From assembly GCA_025153775.1 (NCBI GenBank), contig JAOALC010000001.1, forward strand, positions 186,001 through 250,000: a stretch of 64,000 nt of DNA, read 5' to 3'. How positions within the stretch are numbered: the stretch's first letter is position 1; each line of letters starts with the position of its first letter. Made by a program: the position numbers and the translations under genes. Source of the DNA: SAR92 clade bacterium H231 (GTDB lineage: Bacteria; Pseudomonadota; Gammaproteobacteria; Pseudomonadales; Porticoccaceae). The notes below the pieces were generated by a model. It saw nothing but the letters and a program-made list of their open reading frames with translations. It was not told where the DNA came from and did not search any database. Positions 1-64,000 of the stretch are shown piece by piece.

Positions 1-58
1 TGATTAAGCCCTGGGCAAGATCCATAGGGGGTCTCTGATTAGGTTCTGAGCAGCATCA

Positions 59-87
59 TAGTCAATTGCGCTATTACTGCCTACAAT
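59..87 (+). promoter_or_regulatory. Candidate sigma-70 promoter of the potassium channel gene
   Basis: A -35-like TAGTCA (59-64, 4 of 6 consensus positions) lies 17 bases before TACAAT (82-87, 5 of 6). The channel ATG follows at 119 with AAGGA at 106-110. The first 58 bases of the window hold nothing else I can identify. The call rests on base matching only. Confidence 0.35.
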
Positions 88-118
88 AAACTGATTAGAT
101 CATTGAAGGATATACCTG

Positions 119-940
119 ATGGTGCAAGTATCCCTGCGACAAAAAATCTACCAGATAATTTTTGGTACTGACACGCCAGCGGGCCAGTATTTTGATATTG
201 CCCTGATTTATCTGATTCTGTTGAGTGTGCTGGCGATTATTCTCGACTCTATTGAAGCGGTGAACAGCAGCTATGGGTTGTGGTTGTTTCGTCTAGAGTG
301 GTTTTTTACTCTGCTATTTTCCGTGGAGTACCTGGCACGAATCTATTCCTCACCAAAACCATTGCGCTATATTTTTAGTTTTTATGGCCTGGTAGACCTA
401 GTGTCTGTGTTGCCCACCTATTTAGCTCTGCTCTTCCCTGGTGCCAATTACTGGCTGGTGATTCGCCTGTTGCGGGTATTGCGTATTTTCCGCGTGCTTA
501 AGCTGGTGCGCTATCTGTCGGAAGCCAATATTCTGTTGCGCTCTATGTATGCTTCGCGGCGCAAGATTTTTGTGTTTTTCACTGTAGTGCTGGTGCTCAG
601 TGTGATCTTTGGCAGCCTAATGTTCTTTGTTGAGGGGCCGGAGCATGGTTTTACCAGTATTCCCCGCAGCATTTACTGGACCATTGTGACCATTACCACA
701 GTTGGCTATGGGGATATTACCCCTCAGACCCCCCTAGGGCAGGTGATTGCTACCCTGGCTATGCTGACTGGTTATTCCATTATTGCCATACCCACTGGCA
801 TATTTACCGCAGAGATTGCCCGGGAGATGCACAATGAAACCAACAATCGCCGCTGCAATATCTGCGAGCGCACAGGTCATCATCCGGAGGCCGAGTACTG
901 TTATCACTGTGGGGTGACCCTGCCGGATAGTGCTATTTAG
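119..940 (+). CDS. Six-helix voltage-gated potassium channel with C-terminal zinc ribbon
   Basis: Inner-membrane ion channel of the Kv/Ion_trans family, 273 aa. Hydrophobic segments S1-S6 run from about residue 25 to 230. The S4 voltage sensor is very regular, with R116, R119, R122, R125, K128 and R131 at every third position. The selectivity filter TVGYGD is at 194-199, which predicts K+ selectivity. After S6 the protein ends in a small Cys4 module (C246, C249, C261, C264), the spacing of a zinc ribbon, where many relatives have only a short tail or another regulatory domain. The start has AAGGA 8 bases upstream. The 3' end overlaps the convergent comM by 8 bases. The channel call is strong; gating by metal or redox through the ribbon is only a guess. 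Confidence 0.9.
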   Translation: MVQVSLRQKIYQIIFGTDTPAGQYFDIALIYLILLSVLAIILDSIEAVNSSYGLWLFRLEWFFTLLFSVEYLARIYSSPKPLRYIFSFYGLVDLVSVLPTYLALLFPGANYWLVIRLLRVLRIFRVLKLVRYLSEANILLRSMYASRRKIFVFFTVVLVLSVIFGSLMFFVEGPEHGFTSIPRSIYWTIVTITTVGYGDITPQTPLGQVIATLAMLTGYSIIAIPTGIFTAEIAREMHNETNNRRCNICERTGHHPEAEYCYHCGVTLPDSAI

Positions 941-2441
941 TGTTGGCATGTACTGTTGATCTAAAACTCAGTGCCTCCTGATATTCTGGTATATCAGGCT
1001 GTTCTAATCCCGCCAAGTCGGCGATGGTTCTGGCGACTTTTAACAGGCGATAAAAGCTTCTGGTGGATAGGGCGAAGCGGTTGATGGCTTGATCCATTAG
1101 CTGGCGCTGGGCTTTATTTAAGGGGCATAGTTGGTGGAGCTGTTGGCTATTTAATGCGCTATTGATCTTTCCCTGACGCGCTATCTGTATGTTTCTGGCT
1201 CTGTGGATGCGCTGTTGAATGATTTTATTGCTCTCTCCTTTTTGCTGGGCCGGTCGGTCCAGCAGCTGCTGGTTTTCAATCGCGCCTACCTGCACCTGTA
1301 AATCTATTCGGTCCATGAGTGGGCCCGACAGTTTGGCGCGGTAGCGGCCTATTTGGTCTGGGGTGCAGGTGCAGCGCTGGCTACCCAGATAGCCGCAGGG
1401 GCAGGGGTTCATTGCGGCAACTAGTTGGAACCTGGCTGGGTAGCGAGTTTGGGCGGCGACCCTAGAGATAATAATTTCACCGGACTCCAGGGGCTCGCGC
1501 AGCATTTCCAGTACCTGGCGCTGAAACTCTGGTAGCTCATCGAGAAATAGAACACCGCAGTGGGCAAGAGATATCTCTCCAGGTTTGGGGGTGCTGCCCC
1601 CACCTACTATGGCTGTGGCTGATGCGCTGTGATGAGGAGCACGGAAGGGCCTCTGCAGGCTGTGGGCAGCGCGATCAGTTTTACTGGCTACCGAATGAAT
1701 GGCTGCAACCTCCAGTGCCTCGGCATTATCTAGAGCGGGCAACAAGCTAGGTAATCGACTGGCCAGCATGGTTTTTCCGGTTCCTGGAGGGCCAAAAAGT
1801 AGCAGATGGTGGCCGCCGCTGGCGGCTATTTCCAGCGCCCGCTTGGCATGCTCTTGGCCAATGACTTCGTTGAGTTGTGGCGCTGAGGTGCTCAGTTTGT
1901 TGGGGCTGGGTTGCCATGGTTTTAGAGGCTCGCGCCCATGCATGTGGGCCGAGACTTGCAGTAGGTGCGTGGCTGGGAGTACGGTTAGTTGGCCTACAAG
2001 CGCAGCTTCGCTTGCATTGTCGACGCTGATAATTAGCGCCCTGTCATCATTGGCGCAGGCCATTGCTGAGGGCATCAGGGCTTCAACTGGGCGCAATTCA
2101 CCAGACAGTGCCAGCTCGCCGATAAATTCATGCTGCTCTAACAGGTCCATAGGCACCTGCCCGGAGGCGGCAAGAATACCTATGGCAATGGCCAGATCAA
2201 ACCTTGTGCCTTCTTTGGGCAGTTCTGCTGGTGCCAGATTGATGGTGATACGGCGTGCCGGGAATTCAAAGTGGGCATTGATAATAGCGCTGCGTACCCG
2301 GTCTTTACTCTCTTTGACGGCAGTTTCGGGCAGGCCAACAATATGAAAGGCGGGCAGACCATTGGAGAGGTGAACCTCTACACAGACCAGTGGAGCCTCT
2401 ATGCCCAATTTAGCGCGGGTATGTACTGTGGCTAGTGACAT
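933..2441 (-). CDS. comM: YifB/ComM family Mg-chelatase-like AAA+ ATPase
   Basis: The 502-aa protein has an N-terminal ChlI-like fold (about 1-170), an AAA+ core with Walker A GPPGTGKT at 217-224 and Walker B VLFLDELPEF further on, a cysteine cluster near PCPCGYLG, and a C-terminal Mg_chelatase_C region. ComM is a cytoplasmic hexameric helicase that promotes branch migration during integration of DNA taken up by transformation. The frame stays open upstream to 2504, but the ATG at 2441 is preferred: AAGGA sits 9 bases upstream and family members begin with a similar SLATVHTRA sequence. It lies downstream of ubiK on the same strand and ends convergent with the K+ channel gene. No other competence gene is visible here. 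Confidence 0.93.
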   Translation of the reverse strand: MSLATVHTRAKLGIEAPLVCVEVHLSNGLPAFHIVGLPETAVKESKDRVRSAIINAHFEFPARRITINLAPAELPKEGTRFDLAIAIGILAASGQVPMDLLEQHEFIGELALSGELRPVEALMPSAMACANDDRALIISVDNASEAALVGQLTVLPATHLLQVSAHMHGREPLKPWQPSPNKLSTSAPQLNEVIGQEHAKRALEIAASGGHHLLLFGPPGTGKTMLASRLPSLLPALDNAEALEVAAIHSVASKTDRAAHSLQRPFRAPHHSASATAIVGGGSTPKPGEISLAHCGVLFLDELPEFQRQVLEMLREPLESGEIIISRVAAQTRYPARFQLVAAMNPCPCGYLGSQRCTCTPDQIGRYRAKLSGPLMDRIDLQVQVGAIENQQLLDRPAQQKGESNKIIQQRIHRARNIQIARQGKINSALNSQQLHQLCPLNKAQRQLMDQAINRFALSTRSFYRLLKVARTIADLAGLEQPDIPEYQEALSFRSTVHANTK

Positions 2442-2538
2442 GGCACCTATTCCTTTGAGTGCATGCGATTCCTTTCTTGTCACAGACTTGGCGCTTATAG
2501 GCAATTATCCGTGCAGACAGCTGGTGGCTCGCTGTGAG

Positions 2539-2787
2539 TTAGGGGTTGGCGAGGCTGGCTTCTAGCTCTGCGAGTTGGCGTTCCAGCGCATCTATTTTTT
2601 CCCGCGAGCGCAGCAGCACAGCGCGCTGGGCATCAAACTCTTCGCGGGTAACTAGGTCCAGTTTGCTAAATGTGTTCATCATGGCGCTGCGCAGGTGGCT
2701 CTTTGCCTCGTCACTGATGGCCTGGGCGCCGGCTAGGGTCTTGCTCAGCTGCTCTAAAACATCTTTGTGCAGGTCTTCTGGATTCAT
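2539..2787 (-). CDS. ubiK: UbiK/BMFP-family accessory factor of ubiquinone synthesis
   Basis: Small protein of 82 aa, formerly called YqiC or membrane fusogenic protein. The N-terminal half is amphipathic. The C-terminal third (about 50-78, with LLRSREKIDALERQLAELEA) is a coiled coil, matching the trimeric architecture of the family. UbiK binds UbiJ and lipids and supports the aerobic Ubi complex; ubiJ, ubiB and ubiE of the same pathway are about 41 kb away in this window. It is followed by comM on the same strand after 97 bases, a neighbour pair common in Gammaproteobacteria. Length and composition fit the family well. Confidence 0.88.
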   Translation of the reverse strand: MNPEDLHKDVLEQLSKTLAGAQAISDEAKSHLRSAMMNTFSKLDLVTREEFDAQRAVLLRSREKIDALERQLAELEASLANP

Positions 2788-2888
2788 CTGGTGCTCCTTT
2801 CTGGCGCCGGCTCTGGCGCTTACTTTGGCAGGTATTTTAACAAAACTTTGCCTGCTGGTGCAGGTTGGTTTAGGTGATAGGTCACATT

Positions 2889-2903
2889 AGTCCAAGTTGG
2901 TGC
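2889..2903. promoter_or_regulatory. Candidate distal NtrC site upstream of the porin-glnK-amtB genes
   Basis: AGTCCAAGTTGGTGC matches the NtrC dyad GCACCA-N3-TGGTGC at 9 of 12 specified positions, with the right half perfect. It starts 43 bases before a second, better site, about four helical turns, so both would lie on one face of the DNA. Its centre is about 130 bases upstream of the predicted sigma-54 start point, a usual enhancer distance. Confidence 0.5.
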
Positions 2904-2931
2904 GTTCGAATCTGGCAGAGCGCCAAATAAC

Positions 2932-2946
2932 GCACCAATCTGGTTC
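2932..2946. promoter_or_regulatory. Candidate proximal NtrC site
   Basis: GCACCAATCTGGTTC matches the NtrC dyad at 11 of 12 specified positions. It lies about 85 bases upstream of the predicted sigma-54 start point. With the glnK-amtB context this is good support for activation by phosphorylated NtrC during nitrogen limitation. The region 2788-3114 holds no gene; its recognisable contents are the two NtrC sites, the sigma-54 promoter and a leader of about 90 bases. Confidence 0.65.
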
Positions 2947-2997
2947 AAAACTGGCTGGCATAAGCAAAAATAAGCCTAATTTCATAGGTTTTATAAG

Positions 2998-3014
2998 TTG
3001 GCACGGTAAATGCA
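2998..3014 (+). promoter_or_regulatory. Sigma-54 (RpoN) promoter of the porin-glnK-amtB genes
   Basis: TTGGCACGGTAAATGCA fits the -24/-12 consensus TTGGCACG-N4-TTGCA with one mismatch (ATGC for TTGC). The invariant GG (3000-3001) and GC (3012-3013) are separated by exactly 10 bases, as sigma-54 requires. The predicted start is near 3024, leaving a leader of about 90 bases before the porin ATG at 3115. Confidence 0.75.
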
Positions 3015-3114
3015 ATGATGGGTTCGAAGCACATAAATTTAAGCACCTTAGCTCTGCTTTGAAATAACTAACTCTAACAACTTTTTTTAACTTTACGTCT
3101 TGGGAGATGTACTT

Positions 3115-3762
3115 ATGAAAGCTATCAAAACTGCAATTTTTGCTGCAACCCTTATGTCTAGCGCCAGTGTAATGGCTGCTGAAGTTTCTGGAAATGTGGC
3201 TCTGAGCTCAGACTACTTTTTCCGTGGTATTGATCAGTCTGGCGGCGAAGCCCTGTCAGGTGGCTTTGATGTCGCTTTTGAAAGCGGCTTCTACGTAGGT
3301 ACCTGGGCTTCTAGCATCGACTTTTCTGGCGGTCTGGAGCTGGACTACTATGCCGGTTACGGTGGCTCTATCTCTGACAGCGTCAGCTACGATGTAGGTT
3401 ACCTCTACTATGGCTACCCACAGGGTCCAACTACCGAAGAGTTTGAAGAATTCTACGGTAGCATTTCTTTCGGTGACGCAACCGTAGGTTTTGCTCTTTC
3501 AGATGACTACTACGCATCTACTGGTTCAAGCACCTATGTTTACGTGGATTATGGTTTTGCTCTGGGCGAAGACTACAGCCTGGGTTTCCACTACGGCAAC
3601 ATGACTGCTGATGATGCGGCCAATGAAGCTGACGACTACTCAGTGTCACTGAGCACTGAAGCCGCTGGACTTGGTTTAGACCTTAGCTGGATTGATTCAT
3701 CTGAAAACGGCGGCCTGTTCGCTGACAACCAGTTTGTTCTGACAATTTCTAAGTCACTTTAA
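3115..3762 (+). CDS. TorF family (Gcw_chp) putative outer-membrane porin
   Basis: 215 aa with a signal peptide (MKAIKTAIFA start, likely cut after VMA near residue 23) and a mature part of alternating aromatic/glycine/acidic strands typical of a small beta barrel (YFFRG, YYAGYGG, YVDYGF). The protein ends in hydrophobic strand residues. The family (TIGR02001/Gcw_chp) has no settled substrate. A TTG 15 bases upstream is in frame, but the ATG at 3115 has GGGAG 8 bases before it and places the signal peptide correctly. It is the first gene behind a sigma-54 promoter with NtrC sites and is followed by glnK and amtB, so a role in passage of ammonium or small nitrogen compounds across the outer membrane is likely. 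That role is inferred from context only. Confidence 0.82.
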   Translation: MKAIKTAIFAATLMSSASVMAAEVSGNVALSSDYFFRGIDQSGGEALSGGFDVAFESGFYVGTWASSIDFSGGLELDYYAGYGGSISDSVSYDVGYLYYGYPQGPTTEEFEEFYGSISFGDATVGFALSDDYYASTGSSTYVYVDYGFALGEDYSLGFHYGNMTADDAANEADDYSVSLSTEAAGLGLDLSWIDSSENGGLFADNQFVLTISKSL

Positions 3763-3789
3763 TTTAGCACTATCTTGCTCATTTAAAAC

Positions 3790-3807
3790 GGGTGGCTTCG
3801 GCCACCC
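3790..3807 (+). other. UUCG-tetraloop hairpin between the porin gene and glnK
   Basis: GGGTGGC (3790-3796) and GCCACCC (3801-3807) form a perfect 7-bp stem closed by TTCG, one of the most stable RNA tetraloops. No T tract follows, so it does not look like a terminator. It sits between the porin stop and the glnK ribosome binding site (GGAG, 3811-3814) and could act as an RNA stability or processing boundary. Confidence 0.6.
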
Positions 3808-3818
3808 CATGGAGATAA

Positions 3819-4160
<342 letters not shown>

Positions 4161-4176
4161 CCTGAGGATTTAAAAA

Positions 4177-5412
4177 ATGACTGATGTATTTCAATTACAG
4201 TACGCACTAGATACCTTTTACTTCTTGATGTGTGGCGCTCTGGTTATGTGGATGGCTGCTGGTTTTGCCATGCTCGAAGCTGGACTGGTTCGCTCTAAGA
4301 ACACCACTGAGATTCTTACCAAGAATATCGCTCTGTTTGCGGTTGCCTGCACCATGTATATGGTTTGTGGCTACGCCATTATGTACGGCGGCGACATCTT
4401 CCTGAGCTCTATCACTGGCGACGGCGCTACAGGTGCTGAAGAGCCTGCAACCTACGCCCCCTCAGCTGATTTCTACTTCCAGGTAGTGTTTGTGGCTACG
4501 GCTATGTCGATTGTGTCTGGCTCTGTTGCTGAGCGCATGAAACTTTGGGCTTTCCTGGCCTTTGCCGTTGTTATGACTGGCTTTATCTACCCAATGGAAG
4601 GCGCTTGGACTTGGGGCGGGGCTTCTGTGTTTGGCATGTACACCCTGGGTGACCTTGGCTTCTCTGACTTTGCTGGTTCCGGTATTGTTCACATGGCTGG
4701 TGCATCTGCTGCTCTTGCTGGTGTTCTGTTACTGGGTGCCCGTAAAGGTAAGTACGGTCCGAATGGACAGGTAAATGCTATTCCTGGTGCTAACCTGCCC
4801 ATGGCTACTCTAGGTACATTTATCCTGTGGTTGGGTTGGTTCGGCTTTAACGGTGGTTCTGTTCTGGCTACTGCTTCTGTTGAAAGCGCCAACGCTGTCG
4901 CAGTTGTGTTCATGAATACTAATGCTGCTGCCTCTGGCGGTCTGATTGGTGCTCTGCTGGTTGCCCGCCTGCTGTTTGGTAAGGCTGACCTGACTATGGC
5001 TCTGAATGGCGCGCTGGCTGGTCTAGTTGCAATTACCGCCGAACCCTCTACTCCTACTGTGCTGCAGGCAACTCTGTTCGGTGCTGCTGGTGGTGTATTG
5101 GTTGTATTCAGTATTCTGACTCTGGACAAGCTGAAGCTCGACGATCCTGTCGGAGCTATCTCTGTACACGGTGTTGTTGGTCTGCTGGGTCTGTTGTTGG
5201 TGCCTATCACTAACGAAGGTTCTAGCTTCTCCGGCCAGCTAATTGGTGCAGCAACCATCTTTGTCTGGGTATTCGGTGCTAGCTTTATTGTCTGGGGTAT
5301 TCTCAAGGCGACTATGGGCATTCGAGTTTCAGAAGAGGAAGAGTTCAGCGGCGTCGATATCGCAGAGTGCGGTATGGAGGCTTACCCTGAGTTTGTAAGT
5401 GCAAAGAGTTAA
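4177..5412 (+). CDS. amtB: Ammonium transporter AmtB
   Basis: Inner-membrane Amt/Mep/Rh channel of 411 aa with about 11 membrane helices and no cleaved signal peptide (E. coli AmtB is made with one). The twin pore histidines are visible as H172 in GSGIVHMAG and H331 in ISVHGVVG. The signature DFAGSGIVHMAGASAAL is intact, and the C-terminal cytosolic tail (EEEEFSGVDIAECGMEAYPEF) that relays GlnK binding is present. It follows glnK by 16 bases and is closed by a strong terminator. Transcription is expected from the sigma-54 promoter before the porin gene. Confidence 0.96.
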   Translation: MTDVFQLQYALDTFYFLMCGALVMWMAAGFAMLEAGLVRSKNTTEILTKNIALFAVACTMYMVCGYAIMYGGDIFLSSITGDGATGAEEPATYAPSADFYFQVVFVATAMSIVSGSVAERMKLWAFLAFAVVMTGFIYPMEGAWTWGGASVFGMYTLGDLGFSDFAGSGIVHMAGASAALAGVLLLGARKGKYGPNGQVNAIPGANLPMATLGTFILWLGWFGFNGGSVLATASVESANAVAVVFMNTNAAASGGLIGALLVARLLFGKADLTMALNGALAGLVAITAEPSTPTVLQATLFGAAGGVLVVFSILTLDKLKLDDPVGAISVHGVVGLLGLLLVPITNEGSSFSGQLIGAATIFVWVFGASFIVWGILKATMGIRVSEEEEFSGVDIAECGMEAYPEFVSAKS

Positions 5413-5467
5413 TGCTCTCCCCTGGGTATTTAAAACTCTCGTTTTAAATAACCTCTTTGCATGTTTG

Positions 5468-5496
5468 CCGGAGCCCTTATGGGCTCCGGTTTTTTT
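5468..5496 (+). terminator. Rho-independent terminator after amtB
   Basis: CCGGAGCCC (5468-5476) pairs perfectly with GGGCTCCGG (5481-5489) around a TTAT loop, followed by seven T residues (5490-5496). This ends the porin-glnK-amtB transcript, so the second PII gene should have its own promoter. Confidence 0.93.
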
Positions 5497-5589
5497 ATGC
5501 CCTAAACTTTGTTCTATACTTTTATGGCGGTGCTAATGCATTTTAGTAGAGAAACAGGTATCTTTAACTCTGACACTTTCCATGTATAG

Positions 5590-5949
<360 letters not shown>

Positions 5950-5979
5950 CGCCTGCACAGCAGAATTTCTCGGTCTGTA

Positions 5980-5998
5980 AGCAGGGGGAACCCCTGCT
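5980..5998 (+). other. GC-rich hairpin between the second PII gene and dsbC
   Basis: AGCAGGGG (5980-5987) pairs perfectly with CCCCTGCT (5991-5998) around a three-base loop. There is no T tract after it, so it is not a typical terminator for the PII gene. It could be an RNA end stabiliser or a weak pause. Confidence 0.4.
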
Positions 5999-6045
5999 GT
6001 TAGATGCACTCCAATGGGTAATCCATCTTTAATAAGGACTGTGTT

Positions 6046-6825
6046 TTGTCTATCAATTCTCTTCTGACAGCTGCATCTGCAGCTGGTCAATTACTGGCTC
6101 GCTCTCTGATACTGCTAGGTGGCATTTTTCTGCCCCTGCTGGCCTCGGCTGAGGTGCCGGCCAGTATCAGCGACCCTATAGTAAAACAGCTTAAAGCGGC
6201 CCGCGCAGACCTTGATTATCAGGTGTTAAGCCCAGCGCCACTAGATGGCTTTTATGAGGTTCAGGTCGAGGGTGGGCCTCTGCTGTATGTCTCGGCCGAC
6301 GGCAATTATTTCTTTGATGGCAGCCTGTACCAGGTTCGTCCCGGGCAGTTCATCAATATTCGAGATTTGCGCCTCAACGCTATGCGACAGGAGATATTTG
6401 CCAGCAGAGATACCGGGGATATGATTATCTTTAAACCCGCTGGCGCCAGCAAAGCCATCATGAATGTGTTTACCGATGTGGACTGTGGTTACTGTCGCAA
6501 GCTTCACCGCGAGGTGCCGCAACTCAATGCTATGGGTATAGAGGTTCGCTATTTGGCCTACCCGAGAGCCGGTATTCCCTCAGATTCCTACAGCAAGATT
6601 GCCACTGCCTGGTGTGCGGATAATCAGCAGGATGTATTTACCAGAACCAAAAATGGCGAGAATATACCCAGGGCCCTGTGTACGGATAATCCGGTGGCAG
6701 AGCATTTTGCGCTGGGTCAAAAAGTTGGTGTTACCGGCACTCCAGCGGTAATACTGATGGATGGCACCCTGATCCCTGGCTATCAGCCGGCGGCGGATTT
6801 TGCCCGCATACTGGGTTTAGATTAA
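6046..6825 (+). CDS. dsbC: Thiol:disulfide interchange protein DsbC
   Basis: Periplasmic disulfide isomerase, 259 aa. A long N-terminal leader (hydrophobic LARSLILLGGIFLPLLASA, cut near residue 35) precedes the DsbC dimerisation domain (about 40-110), a linker helix and a thioredoxin-fold domain with the active site CGYC (C147, C150). A second cysteine pair (AWCADN and ALCTDN) matches the structural disulfide of DsbC, and the cis-proline motif is GTPAV. The start is a TTG with AAGGA 7 bases upstream; no in-frame ATG would preserve the leader. It precedes hom and thrC, the order also known in Pseudomonas. Confidence 0.92.
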   Translation: MSINSLLTAASAAGQLLARSLILLGGIFLPLLASAEVPASISDPIVKQLKAARADLDYQVLSPAPLDGFYEVQVEGGPLLYVSADGNYFFDGSLYQVRPGQFINIRDLRLNAMRQEIFASRDTGDMIIFKPAGASKAIMNVFTDVDCGYCRKLHREVPQLNAMGIEVRYLAYPRAGIPSDSYSKIATAWCADNQQDVFTRTKNGENIPRALCTDNPVAEHFALGQKVGVTGTPAVILMDGTLIPGYQPAADFARILGLD

Positions 6826-7030
6826 TCCCTCAGTCGGAACCAGCATCATAGCCAGCAAGCGCTGCATAGAGCTGATTTCTTTTTCAGGCGCGCAAAATAA
6901 CCCTGAATATTTTCTGGAATAGTATAAAATTGCACAGCCTGTTGGGCCGGTGCTTATAGAGCGTGGGCTGGACAGTTCATTCGGTGCCAGTGGCTGCCGA
7001 TTCATATTTTAAATAGCTTGAGGAAATAGG

Positions 7031-8338
7031 GTGCGATTGGTCAATATCGGCATCTGCGGATTAGGCACAGTGGGTGCTGGCGTATTTAACGTCCTAGGCC
7101 GCAATTCACAACAAATTAACTCACGGGCCAACTGCGACCTGGTTATTGCGCAGCTGGGTGCTCGTCGCGACAATCCAGATTGCAATACCGCTGACACCAA
7201 TGTCACGCGGGACATCTTTGAGGTCGCCAAAAATCCCAATATAGATATTGTCGTTGAGCTGATTGGCGGCACTGATGTTGCCTATGAATTGGTAATGACT
7301 GCCCTCGACAATGGCAAGCATGTGGTTACTGCCAACAAGGCACTGATTGCCCAGCATGGCATGGAGATTTTTGCTGCCGCTGAGGCCCGCGGTCTGATGG
7401 TGGCCTATGAGGCAGCAGTGGCTGGTGGTATTCCCATTATTAAGGCTCTGCGCGAGGGGCTGTCGGGCAATCGCATTAATTGGTTGGCGGGCATTATCAA
7501 TGGCACTACCAACTTTATTCTCTCAGAGATGGACAGCAAGGGCCGAGAGTTTGCCGACGTGCTGACTGAGGCTCAGGAGAAGGGCTATGCGGAAGCTGAT
7601 CCCACCTTTGATGTGGAGGGCATAGATGCCGCCCACAAGCTGGTTATCATGACCTCCCTGGCCTTTGGCATGCCCCTGAGTCTGGATGGAATTTTCACCG
7701 ATGGCATCACCAGATTGGAGCCTCAGGATGTGTCCTATGCTCGGGAGCTGGGCTATGCCGTTAAACACCTGGGTATTACCAGGCAAACTGACCAGGGAGT
7801 TGAACTGCGAGTTCATCCCACCCTGGTGCCTGAGACTTGTCTGATTGCAGGCGTTAATGATGTATCCAATGCAGTGATGGTTAATGCGGATGCCGTGGGC
7901 ACCACATTGTTTTATGGGCCTGGAGCAGGCTCTGAGCCCACCGCATCCTCAGTGATTGCCGATATAGTTGATGTGGCGCGGGCCATGAATGCCGATGCTG
8001 ATACCTGGGTGCCGGCACTGGGCTGTCAATCATCTGCACTTCAGCCGCAGAAGATTATGGATATTCAGGATATTGAAACCAGCTTTTATATCCGTTTCTC
8101 CGCTCTGGACCAGCCCGGTGTGCTGTCTGATATCACCGGAATAATGGCCAATGCGGGTATCAGTATCGAAGCCATAATTCAAAAAGAGCAGCCTGTGGGT
8201 GAGGATTACGTCAATGTGATTATTCTCACCAATGTCACCAAAGAGCGCTTGCTTGACGCCGCGGTAGAGAATATTGAACAGCTTGAAACAGTGCGCGGGA
8301 GCGTAACTTTTATTCGTGTCGAACATTTGGATCAGTAG
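7031..8338 (+). CDS. hom: Homoserine dehydrogenase
   Basis: 435 aa, the monofunctional form. An N-terminal Rossmann domain (GICGLGTVGAGV, about 7-18), a catalytic substrate domain (GIINGTTNFILSEM region, about residues 155-170) and a C-terminal ACT domain (about 350-430, FSALDQPGVLSDITGIMA) that usually allows threonine feedback. It reduces aspartate semialdehyde to homoserine for threonine and methionine synthesis. GTG start with AGGA 6 bases upstream. It directly abuts thrC, so the two are co-transcribed. Confidence 0.96.
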   Translation: MRLVNIGICGLGTVGAGVFNVLGRNSQQINSRANCDLVIAQLGARRDNPDCNTADTNVTRDIFEVAKNPNIDIVVELIGGTDVAYELVMTALDNGKHVVTANKALIAQHGMEIFAAAEARGLMVAYEAAVAGGIPIIKALREGLSGNRINWLAGIINGTTNFILSEMDSKGREFADVLTEAQEKGYAEADPTFDVEGIDAAHKLVIMTSLAFGMPLSLDGIFTDGITRLEPQDVSYARELGYAVKHLGITRQTDQGVELRVHPTLVPETCLIAGVNDVSNAVMVNADAVGTTLFYGPGAGSEPTASSVIADIVDVARAMNADADTWVPALGCQSSALQPQKIMDIQDIETSFYIRFSALDQPGVLSDITGIMANAGISIEAIIQKEQPVGEDYVNVIILTNVTKERLLDAAVENIEQLETVRGSVTFIRVEHLDQ

Positions 8339-9736
8339 ATGAGATTTATCAGTACCCGCGGTGGTGTAGAGCCGAAAACTTTTGAAGACGTTATTCTTAC
8401 TGGACTGGCGCCAGATGGTGGGCTATTTGTGCCCGAGCAGCTGCCGCAGTTTAGTCAACAGGAAATCGCCTCCTGGGCTGGCCTGTCCTATCAGGATTTA
8501 GCACTCAAGGTGATGACGCCATTTGTGGATGGCGCCATTCCTCCGCAGGATCTCAAAAAGCTGATAGACGACTCTTACTCAACTTTTAGACACAGCGGCA
8601 TTGCACCGCTGGTGCAGACCGGTCACAACGAATGGATTATGGAGCTGTTCCACGGCCCGACCCTGGCCTTTAAAGATTTTGCTCTGCAGTTTCTGGGTAA
8701 TCTTCTGGATTACACATTGGAGAAGCGCAATCAAAAAGTAGTGATAATGGGTGCGACTTCTGGTGATACCGGCTCTGCGGCGATTGAAGGCTGCCGCCGC
8801 TGCGATAATATTGATATCTTTATTCTGCACCCTCACAACCGAGTGTCTGATGTGCAGCGTCGTCAAATGACCACTGTGATGGCGGATAATATTCATAATC
8901 TGGCACTGCATGGCAATTTTGATGATTGCCAGAATATGGTTAAAGCCAGTTTTGCAGACCAGTCTTTCTTGCCCGATGGTCGTCAGTTAGTGGCGGTTAA
9001 TTCCATTAATTGGGCGCGTATTATGGCTCAGATTGTGTATTATTTTTGGGCGGCCCTGTCTCTGGGTGGCCCGGCGCGGAAGGTTTCATTCTCTGTGCCC
9101 ACGGGTAATTTTGGTGATATCTTTGCCGGCTATCTGGCCCATAAGATGGGGCTGCCAGTTGAACAGCTGGTGATTGCCACCAACCAAAACGATATTCTCC
9201 ACCGCTGCATCAGCACCAACGATCACAGTACTCGCCCGCTGGAACAGAGTCTGGCGCCCAGTATGGATATTATGATTTCGAGTAACTTTGAGCGCCTGCT
9301 GTTTGATCTCTATGATCGCGATGGCGCTGCTATTGCAGGCTTGATGGCCGATGCCAAAGCAGGGCATATGGACCTCAGTGACAAGGCGCTAGGGCAGGCG
9401 AGAGAACTCTTCTCCAGCTATCGCTGCGACAATGAAGGTATGCTGAATATTATCCGTGACACCTATGCCGACTGCGATTATCTGTTAGACCCGCACACGG
9501 CTATAGGCCTAGAGGCGGCCAGACAGTGCCGCAGCAACAGCTCAACACCCATGGTGACTCTGGCGACCGCTCACCCGGCTAAATTCCCAGATGCAGTGAG
9601 GCAGGCAGGCTATCCTCAGGACCCTGAGCTGCCACCCCATATGGCGGATTTATTTGAGCGCGAAGAGCGGTTCACGGTATTGGATAATGATCAGGCTGCA
9701 GTGCAGCAGTTTATTGCTGAGCATATTTCTGCCTAA
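8339..9736 (+). CDS. thrC: Threonine synthase
   Basis: PLP enzyme of 465 aa converting O-phosphohomoserine to threonine. The N-terminal STRGG is family typical. The PLP lysine lies in HGPTLAFKDFALQFLG, and the glycine-rich phosphate-binding part is GATSGDTGSAA. The length fits the long bacterial/fungal class. The ATG follows the hom stop with no gap, which implies translational coupling. A bidirectional terminator follows at about 9814. Confidence 0.96.
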   Translation: MRFISTRGGVEPKTFEDVILTGLAPDGGLFVPEQLPQFSQQEIASWAGLSYQDLALKVMTPFVDGAIPPQDLKKLIDDSYSTFRHSGIAPLVQTGHNEWIMELFHGPTLAFKDFALQFLGNLLDYTLEKRNQKVVIMGATSGDTGSAAIEGCRRCDNIDIFILHPHNRVSDVQRRQMTTVMADNIHNLALHGNFDDCQNMVKASFADQSFLPDGRQLVAVNSINWARIMAQIVYYFWAALSLGGPARKVSFSVPTGNFGDIFAGYLAHKMGLPVEQLVIATNQNDILHRCISTNDHSTRPLEQSLAPSMDIMISSNFERLLFDLYDRDGAAIAGLMADAKAGHMDLSDKALGQARELFSSYRCDNEGMLNIIRDTYADCDYLLDPHTAIGLEAARQCRSNSSTPMVTLATAHPAKFPDAVRQAGYPQDPELPPHMADLFEREERFTVLDNDQAAVQQFIAEHISA

Positions 9737-9813
9737 GTACCTGCACTCAGGATAACCCGGTTTGCGAGGATAGTTTGGTTTGGGATCAGGCGACTGGCGT
9801 TTTCACCGGGCGT

Positions 9814-9842
9814 AAAAAAAACCGGCGTTAGCCGGTTTTTTT
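9814..9842. terminator. Bidirectional terminator between thrC and rpsT
   Basis: ACCGGC (9821-9826) and GCCGGT (9831-9836) form the stem around GTTA, flanked by seven A residues on the left (9814-9820) and a T run to 9842 on the right. The A/T symmetry lets it serve thrC on the plus strand and rpsT on the minus strand. Confidence 0.92.
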
Positions 9843-9883
9843 ATGTCCAGATTATCTTGCGTCCAGACTAAGTTAACGGTGAC

Positions 9884-10150
9884 TTAAGCAGCCAGAGCCT
9901 TAACTTTAGTATTCAAACGGCTCTTATGGCGAGCAGCTTTATTCTTATGAATAATGCCTTTGTCTGCCATGCGGTCGATAACGGGAACAGCAGCATCATA
10001 AGCTGCTTGAGAGGCAGCGTGATCACCTGACTCAAGTGCTGCGTCTACTTTCTTTAAATAGGTGCGAACCATAGAGCGCAGGCTGGCATTATGCTGGCGG
10101 CGTTTCTCGTTTTGGCGTGCGCGTTTTTTTGCTTGTACTGAATTGGCCAC
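9884..10150 (-). CDS. rpsT: 30S ribosomal protein S20
   Basis: 88 aa, rich in lysine, arginine and alanine, with the S20 opening [17 protein letters not shown] and the typical three-helix pattern. It binds 16S rRNA in the small subunit body. Translation starts at GTG, with AAGGAG about 9 bases upstream and no in-frame ATG nearby. E. coli rpsT also uses a weak start codon (UUG) as part of autogenous control, so the GTG may be functionally meaningful. It is divergent from murJ, its usual neighbour. Confidence 0.96.
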
Positions 10151-10379
10151 CTGAAAATTCTCCTTTCAAAGGGGTCTCACTTAAGGCGCGGAAATATACA
10201 GGGTTATTTGCGGTTATTCAACCCAATTTTAGCCCTAATTATCAGTTGATGGTGCCGGCTGAGCCAGCCGGCTGTGCGCTGCTGTGAGGGGCGCCACCCA
10301 TAGATTCCCGGTTTAGCTTGGCCAAGCTGCCGACGATGGTTAAACTGCAGCACTGCATTCTCTAATAAAGGCCGAATTG

Positions 10380-12014
10380 GTGAGTCAAAACTCTGTGGCG
10401 CAGCAGCCAAAAATCAAAGACAGCGGACTGCTGCGCTCCAGTGGCGTGGTCAGTTTCTTTACTATGCTGTCGCGGTTTATGGGTCTGGCTCGAGATATTA
10501 TCTTTGCTAGAGTTATTGGCGCTGAGGCACTTGCCGATGTGTTTTTTGTGGCCTTTAAAATCCCCAACTTCTTTCGACGCCTGTTTGCCGAGGGGGCCTT
10601 TGCTCAAGCGTTTGTGCCCATTCTGGGGGAATATCGTGAAAAGGGCAGTCAGGCAGCAGTAAAGGCGCTGATTGATCGAGTCACTGGTACGCTGGGCATT
10701 AGCCTGCTGGCGCTGACACTGGTTATTGTGGCGGCTTCACCCGTAATGGCTGGTATCTTTGCGCCGAAATGGTTCTTTGATGACCCGGCTAAGTTTGCGG
10801 CCACAGCTGATATGCTGCGGATAACCTTCCCTTACTTGCTGTTTATCTCCATGACTGGCGTGGCCGGTGGCATTCTCAATAGTTACGACCGTTTTGCGGT
10901 GCCAGCTTTTACCCCTCTACTACTCAATGTCACATTGATTGCCGCTGCGTTAATTGCTGCGCCGCTGTTTGCAGAGCCAGCCTATGCACTGGCCTGGGGA
11001 GTGTTTATGGCCGGTGTGGTGCAGCTGATATTCCAGCTGCCGTTTCTGCATCGCATCCATATGCTGCCTACACCCAAAGTGGATTGGCAAGACAGTGGCG
11101 TGCGTAAAATTTTGGCGTTGATGGGGCCGGCGATCTTTGGTGTCTCTGTGAGCCAGATAAATCTGCTGCTGGACACCATGTTAGCGACATTTCTGCCCAC
11201 CGGCAGTGTGTCCTGGCTGTACTACTCTGACCGCTTATCGGAATTACCCCTGGGGGTGTTTGCAGTGGCCATAGCAACGGTTATTTTGCCCAACCTGTCT
11301 CGTCATCATGCGGCTGAATCTAAACAGGCTTTTTCTGAGACATTGGACTGGGCCCTAAAACTGGTGCTGATTATCGCTGTGCCCGCGGCTGCGGCTCTAA
11401 TGCTGTTGGCCGAACCCATTCTGGTGACTCTGTTTTATTACGGCGATGTAATGACCGCTCGCGATATGTCTATGGCGACACTGAGCCTGCGCGCCTATGC
11501 TGCGGGTCTGGTGGCCTTTATGCTGATCAAGGTGTTAGCTCCTGGGTTTTTTGCTCGCCAGGATATGCGCACGCCGGTGCGTATTGGTGTGATTGCCATG
11601 GTCTCAAATATGCTGCTCAACCTGTTATTTGTGTTACCGCTGCATCATTACTGGCAGATCGGTCATATGGGGCTGGCGGCTGCGACCTCGGTATCGGCGT
11701 TTCTGAATGCCGGGCTGTTGTATGTTTTTCTGCGCAAGAATAATATCTATTCACCCTCAGCCCATTGGTTGCGGTTCTCCTTGAGCTTGATCTTATCCTT
11801 GAGTGCTATGGTTGCAGTGCTAATACTTGTGGCCAATCAGCTCAATGCTAATGATTCGGTATTCTGGCAGCAGCTAGTCTGGTGGCAGCGGGTCGCCAAT
11901 ATTGCCGGGCTCTGTTTGGCTGGCTTTGTAACCTATATTGGCTGTCTGTTTATCACTGGCTTTAGGCTCGCAGATTTACGTGGCCCAGCTAAGGTGACTT
12001 CATCTGAGAACTAG
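10380..12014 (+). CDS. murJ: Lipid II flippase MurJ
   Basis: Inner-membrane MOP-superfamily transporter of 544 aa with about 14 membrane helices that flips lipid II for peptidoglycan synthesis. Recognisable parts are SFFTMLSRFMGLARDIIFA at the first helix (with the essential arginines) and PNFFRRLFAEGAFAQAFVP. The GTG at 10380 has AAAGG 8 bases upstream; a TTG one codon earlier is also possible. The gene is divergent from rpsT and is followed after about 130 bases by the ribF-ileS run, a conserved gammaproteobacterial order. Confidence 0.95.
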   Translation: MSQNSVAQQPKIKDSGLLRSSGVVSFFTMLSRFMGLARDIIFARVIGAEALADVFFVAFKIPNFFRRLFAEGAFAQAFVPILGEYREKGSQAAVKALIDRVTGTLGISLLALTLVIVAASPVMAGIFAPKWFFDDPAKFAATADMLRITFPYLLFISMTGVAGGILNSYDRFAVPAFTPLLLNVTLIAAALIAAPLFAEPAYALAWGVFMAGVVQLIFQLPFLHRIHMLPTPKVDWQDSGVRKILALMGPAIFGVSVSQINLLLDTMLATFLPTGSVSWLYYSDRLSELPLGVFAVAIATVILPNLSRHHAAESKQAFSETLDWALKLVLIIAVPAAAALMLLAEPILVTLFYYGDVMTARDMSMATLSLRAYAAGLVAFMLIKVLAPGFFARQDMRTPVRIGVIAMVSNMLLNLLFVLPLHHYWQIGHMGLAAATSVSAFLNAGLLYVFLRKNNIYSPSAHWLRFSLSLILSLSAMVAVLILVANQLNANDSVFWQQLVWWQRVANIAGLCLAGFVTYIGCLFITGFRLADLRGPAKVTSSEN

Positions 12015-12048
12015 ATCCTGGGTTCCGAGAAACTGCTTCAAAATGTAG

Positions 12049-12063
12049 GCACCAATCTGGTGC
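12049..12063. promoter_or_regulatory. Perfect NtrC-type dyad upstream of ribF
   Basis: GCACCAATCTGGTGC is a perfect match to GCACCA-N3-TGGTGC and differs in a single base from the site at 2932-2946 before the porin-glnK genes. No sigma-54 promoter is visible downstream. It could instead be a 6-bp RNA hairpin in the murJ-ribF gap. Function uncertain. Confidence 0.35.
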
Positions 12064-12092
12064 TATCCCTTACCTTTAGACGCTTTGCTAGG

Positions 12093-12098
12093 TATACT
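12093..12098 (+). promoter_or_regulatory. Candidate -10 element of the ribF operon
   Basis: TATACT fits the -10 consensus at 5 of 6 positions. The base run 17 upstream (TTACCT, 12070-12075) is a poor -35. The implied start near 12105 lies before the chosen ribF ATG at 12147 and after the more distal in-frame starts, which supports the shorter protein. Confidence 0.3.
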
Positions 12099-12146
12099 CA
12101 GCCATCGGTGCGGAGAGTGATGTCCTTGGCTTTAGAACCCAGTAAA

Positions 12147-13091
12147 ATGACCTTTATTCGCGATTTGCAGAGTCTGCAGTCGTTTAATCAGCGATCTGTG
12201 GTCACCATTGGTTCTTTCGATGGCGTTCATCTGGGTCATCAGGCTATTTTGAATCAGGTTAAAGCTGTGGCGGCGGAACTAGGGCTGCCCTCTGTGGTGA
12301 TGACCTTTGAACCTCAGCCCCAGGAGTTTTTCTCTGGGGAGAGAGCTCCGGCGCGACTGATGCGACTGCGAGAAAAGGTCGATGCGCTGTTTGAATTTGG
12401 TGTGGACCAGGTGCTATGCCTGCAGTTTAATCGCGAACTGCGCAACCTAACTGCAGCTGAATTTGTTCGCTCGGTATTGGTAGATGGCCTAGGTACTCGT
12501 CATTTGATTGTCGGCGATGATTTTCGCTTTGGCTGTGATCGCAGCGGCGATTTTAAGATGCTGTCTGAGATGGGCGAAACCTATGATTTTGCCGTACAGG
12601 ATACTGAGACCCTAGAGGTTGATGGCCAGCGAGTGAGCAGCACTCTGGTGCGGCAGATATTAGAGCAGGGCAATTTTGAACGGGCCAGCCAGCTACTGGG
12701 CAAACCTTTTACTATTACTGGGCGTGTTGTCTATGGCCAGCAGTTGGGGCGAGAGCTTGGTTTCCCGACTGCGAATGTGCAGCTTAACCGCTATAGTGCG
12801 CCTCTGTCCGGAGTCTATGCTGTGTTGGTGAATATAGATGGCGCCGTCTATCAGGGTGCTGCAAATGTGGGCTTAAGGCCGACAGTGGGCGATTTACTCA
12901 AGCCTATTTTGGAAGTTCATCTGCTGGATTTTGAGGCGGACCTCTATGGTAGAAGAATCGAGGTAGAATTTGTTACCAAGATTCGCGATGAAGAAAAATT
13001 TACCTCTCTGGACAAACTTATCGAAAGTATCCAGCGGGATGTTAAACAGATTAGAGCCTGGTTTGCAGGCGACAGTGAGAACATAATTTAA
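12147..13091 (+). CDS. ribF: Bifunctional riboflavin kinase/FAD synthetase
   Basis: 314 aa from the chosen ATG. The N-terminal adenylyltransferase domain has [18 protein letters not shown] at about residues 18-35, a nucleotidyltransferase HxGH-type motif. The C-terminal flavokinase domain (about 190-305) has [20 protein letters not shown]. It makes FMN and FAD from riboflavin. The frame is open back to 12060, but family members have the FDGVHLGH motif about 20 residues from the start, which fits 12147. The ribosome binding site there is weak; ATG 12120 is the alternative. It opens a run with ileS, lspA, fkpB and ispH. Confidence 0.93.
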
Positions 13092-13098
13092 GGCCGAT

Positions 13099-15930
13099 AT
13101 GAGCGACCCAACTGATTACAAGGCAACATTGAATTTGCCCAAAACTGACTTTCCTATGCGCGCCAATCTGGCCCAGCGGGAGCCAGGGATTCTCAAAGAA
13201 TGGCAAGACACTGATCTCTATCAGCAGATTAGAACTGCCCGCGCTGGACGTGAACAATATATTCTTCACGATGGCCCTCCCTATGCCAATGGTGATATCC
13301 ATCTGGGCCATGCGGTGAATAAAACCTTAAAAGATATTGTGGTTAAGTCGCGCACCCTGAGTGGTTTTGATGCGCCCTATATTCCCGGCTGGGACTGCCA
13401 TGGTCTGCCGATTGAACACAATGTTGAAAAGAAAGTGGGTAAGGCCGGCGTCAAAGTTGATTACTCTACCTTCCGCCAAAAATGCCGCGACTATGCCATG
13501 CGGCAGGTGGACGGGCAGCGCAAAGATTTTGTGCGCATAGGCGTGTTTGCTGACTGGGAGCGGCCCTACCTGACGATGAACTTTGCTGTCGAGGCCGATA
13601 TTATTCGCGCCCTTGGCAAGATTGCTGAAAATGGCCATCTGGTGAAGGGCTACAAGCCGGTCTACTGGAGTGTGGTGGGCGGCTCTGCGCTGGCGGAAGC
13701 CGAAGTGGAATATCAGGATAAAACCTCATTTTCTATCGATGTGGCCTATCCGGTGGCTGATGCCAGCCAGCTGGATAAAGTCAGCTCTGCCTTTGGTGGC
13801 TTGCCTGGCGAGGGCTCAGTTAACCTATTGATCTGGACTACAACACCCTGGACCATTCCCAGCAGTCAGGCTATTTCTATGGGCGCTGACCTGGAGTACA
13901 GCCTGGTGCAATGTGCCACTGAGGCAGGTCCTGTGCGACTTATCTTCGCCCAGCCACTGCTTGAGTCTGTGATGCAGCGCCTGGAGATTGAAGACTATAG
14001 GGTGCTGGCCAGCTGTCAGGGTTCTGCGCTGGAACATGTGCAGGCTGAACACCCTTTCTATAGACGCGATATCCCTGTGTTGCTGGGTGATCACGTGACC
14101 ACCGATGCGGGTACCGGCTGTGTTCACACTGCACCAGACCATGGTATGGAAGACTTTACTGTGGCCAAAGGCTACGGCATTGGCACACTCAACTATGTGA
14201 TGGATAACGGACTGTTTCGCGATGATGTGGAGCTGTTTGCCGGCGAGCATGTGTACAAGGTTGAAGAGCATATTAACGAGGTGCTGCGCGAGCGCGGCAG
14301 GCTGATGGCCTGTGGCAAAATTACCCACAGCTATGCCCATTGCTGGCGTACCAAAACACCACTGATTTACAGAGCTACTCCCCAGTGGTTTATCTCTATG
14401 GATAAGAATGGCCTGCTGGACAAGGCCAAGGCGGCGATCAAAGATGTGGCCTGGCACCCGGAATGGGGTGAGGCGCGAATTGAAGGCATGCTGGATGGCA
14501 GCCCTGACTGGTGTGTTTCTCGTCAGCGCACCTGGGGTGTGCCCATTGCGCTATTTGTCCATCGACAGACTGGTGAGATTCACCCGGATACGCCTGCACT
14601 CATCGAAAAAGTGGCTCTGCTGGTCGAAGATGCTGGTATTGATGCCTGGTACGATGTTGATGCAGCAGAGTTGCTTGGTACCGATGCTGAAGACTATCAA
14701 AAAGTCACGGATACATTGGATGTGTGGTTTGATTCGGGGGTTACCCATGCCTCTGTGATTGGCGCGCGGGAAGAGCTGCGCTATCCAGCGGATCTGTATC
14801 TGGAGGGTTCTGATCAGCACCGCGGCTGGTTCCAGTCCTCGTTAAAAACAGCCATTGCTATTAACGGAAGTGCGCCCTACAAAGCTGTTCTGACCCATGG
14901 ATTTACGGTGGATGAGAACGGCCGCAAGATGTCTAAATCTATAGGCAATGTTATTCCGCCGCAGAAAGTGATCAATGAATTGGGTGCAGATGTACTGCGT
15001 CTGTGGATCGCCAGTGCGGATTTTAGTGCTGAAATGACAGTGTCCGATGAAATTCTTAAGCGCGCCGGTGAGTCCTATCGCCGCATCCGCAACACCGCCC
15101 GCTATTTCCTATCTAATATCGATGGTTTTAACCCTCAGCAGCATGCAGTTGATCATTCAGAGCTACTGGCGTTAGATCGCTGGGCAATCGACTGCGCAGC
15201 CCAGCTGCAAGATGAGATTATTGATGACTACAATAATTTCCAATTCCACCAAATTTATCAAAAGCTGCACAATTTCTGTGTGCGGGATATGGGTGGCTTT
15301 TATCTGGATATTATTAAAGACAGAATCTATACCTGCGCTGAAGACAGCCTTCCAAGGCGCTCTGCCCAGACTGCCCTGTACCAGATTGCCGAGGCCTTTG
15401 TGCGCTGGATAGCGCCGATCCTGAGTTTTACCGCCCATGAGATTTGGGGCCATATGCCCGGTGACCGCAGCAGCTCAGTGTTTGTCGCCGAGTGGTATCC
15501 GCTGCAGCGACTGGGGGATAACGAGCTAATTAGCGCACAGGACTGGGCGGTAATTTTGCAGGCTAAAGAAGCGATCAATAAGGTGATAGAAGATCAGCGC
15601 AGTCAGGGCAATGTTAAAGGCTCCCTGGAGGCTGATATACAGCTGTTTGCAGATGCAACTCTGACCCAGTCTCTGGCTAAACTGGGAGAAGAATTGCGTT
15701 TTGTGACCATCACCTCCAAGGCAACCCTATCTGATTTAGATGGCGGTGAGACTGCGGAAGACTCTGCAATGCAAGGCCTAAAGGTTGCTCTGCAGCGCTC
15801 TGCAGCAGATAAATGCGTACGCTGCTGGCACTTTATAGATGATGTGGGTGCCAATGCCGACCATCCTGAAGTCTGTGGGCGCTGTATCAGTAATATCAGC
15901 GGTCAGGCGGAAGTAAGACTCCATGCCTAG
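13099..15930 (+). CDS. ileS: Isoleucyl-tRNA synthetase
   Basis: Class I aminoacyl-tRNA synthetase, 943 aa, the bacterial length. It has the HIGH-type motif as HLGH in [15 protein letters not shown] (about residues 65-80), the editing CP1 domain in the middle (including [12 protein letters not shown]), and the KMSKS signature in [13 protein letters not shown] (about 615). The C-terminal zinc-binding cysteines are in CVRCWHF and VCGRCI. It starts 7 bases after ribF and overlaps lspA by 8 bases, so the genes are translated as a coupled set. Confidence 0.97.
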
Positions 15931-16420
15931 GTTACAGCCAATCACATTGTTGTGGTTTGCTATAGCTGCCACGGTGCTGCTGTCTGATCAGTACAGCAAG
16001 CTATGGATTATGGAGCGCTATGCCTATGGTGAGGGAGAATTTATTACCAGCTTTTTTAATCTGGTTCGAGCCCATAATTATGGTGCAGCTTTTAGTTTTC
16101 TGAGTGATGCCGGTGGCTGGCAGCGATGGGCCTTCAGTCTATTGGCCGCGGTAATCAGTGTGGTGATCGCCCTGTGGATTGCCAGGCTACCTGTGCAGCG
16201 CAAGCTTGAGGGTTTGGCTTTGGCGCTGATTCTAGGGGGTGCTCTGGGCAATCTCTACGACCGTCTAACCCTAGGCTATGTGGTCGACTTTTTAGACTTT
16301 CACTGGTCAGCAAGCCATTTCCCCGCGTTCAATATTGCCGACAGTGGCATTTCGGTGGGCGCAGTACTTTTAATTTTGGATGGTTTTATTAATAAGCCAG
16401 ACAGCCAAGCCACAGATTAA
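15923..16420 (+). CDS. lspA: Prolipoprotein signal peptidase (signal peptidase II)
   Basis: 165 aa with four membrane helices. The two catalytic aspartates are in [10 protein letters not shown] and [11 protein letters not shown], and the conserved NYGAAFSF is present. It removes signal peptides of lipoproteins after Lgt acts. The ATG lies inside the end of ileS (8-base overlap), which fixes the start. Placement between ileS and fkpB/ispH is the standard gammaproteobacterial arrangement. Confidence 0.96.
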
Positions 16421-16430
16421 GCAATTGACT

Positions 16431-16871
16431 ATGAGTTTACCTATTGATACTGGCACCAGCGTAACCCTGCATTTTTCCTTAGCACTGGAGGATGGCTACC
16501 TGGTGGATTCCAATTTTGAGGGCAATGCGGCTACCTTTACGGTTGGCGACGGCAATCTACTGCCCGGCTTTGAGGCAGTGCTGATGGGCCTGGTTGACGG
16601 CGACCAGCGCGAGTTTACTATAGGGCCAGAAAACGCCTTTGGCCAGCACAACCCGGAGAATGTGCAGGCAGTTGAACGCGGTAATTTCACTGAAGATGAA
16701 CTTGAGGTTGGCGCTATGTATTCCTTCCAGAACGGTGACGGTGAGTTGCCCGGTGTGATTGTTGAGCTGGGAGACAAAGAAATTATGGTGGATTTTAACC
16801 ATCCGCTGGCGGGACAGAATATCCTTTTTAAGGTGAATATTATTAGCGTATCGCCACAGCAGGTTCACTGA
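16431..16871 (+). CDS. fkpB: FKBP-type peptidyl-prolyl isomerase (SlpA/FkpB type)
   Basis: 146 aa from ATG 16431. The FKBP fold ([15 protein letters not shown]...[18 protein letters not shown]) has an inserted IF domain between about 75 and 125, as in SlyD/SlpA proteins. It has no histidine-rich metal-binding tail, which favours SlpA over SlyD. A longer frame opens at 16380 inside lspA, but the chosen start aligns with family N-termini (SLPIDTG) and lies after the lspA stop. Its TGA overlaps the ispH ATG. It probably assists folding in the cytoplasm. Confidence 0.92.
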
Positions 16872-17806
16872 TGGATATCAAACTGGCCAATCCCCGCGGC
16901 TTCTGTGCCGGCGTAGATCGCGCAATTGATATTGTCGACCGTGCGCTGGATGTGTTTGGAGCCCCTATCTATGTGCGTCATGAGGTTGTGCATAACAAGT
17001 TTGTGGTAGACAACTTGAGAAATCGCGGCGCGGTATTTGTCGACGAGCTGAGCGAAGTGCCAGACGATGTTATTGTTATCTTCAGTGCCCATGGTGTGTC
17101 CCAGGCTGTGCAACAAGAAGCCGCCGAGCGCAAATTAAAAGTCTTTGATGCCACCTGCCCGCTGGTGACCAAAGTGCATATAGAAGTGACCAAATATTCG
17201 GGCGAGGGTATGGAGTGCGTGTTAATTGGTCACGCTGGACACCCCGAAGTTGAGGGCACCATGGGCCAGTACGATCAGTCCACCGGTGGCAAAATTTATC
17301 TGGTGGAAAATGAAGCAGATGTCTTGGCACTGGAAGTTCAGAATCCCGACAAGCTTTCTTTTGTAACTCAGACTACCTTATCTATGGATGACACTGCCCT
17401 GGTGATTGACGCCCTGCGCGCCAAGTTTCCACTGATTCGTGGCCCGCGCAAAGATGATATCTGTTACGCCACCCAGAATAGGCAGGATGCGGTCAAGCAA
17501 CTGGCCATTGAGTCTGATTTGGTGCTGGTGGTGGGTTCTGTAGCCAGTTCTAACTCCAACCGCTTGCGCGAGCTGGCCGAGCGCTGTGGCTGCGAGGCCT
17601 ATCTGATTGATGGTCCTCAGGATATTCAGCCTGACTGGCTGAAGAATACCAATGCCATTGGCCTTACCGCTGGTGCTTCTGCACCAGAGGTGTTGGTGCA
17701 GGATGTGATCAACCGCCTGGTCGAGTTGGGCGCCAAGCCACCCCGGGAGTTGGATGGCGTGGTGGAAAATATTAGCTTTTCCCTGCCCAAAGAGCTGCGT
17801 CTCTGA
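16871..17806 (+). CDS. ispH: 4-hydroxy-3-methylbut-2-enyl diphosphate reductase
   Basis: 311 aa, last step of the MEP isoprenoid route. It is a 4Fe-4S enzyme producing IPP and DMAPP. The three cluster cysteines are in [13 protein letters not shown] (C12), FDATCPLV and [10 protein letters not shown]. The catalytic glutamate is in the EVEGTMGQ region. The ATG overlaps the fkpB stop codon. It ends the ribF-ileS-lspA-fkpB-ispH run and faces pgi across a 43-base convergent gap. Confidence 0.97.
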
Positions 17807-17849
17807 GGGCTCTTAACGGCTAATCTAGCTTTTGGCCTCAGATATTGGG

Positions 17850-19445
17850 CTAGCTGTTATCTGCAATATAGGCAAATAGCGCCTGGGTTGAGGCGTCAAA
17901 CCCATTGGAATCCACATTGTCTCCCAGCAGTTCATTGGCCATCTTCTTACCCAGCTCTACACCCCACTGATCAAAGGAATTAATATTCCAGATGCTGCCC
18001 TGGACAAACACCTTGTGTTCGTAGAGGGCTACCAGAGCGCCAAAATTCTTTGGCGACAGCTGCTTTAACATCAATGTGTTTGAGGGTTTATTGCCTGGGT
18101 AAAACCTGTGCTGTTCGCCTTCGGGAGCTGCTTGACCTGTCATCAATGCAGAGGACTGAGCCAGCATGTTGCCCAGCAGAACCCGGTGATGTTCCTCATT
18201 GCTGAGGTTATCTTTAGCTGCTGCAATAAAGTCTATGGGCACAGTTCTGGTGCCCTGATGAAGTAGTTGGAAGAAAGCATGCTGGCCATTGGTGCCTGTC
18301 TGGCCCCAGAGAATGGCTCCAGTGTGGTAATCCACCGGTTCGCCATTGAGGCTAGTGGCTTTGCCATTGCTTTCCATATCTAGCTGTTGCAGGTAAGAGG
18401 GTAGCAGTAGCAGGCGTTCGCAATAGGGTATGACCGCTGTGGTCTCCAGTTTAAGGAAGTTGCTATACCAGATACCTAGCAGCGCCATAATTACTGGCAT
18501 ATTGCTCTCCAGTGGAGCCTGCTGAAAGTGGCTGTCCATTTCCTGAGCGCCCAATAGCATCTGTTCAAACTGCTCAAAGCCAATGGAGATAGCAATCGAA
18601 AGCCCAATACTGGACCACAGCGAGTAGCGCCCTCCCACCCACTCGGCAAACTCCAGAATCTGATCTTCGGGAATTCCATAGGCGATCGCATTGGCTGGGT
18701 TGGCAGTCAGGCCAACAAAATGGCTACTGTTCTGGGCATTATCCAGACCCAGAGTTTGCTTAAACCAGCGGATTGCTGTTTTGGCATTCAGCAATGTTTC
18801 CTGGGTAGTAAAGGTCTTGCTCGCTAGCGCAACTAGCGTGGTCTCTGGATTGAGCTTTTTTAATGTGGTTAATATTTCGGCGCCATCGACGTTGGAGATA
18901 AAATGCAGCTTAATATCTGCATGGGCGTACTCTTCGAGGGCGGCACAGGCCAGCTTGGGGCCCAGGTCAGAGCCGCCAATGCCTATATTAACAATATCAG
19001 TAATTGCCTTGCCGGTGCTGCCCAGCCATTGCCCTGCGCGAATTTTATCGCTGGCGGCTTTAACCGATTGCAGCTGCTGTTTTACCAGCGCTATGCGCTC
19101 TCTGGCTTGGCTGCTGTTGGCGTCTTCTGGCTCGGCACGCAGAGCGGCATGCAACACGGCGCGGTTTTCTGTGCTGTTAATGGGTTCACCAGCAAACATG
19201 GCTGCACGGTGGCTGAGCAGTGGAGACTGCTCGGCTAACTTTAATAGCTCTGACCAGACTTTATCGGTCACCAAATTCTTGGAAAAATCCAAAAACAACT
19301 CGCCACTACTCACAGAGAATTTTTCTGCACGCTGGGAGTCGGCCGCAAATAAGTCAGTTATACGGACCTCGGTGGCACTGTCAGCCTCGGCATTGAGATT
19401 GGACCAGGCAGTTGTGGCAGTGGGTGAATAGTTTTTGCTGTTCAT
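17850..19445 (-). CDS. pgi: Glucose-6-phosphate isomerase
   Basis: Cytoplasmic enzyme of 531 aa interconverting glucose-6-P and fructose-6-P. It carries two SIS-type halves and PGI signatures (NIGIGGSDLGPKLACAALEEY and GGRYSLWSSIGLSIA), and a catalytic glutamate in the MESNGKATS region. AGGAAA lies upstream of the ATG. It is divergent from edd and shares a control region with two HexR-type operators. With the Entner-Doudoroff genes next to it, it probably feeds fructose-6-P into or out of the glucose-6-P pool. Confidence 0.96.
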   Translation of the reverse strand: MNSKNYSPTATTAWSNLNAEADSATEVRITDLFAADSQRAEKFSVSSGELFLDFSKNLVTDKVWSELLKLAEQSPLLSHRAAMFAGEPINSTENRAVLHAALRAEPEDANSSQARERIALVKQQLQSVKAASDKIRAGQWLGSTGKAITDIVNIGIGGSDLGPKLACAALEEYAHADIKLHFISNVDGAEILTTLKKLNPETTLVALASKTFTTQETLLNAKTAIRWFKQTLGLDNAQNSSHFVGLTANPANAIAYGIPEDQILEFAEWVGGRYSLWSSIGLSIAISIGFEQFEQMLLGAQEMDSHFQQAPLESNMPVIMALLGIWYSNFLKLETTAVIPYCERLLLLPSYLQQLDMESNGKATSLNGEPVDYHTGAILWGQTGTNGQHAFFQLLHQGTRTVPIDFIAAAKDNLSNEEHHRVLLGNMLAQSSALMTGQAAPEGEQHRFYPGNKPSNTLMLKQLSPKNFGALVALYEHKVFVQGSIWNINSFDQWGVELGKKMANELLGDNVDSNGFDASTQALFAYIADNS

Positions 19446-19529
19446 GGTTGCTCTATTTCCTGTTTGAGACTGGGTGTTAAAGGCGTAGAATCACCGCCGG
19501 TGATAAACGCCGCTGTTATCCTAATTTAT

Positions 19530-19544
19530 TGTAATAAAATTACA
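19530..19544. promoter_or_regulatory. HexR-type operator, pgi side
   Basis: TGTAATAAAATTACA is a perfect dyad (TGTAAT-N3-ATTACA) and matches the HexR consensus known from Shewanella. It is about 85 bases upstream of the pgi ATG. The nearest edd-side copy starts exactly 53 bases away, about five helical turns. Confidence 0.8.
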
Positions 19545-19582
19545 TTTATATCCAGTATAGCGGATTAAATATGGTTAATTTA

Positions 19583-19597
19583 TGTAATTTTGTTACA
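19583..19597. promoter_or_regulatory. HexR-type operator, edd side
   Basis: TGTAATTTTGTTACA matches the dyad with one asymmetric base. It ends 28 bases before the edd ATG, where a bound repressor would block transcription of edd-glk-eda-zwf-pgl. The hexR gene lies about 8.5 kb downstream. Confidence 0.78.
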
Positions 19598-19625
19598 ATT
19601 AGCCTAATATCAATACGGAGCCATT

Positions 19626-21452
19626 ATGGGCCAGATTAACCCTCAGATAGCTGCTGTTACGCAGCGCATTATAGAGCGCAGCGCTTCGTTGCGCGCAGAT
19701 TATTTACAACAGATTGCAACCGATTATGACAATCGTCCCGAGCGTGGCAAATTAAGCTGCGGCAATCTGGCTCATGGCTTTGCCGCCTGCGGTGAGGAAG
19801 ACAAAAATAGCCTGCGGATGATGGAGTCCGGCAATATGGCTATTGTTACCTCTTACAACGATATGCTGTCGGCTCACCAGCCCTACGCCACCTATCCGGA
19901 CCAGCTGAAACAGGCAATGCGAGATATTGGCTGCACGGCTCAGGTTGCTGGTGGTGTGCCCGCTATGTGTGATGGCGTGACTCAGGGACAGGATGGCATG
20001 GAGCTGAGCCTGCTGAGCCGCGACCTAATTGCACAGTGCACAGCTATGTCGCTGTCCCATCAGATGTTCGATGGGGTTTTGGCCTTGGGTATCTGTGACA
20101 AAATTGTTCCAGGTCTGATTATGGGCGTGCTGAGCTTTGGTTATTTGCCAGCGCTGTTTGTTCCGGCGGGCCCCATGGAATCTGGGCTGCCCAACAAAGA
20201 AAAGCAGCGTATTCGCCAGCTCTACGCAGAGGGCAAAATTGGCCGTGATGAGTTGTTGCAGGCTGAGCTAGAGTCTTACCACAGTGCTGGCACCTGTACT
20301 TTCTATGGCACTGCCAACAGTAATCAGATGGTGCTTGAGGCCATGGGTCTGCAAATGCCAGGTAGCTCTTTTGTTAACCCGGAAAATCCCCTGCGGGAAA
20401 AGCTTACGGCTGAAGCCGGTTATCAGCTGGCCCGCATTACGGCCCTGGGCAATGACTATAGGCCAGTGGGTGAAATTATTGATGAGCGCGCCATTGTGAA
20501 TGGCACAGTAGCGCTGTTGGCCTCCGGCGGTTCCACCAACCACAGCATGCACCTGGTGGCTATTGCTAGATCGGCCGGCATTATCCTTAACTGGGATGAT
20601 ATCTCTGACCTATCTGCTGCTGTACCTCTGCTTGCCAGGGTTTATCCCAACGGCCAGGCCGACGTCAATCATTTCCATGCAGCTGGAGGCACCAGCTGTC
20701 TGTTCCGTCAGCTTCTGGATGCCGGTTTGATGTACCCAGATGCCAAGACTTCCTGGGGCACTAATTTTGCTGACTTCACCCAGGAGCCAAAGCTAAATGG
20801 CGACAATAAAGTGGTCTGGCAGGAGTCGCCTCTGGTGCCGCTGGATACAGAAGTGCTAACCACAGTTGATAAGCCATTTTCTGATGAAGGTGGTCTGCGA
20901 CTGCTGAGTGGTAACCTGGGTCGCGGTGTGATCAAGGTCTCTGCAGTGGCGCTTGAGAATCAAATTGTTGAAGCGCCAGCCGTGGTTATAGATGCCCAGG
21001 ATGATCTGGAACCATTATTTAAGTCGGGCTCTCTGGATAGGGACTGCGTTGTTGTGGTGCGCTACCAGGGCCCCAAGGCGCTGGGTATGCCTGAGCTGCA
21101 CAAACTGACACCATTTCTGGGCACATTGCAGGACCGTGGTCACAGTGTTGCTCTGGTGACTGACGGGCGCATGTCTGGAGCCTCGGGCAAGGTGCCTGCG
21201 GCTATCCATCTGGTCCCAGAAGCTGCTGAAGGCGGCATTCTGGCTAGGGTGCAGGACGGCGATATAATTCGTGTCAATGCGGTCACAGGTGAGCTGATGT
21301 TTATGGGTGATATGGCTGAACTTGAAGCGCGCCAGCCTGTGCCTCAGTCTGATGCGGGTCAGCGCGGTTGCGGCCGCGAACTGTTTGCTGTTAATCGCAA
21401 TAATATCAGCGATGCAGAGCAGGGCGCCTCGTACCTGTTTGGCGGAGACTAA
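19626..21452 (+). CDS. edd: 6-phosphogluconate dehydratase
   Basis: 608 aa, IlvD/Edd family Fe-S dehydratase that turns 6-phosphogluconate into KDPG, the first committed Entner-Doudoroff step. Cluster and active-site signatures include [18 protein letters not shown], the [13 protein letters not shown] region and [16 protein letters not shown] near the C-terminus. GGAG precedes the ATG by 5 bases. It is the first gene of edd-glk-eda-zwf-pgl and its upstream region carries HexR-type dyads. Confidence 0.97.
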
Positions 21453-21455
21453 ACC

Positions 21456-22430
21456 ATGGGTACAAACTGGAATCTGGTTGCAGATATAGGCGGCACCAAT
21501 GCACGATTTTCCGCGCTTTTAGACAATGGCAGTTTGGAGAGTGAGCATGAGTTTCATCACTCGGTAGAAGAGTATCCGCAGTTCGCTGATTTAATCGGTG
21601 GCCTGTTGACAGAGATAGCCGCTGCTACGGGTTGGAGCAATGCCCCGACCCATGTTTGCTTTGCTGTGGCCTGCCCGGCAGACAGTGAAGAGATCGCATT
21701 TACCAATAGTCACTGGAAATTCACCAAGACTCAGCTCAAACAGCTGCTGGGCTGTGAGCATCTGTCAGTAATTAATGATTTTGAAGCCGTGGCCCATGGC
21801 ATTACCGAGCTGGATGAAGCTGATCTGGTAAAGATAGGCGGCGGTGATGCAGTAGACAATAAGTCCATTGGTATTCTGGGTGCGGGAACAGGCCTGGGAG
21901 TGGCTGGGCTGGTTCGCCATGGCGGCGGCTACCAGGTGGTGGACACCGAAGGTGGCCATGCTGACTATGCGCCCATTGATGATGTCCAGAGCGCAGTGGT
22001 CAATTGCCTGCGCGAGCGTTACGGCAGGGTATCCCTAGAGCGATTGCTGTCGGGTAAAGGTATTTTAAATATTTATCTAGCCCTCTGTTCTATTGAGGGG
22101 GTAGAGGCTCAGTTTGAAAGCCCCGCGGAGGTGGTGGCGGCGGCCCTTGAACATCAGGATGACAGAGCGCTGCAGACATTACATATGTTTTGTGAAGGAA
22201 TGGGTTCTGCGGCCGGCAATCTGGCTCTGACCTTTGGCGCTAAAGGCGGTATCTATATTGCCGGTGGTGTTATCCCGCGCTTTCAGGAGTTTTTCATCAA
22301 CAGCGGTTTTCGCAGCAAGTTCGAGGACAAAGGGCGCTTTGTCAGTTACCTGCAGCCAATCCCTGTCTATCTAGTCATTCGCAGCAACCTGGGTCTTCTG
22401 GGTGCGGCGAAAAAATTACAGCAAATTTAA
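21456..22430 (+). CDS. glk: Glucokinase
   Basis: 324 aa, E. coli-type Glk family (ASKHA fold). The phosphate-binding motif is LVADIGGTNARFS at about residues 6-18, and a second glycine-rich motif is GILGAGTGLGVAGL. It phosphorylates glucose with ATP in the cytoplasm. It starts 3 bases after edd, with GGAG inside the end of edd. The edd-glk pairing is also seen in Pseudomonas. The last bases overlap an in-frame extension of eda that is probably not translated. Confidence 0.95.
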   Translation: MGTNWNLVADIGGTNARFSALLDNGSLESEHEFHHSVEEYPQFADLIGGLLTEIAAATGWSNAPTHVCFAVACPADSEEIAFTNSHWKFTKTQLKQLLGCEHLSVINDFEAVAHGITELDEADLVKIGGGDAVDNKSIGILGAGTGLGVAGLVRHGGGYQVVDTEGGHADYAPIDDVQSAVVNCLRERYGRVSLERLLSGKGILNIYLALCSIEGVEAQFESPAEVVAAALEHQDDRALQTLHMFCEGMGSAAGNLALTFGAKGGIYIAGGVIPRFQEFFINSGFRSKFEDKGRFVSYLQPIPVYLVIRSNLGLLGAAKKLQQI

Positions 22431-22440
22431 GGAGTTGTTA

Positions 22441-23058
22441 GTGCGCAATTTATTAGCTGGTAATCCGGTGATTCCAGTCATTACTTTAAATCGAGTAGAG
22501 GACGCTGTGCCTCTTGCTCAGGCGTTGATTGCCGGAGGCTTGAAAGTACTTGAAGTCACCCTCAGAACTGAGGCAGCGGTAGAGGGTATTCGACAGATTG
22601 TTAAGCATGTTCCAGAGGCCATTGTGGGCACTGGTACCGTATGTACAGAGCAGCAGCTAAAGTTGTCTGAAGACCTGGGTTGTCAATTTATGATTTCCCC
22701 TGGCGCCACCGACGGCTTATTGAGAGCCGCGGCCTCAGCTTCGATACCTTTTTTGCCTGGCATTTCTACTGTCAGTGAGTTGATGCGTTGTATGGAGTAC
22801 GGTCACCGCAACTTTAAGTTTTTCCCTGCAGAGGCTGCTGGCGGCGTGCCGGTACTAAAGTCCTTTGCCGGACCCTTTGCAGATATTAGTTTCTGCCCTA
22901 CAGGTGGCATTGGCTTGCACAACGTAATGGATTACCTGGCGCTGCCAAATGTATTATGTGTAGGTGGCTCTTGGATAGCACAGCCAAAACTGATTGATGA
23001 AAAAGATTGGGCTGGCATAGAGCGCCTAGCTAGAGAAGCTGTCGAGCTGGCGAGCTAG
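22441..23058 (+). CDS. eda: KHG/KDPG aldolase
   Basis: Class I aldolase, 205 aa, a trimer of TIM barrels that splits KDPG into pyruvate and glyceraldehyde-3-P. The Schiff-base lysine is K126 in RNFKFFPAE, the general acid/base glutamate is in LEVTLRT (E38), and SPGATDGLL is intact. The GTG at 22441 is preferred over an upstream GTG inside glk because AAGGAG (22429-22434) lies 6 bases before it and the length then matches the family. Confidence 0.95.
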   Translation: MRNLLAGNPVIPVITLNRVEDAVPLAQALIAGGLKVLEVTLRTEAAVEGIRQIVKHVPEAIVGTGTVCTEQQLKLSEDLGCQFMISPGATDGLLRAAASASIPFLPGISTVSELMRCMEYGHRNFKFFPAEAAGGVPVLKSFAGPFADISFCPTGGIGLHNVMDYLALPNVLCVGGSWIAQPKLIDEKDWAGIERLAREAVELAS

Positions 23059-23092
23059 CCCGAAAACAAATTGAATGAATAAAAGATCTGAA

Positions 23093-23109
23093 TGTAGTCG
23101 ATAACTACA
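23093..23109. promoter_or_regulatory. Inverted repeat touching the zwf ribosome binding site
   Basis: TGTAGT (23093-23098) and ACTACA (23104-23109) are perfect inverted arms around CGATA. The arms resemble HexR half-sites (TGTAAT/ATTACA), but the spacing is five rather than three. The repeat ends where the zwf Shine-Dalgarno AGAGG begins (23109-23113). It could be a variant operator or an RNA hairpin affecting zwf translation. Confidence 0.45.
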
Positions 23110-23119
23110 GAGGTATATG

Positions 23120-24577
23120 ATGAACAATAATATTGATCTGGTTATTTTTGGTGCCCGCGGTGATCTGTCCAAGCGCAAGTTATTTCCTGCTCTCTATCAG
23201 CTAGACAAGGCCGGTTTGCTGGCCGACAGTGTGCGCATTGCAGGTGTTGCCCGCGAGGATATGGACAGCATTAGCTTTATTAAACAGATGCATGAGTCTC
23301 TGCAGGCTACGTTGGATAGCGCAGATTGGGACGATGTAGTATGGAAAAAGTTTAGCCAGCGCCTGCAGTATATCCGTATCGATTTCTCCCAGAAAAAACA
23401 ATTTTCCGCGCTTAAAGACTGGTCGCTAGAAAAGCGCACCATGATTTACTATATGGCAACTCCCCCCAGTATTTTTGGCTCCATCTGCAAGCATTTGGAT
23501 GAAGCTGGCTGTGTGGGTAAAACTTCGCGTATTGTTTTGGAAAAGCCTATTGGCCACGACCTGCACAGCTCTCAGGAAGTGAACGACACTGTTGGCCGCT
23601 ACTTCCCCGAGCGCAATATTTACCGCATTGATCATTATCTGGGTAAAGAGACCGTACAAAATTTATTGGCACTGCGTTTTGCCAACCGCATGATCAACAG
23701 TCAGTGGGACAACAGCTGCATTGATCATATACAGATCACCGCAGCTGAAACCGTGGGTATTGAAGGTCGCTGGTCCTACTATGACAAAGTGGGTCAGTTG
23801 CGGGATATGGTTCAGAATCATCTGCTGCAATTGCTCTGCATGGTGGCTATGGAACCACCGAATTCCCTGGAAGCCGATGAGATTCGTGCAGAAAAAGTTA
23901 AGTTGCTGAGAGCTCTGAGCCCAATTAGTTCAGCCAATGTGGCTGACCAGGCTGTGCGCGGGCAATACGCCGCCGGCTGGGTTGCCGGTGATCCAGTAGT
24001 TGGCTATATGGAAGAAGAGGGCTGTACCGGCGACAGCAGCAACAATGAAACCTTTGTGGCACTTAAAGTCTTTGTGGATAACTGGCGTTGGAACGGGGTT
24101 CCGTTTTATCTGCGCACAGGTAAGCGCATGAAAGATAAGGTGACCCAGGTGGTTATTACCTATAAGGATAACCCCCATTCACTATTTCCCGAGACCGATG
24201 ATGACGCCAACAACCGTCTGATTATTAATCTGCAGCCCAATGAGGGCATTCAGCTGGAAATGGTCTCTAAAAAGCACAGCTTGAAAGAGCGTATGGGCGT
24301 TGAAAAGCGGGTTCTCAACCTTGATTTCTTTGATTCCGAAGGTGAGGCTAGAATTCCCGATGCCTACGAGCGTTTGATTCTAGAAGTGATTAAGGGAGAC
24401 CAGTGGTTGTTTGTCAGCCGGGATGAAATTGAAGCCTCCTGGCGCTGGTGCGACACACTGCTCGATGCCTGGGTAGATCAGAAGATAGGTACCAAGGCCT
24501 ACAGTGCCGGCTCTCTGGGGCCAGCTAAAGCTGAAATGCTAATTGAAAATGACAACCGTAGCTGGCACGAGGACTGA
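23120..24577 (+). CDS. zwf: Glucose-6-phosphate 1-dehydrogenase
   Basis: 485 aa, oxidises glucose-6-P to 6-phosphogluconolactone with NAD(P)+. The N-terminal dinucleotide motif is IFGARGDLSKRKLFPAL (about 10-26). The active-site signature RIDHYLGKE is at 169-177, and EKPIGHDL is conserved. Two adjacent ATGs exist (23117, 23120); the second has AGAGG 6 bases upstream and is chosen. A 17-bp inverted repeat lies directly upstream. It is followed 2 bases later by pgl. Confidence 0.96.
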   Translation: MNNNIDLVIFGARGDLSKRKLFPALYQLDKAGLLADSVRIAGVAREDMDSISFIKQMHESLQATLDSADWDDVVWKKFSQRLQYIRIDFSQKKQFSALKDWSLEKRTMIYYMATPPSIFGSICKHLDEAGCVGKTSRIVLEKPIGHDLHSSQEVNDTVGRYFPERNIYRIDHYLGKETVQNLLALRFANRMINSQWDNSCIDHIQITAAETVGIEGRWSYYDKVGQLRDMVQNHLLQLLCMVAMEPPNSLEADEIRAEKVKLLRALSPISSANVADQAVRGQYAAGWVAGDPVVGYMEEEGCTGDSSNNETFVALKVFVDNWRWNGVPFYLRTGKRMKDKVTQVVITYKDNPHSLFPETDDDANNRLIINLQPNEGIQLEMVSKKHSLKERMGVEKRVLNLDFFDSEGEARIPDAYERLILEVIKGDQWLFVSRDEIEASWRWCDTLLDAWVDQKIGTKAYSAGSLGPAKAEMLIENDNRSWHED

Positions 24578-24579
24578 AT

Positions 24580-25269
24580 ATGAACATGGTGGAATTTGAG
24601 AATACCTCTGCTCTGGATATAGAGCTGGCTGAGAAAGTGGCGGCACTGCTGGCCGCGGATATCCAGGCCCGGGGTAAAGCCTCGCTGGTTGTCTCTGGTG
24701 GGCGAACGCCTATGGGTTTTTTCCATTTGCTGTCGCAGCAACTGCTGGACTGGAGTTCGGTAACAGTTACTCTCGCCGATGAGCGCTGGGTCGATGCGGA
24801 CCACCAGGATAGCAATGAAAAGCTGGTGCGCGAGAATCTGCTAATCAATGAAGCCCATCAGGCGCAATTTATTAGTTTGAAGAGCGCTGCTGAGAACGCA
24901 GTGGATGCTGAATCAGAGTGCGAGCAGGCCCTGGCCTCTGCGGGTCAATTTACGGTAGTGATTTTGGGTATGGGCGATGATGGCCACACGGCGTCACTCT
25001 TCCCCGGAACTGAGGCCCTGGCTCTGGGGTTGGATATGAATTCAGGTCGCACAGCGATTGCAGTAACGCCTACAGCGGCTCCTCACCAGCGAATGAGCAT
25101 GACATTGCCAAGGCTGTTAAATGCCGGGCAGGTGATTATTCATATCAGTGGATCCAGCAAGCAGGACGTGCTGCTCGCTGCACAAAATGGCGACAATGCC
25201 GCCGAGCTGCCCATCAGAGCTATTTTGGGTCAACAGGTTGCGCCGCTCTCAGTCTACTGGGCGAAATAA
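24580..25269 (+). CDS. pgl: 6-phosphogluconolactonase
   Basis: 229 aa, hydrolyses 6-phosphogluconolactone. It shows the DevB/Pgl signatures VVSGGRTPMGFFHLL, TLADERWV and ILGMGDDGHTASLFPG. The ATG is 2 bases after the zwf stop, with AGGA in the end of zwf. It is the last gene of the edd-glk-eda-zwf-pgl run and faces pyk. The roughly 100-base convergent gap has a short GGCCA/TGGCC hairpin but no clear T tract. Confidence 0.95.
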   Translation: MNMVEFENTSALDIELAEKVAALLAADIQARGKASLVVSGGRTPMGFFHLLSQQLLDWSSVTVTLADERWVDADHQDSNEKLVRENLLINEAHQAQFISLKSAAENAVDAESECEQALASAGQFTVVILGMGDDGHTASLFPGTEALALGLDMNSGRTAIAVTPTAAPHQRMSMTLPRLLNAGQVIIHISGSSKQDVLLAAQNGDNAAELPIRAILGQQVAPLSVYWAK

Positions 25270-25368
25270 ACCAGGCAAAATGTTAAGCCTTGGGGTATGT
25301 GCCTTAGATTATGCAGTGCAGGGTTTAAAGTAGGCCATCCATGGCCTGGGAAGAGACGGTTTTTCAAG

Positions 25369-26814
25369 CTAGCGAATAACGTCGCCGACTCGAACAATTT
25401 TTAAAGTGTTGGTGCCGCCGTGGACATTCACAAAGTCCCCTTTGGTAATCAATACTAGGTCGCCATCGCTGACCGCATCGTATTCACGCAATTTTTCTAC
25501 GGCACAGTGATTAACTTCTGAAGGATCGAGATTTGAGGTGTCAAATGGCACTGGGACCACACCTCTGTATAGAGCGGTGATCTCGCAGGTGCCGAGTTTT
25601 TGCGCCATGGCATAAATTGGCAGAGATGAGGTAATGCGCGACATCAGCAATGGTGTAAAGCCGGTCTCTGTCATACAGATAACAGCCTTTACTCCATGTA
25701 AATGATTGGCCACATACATGGCTGACAGTGCTAGAGATTCATCGATACGCTGAAAAGTCTGATGCATTCTGTGCTTGGAGCGCTGCGCCAGTGGGTGCTT
25801 TTCGGCGCCCTCAATCACTCTGGCCATGGCTTTGACAGTTTCTACCGGATAGTCTCCCACAGCGGTTTCCGCCGAGAGCATTACCGCATCTGTGCCATCC
25901 AGCACTGCGTTGGCCACATCAAAAACTTCGGCGCGAGTTGGCGTAGGCGCACTGATCATAGACTCCATCATCTGGGTTGCTGTGATCACTACCTTATTGG
26001 CTGAATTGGCTGCTTCAATAAGCTGCTTTTGCACTGCTACAAGATTGGCGTCGCCAATTTCAACACCCAGGTCACCCCGAGCCACCATTACCCCGTCAGC
26101 ACTTTCAATAATGCCGGGTAAAAATTCATCGGTGATGGCCTCGGCTCGCTCAACTTTGGCGATAATATGCGCGTCGCTACCTGCTGCAGACAGCAGGCTT
26201 CTGGTCTCTTCGATATCTTCTTTGGACTGCACAAATGAAATGGCTAGATAGTCGGTATTTAGCGCGGAGGCGGTCTTGATATCGGCTTTATCTTTCTCGG
26301 TAAGGGCCTTGGCCGACAGTCCGCCACCAAATTTATTGACGCCTTTTTTACTGGACAGTACACCGCCCTGAACCACAGAGCAGGTTACGGCATGATGGGT
26401 TTTCTCCGTTACCTCAAGGGTGAGGCGACCATCATCCAGCAGCAGTATATTGCTCTGCTCTATATCCTCCAGCAACTCCTGGGCAATATAGACTCTGTCT
26501 TGATTGCCCAGCTCTGGATCCATCTGGCTATCCAGAGTGAACGTGCAGCCTTCACTGAGCTTAATTTTTTTATCCTCAGCAAAACTACCAATCCGTATTT
26601 TTGGCCCCTGCATATCGCAGAGAATACCCACTGGTGTCTTGAGCTCTTTACCTATGCGCCGAATCGTCTCCGCACGCTGAGTATGCTCCTCAGCAGTGCC
26701 GTGGGAGAAGTTGAGGCGAAAGACGTTGACGCCGGCAATAATCAGGTCTCTTATTCCCTGATCATGGCTGCTGCCTGGGCCAAGTGTGGCCAGAATCTTA
26801 GTTCTGCGGGGCAT
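25369..26814 (-). CDS. pyk: Pyruvate kinase
   Basis: 481 aa, converts phosphoenolpyruvate and ADP to pyruvate and ATP. It has the N-terminal RRTKILATLGPGS, NFSHGTAEEH, the catalytic-lysine region IIAKVERAEA (MARGDLGVEIG follows) and MESMI with the K+/Mg2+ site residues. It lies 4 bases downstream of gap on the same strand, so gap and pyk are very likely one transcript. The start has no strong Shine-Dalgarno and may rely on coupling to gap. Confidence 0.96.
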   Translation of the reverse strand: MPRRTKILATLGPGSSHDQGIRDLIIAGVNVFRLNFSHGTAEEHTQRAETIRRIGKELKTPVGILCDMQGPKIRIGSFAEDKKIKLSEGCTFTLDSQMDPELGNQDRVYIAQELLEDIEQSNILLLDDGRLTLEVTEKTHHAVTCSVVQGGVLSSKKGVNKFGGGLSAKALTEKDKADIKTASALNTDYLAISFVQSKEDIEETRSLLSAAGSDAHIIAKVERAEAITDEFLPGIIESADGVMVARGDLGVEIGDANLVAVQKQLIEAANSANKVVITATQMMESMISAPTPTRAEVFDVANAVLDGTDAVMLSAETAVGDYPVETVKAMARVIEGAEKHPLAQRSKHRMHQTFQRIDESLALSAMYVANHLHGVKAVICMTETGFTPLLMSRITSSLPIYAMAQKLGTCEITALYRGVVPVPFDTSNLDPSEVNHCAVEKLREYDAVSDGDLVLITKGDFVNVHGGTNTLKIVRVGDVIR

Positions 26815-26818
26815 AGAA

Positions 26819-27829
26819 TTACTCTGGTGCGTTCAGCAGGGCAATGCTGTTGTCGAGCATGCGATTGGAGAAGCCCCATTCATTGTCATACCAGGCCATA
26901 ACCTTAACCAGCGAGCCATTGACTCGAGTTTGCAGGGAATCAAAATTACTGGAGAAGGGGATATGGTTGTAGTCGATAGACACCAGAGGGTCATCGCAGT
27001 AGCTCAGCACCTCTTTTAAGTCACCCTCTGCAGCCTGCTTAAGAATCTGATTGACCTCATCAACTGAGGTGTCTCTGCCGGCATTAAAGGTGAGATCGAC
27101 CAGGGATACGTTAATAGTGGGTACCCGCACGGCAAGACCGTCGAGCTTACCGGCCAACTCTGGCATCACGTCGCCAATTGCCACTGCCGCACCGGTTTTG
27201 GTGGGGATCATAGACTGGGTAGCAGATCGAGCGCGGTAGACGTCTGAATGGTAGACATCGCTCAGCTGCTGATCATTGGTATAGGCATGCACTGTTGTCA
27301 TATAACCTGACTCAATGCCCATGGCTTCATGCAGCGGCTTGACCAGAGGTGCAAGGCAGTTAGTTGTGCAGGAAGCATTGGAGATTACCTGGTGTTGCTG
27401 GGTCAGCATATGGTGGTTTATACCATAGACAACAGTGGCATCCACATTGGAGCCCGGTGCTGAGATCAGTACTTTTTTAGCGCCGCCGGCAATGTGCAAT
27501 GCGGCTTTGTCACGGCTGGTAAAAACGCCGGTACATTCGCAGACCAGGTCCACGCCCAGGTCGCCCCAGGGAATATTGGCCGGGTCGCGCTCGCAGAACC
27601 ATTTAATTTCTTGGCCATTGATGCTGATTGAGTTCTCGCCTACTTCTACCTGCTGACCGAAGCGGCCATGCACAGTGTCGAACTTGAGCAGATGGGCGCT
27701 AATTGATGCATCGCCCAAATCATTGATGGCAACAATTTGAATTTTGTCCTGGAGGTCTGGGCGCTCATAGAGTGCTCTTAGAACATTGCGCCCGATGCGG
27801 CCAAAACCATTAATCGCGATCTTATACAT
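26819..27829 (-). CDS. gap: Type I glyceraldehyde-3-phosphate dehydrogenase
   Basis: 336 aa. NAD-binding [13 protein letters not shown] at 8-20, catalytic C154 in [12 protein letters not shown] and the partner histidine in [11 protein letters not shown]37 in AINDLGD suggests NAD rather than NADP use. It oxidises the glyceraldehyde-3-P released by Eda. It is transcribed divergently from hexR, and the 245-base region between them has two HexR-like sequences, one only 17 bases before the start codon. Confidence 0.96.
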
Positions 27830-27846
27830 AATTTATATCTTTAAAA

Positions 27847-27861
27847 TGTAGTAAACTTACG
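27847..27861. promoter_or_regulatory. Candidate HexR operator close to the gap start
   Basis: TGTAGTAAACTTACG matches TGTAATAAAATTACA at 12 of 15 positions. It lies 17 bases upstream of the gap start codon, a position suited to repression. Confidence 0.55.
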
Positions 27862-27909
27862 TAAATTATAGGTTTAAACCTGGTTTTAAGCAATTTTTAT
27901 TGGTATTTA

Positions 27910-27924
27910 TTGCGTAAAATTACA
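27910..27924. promoter_or_regulatory. Weak candidate HexR operator in the gap-hexR region
   Basis: TTGCGTAAAATTACA keeps a perfect right half (AAAATTACA) but a degraded left half, 10 of 15 positions. It starts 63 bases from the better site, six helical turns. It may help repress gap or allow autoregulation of hexR. Confidence 0.4.
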
Positions 27925-28074
27925 TAAAATAAACCTTTGGCATAGTTTTGTTGCAGAGATATGAAATTTTGGTACAAAATGCTCGGCTGTGAAGTGTTTT
28001 TCGCCGATAGAATCTGCAGTTGTTTTACCCTGTGGGTAAATGAAGTCATTTAATGTCATATACAGTTGGGGCCT

Positions 28075-28932
28075 ATGCACAGCCAGAATCTGATCAATAT
28101 CATTACCGATGCCTTGCCCAGCCTAAATAAGTCGGAAACCAAGGTTGCCAACGTTATTTTGTTGGATCCGGATGGAGCTACTCAGTCCAGTATTGCGGCA
28201 CTGGCAAAAAAGGCCAGCGTTAGCGAACCCAGCGTCAATAGATTTTGTAAGCGCTTTAATGCCTCTGGCTTTCCCGATTTCAAGCTCAAATTAGCCAAGT
28301 CTCTGGTCAGCGGTATTCGCTTTGTAAACCGCAATGTGGACCCCAACGACGATGTGGCCAGTTACACGCCAAAAATAATTGATAGCACCATAAATACACT
28401 GGCCGCTGTGCGAGACAACATCAGCTATACCAGGGTAAATCAGGTGGTAGACAAGTTGATTCAGGCAAAGAGAATTTACTTTTTTGGACTGGGTGCCTCT
28501 GGCTCTGTGGCCCGGGATGCCGAGCACAAGTTTTTCCGCTTCAATCTGCCAGTTTCCAGCCATGAAGATGTATTGATGCAGCGTATGCTGGCCTCTACTG
28601 GCGGGGCAGGGGATCTGTTCTTTATTGTGTCCCATACCGGTCGCACCAAAGAGATTGTCGAGGTGGCAGAGATTGCCAGAAACAATGGATCTATAGTGAT
28701 TGGCCTTACCGCGCCAGATTCGCCTCTGGCTGCCATGAGCACATTGGCTATGGACGTGGATGTGCCTGAAAATACCGATGAATATATGCCTATGGCGTCG
28801 CGTATCGTGCACCTGGTGGTTCTCGATGTATTGGCGACTGGTATGACATTGCGCCGCGGACCGGACTTCCTGCCCCATCTCGAGAAAATAAAAAACAGCC
28901 TCAAGCCAACCCGCTATAAGAGCGACAGTTGA
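28075..28932 (+). CDS. hexR: RpiR family repressor HexR
   Basis: 285 aa from the ATG. An N-terminal HTH_6 domain (about 1-75: LNKSETKVANVILLDPDGAT, then the helix-turn-helix around KASVSEPSVNRFCKRF) and a C-terminal SIS sugar-phosphate domain (about 110-270: FFGLGASGSVARDAEHKF). In Pseudomonas and Shewanella HexR represses zwf/pgl, edd/glk and gap and is released by KDPG. Exactly those genes surround it here, with matching operators. An in-frame TTG three codons earlier is possible but the ATG aligns better. Confidence 0.92.
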   Translation: MHSQNLINIITDALPSLNKSETKVANVILLDPDGATQSSIAALAKKASVSEPSVNRFCKRFNASGFPDFKLKLAKSLVSGIRFVNRNVDPNDDVASYTPKIIDSTINTLAAVRDNISYTRVNQVVDKLIQAKRIYFFGLGASGSVARDAEHKFFRFNLPVSSHEDVLMQRMLASTGGAGDLFFIVSHTGRTKEIVEVAEIARNNGSIVIGLTAPDSPLAAMSTLAMDVDVPENTDEYMPMASRIVHLVVLDVLATGMTLRRGPDFLPHLEKIKNSLKPTRYKSDS

Positions 28933-29058
28933 TCGCTCTTGCCAATTGGCGACGACTCCCCTTGAATCGGCGCCAAAATGAGCAATTAGCTTGAGGTAAA
29001 GGTTGTAAATCTACTAGACTAATTCCTTTTTACCGCTATCCACTAAAGGGTTGTCTAC

Positions 29059-30996
29059 ATGTCTGCTTCAGCGCTGTATCCGGTTCCCGCCTCCTGGCAC
29101 CAGTCTGCTTGGATCAACAAGCAAAAATATACTGAGATGTATCGCCAATCTATCGAGCAGCCCGAGCAATTCTGGGCTGAGCAGGCCAATGAGTTTTTGA
29201 CCTGGGATAAACCCTGGCAGACAGTGTCCAGTCAAGATTTTTCCGCTGCTGAGGCAACCTGGTTTGGCGGTGGTAAACTCAATGTCGCGGTCAACTGTAT
29301 TGATCGTCATCTGCCCCAGCGGGCTCAACAAACCGCGCTGATTTGGGAGGGTGATGAGCCCAGCGACGATAAAAGAATTACCTATGCTGAGTTGCACGAG
29401 CAGGTGTCGCGACTGGGCAATGTGCTCCGAGAGCGGGGGGTTAAAAAGGGCGACCGGGTGTGCATCTATATGCCTATGATTCCTGAAGCTACCTATGCCA
29501 TGCTGGCCTGTGCCCGTATCGGAGCTGTGCACTCGGTAGTTTTCGGTGGTTTCTCCCCTGAGGCATTAAAAGACCGTATTCTGGACTCTGATTGCGAGTT
29601 GGTGATCACTGCGGATGAGGGAGTTCGAGGCGGCAAAATTATTCCTCTAAAACAGAATGTCGATGCTGCGCTGGCCCATTGTCCGGCAGTGCATACCTGT
29701 CTGGTGGTAGAGCGCACCTCTGGTGCTGTGCAGTGGGTTGAGGGTCGTGATCTCTGGTATCAGCAGTCGACTGATGCAGTGTCCGAGGACTGTGTGGCGG
29801 AGTCTATGGACTCTGAAGACCCGCTGTTTATTCTATATACCTCAGGCTCTACGGGTAAGCCCAAAGGCGTACTGCACACCACTGGAGGCTATCTGCTGAT
29901 GGCCGCTATGAGTCACAAATACACCTTTGACTATAAAGAGGGCGATATTTACTGGTGTACTGCTGATGTCGGCTGGATTACTGGCCACAGTTACATAGTT
30001 TACGGCCCTCTTTGCAATGGCGGCATATCGCTGATGTTTGAAGGGGTGCCCACCTATCCGGATGCGTCGCGTTTCTGGCAAGTGATCGACAAGCACCAGG
30101 TCAATCAGTTTTACACTGCGCCAACTGCCATTCGAGCCCTTATGTCAGCTGGCGATGAGCCTGTAAAGAAAACCTCTCGCAGTTCTCTGAAATTGTTGGG
30201 TACCGTGGGTGAGCCGATCAACCCAGAGGCCTGGGAATGGTATTACAGGGTGGTGGGTGAGTCGCGCTGCCCCATAGTGGACACCTGGTGGCAGACTGAA
30301 ACCGGCGCTCATATGATGACTCCTCTTCCCGGTGCTACGGATCTTAAGCCCGGTTCTGCATGCCAGCCATTCTTTGGAGTGGAGCCTGTCTTGCTAGACC
30401 CTGAGGGTACTGAAGTCGTTGGGGCGGGCGAGGGTCTGCTGATGATTAAATCCTCATGGCCCAGTCAGATTCGCACTGTCTATGGTGATCACAAGCGCTG
30501 CATTGAAACCTACTTCAGTGCTTACCCAGGCTATTATTTCACTGGAGATGGCGCGCGCCGAGATGAGGATGGATATTACTGGATTACGGGACGGGTCGAT
30601 GATGTGCTCAATGTCTCCGGTCACCGTATGGGCACCGCCGAAGTGGAGAGTGCACTGGTGCTGCACGAGGCTATTGCCGAAGCTGCGGTGGTCGGCTACC
30701 CCCATGATATTAAGGGGCAGGGCATTTACTGCTATGTCACGCCTATGGCAAATGTGGAGTTCAACGAGCTGTTACTCAAGGAGCTGGTGGCACTCTGTGT
30801 CGCCGAAATTGGACCTATTGCCAAGCCGGATATTATCCAATGGGCCCCTGGGTTGCCTAAAACCAGGTCCGGCAAAATTATGCGGCGTATTCTGCGCAAA
30901 GTAGCAGCCAATGAATTGGACAGCCTGGGGGATACCTCAACATTGGCTGAGCCTGCAGTGGTGGATGATTTAATTGCAAACCGACATAATCGCTAG
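29059..30996 (+). CDS. acs: Acetyl-CoA synthetase
   Basis: 645 aa, AMP-forming enzyme activating acetate. The adenylate-forming signature [18 protein letters not shown] is intact. The N-terminal ACAS_N region is present, [12 protein letters not shown] is the acyl-binding motif, and the C-terminal acetylatable lysine is in [13 protein letters not shown]. It starts about 125 bases after hexR with AAAGGG upstream. It probably has its own promoter; I see no good HexR dyad before it. Confidence 0.96.
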
Positions 30997-31053
30997 GCCG
31001 TATTTGGACGATCTGAGTATTTAAGAGCAATAAAAATATAACAGGCAAGCTCT

Positions 31054-31920
31054 ATGAAAATCTTCTCTGTATTTATGACCGGATCGCTGCTGGTTTATTT
31101 GCTATTGCTAAGCCTTCCTGCCGCTGAGCCGGTCAAAGATATTCCCTTTTACAAGCCCACCTCGGTTCAGGTTATTGCCCATGGTAGTGCCAGAGCTCTG
31201 CTGCCAGGCAATACATTGGAAGCAGCAGTCAATGCCCTGAGGCTGGGCACAGATATTCTCGAGTTAGATATCCATCTGACAGCGGATAGCCAGCTGGTTG
31301 TGCGCCATGATGAGATGATTGATACCACCACCAATGGCAGTGGTCTGATTGCAGATATGACTCTGGCTGAAATCCAACAGTACGATGTTGGCTTTCATGA
31401 GGTTGATTTCCCTGATCTGACCTATCCTGCAGGTATTGTAGTGCCGACCCTGGAATCTCTGTTTATCCGTCTTCCAGAGAGTCGCTATCTGATTGAGTTG
31501 AAACCTGAGGGGACAGCTGCGGCTGATCACCTCTGTCAATTGCTTAACCGGTATAACCTGACAGAGCAGGTTGTAATTGGCTCTTTTCACAGTTCCGTAT
31601 TGCAGTATTTTCGCCAAATTTGCCCCCAGGTGCCCACATCCTTGGGCCAGTCTGAGGTTGCTCTGTTAGTTGTTCTTAGTCGTTTGGGATTAGGCCATTT
31701 ATTTAACTCGCCTGGGGTGTCTGTACAGCTCCCGGTAGTCTACGCAGGCGTCAAGATTCTGACGCCCGCAGTTATAGAAGCTGCGCATCAGCTTAATATG
31801 CGCGTCGATGCCTGGACGGTAAATGACGTAGGTTTAATGCAAAAGCTGATTGATGACCGAGTGGATGGTATTATTACCGACAGGCCAGATGTTTTACGCT
31901 CTATTCTGCCAAGGGGATAA
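31054..31920 (+). CDS. Glycerophosphodiester phosphodiesterase family protein with altered motif
   Basis: 288 aa with an N-terminal hydrophobic segment (MTGSLLVYLLLLSLPAAEP) that anchors or exports it, then a GDPD TIM barrel. Conserved parts are the ILELDIHLT metal-binding pair, VVRHDEMID, YLIELKPE, DAWTVND and IITDRPD. Normally the family begins IAHRG....PENT; here it reads IAHGSARALLPGNT, so the HRG arginine and the glutamate of ENT are both replaced by glycine, and the usual HDxxxxRT arginine is threonine. The fold is clear; activity on glycerophosphodiesters is therefore less certain than for a canonical enzyme. Confidence 0.85.
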   Translation: MKIFSVFMTGSLLVYLLLLSLPAAEPVKDIPFYKPTSVQVIAHGSARALLPGNTLEAAVNALRLGTDILELDIHLTADSQLVVRHDEMIDTTTNGSGLIADMTLAEIQQYDVGFHEVDFPDLTYPAGIVVPTLESLFIRLPESRYLIELKPEGTAAADHLCQLLNRYNLTEQVVIGSFHSSVLQYFRQICPQVPTSLGQSEVALLVVLSRLGLGHLFNSPGVSVQLPVVYAGVKILTPAVIEAAHQLNMRVDAWTVNDVGLMQKLIDDRVDGIITDRPDVLRSILPRG

Positions 31921-32001
31921 TGCAGTCTGGGCGCACCAAAAATAAATTAATGTCGCATTTGAGATCAAATTGGTCTAAAAATAATACACAGGTGGATAGT
32001 A

Positions 32002-32340
32002 ATGAGTACCATAATGCCAACTATGAGACTAGATATAAGCAAACAACTCGCCAGGTTAATGAGGGAGCGTCGACTCTCCCAGAGTGCGCTGTCAAGAGCC
32101 ACCGGAGTTCCTCAGCCCACTATTAATCGTATTCTCAGCGAAGTGACTAGAGAGCCTCGTCGCGATTCTGTAGTGCGCATCGCCAATTTTTTTGGTGTTA
32201 CGCCAGAGTCCCTCTACGGTCCGCCGCTTAAGAAGCCTGCAGACTCTGTGTCGGTCGAAGAACTCTACGAGCGCATTCAGTCCCTAAGCGATAATGATAG
32301 AGCCACTCTTTTTGCCAAAGTAGCTGAGAAACTGACCTAG
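32002..32340 (+). CDS. Small XRE-family transcriptional regulator
   Basis: 112 aa. An N-terminal HTH_3 domain (about 8-65) has LARLMRERRLSQSALSRATG for the first helices and QPTINRILSE as the recognition helix, ending in FFGVTPESLYG. The C-terminal 45 residues (VEELYERIQSLSDNDRATLF) look like a short dimerisation tail and not a sensor or peptidase domain. GGTGGA lies shortly before the ATG. No toxin partner or phage gene is adjacent, so this is probably a stand-alone regulator of unknown target. Confidence 0.8.
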   Translation: MSTIMPTMRLDISKQLARLMRERRLSQSALSRATGVPQPTINRILSEVTREPRRDSVVRIANFFGVTPESLYGPPLKKPADSVSVEELYERIQSLSDNDRATLFAKVAEKLT

Positions 32341-32361
32341 CCTGCTGGTAAGTCTTATTAT

Positions 32362-32511
32362 CTATCTGTTTAACTTATCGTCAATCAGCTTAAGTAGTTG
32401 TTGTCGCTGGGAAAACGGCAGGCTCTCCAACCAAGATTTGAATTTCTCCACACCGCCATCGTAAGCAGCCTTTAGGGCGTTAATATCAGGGGTTTCAGAT
32501 ACATTAATCAC
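32362..32511 (-). CDS. Hypothetical small protein, 49 aa
   Basis: Short acidic/helical protein (SETPDINALKAAYDGG, then WLESLPFSQRQQLLKLIDD). The frame is open to an upstream ATG at 32547, but that would make the Shine-Dalgarno AAAGGAAA part of the coding sequence. The GTG at 32511 follows that site at a normal distance and is preferred. It is convergent with the XRE gene, 21 bases away. Not recognised; the clean ribosome binding site is the main reason to list it. Confidence 0.45.
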   Translation of the reverse strand: MINVSETPDINALKAAYDGGVEKFKSWLESLPFSQRQQLLKLIDDKLNR

Positions 32512-32721
32512 TGATCTTTCCTTTATTGTGAGTCTTATTGAGGTCAATCCTGAAATCTGTCAATTTGTAACGATTTCAGTGCAATTTCATCCTGAAAAAA
32601 ATCATTTAGACAGCTCCCTACTGTGCCTATGGTGCTTACATATAAGCTTGGTTCATCCCTGAATCGGCACTGCAACTGCTGTTTCCATGGGTGTAAATTA
32701 AAGGATACTGGACAAAGTTAA

Positions 32722-32727
32722 TATAAT
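32722..32727 (+). promoter_or_regulatory. Candidate -10 box before the LysE-family gene
   Basis: Perfect TATAAT. No good -35 lies 16-18 bases upstream. The implied start point, around 32734, falls at the edge of the 20-bp palindrome. Confidence 0.35.
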
Positions 32728-32735
32728 TCTGAAGG

Positions 32736-32755
32736 ACTAATACTAAAGTATTAGT
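32736..32755. promoter_or_regulatory. Perfect 20-bp palindrome, probable operator
   Basis: ACTAATACT (32736-32744) and AGTATTAGT (32747-32755) are exact inverted arms separated by AA. The position just downstream of TATAAT suits a repressor site at the transcription start. The regulator is unknown; the XRE protein 400 bases upstream is one candidate. Confidence 0.55.
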
Positions 32756-32875
32756 TGCTGTGGATTGACTCCAGCGCCCCCAGTGACTGGCAATGCTGTC
32801 AAAATGGCCAGGTTTTGCCTAAATCAGTCTAAAAAATTAACTTGTTTTCTTGAGTTAGGTCTGTATAAAAACCCT

Positions 32876-33544
32876 ATGGATACTATTTTGCAAAGCTCTG
32901 CCGGCGCTGTATTTTGGCTATCAGTCACCACTGCTTGTCTGCTGGGCGCCATGTCCCCCGGCCCCAGTCTGGCGTTAATCATTAATCACTCATTATCCCA
33001 GGGAAAGTTAGCTGGACTCTGTGCTGCATTAGCCCATGGTCTAGGGATAGGGCTATTTGCTTTTGTCACCGCCTTCGGCCTGGTGGTTGCTGTGGATAAA
33101 AATCCCGCGATGTTTGATGTTATTCAGGTTTTGGGTTGCCTATTTCTTTTGTACCTGGCGACAAAGCTGCTGTTTTCGCCGGTCAACAGAGACAGCAATA
33201 TCAGTATGGCGGTGCGGTCTTCCTATTTGGCTGCCGCCAGAGATGGATTCTTGATCGCGCTGGTCAATCCGAAAATACTTATCTTTTTTACTGCTCTGTT
33301 TAGCCAGTTTGTTACTGCAGATAGTTCGGATTGGGAAAAGCTAACGCTCACTATGATTGCCGGAACTGTCGATGCTCTATGGTATATGCTGGTAGTGCTA
33401 TTGCTGTCTCATTCTGGTGCCATGGTAAGCTTTCAGCGCAAAAGCTGGGTGATAGATAAGATATTCAGTCTGATTCTCTTTGTTATGTCCATTTACTTTA
33501 TCAGCCAAATAATCCAGCGCAGCGATTTGCTTGGGCTGCTATAG
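32876..33544 (+). CDS. LysE/RhtB family amino-acid exporter
   Basis: 222 aa with six predicted membrane helices. The family signature appears near the N-terminus as LLGAMSPGPSLALIINHSLSQGK, and a second conserved part is ALVNPKILIFFTALFSQF. Members export lysine, threonine, homoserine or similar amino acids; the substrate cannot be read from sequence. The ATG at 32876 gives a normal LysE length; the frame extends upstream to 32765. Transcription may be controlled by the palindrome at 32736-32755. Confidence 0.85.
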   Translation: MDTILQSSAGAVFWLSVTTACLLGAMSPGPSLALIINHSLSQGKLAGLCAALAHGLGIGLFAFVTAFGLVVAVDKNPAMFDVIQVLGCLFLLYLATKLLFSPVNRDSNISMAVRSSYLAAARDGFLIALVNPKILIFFTALFSQFVTADSSDWEKLTLTMIAGTVDALWYMLVVLLLSHSGAMVSFQRKSWVIDKIFSLILFVMSIYFISQIIQRSDLLGLL

Positions 33545-33587
33545 CCCGCTGTGATCTGGGGTAAAATTTTATTAAAGGTTCTAATGT

Positions 33588-34256
33588 ATGATCTCATTTG
33601 AAGCGCTCTTCCAATTAGCTGCCAGCACCCGTGGCGGTGTGGAGGTTTTTGAAGCCACACTACCTGTTCCCAAAACCAGTAAACAGTTAATGGCTCAAAC
33701 TGATGATCGCTACCTGTCGATGATAGCTAGGTGTATTTTCCGCGCAGGTTTCGTATGGCGAGTGATAGACAATAAATGGCCAGGTTTTGAAACCGCCTTC
33801 TCGCAGTTTAATCCTCTGGCTGTGGCGCATTTTAGTGATGAAAAGCTAGAAGAGCTGGCTCAGGATCGAAGCATAGTGCGCAACTTCACCAAAATTGTTG
33901 CGGTTCGCAATAATGCCGTCTACCTGTTAGATCGCCAGCGCAGCCATGGCAGCTTTGGGCAGTTTATAGCGGATTGGCCAGAGGATAATATTACTGGCCT
34001 GTGGCTGGAACTGAAAAAGCAGGGCAGTCGACTCGGCGGTAATTCTGGTCCTATGATGCTGCGCAGCATGGGCCGCGATACTTTTTTGCTGACCAGTGAT
34101 GTTTGTCAGGCTCTGGTGCACCACGGTTTTATGAAAAAGTTTAGCCCCAATTCCCAGAGGGATTTAAAGTTAGTCGAGCAGGTCTTTGAGAACCTGCGCC
34201 AGGAAACTGGCAGGCCCCTGTGCCAGATTAGTCGCATACTCGCCTGTACCCTGTAG
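33588..34256 (+). CDS. DNA-3-methyladenine glycosylase I-like protein
   Basis: 222 aa, Adenine_glyco (Tag) family. The family core YLSMIARCIFRAGFVWRVID, then KWPGFETAFSQFNP, is present, with the helix-hairpin-helix region in the middle and GPMMLRSMGRDTFLL towards the C-terminus. The zinc-binding N-terminal cysteine of E. coli Tag is not seen, so this belongs to a divergent Tag branch whose repair activity is plausible but unproven. It starts 43 bases after the LysE gene and ends before the thiamine riboswitch. Confidence 0.75.
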   Translation: MISFEALFQLAASTRGGVEVFEATLPVPKTSKQLMAQTDDRYLSMIARCIFRAGFVWRVIDNKWPGFETAFSQFNPLAVAHFSDEKLEELAQDRSIVRNFTKIVAVRNNAVYLLDRQRSHGSFGQFIADWPEDNITGLWLELKKQGSRLGGNSGPMMLRSMGRDTFLLTSDVCQALVHHGFMKKFSPNSQRDLKLVEQVFENLRQETGRPLCQISRILACTL

Positions 34257-34311
34257 GGAAAAACGGGCACCTGTTGATTGAGTATCCGGGCCGGTGGTAC
34301 CATAGCGGCGT

Positions 34312-34382
34312 TTCCTAAGGGGCGGTCAGATTGGCCTGAGAAGTACCCTTTGAACCTGATCCGGATTATGCCGGCGTAGGAA
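34312..34382 (+). ncRNA. Thiamine pyrophosphate (TPP) riboswitch
   Basis: P1 is formed by TTCCTA (34312-34317) and TAGGAA (34377-34382). Inside are the GGGG/CCC helix, the conserved CTGAGA (34336-34341), the core ACCTGATC and the P5 hairpin CCGG-ATTATG-CCGG, followed by CGTAGG. This is the standard THI element. The 76 bases to the receptor ATG lack a hairpin with T tract, so control is probably of translation. A weak CTCA/TGAG pairing (34436-34439 with 34447-34450) overlaps the GAGG ribosome binding site. Confidence 0.95.
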
Positions 34383-34458
34383 TAGGACTACTAGCTTTTT
34401 GCCCTGCCCCCGTCTTTGACTCCGGGTCTCCTTAACTCACTGTTACTGAGGCTCATAT

Positions 34459-36552
34459 ATGAATTTCTCTAGATCCAAACTTTTAACCCTGTTATGTCTG
34501 CTAGTTTTTGGCTCCGGCAATGTGTTGCGGGCAGTGGCCGATAGTGCCATTGATGAAATTATTGTCAGCGCGGATTTCCGCGATGCGACACTGTTAGACT
34601 CATCGGCCAGTATTACTGTGGTAGACGCTGAGGCTATCAGTCAGCGACAGGCTAGGCATCTTGAGCAATTATTAAATCTTGCGCCCAATGTTAATTTCTC
34701 CAGCGGTGCCTCTCGCGGGCGATTTATTCAGATACGTGGTATAGGTGAGCGCAGCCAATTTATTGAGCCCTTAAATCCCTCAGTTGGAATACTGGTGGAT
34801 GGTATAGATTTCACTGGCATTGCTGGTGCGGCTACCACTATGGATATTGAGCAGGTAGAAATTTTACGGGGGCCCCAGGGCACTCTCTATGGAGCCAATG
34901 CGCTGGCAGGATTAATAAGTCTCCAGTCTGTGCAGCCGGGGAGGCAGACAGAGGGAAATCTGTCGGCCTCTGTTGGAGATTACAACACCCAGACGCTTAG
35001 TGGCAGTTTAGGTGGGCCAGTCAGCGACGACCTCGGATTGCGCGTTGCTGTGCAGCAGCACAGCAGTGATGGCTTTGTGGACAACGATTTCTTAAATCGC
35101 GATGACACCAATAATATTGATGAACTGAGCCTGAGATCGATATTAGCCTGGCAGGCTAGTGATAACACCCGTATCAAACTGACAGTTTTCCATGTAAATG
35201 CAGATAATGGCTATGATGCCTTCAGCCTTGATAATAGTAGGCGCACCCTATCGGACAATCCGGGTCATGACCGGCATGAGGCCACAGCTGCCGCAGTGCA
35301 AGCCAGCTGGGAGGGCAATCAGAACTTTGCGTTGGCCAGTACGTTTAGCTTTGCCGACAATAATCTGCAATACGGTTTCGACGAAGACTGGACCTATGCT
35401 GATATCTGCGTCGACTTTGTCTGCATCTATGACGGCTATGCTTCGGTGGATAACTATATTCGCGATCGCGATAACAGCAGCCTGGATATACGTCTGATAT
35501 CCAGAGAGGGTGCGCAGATTTTTGCCGGCACCACTGACTGGGTACTGGGACTGTACTGGCGTGATCAGAATGAAACATTGCTTCGTCAGTACAGCTTTGC
35601 ATCCGGTGATTTCACCAGTGATTTTGATACCAGTAATAGAGCAATTTATGGCCAGCTAGATACGCAATTATCTGAGGCTCTAACTCTTACTACAGGGCTG
35701 CGCATTGAAAACCGCGACGCTAACTACAGCGATAGCCAGCTGGTTGATCATGGAGTAGATGAGAATTTATACGGTGGTCGCATTGCACTGAGTTATCAGA
35801 CAACAGCCAATGCCCGCATCTATGGTTTGATATCTCGCGGTTACAAAGCGGGCGGAGTCAACAGTGATCCAGGTCTGGAAGCGGCTGATCGTGAATTCGA
35901 CACTGAGCGGATGTGGAATGTCGAGACTGGTATCAAAGGCCTCTGGCTGGACGGCGCTGTGCAGGCGCAGGTATCGGCTTTTTACCAGTTGCGTGATGAT
36001 ATTCAGATCAAGCAGTCGTTGGTGCAACCCATAGAGCAGACCAATGCCACTAGCTTTACCGACTACTTTGGCAATGCTGCCAAAGGTAAAAACTATGGCC
36101 TTGAGGTGGAATTTAACTGGCTGGCGTCCGAGACTGTCGCCCTGTTTGGTTCGCTGGGTCTTTTGCAGACTGAGTTTGATACACCCCTGTCAGAGACATT
36201 GAACAGCCGCGACCAGGCACATGCACCCAGCTATCAGTTTGCTTTAGGCAGCACTGTTCAGCTGACCAACAGACTGGCTCTGAGTCTCGATATTGAGGGC
36301 AAGAATAAGTTTTTTCTGTCCCCTCGTCACAGTGCTCAGACTCGGGCCTACGAGCTACTTAATGCCAATTTAACCTACGACACTGGTGATTGGGAGCTAT
36401 CTATCTGGGGTCGTAATCTGACCGATAGAGAGATTATTGTGCGAGGCTTTGGCAGTTTTGGCAACGATCCTCGCAAAGGCTATATGACCGAACCCTACTA
36501 TCAGTTTGGCGCTCCCAGAATGATTGGTTTAAGTGGTAAATATGATTTTTAG
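34459..36552 (+). CDS. TonB-dependent outer-membrane receptor, probable thiamine receptor
   Basis: 697 aa. Signal peptide (about 1-27), TonB box-like DEIIVSA, plug domain (about 45-155 with QIRGIGERSQF and VEILRGPQGTLYGANALAGLI) and a 22-strand barrel ending in IGLSGKYDF with terminal phenylalanine. Substrate is inferred from position: the gene is directly behind a TPP riboswitch and ahead of thiamine-binding, transport and kinase genes. Such receptors bind thiamine or derivatives in related operons. GAGG lies 7 bases before the ATG. Confidence 0.9.
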   Translation: MNFSRSKLLTLLCLLVFGSGNVLRAVADSAIDEIIVSADFRDATLLDSSASITVVDAEAISQRQARHLEQLLNLAPNVNFSSGASRGRFIQIRGIGERSQFIEPLNPSVGILVDGIDFTGIAGAATTMDIEQVEILRGPQGTLYGANALAGLISLQSVQPGRQTEGNLSASVGDYNTQTLSGSLGGPVSDDLGLRVAVQQHSSDGFVDNDFLNRDDTNNIDELSLRSILAWQASDNTRIKLTVFHVNADNGYDAFSLDNSRRTLSDNPGHDRHEATAAAVQASWEGNQNFALASTFSFADNNLQYGFDEDWTYADICVDFVCIYDGYASVDNYIRDRDNSSLDIRLISREGAQIFAGTTDWVLGLYWRDQNETLLRQYSFASGDFTSDFDTSNRAIYGQLDTQLSEALTLTTGLRIENRDANYSDSQLVDHGVDENLYGGRIALSYQTTANARIYGLISRGYKAGGVNSDPGLEAADREFDTERMWNVETGIKGLWLDGAVQAQVSAFYQLRDDIQIKQSLVQPIEQTNATSFTDYFGNAAKGKNYGLEVEFNWLASETVALFGSLGLLQTEFDTPLSETLNSRDQAHAPSYQFALGSTVQLTNRLALSLDIEGKNKFFLSPRHSAQTRAYELLNANLTYDTGDWELSIWGRNLTDREIIVRGFGSFGNDPRKGYMTEPYYQFGAPRMIGLSGKYDF

Positions 36553-36579
36553 CTGTCGACTGTAGACAAGGAGCAGAGT

Positions 36580-36828
36580 ATGCAAGTAACAATTGATATT
36601 AGTATGTACCCCAATCGAGAGGATTTTATTCCACCTATCAAAGGCTTTATTGACAAGATCAATAGGTTTGACAGCCTCAAGGTGACAACCTTTCCCACTA
36701 GCACTGTAGTGCAGGGAGATTTTGAGCACGCCATGGCTGCTGTGCAGGATACGATTGCTGAATGTTACCGGGAGTTCAATATGGCCATCTATGTGGCCAA
36801 GATTATTCCTGGCTACGAGGCGCTCTAA
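36580..36828 (+). CDS. YkoF-family thiamine/HMP-binding protein
   Basis: 82 aa, a single YkoF-type ferredoxin-like domain (VTIDISMYPNREDFIPPI...FPTSTVVQGDFEHAMAA). Bacillus YkoF has two such domains and binds thiamine or its pyrimidine part. No signal peptide, so it should be cytoplasmic. AAGGAG lies 7 bases before the ATG. The gene is 27 bases after the TonB receptor and 2 bases before the PnuT gene. It may buffer or hand over thiamine after import. Confidence 0.82.
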   Translation: MQVTIDISMYPNREDFIPPIKGFIDKINRFDSLKVTTFPTSTVVQGDFEHAMAAVQDTIAECYREFNMAIYVAKIIPGYEAL

Positions 36829-36830
36829 GT

Positions 36831-37430
36831 TTGTTTGACTGGGTTGGTCTTGAGACTGTGGCTGTAGCATTGGCTATCGCCTATCTACTTTTGGCGGTGA
36901 GGGAGAATATCCTCTGCTGGCTATGTGCTTTCTGCAGCACGGCTATCTATGTATGGATTTTTGGTGATGTAAATCTGTACATGGAGTCTGGGCTCAATAT
37001 CTACTATATGGCGATGGCTCTGTACGGCTGGTACCAATGGCAATACGGTGGTTCCAGTAATCAGGGAGTTGCCATCAGCCGCTGGACGGCTACACAGCAT
37101 CTGCAAGCGGCGGCGCTGATCTTATCGGCCAGTTGGCTGTCTGGGTACTTGTTAGCCCAGAGTACCGATGCCCGTCTGCCCTATATTGACTCATTTACCA
37201 CCTGGGCCAGTGTTGTAACCACCTGGATGGTAGCGCGCAAAGTTCTGGAAAACTGGTGGTATTGGATGCTGATTAATTCGGTTTCCATTTTCCTGTTTAT
37301 TGACCGGGAACTCTATCAAACCGCTGCAATGCTTGGGGTATACTTGCTGTTATCACTGATTGGCTACATGGCTTGGAGAAAGACCTATATTGAACAGAAC
37401 TCAGGCAGTATTGCAGTCGGCTCTATCTAG
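36831..37430 (+). CDS. pnuT: PnuC-family transporter, probable thiamine transporter PnuT
   Basis: 199 aa with about seven membrane helices. PnuC signatures are ENILCWLCAFCSTAIYVWIF, NLYMESGLNIYYMAMALYGW and WWYWMLINSVSIFLFI. PnuC proteins move nicotinamide riboside; the PnuT branch, found under TPP riboswitches, moves thiamine. Start is TTG at 36831 with GAGG 10 bases upstream; the longer frame from 36762 would overlap the YkoF gene by 67 bases. The transporter works by facilitated diffusion and needs the downstream kinase to trap substrate. Confidence 0.85.
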   Translation: MFDWVGLETVAVALAIAYLLLAVRENILCWLCAFCSTAIYVWIFGDVNLYMESGLNIYYMAMALYGWYQWQYGGSSNQGVAISRWTATQHLQAAALILSASWLSGYLLAQSTDARLPYIDSFTTWASVVTTWMVARKVLENWWYWMLINSVSIFLFIDRELYQTAAMLGVYLLLSLIGYMAWRKTYIEQNSGSIAVGSI

Positions 37431-38154
37431 CTGGCAGAACTGGAATTCCGGCGAGCCTGGCCTGGGCCTGCTTACGGCAAAACCAGAGATTGTTACTGAG
37501 CTGTTTGGTGGTCGCACCAACAAAACCTTTCTAGTGTCGAGCGGTGACTTCCGGGCAGTGGTCAGGGTCAACTCTCCCGATGCAGTTAAACTGGGGATCG
37601 ATCGGCAGCGGGAAAAACAAATTTTGGAACTGTTGCAACCCACTGGTCTGGTACCCAGGGTTCTGTTTTTCGATAATGATTTTTTAGTTTCCGAATTTAT
37701 CGAGGGGCGTTCGCTAACCGATAAAAGTTTAAAAAACAGTCATATTATGGAGTCACTGTCAGAGGCTCTGGCTGTGGTTCAGTCTGTGAAGATGCCCAAT
37801 TCTAGCCCGCGAAACTATCTTGACTACTGTCGGCGGTATCTCAACCAGCTGACCGGGACCAAAGTGTCGCCACTGGTGGTAGAGCAGATAGAAGGGGCGG
37901 CCAAAGCTGTGGATCAGGAAGCCTGGGAGCCGGTGATTTGCCACCATGATATGGTGCCAGAGAATATTATTGTCAACGACAGCGGGCTGTTTATTATAGA
38001 TTGGGAATATGCGGCTCTGGGTCATCCGGGGCTGGATTTTTTGCGTCTATACGGGGCGGACTATGCATCATCGGAGCGCCAGAAAGAGTCCCTGCAGTCT
38101 CTGTTCAAGGTTAAGCAGGCTATGGATAAACTCTGGTTAGCGGTGCAACTTTAG
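37390..38154 (+). CDS. Choline/aminoglycoside kinase-like protein, probable thiamine kinase
   Basis: About 254 aa, APH/ChoK fold. The nucleotide-binding lobe includes FGGRTNKTFLVSSGDFRAVVRV. The catalytic loop is CHHDMVPENIIV (Brenner motif HxDxxxxN) and the metal-binding part is IDWEYAALGHPGLDF. In this riboswitch operon the likely substrate is thiamine, which would be trapped as thiamine phosphate after entry by PnuT. The start is uncertain: TTG 37390 has GGAG 11 bases upstream, and TTG 37411 is an alternative. Either way it overlaps the pnuT end, which implies coupling. Confidence 0.82.
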   Translation: MNRTQAVLQSALSSWQNWNSGEPGLGLLTAKPEIVTELFGGRTNKTFLVSSGDFRAVVRVNSPDAVKLGIDRQREKQILELLQPTGLVPRVLFFDNDFLVSEFIEGRSLTDKSLKNSHIMESLSEALAVVQSVKMPNSSPRNYLDYCRRYLNQLTGTKVSPLVVEQIEGAAKAVDQEAWEPVICHHDMVPENIIVNDSGLFIIDWEYAALGHPGLDFLRLYGADYASSERQKESLQSLFKVKQAMDKLWLAVQL

Positions 38155-38185
38155 CTGTATTGAAATTTATTGTTAGGGTGATGAG

Positions 38186-38557
38186 ATGAGTGATAAAGAC
38201 TATAACCAATTAAATGCTGAAGAGCAGTATGTGATCTTGCACAAGGGCACAGAGGCGCCATTTGTAGGCGAGTACACCGACAACAGGACCCAGGGTCTCT
38301 ATTGCTGTAAACAGTGTAATAGCCCGCTGTACAGGTCTGAGCACAAATTCCCCTCCCATTGCGGCTGGCCCAGTTTTGATGATGAGGTTGAGGGTGCGGT
38401 GCGGCGTGAGCCGGATGCCGATGGTCGGCGGATAGAGATTGTCTGCGCTAACTGCGATGGCCATCTGGGCCATGTGTTTGAGGGCGAGGGCTTTACTGAT
38501 AAGAATATACGCCACTGCGTAAACAGTATCTCTATGCTATTTGTGGCCGCTGATTGA
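38186..38557 (+). CDS. msrB: Peptide methionine (R)-S-oxide reductase
   Basis: 123 aa, repairs oxidised methionine. Catalytic C111 in IRHCVNSISM. The zinc site is formed by two CxxC pairs (C41/C44 and C87/C90), and GWPSFDDEV is the substrate-binding part. No signal peptide, so it is cytoplasmic. It follows the thiamine kinase by 31 bases on the same strand and may be read through from that operon. It is convergent with the YajQ-like gene. Confidence 0.96.
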   Translation: MSDKDYNQLNAEEQYVILHKGTEAPFVGEYTDNRTQGLYCCKQCNSPLYRSEHKFPSHCGWPSFDDEVEGAVRREPDADGRRIEIVCANCDGHLGHVFEGEGFTDKNIRHCVNSISMLFVAAD

Positions 38558-38580
38558 TGCCGGATTACTCTCTGTAAAGT

Positions 38581-39066
38581 CTAGTCCCTAAAGTTTTTAA
38601 ACTGGAAGGGCTGACCCAGATCCGCCTCGCGCACCATGGCCATAACAGCTTGCAGATCATCGCGTTTTTTTCCGGTTACGCGTACCTGATCCCCCTGAAT
38701 GGTAGCCTGCACCTTCAGTTTCTGATCTTTAATAAGTTTGACAATCTTTTTGCAAACTTCAGAGCTGATGCCCTGCTTAAAACTCACGTCCAGAGAGAAG
38801 GTCTTGCCTCTGTGGACAGATTCATCCTCAAATTCCATCACCCGGGGGTCGATCTTGCGCTTGATCAACTGGGCGCGGAAAATATCCAATAACTGCTGAC
38901 ATTGAAAGTCTGCTTCCGTTTTAATAGTGACAATGTCGTTGGTCAGGCTGATGCTTGCGTCGACGCCGCGAAAGTCGAATCTCGTAGACAATTCTCGCTC
39001 GGTATTATGGGTGGCATTGAGTATCTCAGCGCTATCAATTTCAGTAACAATATCTACGCTTGGCAT
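38581..39066 (-). CDS. YajQ family nucleotide/cyclic-di-GMP-binding protein
   Basis: 161 aa, two ferredoxin-like halves. The family N-terminus is [20 protein letters not shown], followed by [10 protein letters not shown], and the C-terminus is [17 protein letters not shown]. In Xanthomonas and Pseudomonas YajQ-like proteins bind cyclic di-GMP and affect transcription; which role applies here is unknown. GGAGAG precedes the ATG. It is divergent from the ychJ-like gene. Confidence 0.95.
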
Positions 39067-39133
39067 GGTCTGACTCTCCGCTGGATATGAGCTATGATTC
39101 TAAACCAGTCTGCGTACCTCAGACCAGCCTAAA

Positions 39134-39139
39134 TATAAT
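39134..39139 (+). promoter_or_regulatory. Candidate -10 box of the YchJ-like gene
   Basis: A perfect TATAAT 20 bases upstream of the chosen ATG. No clear -35 is found at 16-18 bases. The implied start near 39146 supports the short form of the protein. Confidence 0.3.
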
Positions 39140-39158
39140 AAGAGGGGTAGTTAAAACA

Positions 39159-39548
39159 ATGAACAGAGATTGTGTTTGTGGCAGTCGGCAACAGTTCTCT
39201 GAATGTTGTGAGCCACTGCTTAATGAAGTTCAGCCGGCAAAAACACCGGAGCAGCTAATGCGCTCCAGATACAGTGCCTATTCTCTGGGTGGCTATGGCA
39301 GCTATCTGCTCAAAACCTGGTTTGCGCCAATGGCCAAAGATCTCTCCATTGAAGAGCTGTCGAGGTCAGATACTGAATGGCTGGGGTTGAAGATTCTGGA
39401 CTCCGGCATTAGTGGCAATAGCGGTTGGGTGGAGTTTAAGGCAGTATACAGAGACAATCAGCGGCGGGTTGAGATGCATGAGAAATCTGTATTTACCCTA
39501 CAGGGTAACCGCTGGTTATATATAGGCGGTGAAGTATCGCCCAGCTAG
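39159..39548 (+). CDS. YchJ/UPF0225 family SEC-C motif protein
   Basis: 129 aa. The N-terminus is a SEC-C zinc motif (CVCGSRQQFSECCEPLL), followed by the family-specific TPEQLMRSRYSAYSLGG and an NTF2-like fold (WVEFKAVYRDNQRRVEMHEKS). Function not established. The frame is open upstream to 39060, but ATG 39159 places the cysteine motif at the N-terminus as in relatives and has AGAGGGG about 11 bases upstream. It is convergent with tatC. Confidence 0.88.
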   Translation: MNRDCVCGSRQQFSECCEPLLNEVQPAKTPEQLMRSRYSAYSLGGYGSYLLKTWFAPMAKDLSIEELSRSDTEWLGLKILDSGISGNSGWVEFKAVYRDNQRRVEMHEKSVFTLQGNRWLYIGGEVSPS

Positions 39549-39596
39549 AGAATATCATTGTCGAGCCCTGCACAACGGGCTATTCAGGTCTGCGGT

Positions 39597-40358
39597 TTAA
39601 TCGGCGGGTTTTACTAGGCGGCCAAACAGTATGCCAATTTCAAATAGCAGCCACATAGGTATGGCCAGCAGAGTCTGGGAGATAATATCAGGAGGTGTTA
39701 GCAGCATGCCCAGTACAAAGCAGAGCACAAAGACATAGGGGCGCTTCTTGGCCAGATTATCTGGCTCTACCACTCCCATCCAGGAGAGAATCACCACAGC
39801 AATGGGGATTTCAAAGCTGAGTCCGAAGGCAAAAAACAGCTTCAGCACAAAGTCTAAATAGCTGCGAATATCTGGCATCACGCTGATGCCTTCCGGTGCA
39901 ATGCTGGTAAAAAACATAAACACCAGAGGGAATACCACATAGTACGCAAAGGCCATGCCGCCATAGAATAAAAACACGCTGGAAAAAAATAGCGGTAGCA
40001 CAATCTTCTTTTCACGCTGATAGAGCCCGGGCGCCACAAAGGCCCATATTTGATAGAGAATGTAGGGCATGGCTGCGAACATGGACAGCACCAGTGTCAG
40101 CTTGAAAGGTGTTAAAAAGGGTGAGGCAACCTCAGTGGCTATCATGGTTGAGGATTCGGGTAGAAACTCACGGATAGGTTCAGATACGTAGAGATAAAGA
40201 TCCTGACTAAAGGAAAACAGACCGGCAAAAATCACCAGAATCGAGATAAAAATACGCAGCACACGGTCGCGAAACTCGATCAGGTGGGCCATAAACGGCT
40301 GCCTGTCCAGGGCCTCCTGCTGTTCCTCAGTGGTTTCGCTACTGTTAGATTTGCTCAT
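39597..40358 (-). CDS. tatC: Sec-independent protein translocase TatC
   Basis: 253 aa with six membrane helices, the core receptor of the twin-arginine pathway. It has the N-terminal FMAHLIEFRDRVLR, a periplasmic region with LPESSTMIATEVASPF, and FGLSFEIPIAVVIL containing the conserved glutamate. The ATG overlaps the tatB stop by 4 bases (ATGA). Last gene of the hisI-hisE-tatA-tatB-tatC run. Confidence 0.97.
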   Translation of the reverse strand: MSKSNSSETTEEQQEALDRQPFMAHLIEFRDRVLRIFISILVIFAGLFSFSQDLYLYVSEPIREFLPESSTMIATEVASPFLTPFKLTLVLSMFAAMPYILYQIWAFVAPGLYQREKKIVLPLFFSSVFLFYGGMAFAYYVVFPLVFMFFTSIAPEGISVMPDIRSYLDFVLKLFFAFGLSFEIPIAVVILSWMGVVEPDNLAKKRPYVFVLCFVLGMLLTPPDIISQTLLAIPMWLLFEIGILFGRLVKPAD

Positions 40359-40684
40359 GATTTATCAACTGTGGATGAATCTAGCTTATCTTTGATCTCT
40401 GATGCGGTATTTTTTAGCTCAGCAGTGCTGTCGCGCATGCTGTCCTCAAACTTGGTTTTGCTGTTTTCCAGATCGCGCAGTATTTTCTCATTGTGCAGTT
40501 GGCGATGAATTTCGCCCATACCTACTTCGCTCTCAAGTTCTCTGCGGGCGCTAGACATCATCTGCTTGAGCCGGCCAATCCACAGACTAATGGTGCGCAC
40601 AGTTTCAGGCAGGCGCTCAGGCCCCATCACAATTAATGTAATTACAGCTATAACTAGAAGCTCAGAAAAACCTACATCAAACAT
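40355..40684 (-). CDS. tatB: Sec-independent protein translocase TatB
   Basis: 109 aa. One N-terminal membrane helix with the TatB glutamate (MFDVGFSELLVIAVITLIVM), the FGPERLP-type hinge here as GPERLPETVR, an amphipathic helix, then a long charged tail that is likely disordered or coiled. It recruits substrate to TatC. It lies 3 bases after tatA. Confidence 0.95.
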   Translation of the reverse strand: MFDVGFSELLVIAVITLIVMGPERLPETVRTISLWIGRLKQMMSSARRELESEVGMGEIHRQLHNEKILRDLENSKTKFEDSMRDSTAELKNTASEIKDKLDSSTVDKS

Positions 40685-40687
40685 GGG

Positions 40688-40912
40688 TTATTCTGCGGTG
40701 TCCTTTTTCTCAGCACTCTGCTCGGTTTTTTCTGCAGACTTTTGCTCTATCTCAGGCTCTTCTGTGGATTGTTCTGAGTCACTGGAGACGCTGTCTTTAA
40801 AGCCTTTGACCGCGCCGCCCAGGTCTGAGCCAATATTGCGCAATTTCTTAGTGCCAAACACCAGGGCTACAATAACCAAAATAATTAATAGTTCCTGCCA
40901 ACCAAAACCCAT
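40688..40912 (-). CDS. tatA: Sec-independent protein translocase TatA
   Basis: 74 aa. [20 protein letters not shown] is the membrane helix, [19 protein letters not shown] the amphipathic helix, and the tail is rich in Glu/Lys/Ser. TatA forms the pore or weakens the membrane in Tat export. The frame is open upstream into hisE, but the ATG at 40912 has a perfect AGGAGG at 7 bases and the expected N-terminus. The gap to the hisE stop is a single base. Confidence 0.95.
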
Positions 40913-40913
40913 G

Positions 40914-41258
40914 TTAATCCTCCTTATTTGCCGTTCGTTGTGCCTTCTCTTCAAGGCCAGATAAATCAAATCGTCGCTCTAATTCAGCGAGCACTCCACT
41001 GGCATCTTCGCCCAGATGGGAGAGCATAACCAGACTATGAAACCAGAGATCAGCAGTTTCATAAATTAATTTCTCATTGTTACCAGACTGCTCGGCATCG
41101 CGGGCTGCCAGAATAGTCTCTATGGATTCTTCGCCGACTTTTTCCAGTATTTTATTCAAGCCCTTGGAGTGCAGACTGGCCACATAGGACTCATCTGCCG
41201 AGGCCAGCTTGCGAGCCTCCAGCACTTCACTGAGTCGGCGCAATACAGCATCATTCAT
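40914..41258 (-). CDS. hisE: Phosphoribosyl-ATP pyrophosphatase
   Basis: 114 aa, MazG-like all-alpha enzyme for the second step of histidine synthesis. Metal-binding helix residues are visible in [15 protein letters not shown] and [15 protein letters not shown]. It is separate from hisI, as in Pseudomonas and unlike the fused enterobacterial HisIE. The ATG overlaps the hisI stop by 4 bases. Confidence 0.95.
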
Positions 41259-41638
41259 GAATATATATCCTTGGGGTCTCTAACCACTGCATCCACAGCC
41301 TGCCATTGGCCGTCTTTTAAGACTGAATAAAAACAGGAGCTTCTGCCGGTGTGACAGGCAATACCACCCAGCTGTTCGACACGCATCATTATTACGTCAT
41401 TGTCACAGTCCAGACGCAGTTCTCTAAGTAACTGCACATTGCCCGACTCTTCTCCTTTTCGCCATAGCTTCTGTCTAGACCTGGACCAGTACACAGCGCG
41501 GTTTTCATTCACCGTTAGTTCTAGGGCCTGCCGATTCATCCAGGCAACCATTAGAATCAGCCCAGACTCAGCATCCTGAGCTATGGCGGGCACCAGCCCG
41601 TCTGAGTTCCAGGCTATTTGATCGAGATAAGTGGTCAT
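41255..41638 (-). CDS. hisI: Phosphoribosyl-AMP cyclohydrolase
   Basis: 127 aa, third step of histidine synthesis. Zinc-binding cysteines are in [15 protein letters not shown](I)[11 protein letters not shown], and the family part [15 protein letters not shown] is present. It follows ubiB by 25 bases on the same strand. The position ubiB-hisI-hisE-tatA matches Pseudomonas. Confidence 0.95.
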
Positions 41639-41663
41639 AGGGGCAAGTATAGCGGAACTGGGT

Positions 41664-43283
41664 CTAGCGCAGTAGTAGCAACAGCAGGCCTATCCCGCCC
41701 AGTATCAGGCTGCTGGCAGGAACCTGACTGATAGTTTCAGCCCAGTGAGGAGATGCCAAACCTATACCTATGCCCATTAGTGCGGCTCCCAGACGATTGA
41801 ATCGCCTGCTTGGCTTAGCAGCTTTTGATTCTGCAGGCGCGGATTTTGGTGTCTCTGTGTTGACTGGCCCCTGCTGTATATTTTGCAGTGCCTGAAAAAT
41901 TAATGGTGGTATCTGCGGCAGATGTTCCAGCCAGTCGGGCACATGGCGCTTAAACTGCTTAAAGATGCTTTTGGGGGAATAGCGATCTTTCAGCCATTTT
42001 TCAAGGAAGGGCTGAGCTGTGGTCCAGAGGTCGAGCTGGGGATACATTTGCCTGCCGAGACCCTCGATATTCAGCAGCGTCTTCTGCAATAGCACCAGAG
42101 ATGGCTGCACTTCCATATTAAAACGTCGAGCCGTGTTAAACAGGCTGACCAGCATATGTCCCAGAGATATTTCATTGAGCGGGCGTTCAAAGATAGGCTC
42201 ACAGACCGAGCGAATAGCGCCGGTAAACTCCCCCACTGGGGTGTCAGCAGGCACCCAGCCGGAGCGAATATGTAGCTCTGCCACCTGGCGGTAATCGCGC
42301 TTGAAAATGGCCAATAGGTTGCGCGCCAGGTAAAACTGGTCGTCGCTCGACAAGGAGCCCATAATGGCACAGTCGATAGCCAGATAGCTTGGCGCCTTGG
42401 GTTTGCTGGCGTCCACAAAGATATTGCCCGGATGCATATCGGCATGGAAGAAATTATGCTCGAACACCTGGGTGAAAAAGATTTCAACACCGCGCTCTGC
42501 CAGCAGTTTCATATCCACACCGGCGGCTTCCAGATCAGCCATATTGGTGACCGGGATGCCATAAATGCGCTCCATTACCAGAACATTTTCGTTGGAATAG
42601 GGCCAGTGTATTTCAGGTACATAAAGCAGCGGCGAACCTTCAAAGTTATGCCGCAACAATGAGGCATTGGCGCCCTCCGATTGCAGATTTAACTCTTCGA
42701 GAATCACCACCTCATAATCGGCCACCACCTCAAGGGGGCGCAGGCGACGGCCATCTTCGCTGTATTTGGCCAGCAAGCGAGCCAATGTATACAGCAGGGC
42801 TATATCTTTGCGGATGGTTTTTTCAATGCCGGGCCGCACTGCTTTGACCACCACATTTCGGCCATCAGCCAGCACTGCTGCATGAACCTGAGCTACAGAG
42901 GCGGATGCCAATGGGTCGGTTTCAAAACTGTGGAAAAGCTGCTCTACTTTACCCTCTAGGGCTGTTTCTATATTGGATTTAAAGGTGGCGGACGAAAAGG
43001 GTGGCACATTGTCCTGTAACTGCGCCAGCTGTGCGCAGATATCTGTGGGCACCAGGTCTGGCCTGGTGGAAAGCAGCTGACCAAATTTAATAAAGATTGG
43101 CCCCAGTTCCTCGAGGGCCATGCGCAGGCGCTCGCCGCGGTCGGCGCTGTTGCCGCCAAATAGCACTGCTGGCGCCAGCAGGGCACGCACAGCGAAGGGC
43201 AGGCTGTCTTTGTCTAGCAGCTTATCAAGGCGGTATTTGCCCACTACTCGAGCAATTTTGGCAAGGCGACGAAGGCGAATCAC
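41664..43283 (-). CDS. ubiB: Ubiquinone biosynthesis protein UbiB (atypical kinase-like)
   Basis: 539 aa, membrane-bound ADCK/UbiB family protein required for aerobic ubiquinone synthesis. The KxGQ motif is in [13 protein letters not shown], followed by [20 protein letters not shown] and the [11 protein letters not shown] catalytic loop. Two C-terminal membrane helices end the protein. GTG start overlaps the ubiJ stop by 4 bases. It belongs to the ubiE-ubiJ-ubiB set, which with ubiK (2.5 kb) covers much of the accessory Ubi machinery. Confidence 0.96.
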
Positions 43284-43918
43284 GGGCGGGATTTTCTCTG
43301 TTGAAGGCTGAGACGCAGTTTGTTGGCTCTGGCCGCCAGTCGATCTACATCGGTTGATAGGTGGCGTACAGACTGCACAAAGCTCTGGTATTCGTTTTTG
43401 CTAGGGGTCAGACGCAGCTCTTCCTGAGATACCTCGGCTAGAGCAGACTGGGCTCGATTCAGGGCATTGCTGCGAAATTCGGCAGAGTTGCGGATTGTCT
43501 CGCCCAACAGATGAGCTGGCACATCGCCAATCAATTCAGCCAGTGCTGCCTCCCAGTCGATATCCAGTTCGGCCATAATATGGTTGAGTTGGCGCAACAC
43601 CTCCAGATTACCGCTGACATTGACGCCAGTACCGGAGAAAGAAACCATCTCATCCGCATTGATGGCCATCGCCGCCAGAGAGACTAGGGTACCGCTAACG
43701 GTCACCTCTGCACTGTCCTGCCAGTTACTGTGCAACATAATACCTGTGGCACTGGGCTCCACGGCAATGCGCAGTGGCGGCATAGAGCTGTCCACCAGCA
43801 GTACCTTGCCCTGCAGGGCTCTGAGCCGCTCAGCTGAAGCCGGATCATGCACCAGAGCTGCATTGATAATTTTCTCAGCTCCCTCTAAAGCGGCTGACTG
43901 CATTGCGGCAAATATCAC
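43280..43918 (-). CDS. ubiJ: Ubiquinone biosynthesis accessory factor UbiJ
   Basis: 212 aa. N-terminal SCP2 lipid-binding domain (about 20-120, with VSGTLVSLAAMAINADEMVSFSG split over two lines) and a C-terminal coiled coil (LSTDVDRLAARANKLRLSLQQ). UbiJ scaffolds the Ubi complex and binds ubiquinone intermediates together with UbiK. GTG start overlaps the ubiE stop by one base; ATG 43903 is an alternative start. Confidence 0.9.
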   Translation of the reverse strand: MIFAAMQSAALEGAEKIINAALVHDPASAERLRALQGKVLLVDSSMPPLRIAVEPSATGIMLHSNWQDSAEVTVSGTLVSLAAMAINADEMVSFSGTGVNVSGNLEVLRQLNHIMAELDIDWEAALAELIGDVPAHLLGETIRNSAEFRSNALNRAQSALAEVSQEELRLTPSKNEYQSFVQSVRHLSTDVDRLAARANKLRLSLQQRKSRP

Positions 43919-44664
43919 TAGGGCTTAACTCCCCTATGCAGTGCCACCACGCCGCCGGTCATATTGTGGAAGTCGGTATTGGCAAAGCCTGCGCTATCCA
44001 TCATATCTTGCAATGTCTGCTGATCTGGATGCATGCGTATGGATTCGGCCAGATACTGATAGCTGTCGGCATCGCTGGCAAACAGCTTGCCCAGCTTGGG
44101 TAAAATATTAAATGAATAGCTGTCATAGACTTTGGATAGCAGCGGGTTGCTTGGCTTGGAAAACTCCAGTACCAGCAGCCGGCCCCCGGGCTTTAGCACA
44201 CGCAGCATAGAGCGCAGCGCCAAATCTTTATCTGTGACATTGCGCAGACCAAAGGCGATGGTAATAACGTCAAAGGTATTGTCGGGAAAGGGCAGGTGCT
44301 GGGCATCCGCCTGAGAAAATTTAATATTATTGACCACGCCGCGATCCATCAGGCGATCGCGCCCAACCCTGAGCATGGAGTCATTGATATCTGCCAGCAC
44401 CACTGTGCCCTCTGGGCCAACAATGCGCGAGAACTTTGCGCTTAGGTCCCCTGTGCCGCCGGCAATATCAAGCACCGAGTTGCCGCGGCGCACGCCAGAC
44501 ATCTCAATGGTGATGCGCTTCCACAGACGGTGAACGCCGCCTGACATCAAATCGTTCATCAGGTCGTATTTACCGGCGACAGAATGGAAGACATCGGCGA
44601 CTTTGCCGGCCTTTTCTTCAACATTGACGGTTTTATAACCAAAGTGGGTGGTTTTATAAGACAT
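43918..44664 (-). CDS. ubiE: Ubiquinone/menaquinone methyltransferase UbiE
   Basis: 248 aa SAM-dependent C-methyltransferase acting late in ubiquinone synthesis. It has [20 protein letters not shown], the SAM motif [12 protein letters not shown] and [12 protein letters not shown]. It starts the ubiE-ubiJ-ubiB run and lies 86 bases downstream of the DUF971 gene. The start has no strong Shine-Dalgarno but the N-terminus aligns with the family. Confidence 0.97.
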
Positions 44665-44750
44665 TGGCGCAGTTACTCGGAAATCTCAAAAAATAGGGAG
44701 CCTATTGTAGCTCTAGTTGCTGCATTTAGGTAACTTAGCTGGCCCACAGC

Positions 44751-45128
44751 TCAGGACAGCTTGACCACCTGGGTATCCGGATCGCGGGACTGATTGGCAT
44801 GGTGCAGCCGCTGCAAATAGTCGGCCCAGTTATGGGTCTGGTTAGAGCCCAGCTCAAACAGATAGTCCCAAGTATAAATACCAGAGTCATGGCCGTCGTC
44901 AAAGCTTATCTGAATAGCGTAATTGCCCGACTGCTGAATAGAGGCAATCTTTACCTGGCGCTTGCCCACCTGCAGCACTTCCTGACCCTTGCCATGGCCC
45001 CGCACCTCTGCGCTGGGCGAGTAAACCCGCAGGTACTCTGCTGGCAGGTTAAAGCGCACATCGCCTGGATACTCCATGCTCAGAGCATCTTTCTGCTGGT
45101 TAACAAGAATCCGAGCGGGCACTGGCAT
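44751..45128 (-). CDS. DUF971 (GBBH-like N-terminal domain) protein
   Basis: 125 aa, DUF971/GBBH_N fold. The family core RVYSPSAEVRGHG followed by VKIASIQQSGNYAIQISFDDGHDSGIYTW is clear. The same domain occurs at the N-terminus of gamma-butyrobetaine hydroxylase and in Fe-S/NBP35-related proteins; free-standing copies next to hslU are common in this group, and their role is not settled. The ATG overlaps the hslU TAA by one base. Confidence 0.9.
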   Translation of the reverse strand: MPVPARILVNQQKDALSMEYPGDVRFNLPAEYLRVYSPSAEVRGHGKGQEVLQVGKRQVKIASIQQSGNYAIQISFDDGHDSGIYTWDYLFELGSNQTHNWADYLQRLHHANQSRDPDTQVVKLS

Positions 45129-46459
45129 TAAAGAATAAACCTGGTCAGATCTTCATTGCTGGCCAGCTCGCCAAGATTCTTCTCTACAAAGGCCGCGTCT
45201 ATGCTGATGGTTTCTCCTTTGCTGCCCAGATCTGAGGCATCGAAAGAAATCTCTTCCAGCAGCCGCTCTAGAATGGTGTGCAGGCGCCTGGCACCTATAT
45301 TTTCAGTGCCCTCATTTACCTCAAAAGCGATCTCCGCCATACGCTTTACACCATCGGCAGTAAACTCGATGGTAAGGCCTTCAGTAGCCATCAATTCGCA
45401 GTACTGTTTGGTGAGAGAGGCTTTGGGCTCGATAAGGATACGCTCCAAATCTCCGATTTCTAGGGAGTTTAGCTCTACCCGAATAGGTAGCCGACCCTGT
45501 AGCTCGGGAATCAGATCTGAGGGCTTGGACAGATGAAAGGCACCGGAGGCAATAAATAAAATATGGTCGGTCTTGATCATGCCGTACTTGGTGGAGACTG
45601 TGCTGCCTTCAATCAGGGGCAGCAGATCTCGCTGTACACCTTCTCGGGAGACATCGGCTCCGCCACTGCCTTCACCGCGGCGGCAAACTTTGTCGATCTC
45701 ATCGAGAAAAACAATACCATTTTGCTCGGCAGCCTCTACAGCACTGGATTTAATTTTTTCGTCATTGACCAGTTTGCCGGCCTCTTCATCTTTTAACTGC
45801 TTCATGGCCTCGGCTACAGTTACCTTGCGAGTGGAGGTTTTACCCTTGCCCATGCTGCTAAACATGCCCTGCAGCTGGTTGGTCATCTCCTCCATCCCTG
45901 GGGGCGCCATAATTTCTACACCTGCGGGCATCTGGCTCAGCTCAATCTCGATCTCTTTGTCGTTGAGGGCACCTTCGCGCAGTTTCTTGCGAAATACCTG
46001 CCGGGTTGAGCTGTCTCTATCAGTCTGGGCATCAGCGCTGCGGGCAGGCGGCAGCAGGGCGTCCAGCACGCGCTCCTCAGCGGCATCCATAGCGCGCTGG
46101 GCTACTTTTTCCATCTCTTGTTCGCGGCGCTGTTTGACCGAAGTCTCTACCAGGTCGCGAATAATGGATTCCACATCTTTGCCCACATAGCCCACCTCGG
46201 TAAATTTGGTGGCTTCTACTTTGACAAAGGGCGCATTGGCAAGGCGCGCTAAACGACGGGCAATTTCGGTTTTACCCACGCCAGTGGGGCCAATCATCAG
46301 AATATTTTTGGGTGTAACTTCATTGCGCATCTCGTCGTCAAGCTGAGCGCGGCGCCAGCGGTTGCGCAGGGCAATGGCCACAGCGCGCTTGGCGTCGTCC
46401 TGACCTATAATATGGCGGTTGAGTTCGTGAACAATCTCACGGGGAGTCATTTGTGACAT
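45128..46459 (-). CDS. hslU: HslU ATPase subunit of the HslUV protease
   Basis: 443 aa AAA+ unfoldase. N-terminal [21 protein letters not shown], Walker A GPTGVGKT, the pore motif GYVGKD (gripping substrate), the I-domain (about 110-240), Walker [12 protein letters not shown] and a C-terminal tail (DLTRFIL) that docks into HslV. AGGA precedes the ATG. Partner hslV lies 39 bases upstream on the same strand. Confidence 0.97.
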
Positions 46460-46498
46460 AAGAATTCCTAGCTGCCTATATAGAAAATTAGCAGACTC

Positions 46499-47044
46499 TT
46501 AAGTATTAGAATCTAATTCTTCAATAGTACGGTTGTGGTTGGTATAGATGCAGATATCACCGGCGATTTTCAAGCCCTGCTCAACAATATCTCGGGCACC
46601 TAACTCAGTGTTATCCAGCAGTGCGCGAGCGGCGGACTGGGCGAAGGGGCCGCCAGAGCCAATGGCGATTAGGTCGTCTTCGGGCTGAATAACATCACCG
46701 TTACCGGTAATAATCAGTGAGGCTTCTGCATCTGCTACGGCGAGCAGGGCCTCGAGCTTGCGCAGAATACGATCGGTGCGCCAGTCTTTAGCCAGCTCGA
46801 CTGCAGCCTTGGTCAAGTTACCCTGATGCTGTTCCAGTTTGGCTTCGAAGCGCTCAAAAAGAGTAAAGGCATCGGCAGTACCGCCAGCAAAACCGGCAAT
46901 CACCTGATTCTTATACAGCCGGCGGACCTTGCGGGCATTGCCTTTCATAATGGTATTGCCGAGACTTACCTGGCCGTCGCCACCAATCACCACTTTGCCG
47001 TTGCGTCTCACCGATAAAATGGTTGTTCCACGATACTGTTCCAT
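46499..47044 (-). CDS. hslV: HslV peptidase subunit of the HslUV protease
   Basis: 181 aa proteasome-beta-like peptidase. A six-residue propeptide (MEQYRG) precedes the catalytic Thr (T7) in [19 protein letters not shown]. Conserved lysine and glycine motifs NARKVRRLY and [10 protein letters not shown] follow. It forms a double hexamer capped by HslU and degrades damaged or regulatory proteins. First gene of hslV-hslU-DUF971. Confidence 0.97.
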
Positions 47045-47129
47045 CTCTTAGATTACCTTTAAATTTTTTGCCTGTTTTAGAGATGGGGGCTGTGCCTTAA
47101 ATATCAATGGTTGAGGGTTAATTAATCTT

Positions 47130-48566
47130 TTATAGATGGCCCTGATTTTTCAGGTCGTCCACGCAGGCAAGAATACTTTCCCTGAGCGTGCTGACAATAA
47201 AGTCCACCTGTTCGCGGTTGATAATCAGCGGCGGGGACATCACATTGAGGTTAATAATGGGGCGTACAATCAACCCTCTGCTATCTGCCTGATTGGATAT
47301 CCACTTGCCGATATCAAGTTCTTCGTCGAAGCGCTGTTTGCTGGCTTTATCCTTTACAAATTCGACACAGGCCATTAGACCCAGGCCGCGCACATCGCCG
47401 ACAATAGGCAGGTCGGAGAGAGTTTTCAGCTGAGCCTGAAAATAGGGGCCAATAGCTTTCACATGGCTGAGTAGCTGCTCCCGCTCCATAATTTCAATAT
47501 TTTTGAGAGCGGCGGCACAGGCTACCGGGTGGCCCGAATAGGTAAATCCATGGGTAAAGCAGCGGCCATGGCCCAGTTCGCTGATCACCTGGTGGATTTT
47601 GCTGGAGTAAATGGTGGCTCCCAGTGGCTGATAGCCAGAGGTGAGGCCCTTGGCAGAACAGATAATATCCGGCTGAAAGTCAAACACTTCTTTGGAGGCA
47701 AACCAGTGGCCCAGGCGGCCAAAGGCTGTGACGACTTCGTCTGACACATAGAGAACATCGTATTTTTGGCAGATTTCCCAGGTGCCACGATGGTAGCCTT
47801 GCGGTGGAACTATCACCCCCCCAGCACCAAATATAGGTTCGGCAAAAAAGGCAGCGACTCTATCTGGGCCAACCTCAAGAATTTTATCTTCCAGCTCTTG
47901 CAGTTTAGCGGCCAAAAAATCAGTTTCGCTGATGCCCTCAGATCCGCCGCACTCCTCAGCTCTGTAGTAGTTGGGGCAGGAAATATGGTGGATAGTATCC
48001 TGAATATAATCAAACTCCGGCGGATGATCTCCCGGCTTGCCTCCTATAGACATAGAGGCATAGGTAGAGCCATGGTAGGAGTTGACCCTAGAGATAATAT
48101 GCTTTTTGTCCTGCTTGTTGCGGCAGTTCTGGTAAAAATGAATCAGCCGGTAAGCCGTATCTATAGCCGTAGAGCCACCGCAGGACAGCGCCACATGATT
48201 GAGATCGCCCGGGGCCAGTTCGGCAAGTTTGGTAGCCAGGCTAGCAGCGGGAATATTGGTCATATCCACAAATGGACTGGCATAGGCCATTTTGCGCACC
48301 TGATCGGCAATGGCATCGGCCATTTCATTGCGGCCCAGACCTATATTGGTGCACCAGAGACCGCCCACAGCATCCAGATAGCGATTGCCATCAGTATCAT
48401 AGATATAGGCACCCTCGGCGGCCGCTATAGGCAGGGCTCCCTCCTCGGCAATGGCATCAAAGATTTGCCAGGGATGCAGAAAATGTGCCCTGTCAGTCTC
48501 AGAGATAGCGGCGGTGTCGTACTGGGAAAAGTCGCTGGGGTCTTTAACATCGGTGGAAAAAGGCAT
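47130..48566 (-). CDS. Class III (omega) aminotransferase
   Basis: 478 aa PLP enzyme. The cofactor lysine is in ICSAKGLTSGYQPLGATI, the preceding aspartate in VLYVSDEVVTAFGR, and the substrate-loop motif is GGLWCTNIGLGR. It transfers an amino group from an omega-amino acid or amine to pyruvate or similar; SpuC-type putrescine/GABA or beta-alanine use is possible. The frame is open to 48635, but the ATG at 48566 gives a length close to relatives; its ribosome binding site is weak. The DUF2459 gene lies upstream on the same strand, and gabD and a second aminotransferase are nearby. Confidence 0.88.
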   Translation of the reverse strand: MPFSTDVKDPSDFSQYDTAAISETDRAHFLHPWQIFDAIAEEGALPIAAAEGAYIYDTDGNRYLDAVGGLWCTNIGLGRNEMADAIADQVRKMAYASPFVDMTNIPAASLATKLAELAPGDLNHVALSCGGSTAIDTAYRLIHFYQNCRNKQDKKHIISRVNSYHGSTYASMSIGGKPGDHPPEFDYIQDTIHHISCPNYYRAEECGGSEGISETDFLAAKLQELEDKILEVGPDRVAAFFAEPIFGAGGVIVPPQGYHRGTWEICQKYDVLYVSDEVVTAFGRLGHWFASKEVFDFQPDIICSAKGLTSGYQPLGATIYSSKIHQVISELGHGRCFTHGFTYSGHPVACAAALKNIEIMEREQLLSHVKAIGPYFQAQLKTLSDLPIVGDVRGLGLMACVEFVKDKASKQRFDEELDIGKWISNQADSRGLIVRPIINLNVMSPPLIINREQVDFIVSTLRESILACVDDLKNQGHL

Positions 48567-48650
48567 AGGAAGCTCTGGTGGAAATGGAATGTCACCAATG
48601 TACTGGTCTGAGCATTCCAAGGCTAATACCCCCAACTGGGTGCAATACTT

Positions 48651-49205
48651 TTAATGACTTGGCAGATAACCATTTTTGCGCACATTGCGCTCAACCTGCC
48701 CGGGGAGGAAGTTAAACATGGGCAGTAGGCGCAAACCGGCGCGGCTAAGCCCATAGGCTGTCCAGTTATTGCAGGTATTAAGGGCGAGATAAATACCTCG
48801 CGACTTAAAGAACTGGGTACCGCAATGTCTATCGCGGACCTTGGTGGGCTGGTTGCCCTTGTCCAGCTTAAAGTGGCGGCTGATAAACAGCGCCACAGAC
48901 TCCATTAGAGAGCCACTGATGGAGATGCTATAGATGGCCGCAGAGTCGCTAAGGGCCTCACGCAGGTCATTGCTACCCAGCAGGCCAACCACTGCGGAAG
49001 TGGGTAAAAACAGTGCCCGCAATCCAAGCCAGGCCGGCTGATGCTCGGCACCGTAGTAGCGGTAATCGCCCCAGCCGACTCTAATCCACTGGCAGTCGGG
49101 GAAATACGGCCGCAGCTGGGGTACTGCTTGCAACAGTACCTCGGCGGGCAGGGCGAGATGGGTATGAATACCATCGCGAATAAAATGTAGTACTGGATCG
49201 GACAT
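48651..49205 (-). CDS. DUF2459 family protein
   Basis: 184 aa. The family pattern is visible: an N-terminal RDGIHTHLALP strand, RVGWGDYRYYG, a middle SGSLMESVALFIS helix and the NTCNNWTAYGLSRAG motif with conserved Cys and Asn, as in TIGR02117/DUF2459 proteins. It has no clear signal peptide. Function unknown; the Cys/His/Asn pattern suggests a hydrolase-like fold but I cannot confirm it. GAGGGGAA lies just before the ATG. It is divergent from gabD. Confidence 0.75.
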   Translation of the reverse strand: MSDPVLHFIRDGIHTHLALPAEVLLQAVPQLRPYFPDCQWIRVGWGDYRYYGAEHQPAWLGLRALFLPTSAVVGLLGSNDLREALSDSAAIYSISISGSLMESVALFISRHFKLDKGNQPTKVRDRHCGTQFFKSRGIYLALNTCNNWTAYGLSRAGLRLLPMFNFLPGQVERNVRKNGYLPSH

Positions 49206-49368
49206 TCTGTTCCCCTCAGCCTTTTAGGTTACAGGTTTTCTACGCCGCCTTATAGCCTATCTACCTAATCATGGGTATTGTTCCCAGTGGCCCTGTAAAC
49301 CATTATTTGCTTCAGATAAGCTATGCTTAGTGGCGATTTATCCACAACATTAGCAATCAGATTAAATA

Positions 49369-50844
49369 ATGGAAACTCCCATGACATTGACACTCAACGA
49401 TAGCAGCTTAATTAAATCTCAGTCCTTTATAGATGGTCATTGGATCCATGCTGACTCTGGCGAAACATTGGCGGTGACCAACCCGGCTACCAATGAAACT
49501 CTGATTGAGGTGGCTAAGTGCGGCACAGCAGAGACCAGGCGCATGATTGAGGCGGCACAGGTGGCACAGCGAGCCTGGGCCAAGACTACCGCCAAAGAGC
49601 GCGCTGCGCTGTTGCGCAAATGGTTTAACCTGATAATGGAAAACCAGGAAGATTTGGCTCAACTATTGACCGCAGAGCAGGGCAAGCCATTGGCCGAGGC
49701 GCGCGGCGAAATAGCCTATGGCGCCAACTATGTTGAGTGGTTTAGTGAAGAGTCCAAGCGGGTTTACGGCGATATTATTCCCCAGCCATCCAATGACAAG
49801 CGCATTATGGTGATCAAACAACCAGTGGGGGTGGTAGCCTGTATTACGCCCTGGAATTTCCCCAATGCCATGCTGACACGCAAAATTGCCCCGGCTATTG
49901 CCGCTGGTTGCGCTGTGGTCTGTAAGCCAGCCAATGCCACACCACTGTCGGCGCTGGCACTGATGGAGCTGGCTGAGCGCGCCGGTTTCCCCAAAGGGCT
50001 GGTGAATATGGTCACTGGTCGCACCGCGGAAATTGGAGCCGAGATTACCAGTAACCCCATAGTGCGCAAAGTGACCTTCACCGGTTCTACGCCGGTGGGC
50101 AAGCAGCTGATGGCGGAATGCGCACAGACGGTCAAACGCACCTCCATGGAACTGGGTGGCAATGCCCCCTTTATTGTATTTGATGATGCAGATATAGATG
50201 CTGCTGTGCAGGGGGCTCTGGTCTCCAAGTATCGCAATGCGGGCCAGACCTGTGTCTGTTCCAATCGGCTGATTATTCAGGCGGGAATCTATGATGAGTT
50301 CGCAGCCAAACTCGCCGAAGCAGTAAAAGCTCTGGTGCTGGGCAATGGCGCCGATCAGGGCGTTACTGTTGGCCCACTGATTGACGAAAAAGCTGCCACT
50401 GGGGTCTGTGAGTTTATCGATGATGCGGTAGCCAAAGGCGCAACCCTGGCTCTGGGCGGTGGCCGCAGTGAGCTGGGCGGTACCTTTGTGGAACCGACTA
50501 TTTTGACCCATGTCACCAGAGATATGCGGGTCTTCTCAGAAGAGATTTTTGGGCCTGTGGCGCCGCTGTTTAAGTTTGAAACAGAGGAGCAGGTGGTGGA
50601 GATGGCCAATGATACTGAATTTGGTCTGGCCGCCTATTTTTACTCCAGAGATATAGGCAGGGTGTACCGCGTGGCAGAGCAGCTTGAATACGGCATTGTT
50701 GGCGTTAACGAAGGCATTATCTCCAATGAGATGGCCCCCTTTGGGGGTGTTAAGGAATCTGGCAGTGGCCGCGAGGGTTCCAAGTACGGTATGGATGACT
50801 ATATGGATATCAAATATATCTGTATGGGTGGCATTGATAAATAG
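49369..50844 (+). CDS. gabD: NAD(P)-dependent succinate-semialdehyde dehydrogenase
   Basis: 491 aa aldehyde dehydrogenase. Family core: [18 protein letters not shown], catalytic glutamate in [12 protein letters not shown] and catalytic cysteine in [11 protein letters not shown]. It matches GabD-type enzymes that oxidise succinate semialdehyde (from GABA) to succinate, though glutarate semialdehyde cannot be excluded. ATG 49369 is used; ATG 49381 with GGAA upstream is equally possible. A class III aminotransferase follows after 29 bases, giving the two enzymes needed for an omega-amino acid such as GABA. Confidence 0.9.
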
Positions 50845-50873
50845 CAATACAGGTAAAGACAGAAGAGACAAAT

Positions 50874-52223
50874 ATGACACATTTGATTTACCCAACAACC
50901 AATTTTAAAGCCATAGAGCAGATCACCATCGAGCGGGGTGAGGGCTGCTATGTCTGGGATAAAGACGGCAAGCAGTACCTTGAGGGCCTGGCTGGCCTCT
51001 GGTGCACAGCGCTGGGCTATGGCAACCAGGAACTGATCAATGCCACCACCGAGCAGATGAGTAAGCTGACCTTTAGCCATATGTTTGGTGGCAAGACCCA
51101 CCAGATGGCCATTGATCTGGCAGATAAGCTTGCCGATATGATTCCCATGCAAGATGCAGTTTTGTCTTTCGGTAACTCTGGCAGCGATGCCAACGATACT
51201 CATATCAAGTTACTGCGCTATTACCATGAAGCCATAGGCAAGCCAGAGCGCCGCAAGATTATTGCCCGCGAGCGATCCTACCATGGCGTAACTGTTGCCG
51301 CTGCCTCTCTCACCGGTCTGCCTGTGACTCAGAATCACTTTGATTTGCCTGTGGATGCGCTGGGTATTCTGCGCACCGATCATCCCCACTACTACAGGGG
51401 TAAGCAGGGAGATGAGTCTGAAACAGAGTTTGTCGACCGTATTGTCGGCAATCTCGAAGCCATGATTGTGCGCGAGGGGCCAGAGACCATTGCGGCCTTT
51501 ATCGCTGAGCCTATCACTGGTGCCAGTGGCGTAATTGTTCCGCCTGAGGGTTACTACCAAAAGGTCCAGGCGGTGCTGAACCGCTACGGCATTATGTTTT
51601 GGGCCGATGAGGTGATTACCGGCTTTGGCCGCACGGGCAACGATTTTGGCTGCACCACCATGGCCATTGAGTCGCCAGATATGATGACCTTTGCCAAGCA
51701 GCTGTCGTCTGCCTATATGCCCATTAGCGCCTCGGCTATTCGCCGCGAAATGTACGATGCCATGATAGAGCAGAGCGCCAGCGCCGGAGCCTTTGGTCAT
51801 GGCTATACCTATTCTGGTCACCCGGTGGCCTGTGCTGTTGCTCTCAAGACCCTGGAAATATATCAGCGCGACAAGATTTTTGAAAAGGCCGCAGTGAGCG
51901 GTGCCTATCTGCAAAAGCGTCTGGCTGAATTTGCCGACCATCCTCTGGTGGGAGAGGTGCGTGGCAGCGGTTTGATTGGCGCGCTGGAGTTGGTGGCTAA
52001 CAAAGAAACAGGAGAGCCCTTTGTGGGCGGTGCAGTGGGTGGTTATGCACAGAAAATGGCCCAGGATAATGGCTTGCTGATTCGCACTGTGGCGGGTTCC
52101 TGTCTGGGTTTTTGCCCGCCGCTAATTATTACCAATGAGCAGATTGATGAAATGATCGAGAAAGTGGCTCCGGCTCTGGATGCGACATTGGATCATTGCA
52201 AAAAAGAGAATTTACTCAGGTAG
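50874..52223 (+). CDS. Class III (omega) aminotransferase paired with gabD
   Basis: 449 aa PLP enzyme. FGNSGSDANDTHIKLLRYY is the cofactor phosphate region, RSYHGVT the following loop, WADEVITGFGRTG the aspartate region, and the PLP lysine is in MMTFAKQLSSAYMPISAS. It resembles pyruvate-dependent putrescine/GABA/beta-alanine aminotransferases. It is 29 bases after gabD on the same strand, so the pair likely converts an omega-amino acid to a dicarboxylate. The stop is 3 bases from the convergent FGGY kinase. Confidence 0.9.
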   Translation: MTHLIYPTTNFKAIEQITIERGEGCYVWDKDGKQYLEGLAGLWCTALGYGNQELINATTEQMSKLTFSHMFGGKTHQMAIDLADKLADMIPMQDAVLSFGNSGSDANDTHIKLLRYYHEAIGKPERRKIIARERSYHGVTVAAASLTGLPVTQNHFDLPVDALGILRTDHPHYYRGKQGDESETEFVDRIVGNLEAMIVREGPETIAAFIAEPITGASGVIVPPEGYYQKVQAVLNRYGIMFWADEVITGFGRTGNDFGCTTMAIESPDMMTFAKQLSSAYMPISASAIRREMYDAMIEQSASAGAFGHGYTYSGHPVACAVALKTLEIYQRDKIFEKAAVSGAYLQKRLAEFADHPLVGEVRGSGLIGALELVANKETGEPFVGGAVGGYAQKMAQDNGLLIRTVAGSCLGFCPPLIITNEQIDEMIEKVAPALDATLDHCKKENLLR

Positions 52224-52226
52224 ATA

Positions 52227-53780
52227 TCAAAGTCCAACTATGGATTTAATCGCCTGGTAACCGGGCTTTAAATGCCCATACATTTTTTTATACACCTTAT
52301 TGTAAAGTTCATTGTAGATATGCTGATTGGCAGGTACAGGCTCAAAGCGATCTGCTACATGGGTCATCTGCGACACTGCGGTCTCAAAGTCTGAGTGTAT
52401 GCCGGTGCCCACAGCAGTTGCAATAGCAGCGCCCAAACCAGAGGCCTCGTAGGTGTGGGGGCGCTCTACCGGCATGCCAAAGATATCTGCAGTGATCTGC
52501 ATAATCTGATCACTCTGGGAGCCGCCACCGGAGACCACTAGGCGTCTGAGTGGTTTGCCGCTGCGTTTTTCGAGTAGCTCTTTGCCCTCACGCAGGGCAT
52601 AGGTAAGCCCTTCAATCATGGCCCGGTACATATGGGCCCTAGTATGCACATCGCTAAAACCCACAATAGCGCCCTTGGCTTCTGGCCCGGCACTGTTGGT
52701 TCCGGTTCCCCAGTAGGGCTGTAATATCAGGCCCATGGAGCCAGCTGGTACGGCTTTTAAAAGCTCATCAAACAGGGTTTCAGGCGCTACCCCGGATTTA
52801 TCCGCTAGGTTTTGCTCATGTAGACCAAATTGCTGTTTAAACCAATTGACCATCCAATAGCCGCGCTCAACCATCACTTCCACATTGAATGATCCTGGAA
52901 TAACGCCCGGATAGGCCGGGTGGTAGGCTATAGCCTCCAAATATCTGTCGCTGGTGATATTCAATGTGGCCATGGTGCCGTAACTTAAACTGCCAGTCTC
53001 TGCATCCAGACAGCCAGTCCCTAGCACCTCACAGGCTTTATCTGAGCCGCTGGAGATAACTGCTAGCCCCTCTGGAATACCGGTCTGCAGTGCAGCTTCT
53101 GGGCTAATATGGCCCAGTATTTGTCCCGCTGCCTTTAACTCCGGAAGCATTTCGGCCCTAATGGGCACAGCCCGCCATTTCCAATCCGATGTCGCCGCCC
53201 ATCCAAGTTTTTTAAAATCGAAGGGCACATAGCCCACCTGGCTGGCAACAGCATCTGTGTACTGGCCAGTGAGTTTGTAGGTCTGATAGCCGGATAGCAG
53301 CAGGAACTTATCTACCTTATCCCAGAGTTGGGGTTCTTCCTGCGCCATCCAGCTAGCCTCTGCCTGCTGGTGTACCTGGTCGACAAAGCCTTTGGCTTTA
53401 ATCAGGCTCATCAACGCTGATTCCAATGCGCCAAGCTGGGGCTGAGTATCAACCTGTCGCTGATCCATATAGGTGATGGCGGGGCGCAGAGGTTGATTGT
53501 CGGAACCCATAGCAACAGCAGTGGCGCGCTGAGTAGTGATGGAGACACCTATAATCTTTTCGATTGGGAAATCGACCATAGGCCAGAGTTGCTGGCAGGC
53601 CTCGCACAATGAGGTCCAAAAATAGTCAGCCTCCTGTTCAGCCCAGCCGGGCTGAGTGGAAAAATAGGGCTCTATCTCGACTTTGCTTTTCGCAACCAGA
53701 GTACCCAGCTGGTCAAAGATCATTGCCCGGACGCTCTGGGTGCCATTGTCTATGGCTAAAAAATAGGCCGGTTTATTCAT
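52227..53780 (-). CDS. FGGY-family carbohydrate kinase
   Basis: 517 aa, ASKHA kinase. N-terminal phosphate loop FLAIDNGTQSVRAMIFD (about 6-22), YMDQRQ substrate-side motif, GTGTNSAGPEAKG, and the C-terminal FGGY signature-like VVSGGGSQSDQIMQITADIFG. Sequence alone does not tell glycerol from other polyols or sugars; it is not an obvious GlpK. Start at ATG 53780 with GGTGG upstream. It is the last gene behind the AGPS-like and GlpD-like genes on the minus strand, which points to a three-carbon polyol or derivative. Confidence 0.88.
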   Translation of the reverse strand: MNKPAYFLAIDNGTQSVRAMIFDQLGTLVAKSKVEIEPYFSTQPGWAEQEADYFWTSLCEACQQLWPMVDFPIEKIIGVSITTQRATAVAMGSDNQPLRPAITYMDQRQVDTQPQLGALESALMSLIKAKGFVDQVHQQAEASWMAQEEPQLWDKVDKFLLLSGYQTYKLTGQYTDAVASQVGYVPFDFKKLGWAATSDWKWRAVPIRAEMLPELKAAGQILGHISPEAALQTGIPEGLAVISSGSDKACEVLGTGCLDAETGSLSYGTMATLNITSDRYLEAIAYHPAYPGVIPGSFNVEVMVERGYWMVNWFKQQFGLHEQNLADKSGVAPETLFDELLKAVPAGSMGLILQPYWGTGTNSAGPEAKGAIVGFSDVHTRAHMYRAMIEGLTYALREGKELLEKRSGKPLRRLVVSGGGSQSDQIMQITADIFGMPVERPHTYEASGLGAAIATAVGTGIHSDFETAVSQMTHVADRFEPVPANQHIYNELYNKVYKKMYGHLKPGYQAIKSIVGL

Positions 53781-53803
53781 AACTGCCACCGTTATTATTA
53801 GTT

Positions 53804-55405
53804 TTACAGGTTATTTTTGTGGTCAGGAAAATAGTAAAAACGCTGCCAAATATCCTGGTAGCGGCTGAGCTCAGACTGCCACTGCTGCTGGTCCCAGCCC
53901 AGTTCGGTCATGCAAATCTCTCTGACCGGCGCAAATATCTCAGAGCCGCCATCGGCCAGACACATGCCCAGCCTAGTGCGGCGCAGCAGTAGATCATCTA
54001 GATGCTGCACCTGCTCATGGCGCGCCGCCCAGCGGCATTCCGCCAGACAAAATTGGGTGTCGCCAATGGGCCTGCGCTCTTCGCTGCTAGCTTCAGCCAA
54101 GATGGTTTCTGCGCTATCTCCGTAGCGTCCCAGCAGGCGCTGCCCCCAGGCTGGGTTATCTGGTACCAGAGTTGCTGCATCAATAGTCGGCGCACTAAAC
54201 ACATTGTCAGCATCAAAGGCCGCAGGCGCAGGTAGCTTGTCAGCCGCAGCTTCCAGCGCATCCAGCGCAATCAATCTAAAGGTGGTGAGCTTGCCGCCAC
54301 TCACTGTAATCAGCCCATTGTCTGACCAGGTGGCATGATCGCGGCGCTCTTTTGAGGGATCCTTGGCATCTTCAGAGCCTATAACCGGACGCACGCCTGC
54401 CCAGGTAGAGATAACCTGTGCGCGGGATAAAGGGGTCTGGGGGAATAGGGCATTAAAGCCATCGAGTAAATATTGAGTTTCCTCGGAAGAGATGCTGGCC
54501 TCAATATCCAGATCTTCGTCGTGATCCAGGTCTGTAGTGCCGATCACCGTGGTACCCTCCCAGGGATAGACGTAGATACCACGCTTATCCTGGGGATGTA
54601 ATGAGGTCAGCACATCAGTCACAGGACAGAAACTTTTGGGGATAATCAGATGGCTGCCACGCAGAGGCCGCACGCGCTTTTCTGGATTGAGCTGGTTGCG
54701 CAAATTATCTGCCCAGGCACCTGTGGCATTAATCACCACTGGCGCATTTAACTCTATGCTGTTGCCCTGTTCCGCGTCCTCCACAGCCACGCCACTGACC
54801 TGATCATCAGTGATAAGCAGCTTGCTGACTTTGCAGTAGTTAAGTGCCTGGCCACCCTGGGCCATGCTCTCTTGCAGAACCCGAAGCACCAGTCTCGAGT
54901 CATCGACCATGGCATCTGTGTAGTAGCAGGCGCCTTTTAGGTTCTTAGTTTCTACACCAGGGAAATGCTTGGCCAGCGCCCTGTTGTTGCAGTAGCGATG
55001 GTCGCGAATTCGGGCTAAAAAATCATAGATGGTCAGAATTACGCTCATGGCAAAACGGCCTGGGAAGTTGCCCTTGCCCAGGGCAAAGTAAAAAGCAATG
55101 CGATCTACCAGGCCTGGCGCTTCCCTGAGAAGGCGCTCCCGCTCCTGCAGAGAATGTTTAGTCAGTTTGATATCGCCGGCGGCAAGATAGCGCAGGCCGC
55201 CATGGACCATTTTGGATGAGCGGCTAGAGGTGCCCCAGGAAAAGTCCTGTTGCTCAAGTAACAGAGCCCGATAGCCGCGGCGCACAGCCTCGCGCAGCGC
55301 ACCGGCACCGGTAATGCCGCCGCCTACAATAATAATATCCCAGTGGAGAGATTTTCCCCCGCGCATTTCTGCCAACAATATTTCCCGCGGACTACACTTA
55401 TTCAT
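53804..55405 (-). CDS. Glycerol-3-phosphate dehydrogenase/oxidase (GlpD-like)
   Basis: 533 aa FAD enzyme. Dinucleotide motif IIIVGGGITGAG (about 25-36), the GlpD motif SSRSSKMVHGGLRYL, the catalytic region PLRGSHLIIP, and a C-terminal helical DAO_C domain (about 400-525). GlpD enzymes oxidise glycerol-3-P to dihydroxyacetone phosphate and pass electrons to quinone at the membrane. The ATG is 4 bases after the AGPS-like stop. As neighbour of an alkyl-DHAP-synthase-like protein it may supply or consume DHAP-type substrates. Confidence 0.9.
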   Translation of the reverse strand: MNKCSPREILLAEMRGGKSLHWDIIIVGGGITGAGALREAVRRGYRALLLEQQDFSWGTSSRSSKMVHGGLRYLAAGDIKLTKHSLQERERLLREAPGLVDRIAFYFALGKGNFPGRFAMSVILTIYDFLARIRDHRYCNNRALAKHFPGVETKNLKGACYYTDAMVDDSRLVLRVLQESMAQGGQALNYCKVSKLLITDDQVSGVAVEDAEQGNSIELNAPVVINATGAWADNLRNQLNPEKRVRPLRGSHLIIPKSFCPVTDVLTSLHPQDKRGIYVYPWEGTTVIGTTDLDHDEDLDIEASISSEETQYLLDGFNALFPQTPLSRAQVISTWAGVRPVIGSEDAKDPSKERRDHATWSDNGLITVSGGKLTTFRLIALDALEAAADKLPAPAAFDADNVFSAPTIDAATLVPDNPAWGQRLLGRYGDSAETILAEASSEERRPIGDTQFCLAECRWAARHEQVQHLDDLLLRRTRLGMCLADGGSEIFAPVREICMTELGWDQQQWQSELSRYQDIWQRFYYFPDHKNNL

Positions 55406-55409
55406 GGAT

Positions 55410-57023
55410 TTACTCAGTATCAGGTAGTAGTTTGCCGGGATTCATCTGTCCCCTGGGGTCAAACAGTTCGCACAGGTTATTAATTGCAGCAATGCCAAGC
55501 GCTCCTTTCTCTGCCGGCAGATACTGGCGATGGTCTGCCCCTACACCATGCTGGTGACTTATGGTGCCGCCGCAGGCAACAATCTGTTCGGCACCAGCTG
55601 CCTTAAGTTTATGCCAGCGCTGCAGTGCTTGCTCATAGCTGTCGCCAAAGCGATACACATAGGTTGTATAGATACTGGAACCCTGCCTATAGACATGGCT
55701 GAGGTGGGTGTAGGCATGTACCTGTTCTCCCTCATCCGCCAAGCCTGTGCGAATAGCCTGCTCAATACTCTCCATTGATTCTGTTACCCGAGACCAGTCA
55801 ACTGCAGTCTCCATGGTATCCACAGCATAGCCAGCAGAACCCAGGGGGTCGCGCACATAGGGCGCGCGAAAACGACCATGGGCCCAGTTATCACCAAGTC
55901 CCGATTGATCTGCCACAGCACCCTGGCTGGCACAGATTTCCAGAGCTGTTGCATGGTTAAAATCACATTGTTTCTGGCTGCCAGTTACTGCAAAGGTCAT
56001 CATTACCTTGCCTGAGCCTATGCCTTTTTCTGCCAGCGAAGCTTCAAGTGCTGCCACGCCCGCGGTATTTTCGCCTGCGCCCATATGCAGCAGACTTATG
56101 GTTTCCAGTGGATTGCTCAGGCGCACCATAGATAGAGCGACACGCTGCTGCACCAGTTCTCTGGCCGCAGTTAAGCCGGCGTCCCAGGATGGGAAAAATG
56201 CTACTTGAAATTGCTCTGCCTGAGGGACTGGGGTTACGCGCACCACAACCTCAGTAATAATACCCATGCGACCCTCGGAACCCAGAACCATTTCGCGGAT
56301 ATCTGGCCCCGCAGAGGATGCTGGAATGGTGGGGATATCCATAGTGCCCTTAAGGGTCTCCATACTGCCACCGGCAAATAATGCTTCTATACGGCCATAG
56401 TGCAATGACTGCTGGCCGCTGGATCTACTGGCAACCCAGCCACCTACAGTTGATAGCTCCCAGGATTGAGGGAAATGCCCCAGGGTAAAGCCCTCGGCCT
56501 TGAGCTGAGCTTCGATTTCTGGGCCAGGGGTTCCGGCTCCAAATCTGGCCAGTTGACTTTCTCGGTCGAGAGAAATCAGTTTATTCATTTTCGCCATACT
56601 GATGGTCAATATGGGACGATCGCTGGCATTGGGATTAATATGCCCAACCACAGAGGTGCCACCGCCATAGGGAATCACATCAATATTTTTATCCGCGGCA
56701 AACTGCAGTAACTCGCGCACCTGCGCGGATGATTCAGGCAGGGCAACTCCATCGGGGAAGGTGTCTACATTGCCGCTGTGCATGGCTAGCCAATCCGGCA
56801 GGCTCTGGCCGCGGGCATGGCGCACACGGGTCTCGGCATCTAGGCTGATCAGCGGATGGGCAGCCAATCGCGAGTCAGGCACTTTGGCAACCACCTCAGA
56901 TAGACTGGCTTCAGGCAGTGAAATAGAGGGCCCAACCAGCGCGCCCAGAAGCATTTTTAAGCCGCTGTTTAACTCCATACTCAAATCACTATTTTCATTC
57001 CCCCAGCCATTCCAAAGCCGCAT
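55410..57023 (-). CDS. FAD-linked oxidase, alkyl-DHAP synthase-like
   Basis: 537 aa VAO/PCMH-type flavoprotein. FAD-binding region with VIPYGGGTSVVGHI, followed by GHFPQSWELSTVGGWVASRS and MVLGSEGRMGIITEV. The C-terminal cap has THLSHVYRQGSSIY and GTISHQHGVGADHR (SHQHGVG 489-495). This order matches alkyldihydroxyacetonephosphate synthase (AGPS), whose motif is THHHGVG; here the middle histidine is Gln. Glycolate- or lactate-type oxidases of the same superfamily are the alternative. ATG 57023 has AAAGG upstream. It heads a minus-strand run with the GlpD-like and FGGY genes, divergent from araC. Confidence 0.85.
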   Translation of the reverse strand: MRLWNGWGNENSDLSMELNSGLKMLLGALVGPSISLPEASLSEVVAKVPDSRLAAHPLISLDAETRVRHARGQSLPDWLAMHSGNVDTFPDGVALPESSAQVRELLQFAADKNIDVIPYGGGTSVVGHINPNASDRPILTISMAKMNKLISLDRESQLARFGAGTPGPEIEAQLKAEGFTLGHFPQSWELSTVGGWVASRSSGQQSLHYGRIEALFAGGSMETLKGTMDIPTIPASSAGPDIREMVLGSEGRMGIITEVVVRVTPVPQAEQFQVAFFPSWDAGLTAARELVQQRVALSMVRLSNPLETISLLHMGAGENTAGVAALEASLAEKGIGSGKVMMTFAVTGSQKQCDFNHATALEICASQGAVADQSGLGDNWAHGRFRAPYVRDPLGSAGYAVDTMETAVDWSRVTESMESIEQAIRTGLADEGEQVHAYTHLSHVYRQGSSIYTTYVYRFGDSYEQALQRWHKLKAAGAEQIVACGGTISHQHGVGADHRQYLPAEKGALGIAAINNLCELFDPRGQMNPGKLLPDTE

Positions 57024-57274
57024 ACTGTTCACCTTTATAGATATTATTTTTAGTTTAAAGGCATAGAAAAAATGCCCGTTGGTGACTAAACTCTGACAAT
57101 GTTAAGGGCCAGACAGATACCCTAAGCAGCAGAGTCAAGTCATACTATAATCATTGATCTTTATAATAAAGCGGTGGTTGAAATGATCACTGTCGCAGTA
57201 CGACAGGGCAGTCACCATTTCGGTCATTCAAAGGTCGGGTACAGGTATTTAGTGACAGGATAACGAACAGATAT

Positions 57275-58297
57275 ATGTTGAACACCAGTGGCGATAGCCT
57301 GGCTTCAGTGCCCGCTATTAATCAATATCTTAAATCGGCACAGGCTTGCGGGGTAGATTATTTCCCTCTGCTTGAGCAGGTCGGTATAGATGTGGAAATA
57401 TTGGCGGACAATAATAAACATATCCCCGCAGCTGCAATGGAATATCTGCTGGAGTTACTTATAGATGCAAGCGGTGACCAGTGTTTTGGTCTGCACGCCT
57501 CTAGGTTTATTGAGCCTTGGTCCTATTCGGTACTGGGCTATATCTGTATGAACTGTTCTACCCTGCGCATGATTCAGGCCAAGATTCCTATCTATGAAAA
57601 AATTGTCGGTGATATGGGGGTGACCAATGTAACCGTTGCCGGTGGTTTTGCCCTGCAGAGCTGGCATTGCAAATTCGATAGCCCCCAGGCCAAACGCCAT
57701 GAGGTTGAGCACGTGCTGGGCTCATGGGTGACCTATGCGCGCAACTTCCTTAATTTTGAACCCCATGATGAGGTGTGGCTTGAGCATGAACCACCCACTG
57801 ACCCAGCTCTGCTGACGGACTATGCCGAGGTGTTTGGTTGCGAGGTTTTATTTAATCAGCCTTCCAGTGGCCTGCGCATCCGGGAGTCGAAGCTGGATAT
57901 GCCTCTGCCTCAGGCCAATGAAAAGCTGCTGGAGATGTTACTTGAACACGCCACAGTGCTGCTGGCAGAGATTACTCAGCACCAGCTGGTATCAGATCAG
58001 GTAAAGAGTTTGCTGCGCCTAATGCTTAAGCAGCAGACGCCCTCCAGCGCAGTAATTGCCGAAAAACTGGGTATAAGCAGTCGCACTTTGCAGCGCAAGC
58101 TGGGGGAAGAGGGCACCCATTACAAAGATGTGCTCAATGAGCTGCGCCTGGAGTTGGCCCTGTATTATTTGAAAAACACCCAGCTCAATCTGGAGAGTAT
58201 TGCCTATGAGCTGGGCTATGCCGAGGCGCGGTCTTTCTATCGCAGCTTTAAACAGTGGACTGGCCGCACCGCAGGTTCTTACCGCAGCGATCACTGA
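57275..58297 (+). CDS. AraC family transcriptional regulator
   Basis: 340 aa. N-terminal Arabinose_bd-like sensor domain (about 20-205, PF12625 type, as in OruR/ArgR-like regulators) and a C-terminal double helix-turn-helix (about 240-335: KLGISSRTLQRKLGEEG and ESIAYELGYAEARSFYRSFKQWTG). It is divergent from the AGPS-GlpD-FGGY run across 242 bases that hold two TATAAT sequences (57146-57151, 57162-57167), so local control of that run is likely. Its stop abuts the convergent epimerase stop with no gap. Confidence 0.92.
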   Translation: MLNTSGDSLASVPAINQYLKSAQACGVDYFPLLEQVGIDVEILADNNKHIPAAAMEYLLELLIDASGDQCFGLHASRFIEPWSYSVLGYICMNCSTLRMIQAKIPIYEKIVGDMGVTNVTVAGGFALQSWHCKFDSPQAKRHEVEHVLGSWVTYARNFLNFEPHDEVWLEHEPPTDPALLTDYAEVFGCEVLFNQPSSGLRIRESKLDMPLPQANEKLLEMLLEHATVLLAEITQHQLVSDQVKSLLRLMLKQQTPSSAVIAEKLGISSRTLQRKLGEEGTHYKDVLNELRLELALYYLKNTQLNLESIAYELGYAEARSFYRSFKQWTGRTAGSYRSDH

Positions 58298-59275
58298 TTA
58301 TTTAATAAGCCCCTGTTCCTGAGCCCAGAGTTTAGAGTGCTGCATACCTTCCTCAAATGGCATCTCTGGCTTCCAGCCCAGTATTCTCTCTGCTTTGGCT
58401 ATGCTAAACCAACTCTTGGTGCACAGCTGAACCACAGTTGCTGTGGAGGCTTCATTTACTCCACCGGTGAGATTGGCAATTTTGGTAGCCACTGTGGCTG
58501 CGATTAGTGCCAGCCTGGTGGATACAGCCAGAGGCCCAGATTTATTCATCCAGCTGTAATGATGGCTAAAGAACTCCCTGGTGGTGATATAACCCTCACA
58601 GGAAAGGTTAAAAATTTCCCCTCTGGCCTCTTTGGTGGATACAGCCAGAGCAATACCACGAATAAGATCGTCTATATAGATAGGGCGGAAGAATCCCTCA
58701 CCTTTGGCCGGCAGCATAAACTGTCCTTTGTTAATGGCTTCTATAGGCAGGATGACCCAGGGGCGGCTGCCGGGGCCATAGACATCTCCCGGGCGAATAA
58801 TTACTAGCTCCATGGCACTGTTGGCGGTAGCTGTCAGCACTGCATGTTCGGAAGCCAGTTTGGTTAGCACATAGCTGCCGCCATCTGCATGAACTGGCTG
58901 AGTTTCATCTAGCTCTCCCTGTGCCGAGTTGCCGTAAGCCACTACGGAGGAAATGTGCACAAAGCGCCGCACCTTATATTTTTCCGCTGCGGCAACCAAA
59001 TTGCCTGTAGCCTCCACATTGACTCGCCACATATCCCCATCTGGGATTGAATTGGATACCAGTGCTGCAGTGTGAATGACTACATCAGCATCTTTGAGTT
59101 GCTGGCTTATGGTCTCTGGTTGGGCAATATCGCCCTGAATAATATCCTCACCATTGCCGCAGAGGTCGACGCCTACCACCTCAATACCCTGTGCCTTGTA
59201 GTGGTGCATCAGTTGGTTGCCAATAAAGCCATTGGCGCCGGTAATCAATACTTTTTTGGGTAGTTTCTGACCCAT
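58298..59275 (-). CDS. NAD-dependent epimerase/dehydratase family protein
   Basis: 325 aa extended SDR. Cofactor motif ITGANGFIG (about 11-19), acidic residue after strand 2 (VVGVDLCG) favouring NAD, and the catalytic YxxxK as YVLTK. The C-terminal substrate domain (about 200-320) resembles 3-beta-hydroxysteroid dehydrogenase/isomerase-like members. AAAGGA lies about 9 bases before the ATG. It is 20 bases downstream of the SDR gene, so they form a pair. Substrate unknown. Confidence 0.85.
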   Translation of the reverse strand: MGQKLPKKVLITGANGFIGNQLMHHYKAQGIEVVGVDLCGNGEDIIQGDIAQPETISQQLKDADVVIHTAALVSNSIPDGDMWRVNVEATGNLVAAAEKYKVRRFVHISSVVAYGNSAQGELDETQPVHADGGSYVLTKLASEHAVLTATANSAMELVIIRPGDVYGPGSRPWVILPIEAINKGQFMLPAKGEGFFRPIYIDDLIRGIALAVSTKEARGEIFNLSCEGYITTREFFSHHYSWMNKSGPLAVSTRLALIAATVATKIANLTGGVNEASTATVVQLCTKSWFSIAKAERILGWKPEMPFEEGMQHSKLWAQEQGLIK

Positions 59276-59295
59276 GATAGTTGTCCTTTATAGTT

Positions 59296-60099
59296 TTATT
59301 GTGCGGAGAATTGGCTCAGATTTTTGCGATAAAAACTGCCAGCAATTTTGGCCAGTGCCATTTTTGAAAACAGATGGGTAATGGCTGCCGTAAACCGATT
59401 AGAGAGGCCCGGAATCCATAGGGCTCTGCCCTTAAGGCAGGCATCAATGCCCTGTTCTGCCACTTGAGATGCTGACTGCATCATGCCTGCAGGTATGGCC
59501 AGTTTGGCTCCTTGATCAGGGTTATCCATCATTTTGGTCGCCGTATAACCTGGGCAGAGTGCAGTCACTGTAATTCCTGTGCCTGCAGCATTGAGCTCAT
59601 CGTGCAGCGCCTGGGAAAAGGACAGCACAAAGGCCTTGGTTGCCGCATAGATATTTTGGTTAGGGATGGGCATCCAGCCAGCCAGCGAGGCTACATTGAG
59701 TATATGGCCACCCTGTCTGGAGGCCATATCATTGGCAAATAGGTGGCTGAGCGATGTCAGTGCCAGCATATTGACGGTCATCATTTTTTCCTGGTCAGCC
59801 AGACTGAGGTCGGTAAAAAAACCATTGTGTAGCAGCCCGGCGTTATTGATCAGGAAATCCACCTCCAGCCCCTGTTTTTGGGTGGCTTTAAAAAGAGTTT
59901 GGGCTGCCTTTGCCTTGGATAGATCGCAACTGATTACTGTGCATTTAATCCCATGTTCTGCCACCAGAGATGCGCTGATTTCATTGAGCACGGCCTCGCG
60001 CCGTGCCACCAAGACAAGATGATAGCCGCGGCTTGCTAAAACCTTACAGAACTCTAAGCCTATGCCGTCAGAGGCGCCTGTTACTAATGCTGTAGTCAT
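59296..60099 (-). CDS. Classical-type short-chain dehydrogenase/reductase
   Basis: 267 aa. Cofactor motif TGASDGIG (7-14), NNAG, catalytic Ser in LNVASLAG and YAATK. An arginine pair (VARREAV) after strand 2 suggests NADPH preference. The C-terminal part (about 230-267) is hydrophobic/basic and could touch the membrane, as in DltE/DHRS7B-like reductases of lipid substrates. In eukaryotic ether-lipid synthesis an SDR reduces alkyl-DHAP, which makes the nearby AGPS-like protein notable. AAGGGGAA is just upstream of the ATG. It lies 14 bases after the DUF3604 gene. Confidence 0.88.
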   Translation of the reverse strand: MTTALVTGASDGIGLEFCKVLASRGYHLVLVARREAVLNEISASLVAEHGIKCTVISCDLSKAKAAQTLFKATQKQGLEVDFLINNAGLLHNGFFTDLSLADQEKMMTVNMLALTSLSHLFANDMASRQGGHILNVASLAGWMPIPNQNIYAATKAFVLSFSQALHDELNAAGTGITVTALCPGYTATKMMDNPDQGAKLAIPAGMMQSASQVAEQGIDACLKGRALWIPGLSNRFTAAITHLFSKMALAKIAGSFYRKNLSQFSAQ

Positions 60100-60113
60100 A
60101 ATATTCCCCTTGA

Positions 60114-62390
60114 TTATTTTTTATAGTCGACGAAAATTGGTGAAGACCAGGCCCGCTGGCTCCGGGGTTCATGGCATTCGTCATTGATATCGACCCTGTA
60201 GTCGCCAAAGCACATATCTGTATCCACCGCCTGGCCATTTTCGTCAAAGCTGGTGCGCAGATTGCCGCCATTGATCGTGGCGACCGGCTCTTCCAGTGCG
60301 CGCACATAGTAGAGAGCGTCGCGCCCCTCTGCGACAAAGTCAGGATCTTCAAATTCGATAGTGCAGCCATCTGCTGAGGGCGCGCATTCAAATACTCTCC
60401 AGCTATCTTCGATCAGAGCTGGAATTGATTCGCCAGCCACTGCTTGGGGGCGAATTTTAATCACTTCGATACGATCAATTTGATAGCGCTCATCCGATGG
60501 GTAGTAGCATTCACCCTGAGCCATTTTTTGCAGATGCTGTTTTTCCAGCGCATTGACCACATAGTCAGGGCAGCCGGGCAACTGTTTAAACGAGCCAATG
60601 GCTTTGGCGCGAAAGCGCGGTATTGAGTCTATAGTCACCTCACTGCCCATGGGTATGACGGTGTCAGCCTGCAATAGGTCAAACCACAGCAGCATGCGGT
60701 GGCCACTGGTGCCATAGACTTCACGCCGCTGCATAGCATCCCAGATCGCACCTCGACTGCGGCCCTGAGAATGAACTGCGGCCAAGCCACCCACATTTAG
60801 GAATGAGGTGGTGCGCTCAAATTCCGAGGCAAATAGCTTGGCGCTAACCGGGTCAATCTGGTCGGCGCGCAGTGATTGCGAGGCATATTCACTTCTGACT
60901 GCGGAGCTGGCAAAGATAGTTTCCCAAAACGGGCTGCGCACGCCGGTGACATCCGAGGTGTTTAGGCGCTGTTGCTGCTTAAAGCCATGACCGGCTCGGG
61001 CCGAATGGGTATCTGTGGAGCCGATAAAGCCCCAGCGATAGCGCAGTGGGTTTTCAGGGTCGTCGTGATTCTGTATGGCCAGACCATATTGCACAGACTT
61101 TTGTGGACGGTAGTTAAAGGCGGGTAGATAAACATCGCGCGCCTGTCCTGCGTCCAGCCAATCTTCCGCCGTACTGCCGGGAACCGTCATAAAGCCCTGA
61201 ATACCATCTACCTGAACAAAATTATGTCGAGCCTCCTCGGCTCTAGCATCACAGTCTGCTGCGCTATTATCTTCCACCAGACAGCGCTGGCGAATAATCT
61301 CGCCGGCCTGCCAGCAGCTGGGCAGATAGTTTGGCTGGGGCTCTGGGCAGACCCATTCCCCGGCATTGTTGAGTTCTCGCACAGCAAAATCTCGAAACTG
61401 TTCGGAGTTGCCATGACCGGAATAAACTTCAATTAAGCGGGTTTTTTCTTCATCGGTATTTTCAGCGGTTAGCTGATGACTCCAGTTCGAATTGGGCGGG
61501 CTGTAGAATCCCCAGGCTGTACCATGGGGCACTACCATATTGTCAAAACCCCATTCATCGAGTTTGGCAAATAGCTCACCGGGGGTGGCTGCGGTTTCAT
61601 AACATTCCAGCGGCAGATCCGGGCTGGCTGCTTGGGGATCACAGGCAGGTACGGCAGCCATCTGCATCACCCAGTCATTATAAGAAGCGTAGTAATCGCG
61701 ATGGCGCGGGTCCAATAGCCCCAGCAGACTGGACTGTTTTCCCGAGCCGGAACGAGCGGCCACAGTGGCAACCCCTACGCCAACAGAGGCTATAGGGCGC
61801 GCTGGCAGCTTGTCGATACTGTCATCTTTAAACAGCACATTGTGGTGGCCGTAATGGTTTGCTGCAGTACCTCCTACCTGGGTCCACTCCCAGCCTACAA
61901 AGGCAGCAATATCCGGGTTGGCGGGGTCTCCTGCCAGGCGGTTGCACTGCTGCACTGAGTCAATGCCATCGCGCCACTGGCGCGGGGTGAAGCTCTCCGC
62001 GTGATCGGTAAGAAAGTAGAAATCCAGCTGTGACACAAAACGCGCATAGTCACAGGCATAGGCGGGTGGATAGGCTCCGGAGGCCCCGTGCATCATGGGT
62101 AGGCTATACATAAAGGCATCGGCCGAGTTGGTGGTATGTACATGGGTATCACCAAACAGTATCTGCTTATCGTCTCTTGTGGCGCCCACGGCTCGCTGGG
62201 CTATCACTTCTGAGGGCAGGCTGGCCTCGGTGACCTGACCAAACTCCAGAGGAGTTTCGCTCCAGGCCTGATCCGGGTCGGGGAAGTAGCCAGGCAGTAG
62301 TCTGTAAGCCGCATCTGGCGCTATGCCAGAGAAGAAGATAATGGCGACCGCAGCCACCCCTGCGGTGATCATTAATACCCGTTGCAACAT
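60114..62390 (-). CDS. DUF3604 protein, predicted PHP-like metallohydrolase
   Basis: 758 aa. N-terminal membrane anchor or signal (about 5-25), so it acts outside the cytoplasm. Conserved polar motifs appear in order: GDTHVHTT (H83, H85), FLTDH (D129, H130), VGWEWT (E168), GHHN (H182/H183), VPHGT (H289), EVYSGHG (E321, H327), GSTDTH (D460, H462). That order (HxH, DH, E, H, H, DxH) is what PHP phosphoesterases use to bind metals; this is my inference, the family is formally of unknown function. The rest, including the beta-rich C-terminus (about 560-758), has no recognised domain. HupE-like permease and SurA-N-like genes precede it on the same strand. AGAGGA lies before the ATG. Confidence 0.85.
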   Translation of the reverse strand: MLQRVLMITAGVAAVAIIFFSGIAPDAAYRLLPGYFPDPDQAWSETPLEFGQVTEASLPSEVIAQRAVGATRDDKQILFGDTHVHTTNSADAFMYSLPMMHGASGAYPPAYACDYARFVSQLDFYFLTDHAESFTPRQWRDGIDSVQQCNRLAGDPANPDIAAFVGWEWTQVGGTAANHYGHHNVLFKDDSIDKLPARPIASVGVGVATVAARSGSGKQSSLLGLLDPRHRDYYASYNDWVMQMAAVPACDPQAASPDLPLECYETAATPGELFAKLDEWGFDNMVVPHGTAWGFYSPPNSNWSHQLTAENTDEEKTRLIEVYSGHGNSEQFRDFAVRELNNAGEWVCPEPQPNYLPSCWQAGEIIRQRCLVEDNSAADCDARAEEARHNFVQVDGIQGFMTVPGSTAEDWLDAGQARDVYLPAFNYRPQKSVQYGLAIQNHDDPENPLRYRWGFIGSTDTHSARAGHGFKQQQRLNTSDVTGVRSPFWETIFASSAVRSEYASQSLRADQIDPVSAKLFASEFERTTSFLNVGGLAAVHSQGRSRGAIWDAMQRREVYGTSGHRMLLWFDLLQADTVIPMGSEVTIDSIPRFRAKAIGSFKQLPGCPDYVVNALEKQHLQKMAQGECYYPSDERYQIDRIEVIKIRPQAVAGESIPALIEDSWRVFECAPSADGCTIEFEDPDFVAEGRDALYYVRALEEPVATINGGNLRTSFDENGQAVDTDMCFGDYRVDINDECHEPRSQRAWSSPIFVDYKK

Positions 62391-62430
62391 AATGGCGTCC
62401 TCTGTTTATGGTTATAAATTCTTTTTATTA

Positions 62431-63660
62431 TTAGCCAATGGCTGGGCCATAGCTTCGGGCTACAAACCAATATAACCCTAAACCGCAGAGCAGGGCAGAG
62501 CAAACCTCTGCTGCTGCAGCGGTAAAGTCTCTGTAGCGCTTTAGCCTTAGATAGCAGATCCAGACTGCAGCAACAATCAGTAGCTGCCCCAACTCTACTC
62601 CTATATTGAAACCTAACAGCGCAGGCCATAGCTGTTCGCTTGGCAGGCCTACCTCTTGCAAAATAGCAGCAAAGCCAAAACCATGAATAAGGCCAAAGGC
62701 GAGGCTGAGCAATGGTCTTATCTGAATAGTGCTGCGGCCATGGTTAGCAGGCAGATAACTCAGAGTGAATATAATCAGGCCGACAAAGCTAATAACCGGC
62801 AGTGTTGATGGCACCAGCTGACTCACAGATAGCATTGTCATCAGTGCCAGAATCGCTGTGGCCCCATAGGCTATTTGTCGATTGACTCCAGTCCGGCAGC
62901 CAATGTTTTCGGCAGCTACCAGAGCTATGGTAAAGCCTATTAGGGCCTCCACAATGGCCGTTTCAGGGGTAACCCAGCCCAGCACTGCCAGACTAAGGGT
63001 AATACTGTGGCCCAGAGTAAAACCGCTCACCAGCCAGATTACATCGCGGAGACTGCGCAGCATCAGCAGCAGGGCCAGCAGAAAAGCTATATGGTCTAGG
63101 CCGGTAAAGATATGCTCCATACCCAGCGCTGTGTATTGCAGAAAAGCTTGCCGGAAACTGGTCGACCAGTCGGAGTCACCGGTTTCTATAACTTGTTGTT
63201 GGCGACCTTCGGTAAATAGATACTCCAATGGCGCTCGGTTATCTATCCCAATGCGCGCGTAATGGATATGAGATGATACAAGGCTAAAAAAGCTGCCAAT
63301 TTGAATTTCTGGAGCTATATCTTGCAGAGCTCTGGCACAGCTATAGGTGGCTGCAATTCTCAGATAGCCCGGTTCTGCAGTCATAGCTTGCAATGGAGCT
63401 CTCGCTGAACACTGGGCTCCTGCTTGCCTGACCTCTATAGTTTTTTCCAGATGGCTGATCAGAGAGGCCTCGTTGCTGAGATTATCATTAGGTTGAAACC
63501 TTGTGGCCTCTCGCTCTTTGAGGGTAAATAGCATACTGAGATTTTGCTGATCTATGCTCCACGAAGAAAACGACTGGCTGCGATTATGGGCTTCCGCAGG
63601 CAAGATTATTGCGATGCTCAGCAGGATAATGGTTGAGAAAAGCCGTCGCAGGGGGATCAT
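62431..63660 (-). CDS. HupE/UreJ family permease with extracytoplasmic N-terminal domain
   Basis: 409 aa. Signal peptide (LFSTIILLSIAIILPAEAH), an extracytoplasmic beta-rich domain (about 25-155), then six or seven membrane helices with the HupE signature HIFTGLDHIAFLLALLLML (H-x3-G-x-D-H) and a later LIHGFGFAAIL containing another histidine and glycine motif. HupE/UreJ proteins carry nickel or cobalt; this fused branch is uncharacterised. ATG 63660 overlaps the stop of the preceding gene (ATGA), which fixes the start over an upstream alternative at 63675. It lies 40 bases before the DUF3604 gene and is likely co-transcribed. Confidence 0.87.
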   Translation of the reverse strand: MIPLRRLFSTIILLSIAIILPAEAHNRSQSFSSWSIDQQNLSMLFTLKEREATRFQPNDNLSNEASLISHLEKTIEVRQAGAQCSARAPLQAMTAEPGYLRIAATYSCARALQDIAPEIQIGSFFSLVSSHIHYARIGIDNRAPLEYLFTEGRQQQVIETGDSDWSTSFRQAFLQYTALGMEHIFTGLDHIAFLLALLLMLRSLRDVIWLVSGFTLGHSITLSLAVLGWVTPETAIVEALIGFTIALVAAENIGCRTGVNRQIAYGATAILALMTMLSVSQLVPSTLPVISFVGLIIFTLSYLPANHGRSTIQIRPLLSLAFGLIHGFGFAAILQEVGLPSEQLWPALLGFNIGVELGQLLIVAAVWICYLRLKRYRDFTAAAAEVCSALLCGLGLYWFVARSYGPAIG

Positions 63661-64000
63661 TGTATGGCAATCCATCGAATATCTGCGCTGTTGCGAAGCT
63701 GAGTCAGGTACTCTTCAAATCCGGAACTGATATCGCTATCTGTGGCAGTGGCTGTGGAGAGAGATTCAATATTCAGCCCAGCAAGCACAGATTGTAGGAC
63801 GGCGGCGCGGAGTTTTTGGTTGGTTCTCAATAACTCTGTATCTGAAGCATATTGAACCAAAAGCTCCTCTTGAATAAGCCTCTGCAATACCAGCTCCCGG
63901 TCTTGATCATTTAGTTCACCGCGCTTGCCGCTGGCTAACAAACTGAGTGCCCTTTGGTAATCTAACTGGCGGATAGGGCTGTGATTGACCCTGGCCACAT
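63657..64000 (-). CDS. SurA-N-like chaperone domain protein, 5' end outside window
   Basis: The frame runs off the right edge; about 113 residues are visible to the stop. The start VARVNHSPIRQLDYQRAL matches the beginning of mature SurA/parvulin-type proteins (VAxVNGxPI), then comes LNDQDRELVLQRLIQEELLVQ, the conserved SurA-N helix, and then almost at once FEEYLTQLRNSADIRW, which normally ends such proteins. The parvulin isomerase domain usually between these parts is missing. A signal peptide would lie outside the window. The stop overlaps the HupE-like start, so the two are coupled. Confidence 0.7.
   Translation of the reverse strand, partial: VARVNHSPIRQLDYQRALSLLASGKRGELNDQDRELVLQRLIQEELLVQYASDTELLRTNQKLRAAVLQSVLAGLNIESLSTATATDSDISSGFEEYLTQLRNSADIRWIAIQ

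Follow-up and report, generated by a model that had tools for sequence, protein, structure and literature searches.

The stretch of DNA analysed here (the window) comprises 64,000 nt of the forward strand of SAR92 clade bacterium H231 (Porticoccaceae; GCA_025153775.1, JAOALC010000001.1, positions 186,001-250,000). Towards its end lies a minus-strand run of genes for a DUF3604 protein, a HupE-type membrane protein and a short SurA_N-like protein, whose positions in the initial annotation agree with the ORF list, and the operon of this lineage abuts a cluster of GliR-like, AGPS-like, GlpD and kinase genes. The features are:

52227..53789, minus strand: FGGY-family sugar/glycerol kinase (best NCBIfam match xylulokinase, 248 bits, cut-off 380)
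53804..55405, minus strand: glycerol-3-phosphate dehydrogenase-like protein (GlpD; NF008899, 284 bits, cut-off 360)
55410..57032, minus strand: FAD-linked oxidase (GlcD-like in NCBIfam), transcribed divergently from the AraC gene
57275..58297, plus strand: AraC-type regulator, best NCBIfam match GliR (NF050186), position conserved in related loci
58298..59275, minus strand: NAD-dependent epimerase / 3-beta-HSD-like protein (ORF, family matches, related loci)
59296..60099, minus strand: short-chain dehydrogenase, next in the run; 23 of 24 related loci have it (the remaining one stops inside DUF3604)
60114..62390, minus strand: DUF3604 protein, 758 aa (ORF, PF12228, motif conservation, profile link to PHP)
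62431..63660, minus strand, with a longer ORF starting at 63675: HupE_UreJ_2 membrane protein (PF13795, ATGA overlap)
63657..64000, minus strand, running past the window end (to L007 6140): SurA_N-like short protein, 160 aa when complete (SurA_N_3)

The DUF3604 protein is a divergent member of PF12228 (101.2 bits; Pfam cut-off 20.4) and consists of an N-terminal hydrophobic segment, a PHP-like catalytic part and a C-terminal part of unknown fold. The HupE protein belongs to PF13795 (151.5 bits; cut-off 24.5) and probably starts at an internal ATG five codons into the longer ORF, in an ATGA overlap with the preceding stop. SurA_N_3 scores 23.1 bits on the window-cut gene, under the Pfam cut-off of 27.2, and 27.5 bits on the complete gene. 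Promoter and terminator scans gave signals no higher than in shuffled sequence.

Against the GliR equivalog NF050186 the AraC regulator reaches 351 bits, below the cut-off of 570; the gene order matches. The FAD-linked oxidase is presumably AGPS-like. This glycerolipid cluster is absent in 3 of the 14 related loci long enough to show one. A TonB-dependent receptor gene precedes the operon in the window genome and in 8 related loci, is not upstream in L024, L025, L027 and L030, and is found near 11 of 47 surveyed DUF3604 loci (one of which, L070, holds a DUF3604 remnant only).

Ligand-type residues and PHP kinship of DUF3604

All of the residues first proposed as an ordered set of metal-binding motifs (H83, H85, D129, H130, E168, H183, H289, D460 and H462) are present in the protein, but the set itself needed revision: as fourth histidine, H182 is the conserved one (42 of 43 aligned DUF3604 proteins) and not H183 (histidine in only 6/43), and D91, likewise conserved in 42/43, had been missed and is likely the ninth metal ligand. 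The nine ligand-type positions H83, H85, D91, H130, E168, H182, H289, D460 and H462 are each conserved in 42-43 of the 43 proteins, and E321 in all 43; because the motif residues hold even where identity to the alignment's first row falls to 21%, this conservation goes beyond chance. Four PHP motifs, HxH, (D)H, H and DxH, occur in order (H83/H85, D129/H130, H289 and D460/H462), with D91 placed one residue off the usual PHP spacing. The matching of the nine positions to PHP ligands is in part our assumption; the available text of PMC6616362 gives the PHP metal ligands as nine histidines and aspartates. AlphaFold models were unusable both for the window protein (22-row alignment, mean pLDDT 43) and for a DUF3604 protein from a viral contig (mean pLDDT 35; 25-row alignment A4, which alone used the partial row L029). 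Only one hydrophobic segment is present, at the N-terminus, and it points to a membrane-anchored protein of the periplasm; this leaves the 'surface' location of the initial annotation unsupported, and we reject a simple surface-enzyme reading.

The proposed link to PHP metallohydrolases held at the profile level, both in direct comparison and by way of a third family, whose members are exported PHP-like proteins. In hhalign, the trimmed catalytic part of DUF3604 (42 sequences) matched TrpH/YciV-type PHP proteins at E 3.3e-5 (probability 72%) over only 44 columns (motifs I and II) and the third family at E 3.8e-8 (95%), while the third family matched TrpH at E 3.1e-7 (93%); controls (HupE, PpiC, SDR, TBDR) stayed at E 0.32-0.62 with DUF3604 and at 0.53-0.96 with the third family. 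Trimming relied on the GDxHxH motif, and only members with GDxHxH and xDxH were trimmed and kept. These deeper profiles took the place of shallow, untrimmed ones, whose DUF3604-PHP match was weak (E 0.036 for canonical and 0.0035 for window-type DUF3604 against TrpH; 0.07 and 0.31 against DnaE-type PHP), with controls as low as 0.069 for PpiC and 0.03 for the third family against TBDR, so that the canonical DUF3604-TrpH match was no better than some controls. The third-family profile also matches the solved structure 2anu (TM0559) at E 1.1e-4, the first block alone being significant by itself; in the same PDB search, plant peptide ligases (E 0.5) stood above PolX PHP entries (E 1.1). We take TM0559 to be a PHP protein, the PDB entry itself saying hypothetical protein, and the PHP copy of the window's own genome (L117) is presumably of TrpH/YciV type. 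One third-family member matches PF02811 at E 0.0029, below the cut-off; the window DUF3604 has no direct Pfam PHP (PF02811) match, and PDB sequence searches with it and with DUF3604 profiles (A2, A3) returned nothing relevant. The profile comparisons support kinship of DUF3604 with the PHP superfamily.

Partner genes and their recurrence across genomes

The run does encode, as first described, a HupE/UreJ-type permease with an HxxxGxDH motif (HIFTGLDH, residues 188-195 of the longer ORF), and the metal-motif residues H188, D194, H195, H223 and H331 are invariant in 21 aligned sequences. It carries a likely signal peptide, a mature N-terminal histidine (H30 of the longer ORF) and a ~150-aa external part. 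HNRSQSF stands at the end of the signal stretch in all 18 window-type HupE proteins having an N-terminus (the cleavage site was judged by eye, and two of the 18 carry another His just before), and the mature histidine is kept in at least 90% of the 21 aligned sequences; some triad HupE proteins lack it, including that of the own-genome DUF3604 paralogue. Window-type HupE proteins have the histidine directly after the signal peptide, as Ang-1 permeases do; the available text of PMC12537917 reports Cu and Ni binding by the His1 domain on HupE_UreJ_2, and proposes metal capture and uptake. The N-terminal part of HupE had no relevant sequence match in the PDB copy searched, which may not include 9GCE.

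The exported chaperone-like partner exists in the run as the short SurA-like gene, recognised in window-type loci only, but the widespread partner is a membrane-anchored PpiC-type protein encoded just outside the window. Its Rotamase domain scores 25.1 bits in the window lineage, just below the cut-off of 27, and 49.5 bits in the PpiC beside the own-genome paralogue (L008).

Far from rarely occurring together, the three genes recur side by side: PpiC and HupE adjoin DUF3604 in 14 of 18 regions, from 12 of 13 genomes, of a phylum-wide sample (all 12 same-phylum genomes and one same-class genome) from which genomes of the same order and weak or fragmentary hits in the same class (G523, G599, G012) were left out, and in which four regions form two near-duplicate pairs since G445 and G577 are one genus. 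By comparison, PpiC lay near HupE in 0 of 18 recognised HupE loci from DUF3604-negative genomes (20 regions, 2 without a HupE ORF recognised by the profile), of which 9 lack HxxxGxDH, so that these controls are mostly other HupE subfamilies, and in which a very divergent PpiC could have escaped the profile. Among 244 genomes sampled in the order, DUF3604 occurs in 71, many with several matches, and HupE in 146; HupE is present in 66/71 DUF3604-positive vs. 80/173 DUF3604-negative genomes (Fisher p 5e-13), and in 65/71 vs. 62/173 when strong matches only are counted. Across 38 triads, the three proteins show correlated pairwise distances (r 0.80-0.86), a level that none of 2000 permutations reached; common ancestry confounds this figure, which was obtained after 13 near-identical or duplicate loci had been removed.

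No HupE is in view beside 20 of 28 DUF3604 genes of an order sample, some of them on short contigs; this sample (L035-L062) holds one listed hit per genus for 28 of the 35 genera with hits, the best listed one except for g154 (better-scoring hit in G327), with weaker hits left out. PpiC stands beside HupE in 19 of 20 hand-picked, non-random HupE loci (L095-L114); ten of these 19 show neither DUF3604 nor an exported PHP-like protein in view, and nine of the ten have DUF3604 elsewhere in the genome. At two loci where no DUF3604 is in view, an exported PHP-like protein adjoins a HupE-PpiC pair, and several DUF3604 copies are found beside one HupE. The triad appears in several gene orders, in other classes and on plasmids (3 of 4 alphaproteobacterial records examined); a plasmid search with the canonical DUF3604 paralogue gave 78 records and one with the window protein no match, and viral-contig scans found a complete DUF3604 and a partial one. 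The three genes are genuinely associated.

Proposed function, alternatives and known systems

We propose, with a probability of about 0.5 for the model as a whole, that DUF3604 is a PHP-type phosphodiesterase exported from the cytoplasm, that a dedicated pair of proteins handles its folding and its metal, and that it acts here on glycerophospho-compounds. Within the PHP metallohydrolase superfamily, DUF3604 would represent an exported branch. By way of a signal peptide, lipobox or N-terminal anchor it would pass the inner membrane in an unfolded state, then fold with the help of the membrane-anchored PpiC/SurA-type protein, and H83, H85, D91, H130, E168, H182, H289, D460 and H462 would build its multinuclear metal site. 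HupE_UreJ_2, with its mature N-terminal histidine, would capture or move the transition metal that the enzyme needs, and PpiC and HupE together would form a service pair that could attend to several copies of DUF3604. In the Porticoccaceae lineage of the window, glycerol-containing substrates would enter via the co-encoded TonB-dependent receptor, DUF3604 would most likely cleave their phosphodiester bonds, and the products would feed the adjacent GliR-like/AGPS-like/GlpD/kinase cluster. Judged from sequence, hydrolase activity of DUF3604 is probable; metal delivery by HupE falls slightly short of an even chance, and the glycerophosphodiester substrate is a tentative and rather doubtful assignment. 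Somewhat less doubtful is a broader reading, in which PpiC-HupE may be a portable folding and metallation device for exported PHP hydrolases (DUF3604 and the third, unnamed family), plasmid-borne too and serving several copies, and DUF3604 may be a large, so far unrecognised class of phosphodiesterases in the periplasm, which here would act on compounds derived from glycerophospholipids.

The hydrolase might instead serve the permease, if the TonB receptor imported ligand-bound metal, DUF3604 cleaved the organic ligand and HupE imported the freed metal. The receptor genes counted above, the Ni permeases among HupE relatives and the uptake proposed for Ang-1 (PMC12537917) are consistent with such scavenging; we nevertheless think it unlikely, as the receptor was recognised in 2 of 12 order-survey and 0 of 14 phylum-sample triad loci (one-sequence TBDR profile), an Rfam scan of 8 loci (137,008 bases) found no riboswitch at gathering thresholds and only two tRNAs, and several DUF3604 copies beside one HupE better fit a service role for HupE. 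Equally unlikely, in our judgement, is that PpiC and HupE, as a pair embedded in the membrane, see to maturation or quality control of exported PHP enzymes, HupE having lost the ability to move metal ions: the PpiC-HupE pairs lying away from DUF3604 would suit it, but the invariant metal motif and well-kept mature histidine of HupE would not. Less probable again is that DUF3604 cleaves sulfate or carboxylic esters, not phosphate esters; 8 of the 47 surveyed DUF3604 loci have genes of one sulfatase-like cluster within ~8 kb (seven of these eight were examined, and all seven match PF00884), a raw count without a background rate, and the PHP enzymes described in the available text of PMC5460133 act on phosphate esters. 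A general packing of operons in genomes where all three families abound, with no functional coupling, would draw on the commonness of HupE and DUF3604 in the order, but is largely refuted by the 14/18 phylum-wide regions and the HupE enrichment in DUF3604-positive genomes, as well as by the varied gene orders, plasmids and classes and the absence of PpiC from control loci (though HupE there is mostly of other subfamilies), and is very improbable.

For the exported phosphodiesterase with its service pair, the PHP placement, the named ligand set and the recurring partners make DUF3604 function testable with standard metal and phosphodiesterase assays. DUF3604 is common in the order yet barely named in the literature searched, where we met the name only in a mutant list and found no description of a DUF3604-PpiC-HupE module. 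If PpiC-HupE does mature or metallate exported PHP enzymes, their metal acquisition opens to experiment.

The nearest enzyme among known systems is Sb-PDE of Sphingobium sp. TCM1 (PMC5460133), likewise an exported, Zn-containing phosphodiesterase of the PHP superfamily with four PHP motifs; unlike DUF3604 it has 441 aa and reportedly carries PF02811, and the available text of that paper contains no term DUF and mentions no PpiC or HupE neighbours. TrpH/YciV-type PHP proteins share the motif order HxH, TDH, E, HP, DxH and the profile match, but have ~280 aa, no signal peptide seen and no C-terminal extension. The third exported family, which adjoins PpiC-HupE, matches TM0559 (2anu) at profile level, but TM0559 has 255 aa and is unmatched by DUF3604 profiles. 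Ang-1 'anglerase' permeases (PMC12537917) resemble the window HupE in their PF13795 membrane domain, signal peptide, mature N-terminal His and external domain, as far as the available text describes them; the Ang-1 external domain is an Ig-like Cu/Ni-binding one (RbAng-1a), and the external part here gave no relevant match among PDB sequences. The Ang-1 neighbourhood survey names DUF4198, indigoidine-synthase-like and PfkB genes in the available text, and the main text has 0 occurrences of DUF3604 and peptidyl. That characterised Ang-1 prefers Cu and Ni and Sb-PDE holds Zn counts against the proposed model. The cluster beside the operon resembles a glycerolipid regulon of Pseudomonas, the GliR regulon PA3027-PA3023 of Pseudomonas aeruginosa, in which, according to the available text of PMC8151288, an AraC gene is divergent from FAD-oxidoreductase, GlpD-like and FGGY-kinase genes (PA3026 from PA3027, as the window FAD-linked oxidase from the AraC gene) and the PA3026-3024 operon goes up, together with a phospholipase gene, when GliR is overproduced. 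The GliR regulon includes its phospholipase C gene elsewhere in the genome, whereas here the DUF3604 operon lies directly beside the regulator.

Layout of the operon and its conservation

The three open reading frames of the initial annotation, encoding a DUF3604 protein, a HupE_UreJ_2 permease and a SurA_N-like protein, are present as it described, and they belong to a minus-strand run that reads TonB-dependent receptor, PpiC-type protein, SurA_N-like protein, HupE_UreJ_2, DUF3604, short-chain dehydrogenase and epimerase. On L007, the region of the same genome that extends past the window end, the upstream genes are:

9810-7228, minus strand: TonB-dependent receptor, upstream of PpiC and beyond the window end
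6997-6140, minus strand: PpiC-type protein (285 aa), between the receptor and the SurA_N-like gene
6140-5658, minus strand: SurA_N-like protein (160 aa), between PpiC and HupE_UreJ_2

The PpiC and SurA-like frames overlap by 1 base, the SurA-like and HupE frames overlap in ATGA, and DUF3604 is flanked by gaps of 40 and 14 bases. Upstream of the receptor (L007:11707-12573) lie tandem near-identical overlapping reading frames, then two tRNA genes.

We compared 24 related loci carrying the window type of DUF3604. HupE lies upstream of DUF3604 wherever more than 300 bases of upstream sequence are available (20/20), PpiC and SurA-like genes lie upstream of HupE in all 15 loci reaching that far (L016 begins just ahead of its SurA-like gene), and the dehydrogenase follows DUF3604 in 23 of 24, the remaining locus stopping within DUF3604. 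A TonB receptor precedes PpiC in 8 of the 24; none was seen upstream in L024, L025, L027 and L030.

Association of DUF3604 with PpiC and HupE

The three-part idea of the initial annotation withstood the neighbourhood test that the annotation itself suggested: DUF3604, PpiC and HupE (the triad) adjoin one another in 14 of 18 phylum-sample regions, representing 12 of 13 genomes. The organism itself, a Porticoccaceae-like gammaproteobacterium, has four DUF3604 genes; another of them is canonical (the family type other than the divergent window type) and likewise has PpiC and HupE as neighbours, arranged differently. In the order sample, HupE was found in 66/71 DUF3604-positive vs. 80/173 DUF3604-negative genomes (Fisher p 5e-13). 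At 28 order-sample loci, taken as one listed DUF3604 match per genus, HupE was in view at 8, with PpiC too at 7 of those; one further locus has PpiC at the contig end, and 19 showed neither gene in view, some contigs being short. Among 143 genomes of the class sample, DUF3604 occurs in 15 and HupE_UreJ_2 in 41, and the two lie within ~5 kb, judged by eye, in 6 of the 15 (G000, G010, G025, G038, G087 and G112). A single open frame in genome G012 (L070:7037-8023) fuses a DUF3604 lipobox and N-terminus to the C-terminal half of HupE_UreJ_2, and appears to be what a deletion left of a DUF3604-PpiC-HupE operon.

As a control, we took 20 HupE regions from DUF3604-negative genomes and recognised HupE in 18, none of which (0/18) has PpiC within five ORFs. 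These control proteins mostly belong to other subfamilies (HxxxGxDH is missing from 9/18); what the control shows is therefore a PpiC link special to one kind of HupE, not a dependence of that link on DUF3604. When 20 HupE loci were chosen by hand from the order, PpiC was present at 19, DUF3604 was in view at 7 (once in two pieces) and an exported PHP-like protein at 2. Distances among triad proteins correlate, a measure confounded by common descent, both over 38 triads (r 0.80-0.86) and over the 30 left after removal of the window-type clade (r 0.53-0.66), with 0/2000 permutations as high in either case.

Canonical DUF3604 occurs in 78 plasmid records. Gene order was read in four annotated ones: three (S. 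meliloti, Rhodobacter, Rhizobium) carry DUF3604, peptidylprolyl isomerase and HupE/UreJ in that order, and the fourth has DUF3604 without the triad. On the S. meliloti plasmid, which is conjugative (L183; NZ_CP021803.1 86796-104538), two DUF3604 genes, PpiC and HupE are flanked by type IV secretion and relaxase genes. An IMG/VR contig classified as viral (L151:6104-9131) has a canonical DUF3604 gene and a divergent AraC-like gene, near genes that we take to be ParB/methylase-like and large terminase subunit-like; this DUF3604 is possibly phage-borne cargo. In the open-licence literature searched we found no description of the module, though papers that write HupE/UreJ with its usual slash may have been missed, and DUF3604 appears in a single paper, in a mutant list. 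What is new here is how strong and how widespread the association is.

Likely ligand residues and profile kinship with PHP

Every residue named in the initial annotation is present, but H183 proved to be the neighbour of the conserved histidine, H182 (position 183 is H in 6/43). In an alignment of 43 DUF3604 proteins, H83, H85, D91, D129, H130, E168, H182, H289, E321, D460, H462, R546 and R565 are each conserved in 42-43. Nine of these residues correspond, in order, to PHP-enzyme ligands, with the D91-to-HxH spacing exceeding the usual PHP spacing by one residue. This likely complete ligand set, as read from the alignment, is new here. Two structure predictions gave no usable model, probably because the alignments were too shallow.

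A Pfam scan of the window protein matched DUF3604 alone and no PHP family. Shallow profiles gave E 0.036 (canonical) and 0.0035 (window type) against TrpH, and 0.07 and 0.31 against DnaE-type PHP, with controls at 0.03 to 0.9; this first comparison was not convincing. A second used deeper alignments cut to the catalytic part (42 DUF3604, 30 TrpH/YciV-type PHP and 13 members of a third, exported PHP-like family). DUF3604 then matched TrpH/YciV-type PHP at E 3.3e-5 (probability 72%; HxHT and TDH in register, over 44 columns only) and the third family at E 3.8e-8 (95%), and the third family matched TrpH at E 3.1e-7 (93%, 177 columns); four unrelated control profiles gave E 0.32-0.62 against DUF3604 and 0.53-0.96 against the third family. 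The third family bears an HNHTTCSDG-type motif, and its profile matches PDB 2anu (TM0559; E 1.1e-4) with HxHT..SD/TDH, HP.R and SD.H blocks in order, the first block alone being significant by itself; one member scored E 0.0029 against PF02811, under the cut-off. DUF3604 profiles had no match in PDB. Within the exported PHP-like family (L134-L146), 4 of 5 members scanned have no Pfam match, and matches at E <= 0.001 occur in 14/244 genomes of the order.

Substrate lead and comparison with known systems

An AraC regulator adjoins the operon, its best score being to GliR, under the cut-off; divergent from it lie FAD-oxidase (AGPS-like), GlpD-like and FGGY-kinase genes. Fourteen related loci extend 3.5 kb or more past the epimerase; 11 of them keep this block, and the other three (L025, L027 and L030) have a TonB receptor in its place. 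In Pseudomonas, GliR overproduction raises the corresponding three genes and a phospholipase gene, and no growth phenotype was seen, under the conditions tested, when either the regulator or the operon was deleted (PMC8151288). We infer that an exported PHP-type phosphodiesterase may take the role of the phospholipase here; this substrate lead, from a glycerolipid-type neighbourhood, is new.

The 47 DUF3604 loci surveyed had in view TonB receptors (11), short-chain dehydrogenases (9), sulfatases (8) and AraC genes (5), counts with no background rate, and given such mixed neighbours the substrates probably vary among loci. The sulfatase-like genes lie within ~8 kb of DUF3604 (L037, L041, L048, L051, L060, L072, L110 and L113; 8/47 loci, 7 of 8 checked by Pfam, with no background rate).

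The PpiC partner is diverged, with a single N-terminal hydrophobic segment, and HupE is proposed as a metal supplier to DUF3604. Sequence searches found no demonstrable homology between the external part of HupE and the Ang-1 domain, and the mature His is missing from some triad HupE, the own-genome paralogue's included. HNRSQSF closes the signal stretch in 18/18 window-type HupE with an N-terminus (cut judged by eye). For the metal-binding Ang-1 domain on HupE/UreJ-2 proteins, the reported Kd is 74 nM with Cu and 220 nM with Ni (PMC12537917), and window-type HupE shares with Ang-1 the marker His after the signal stretch.
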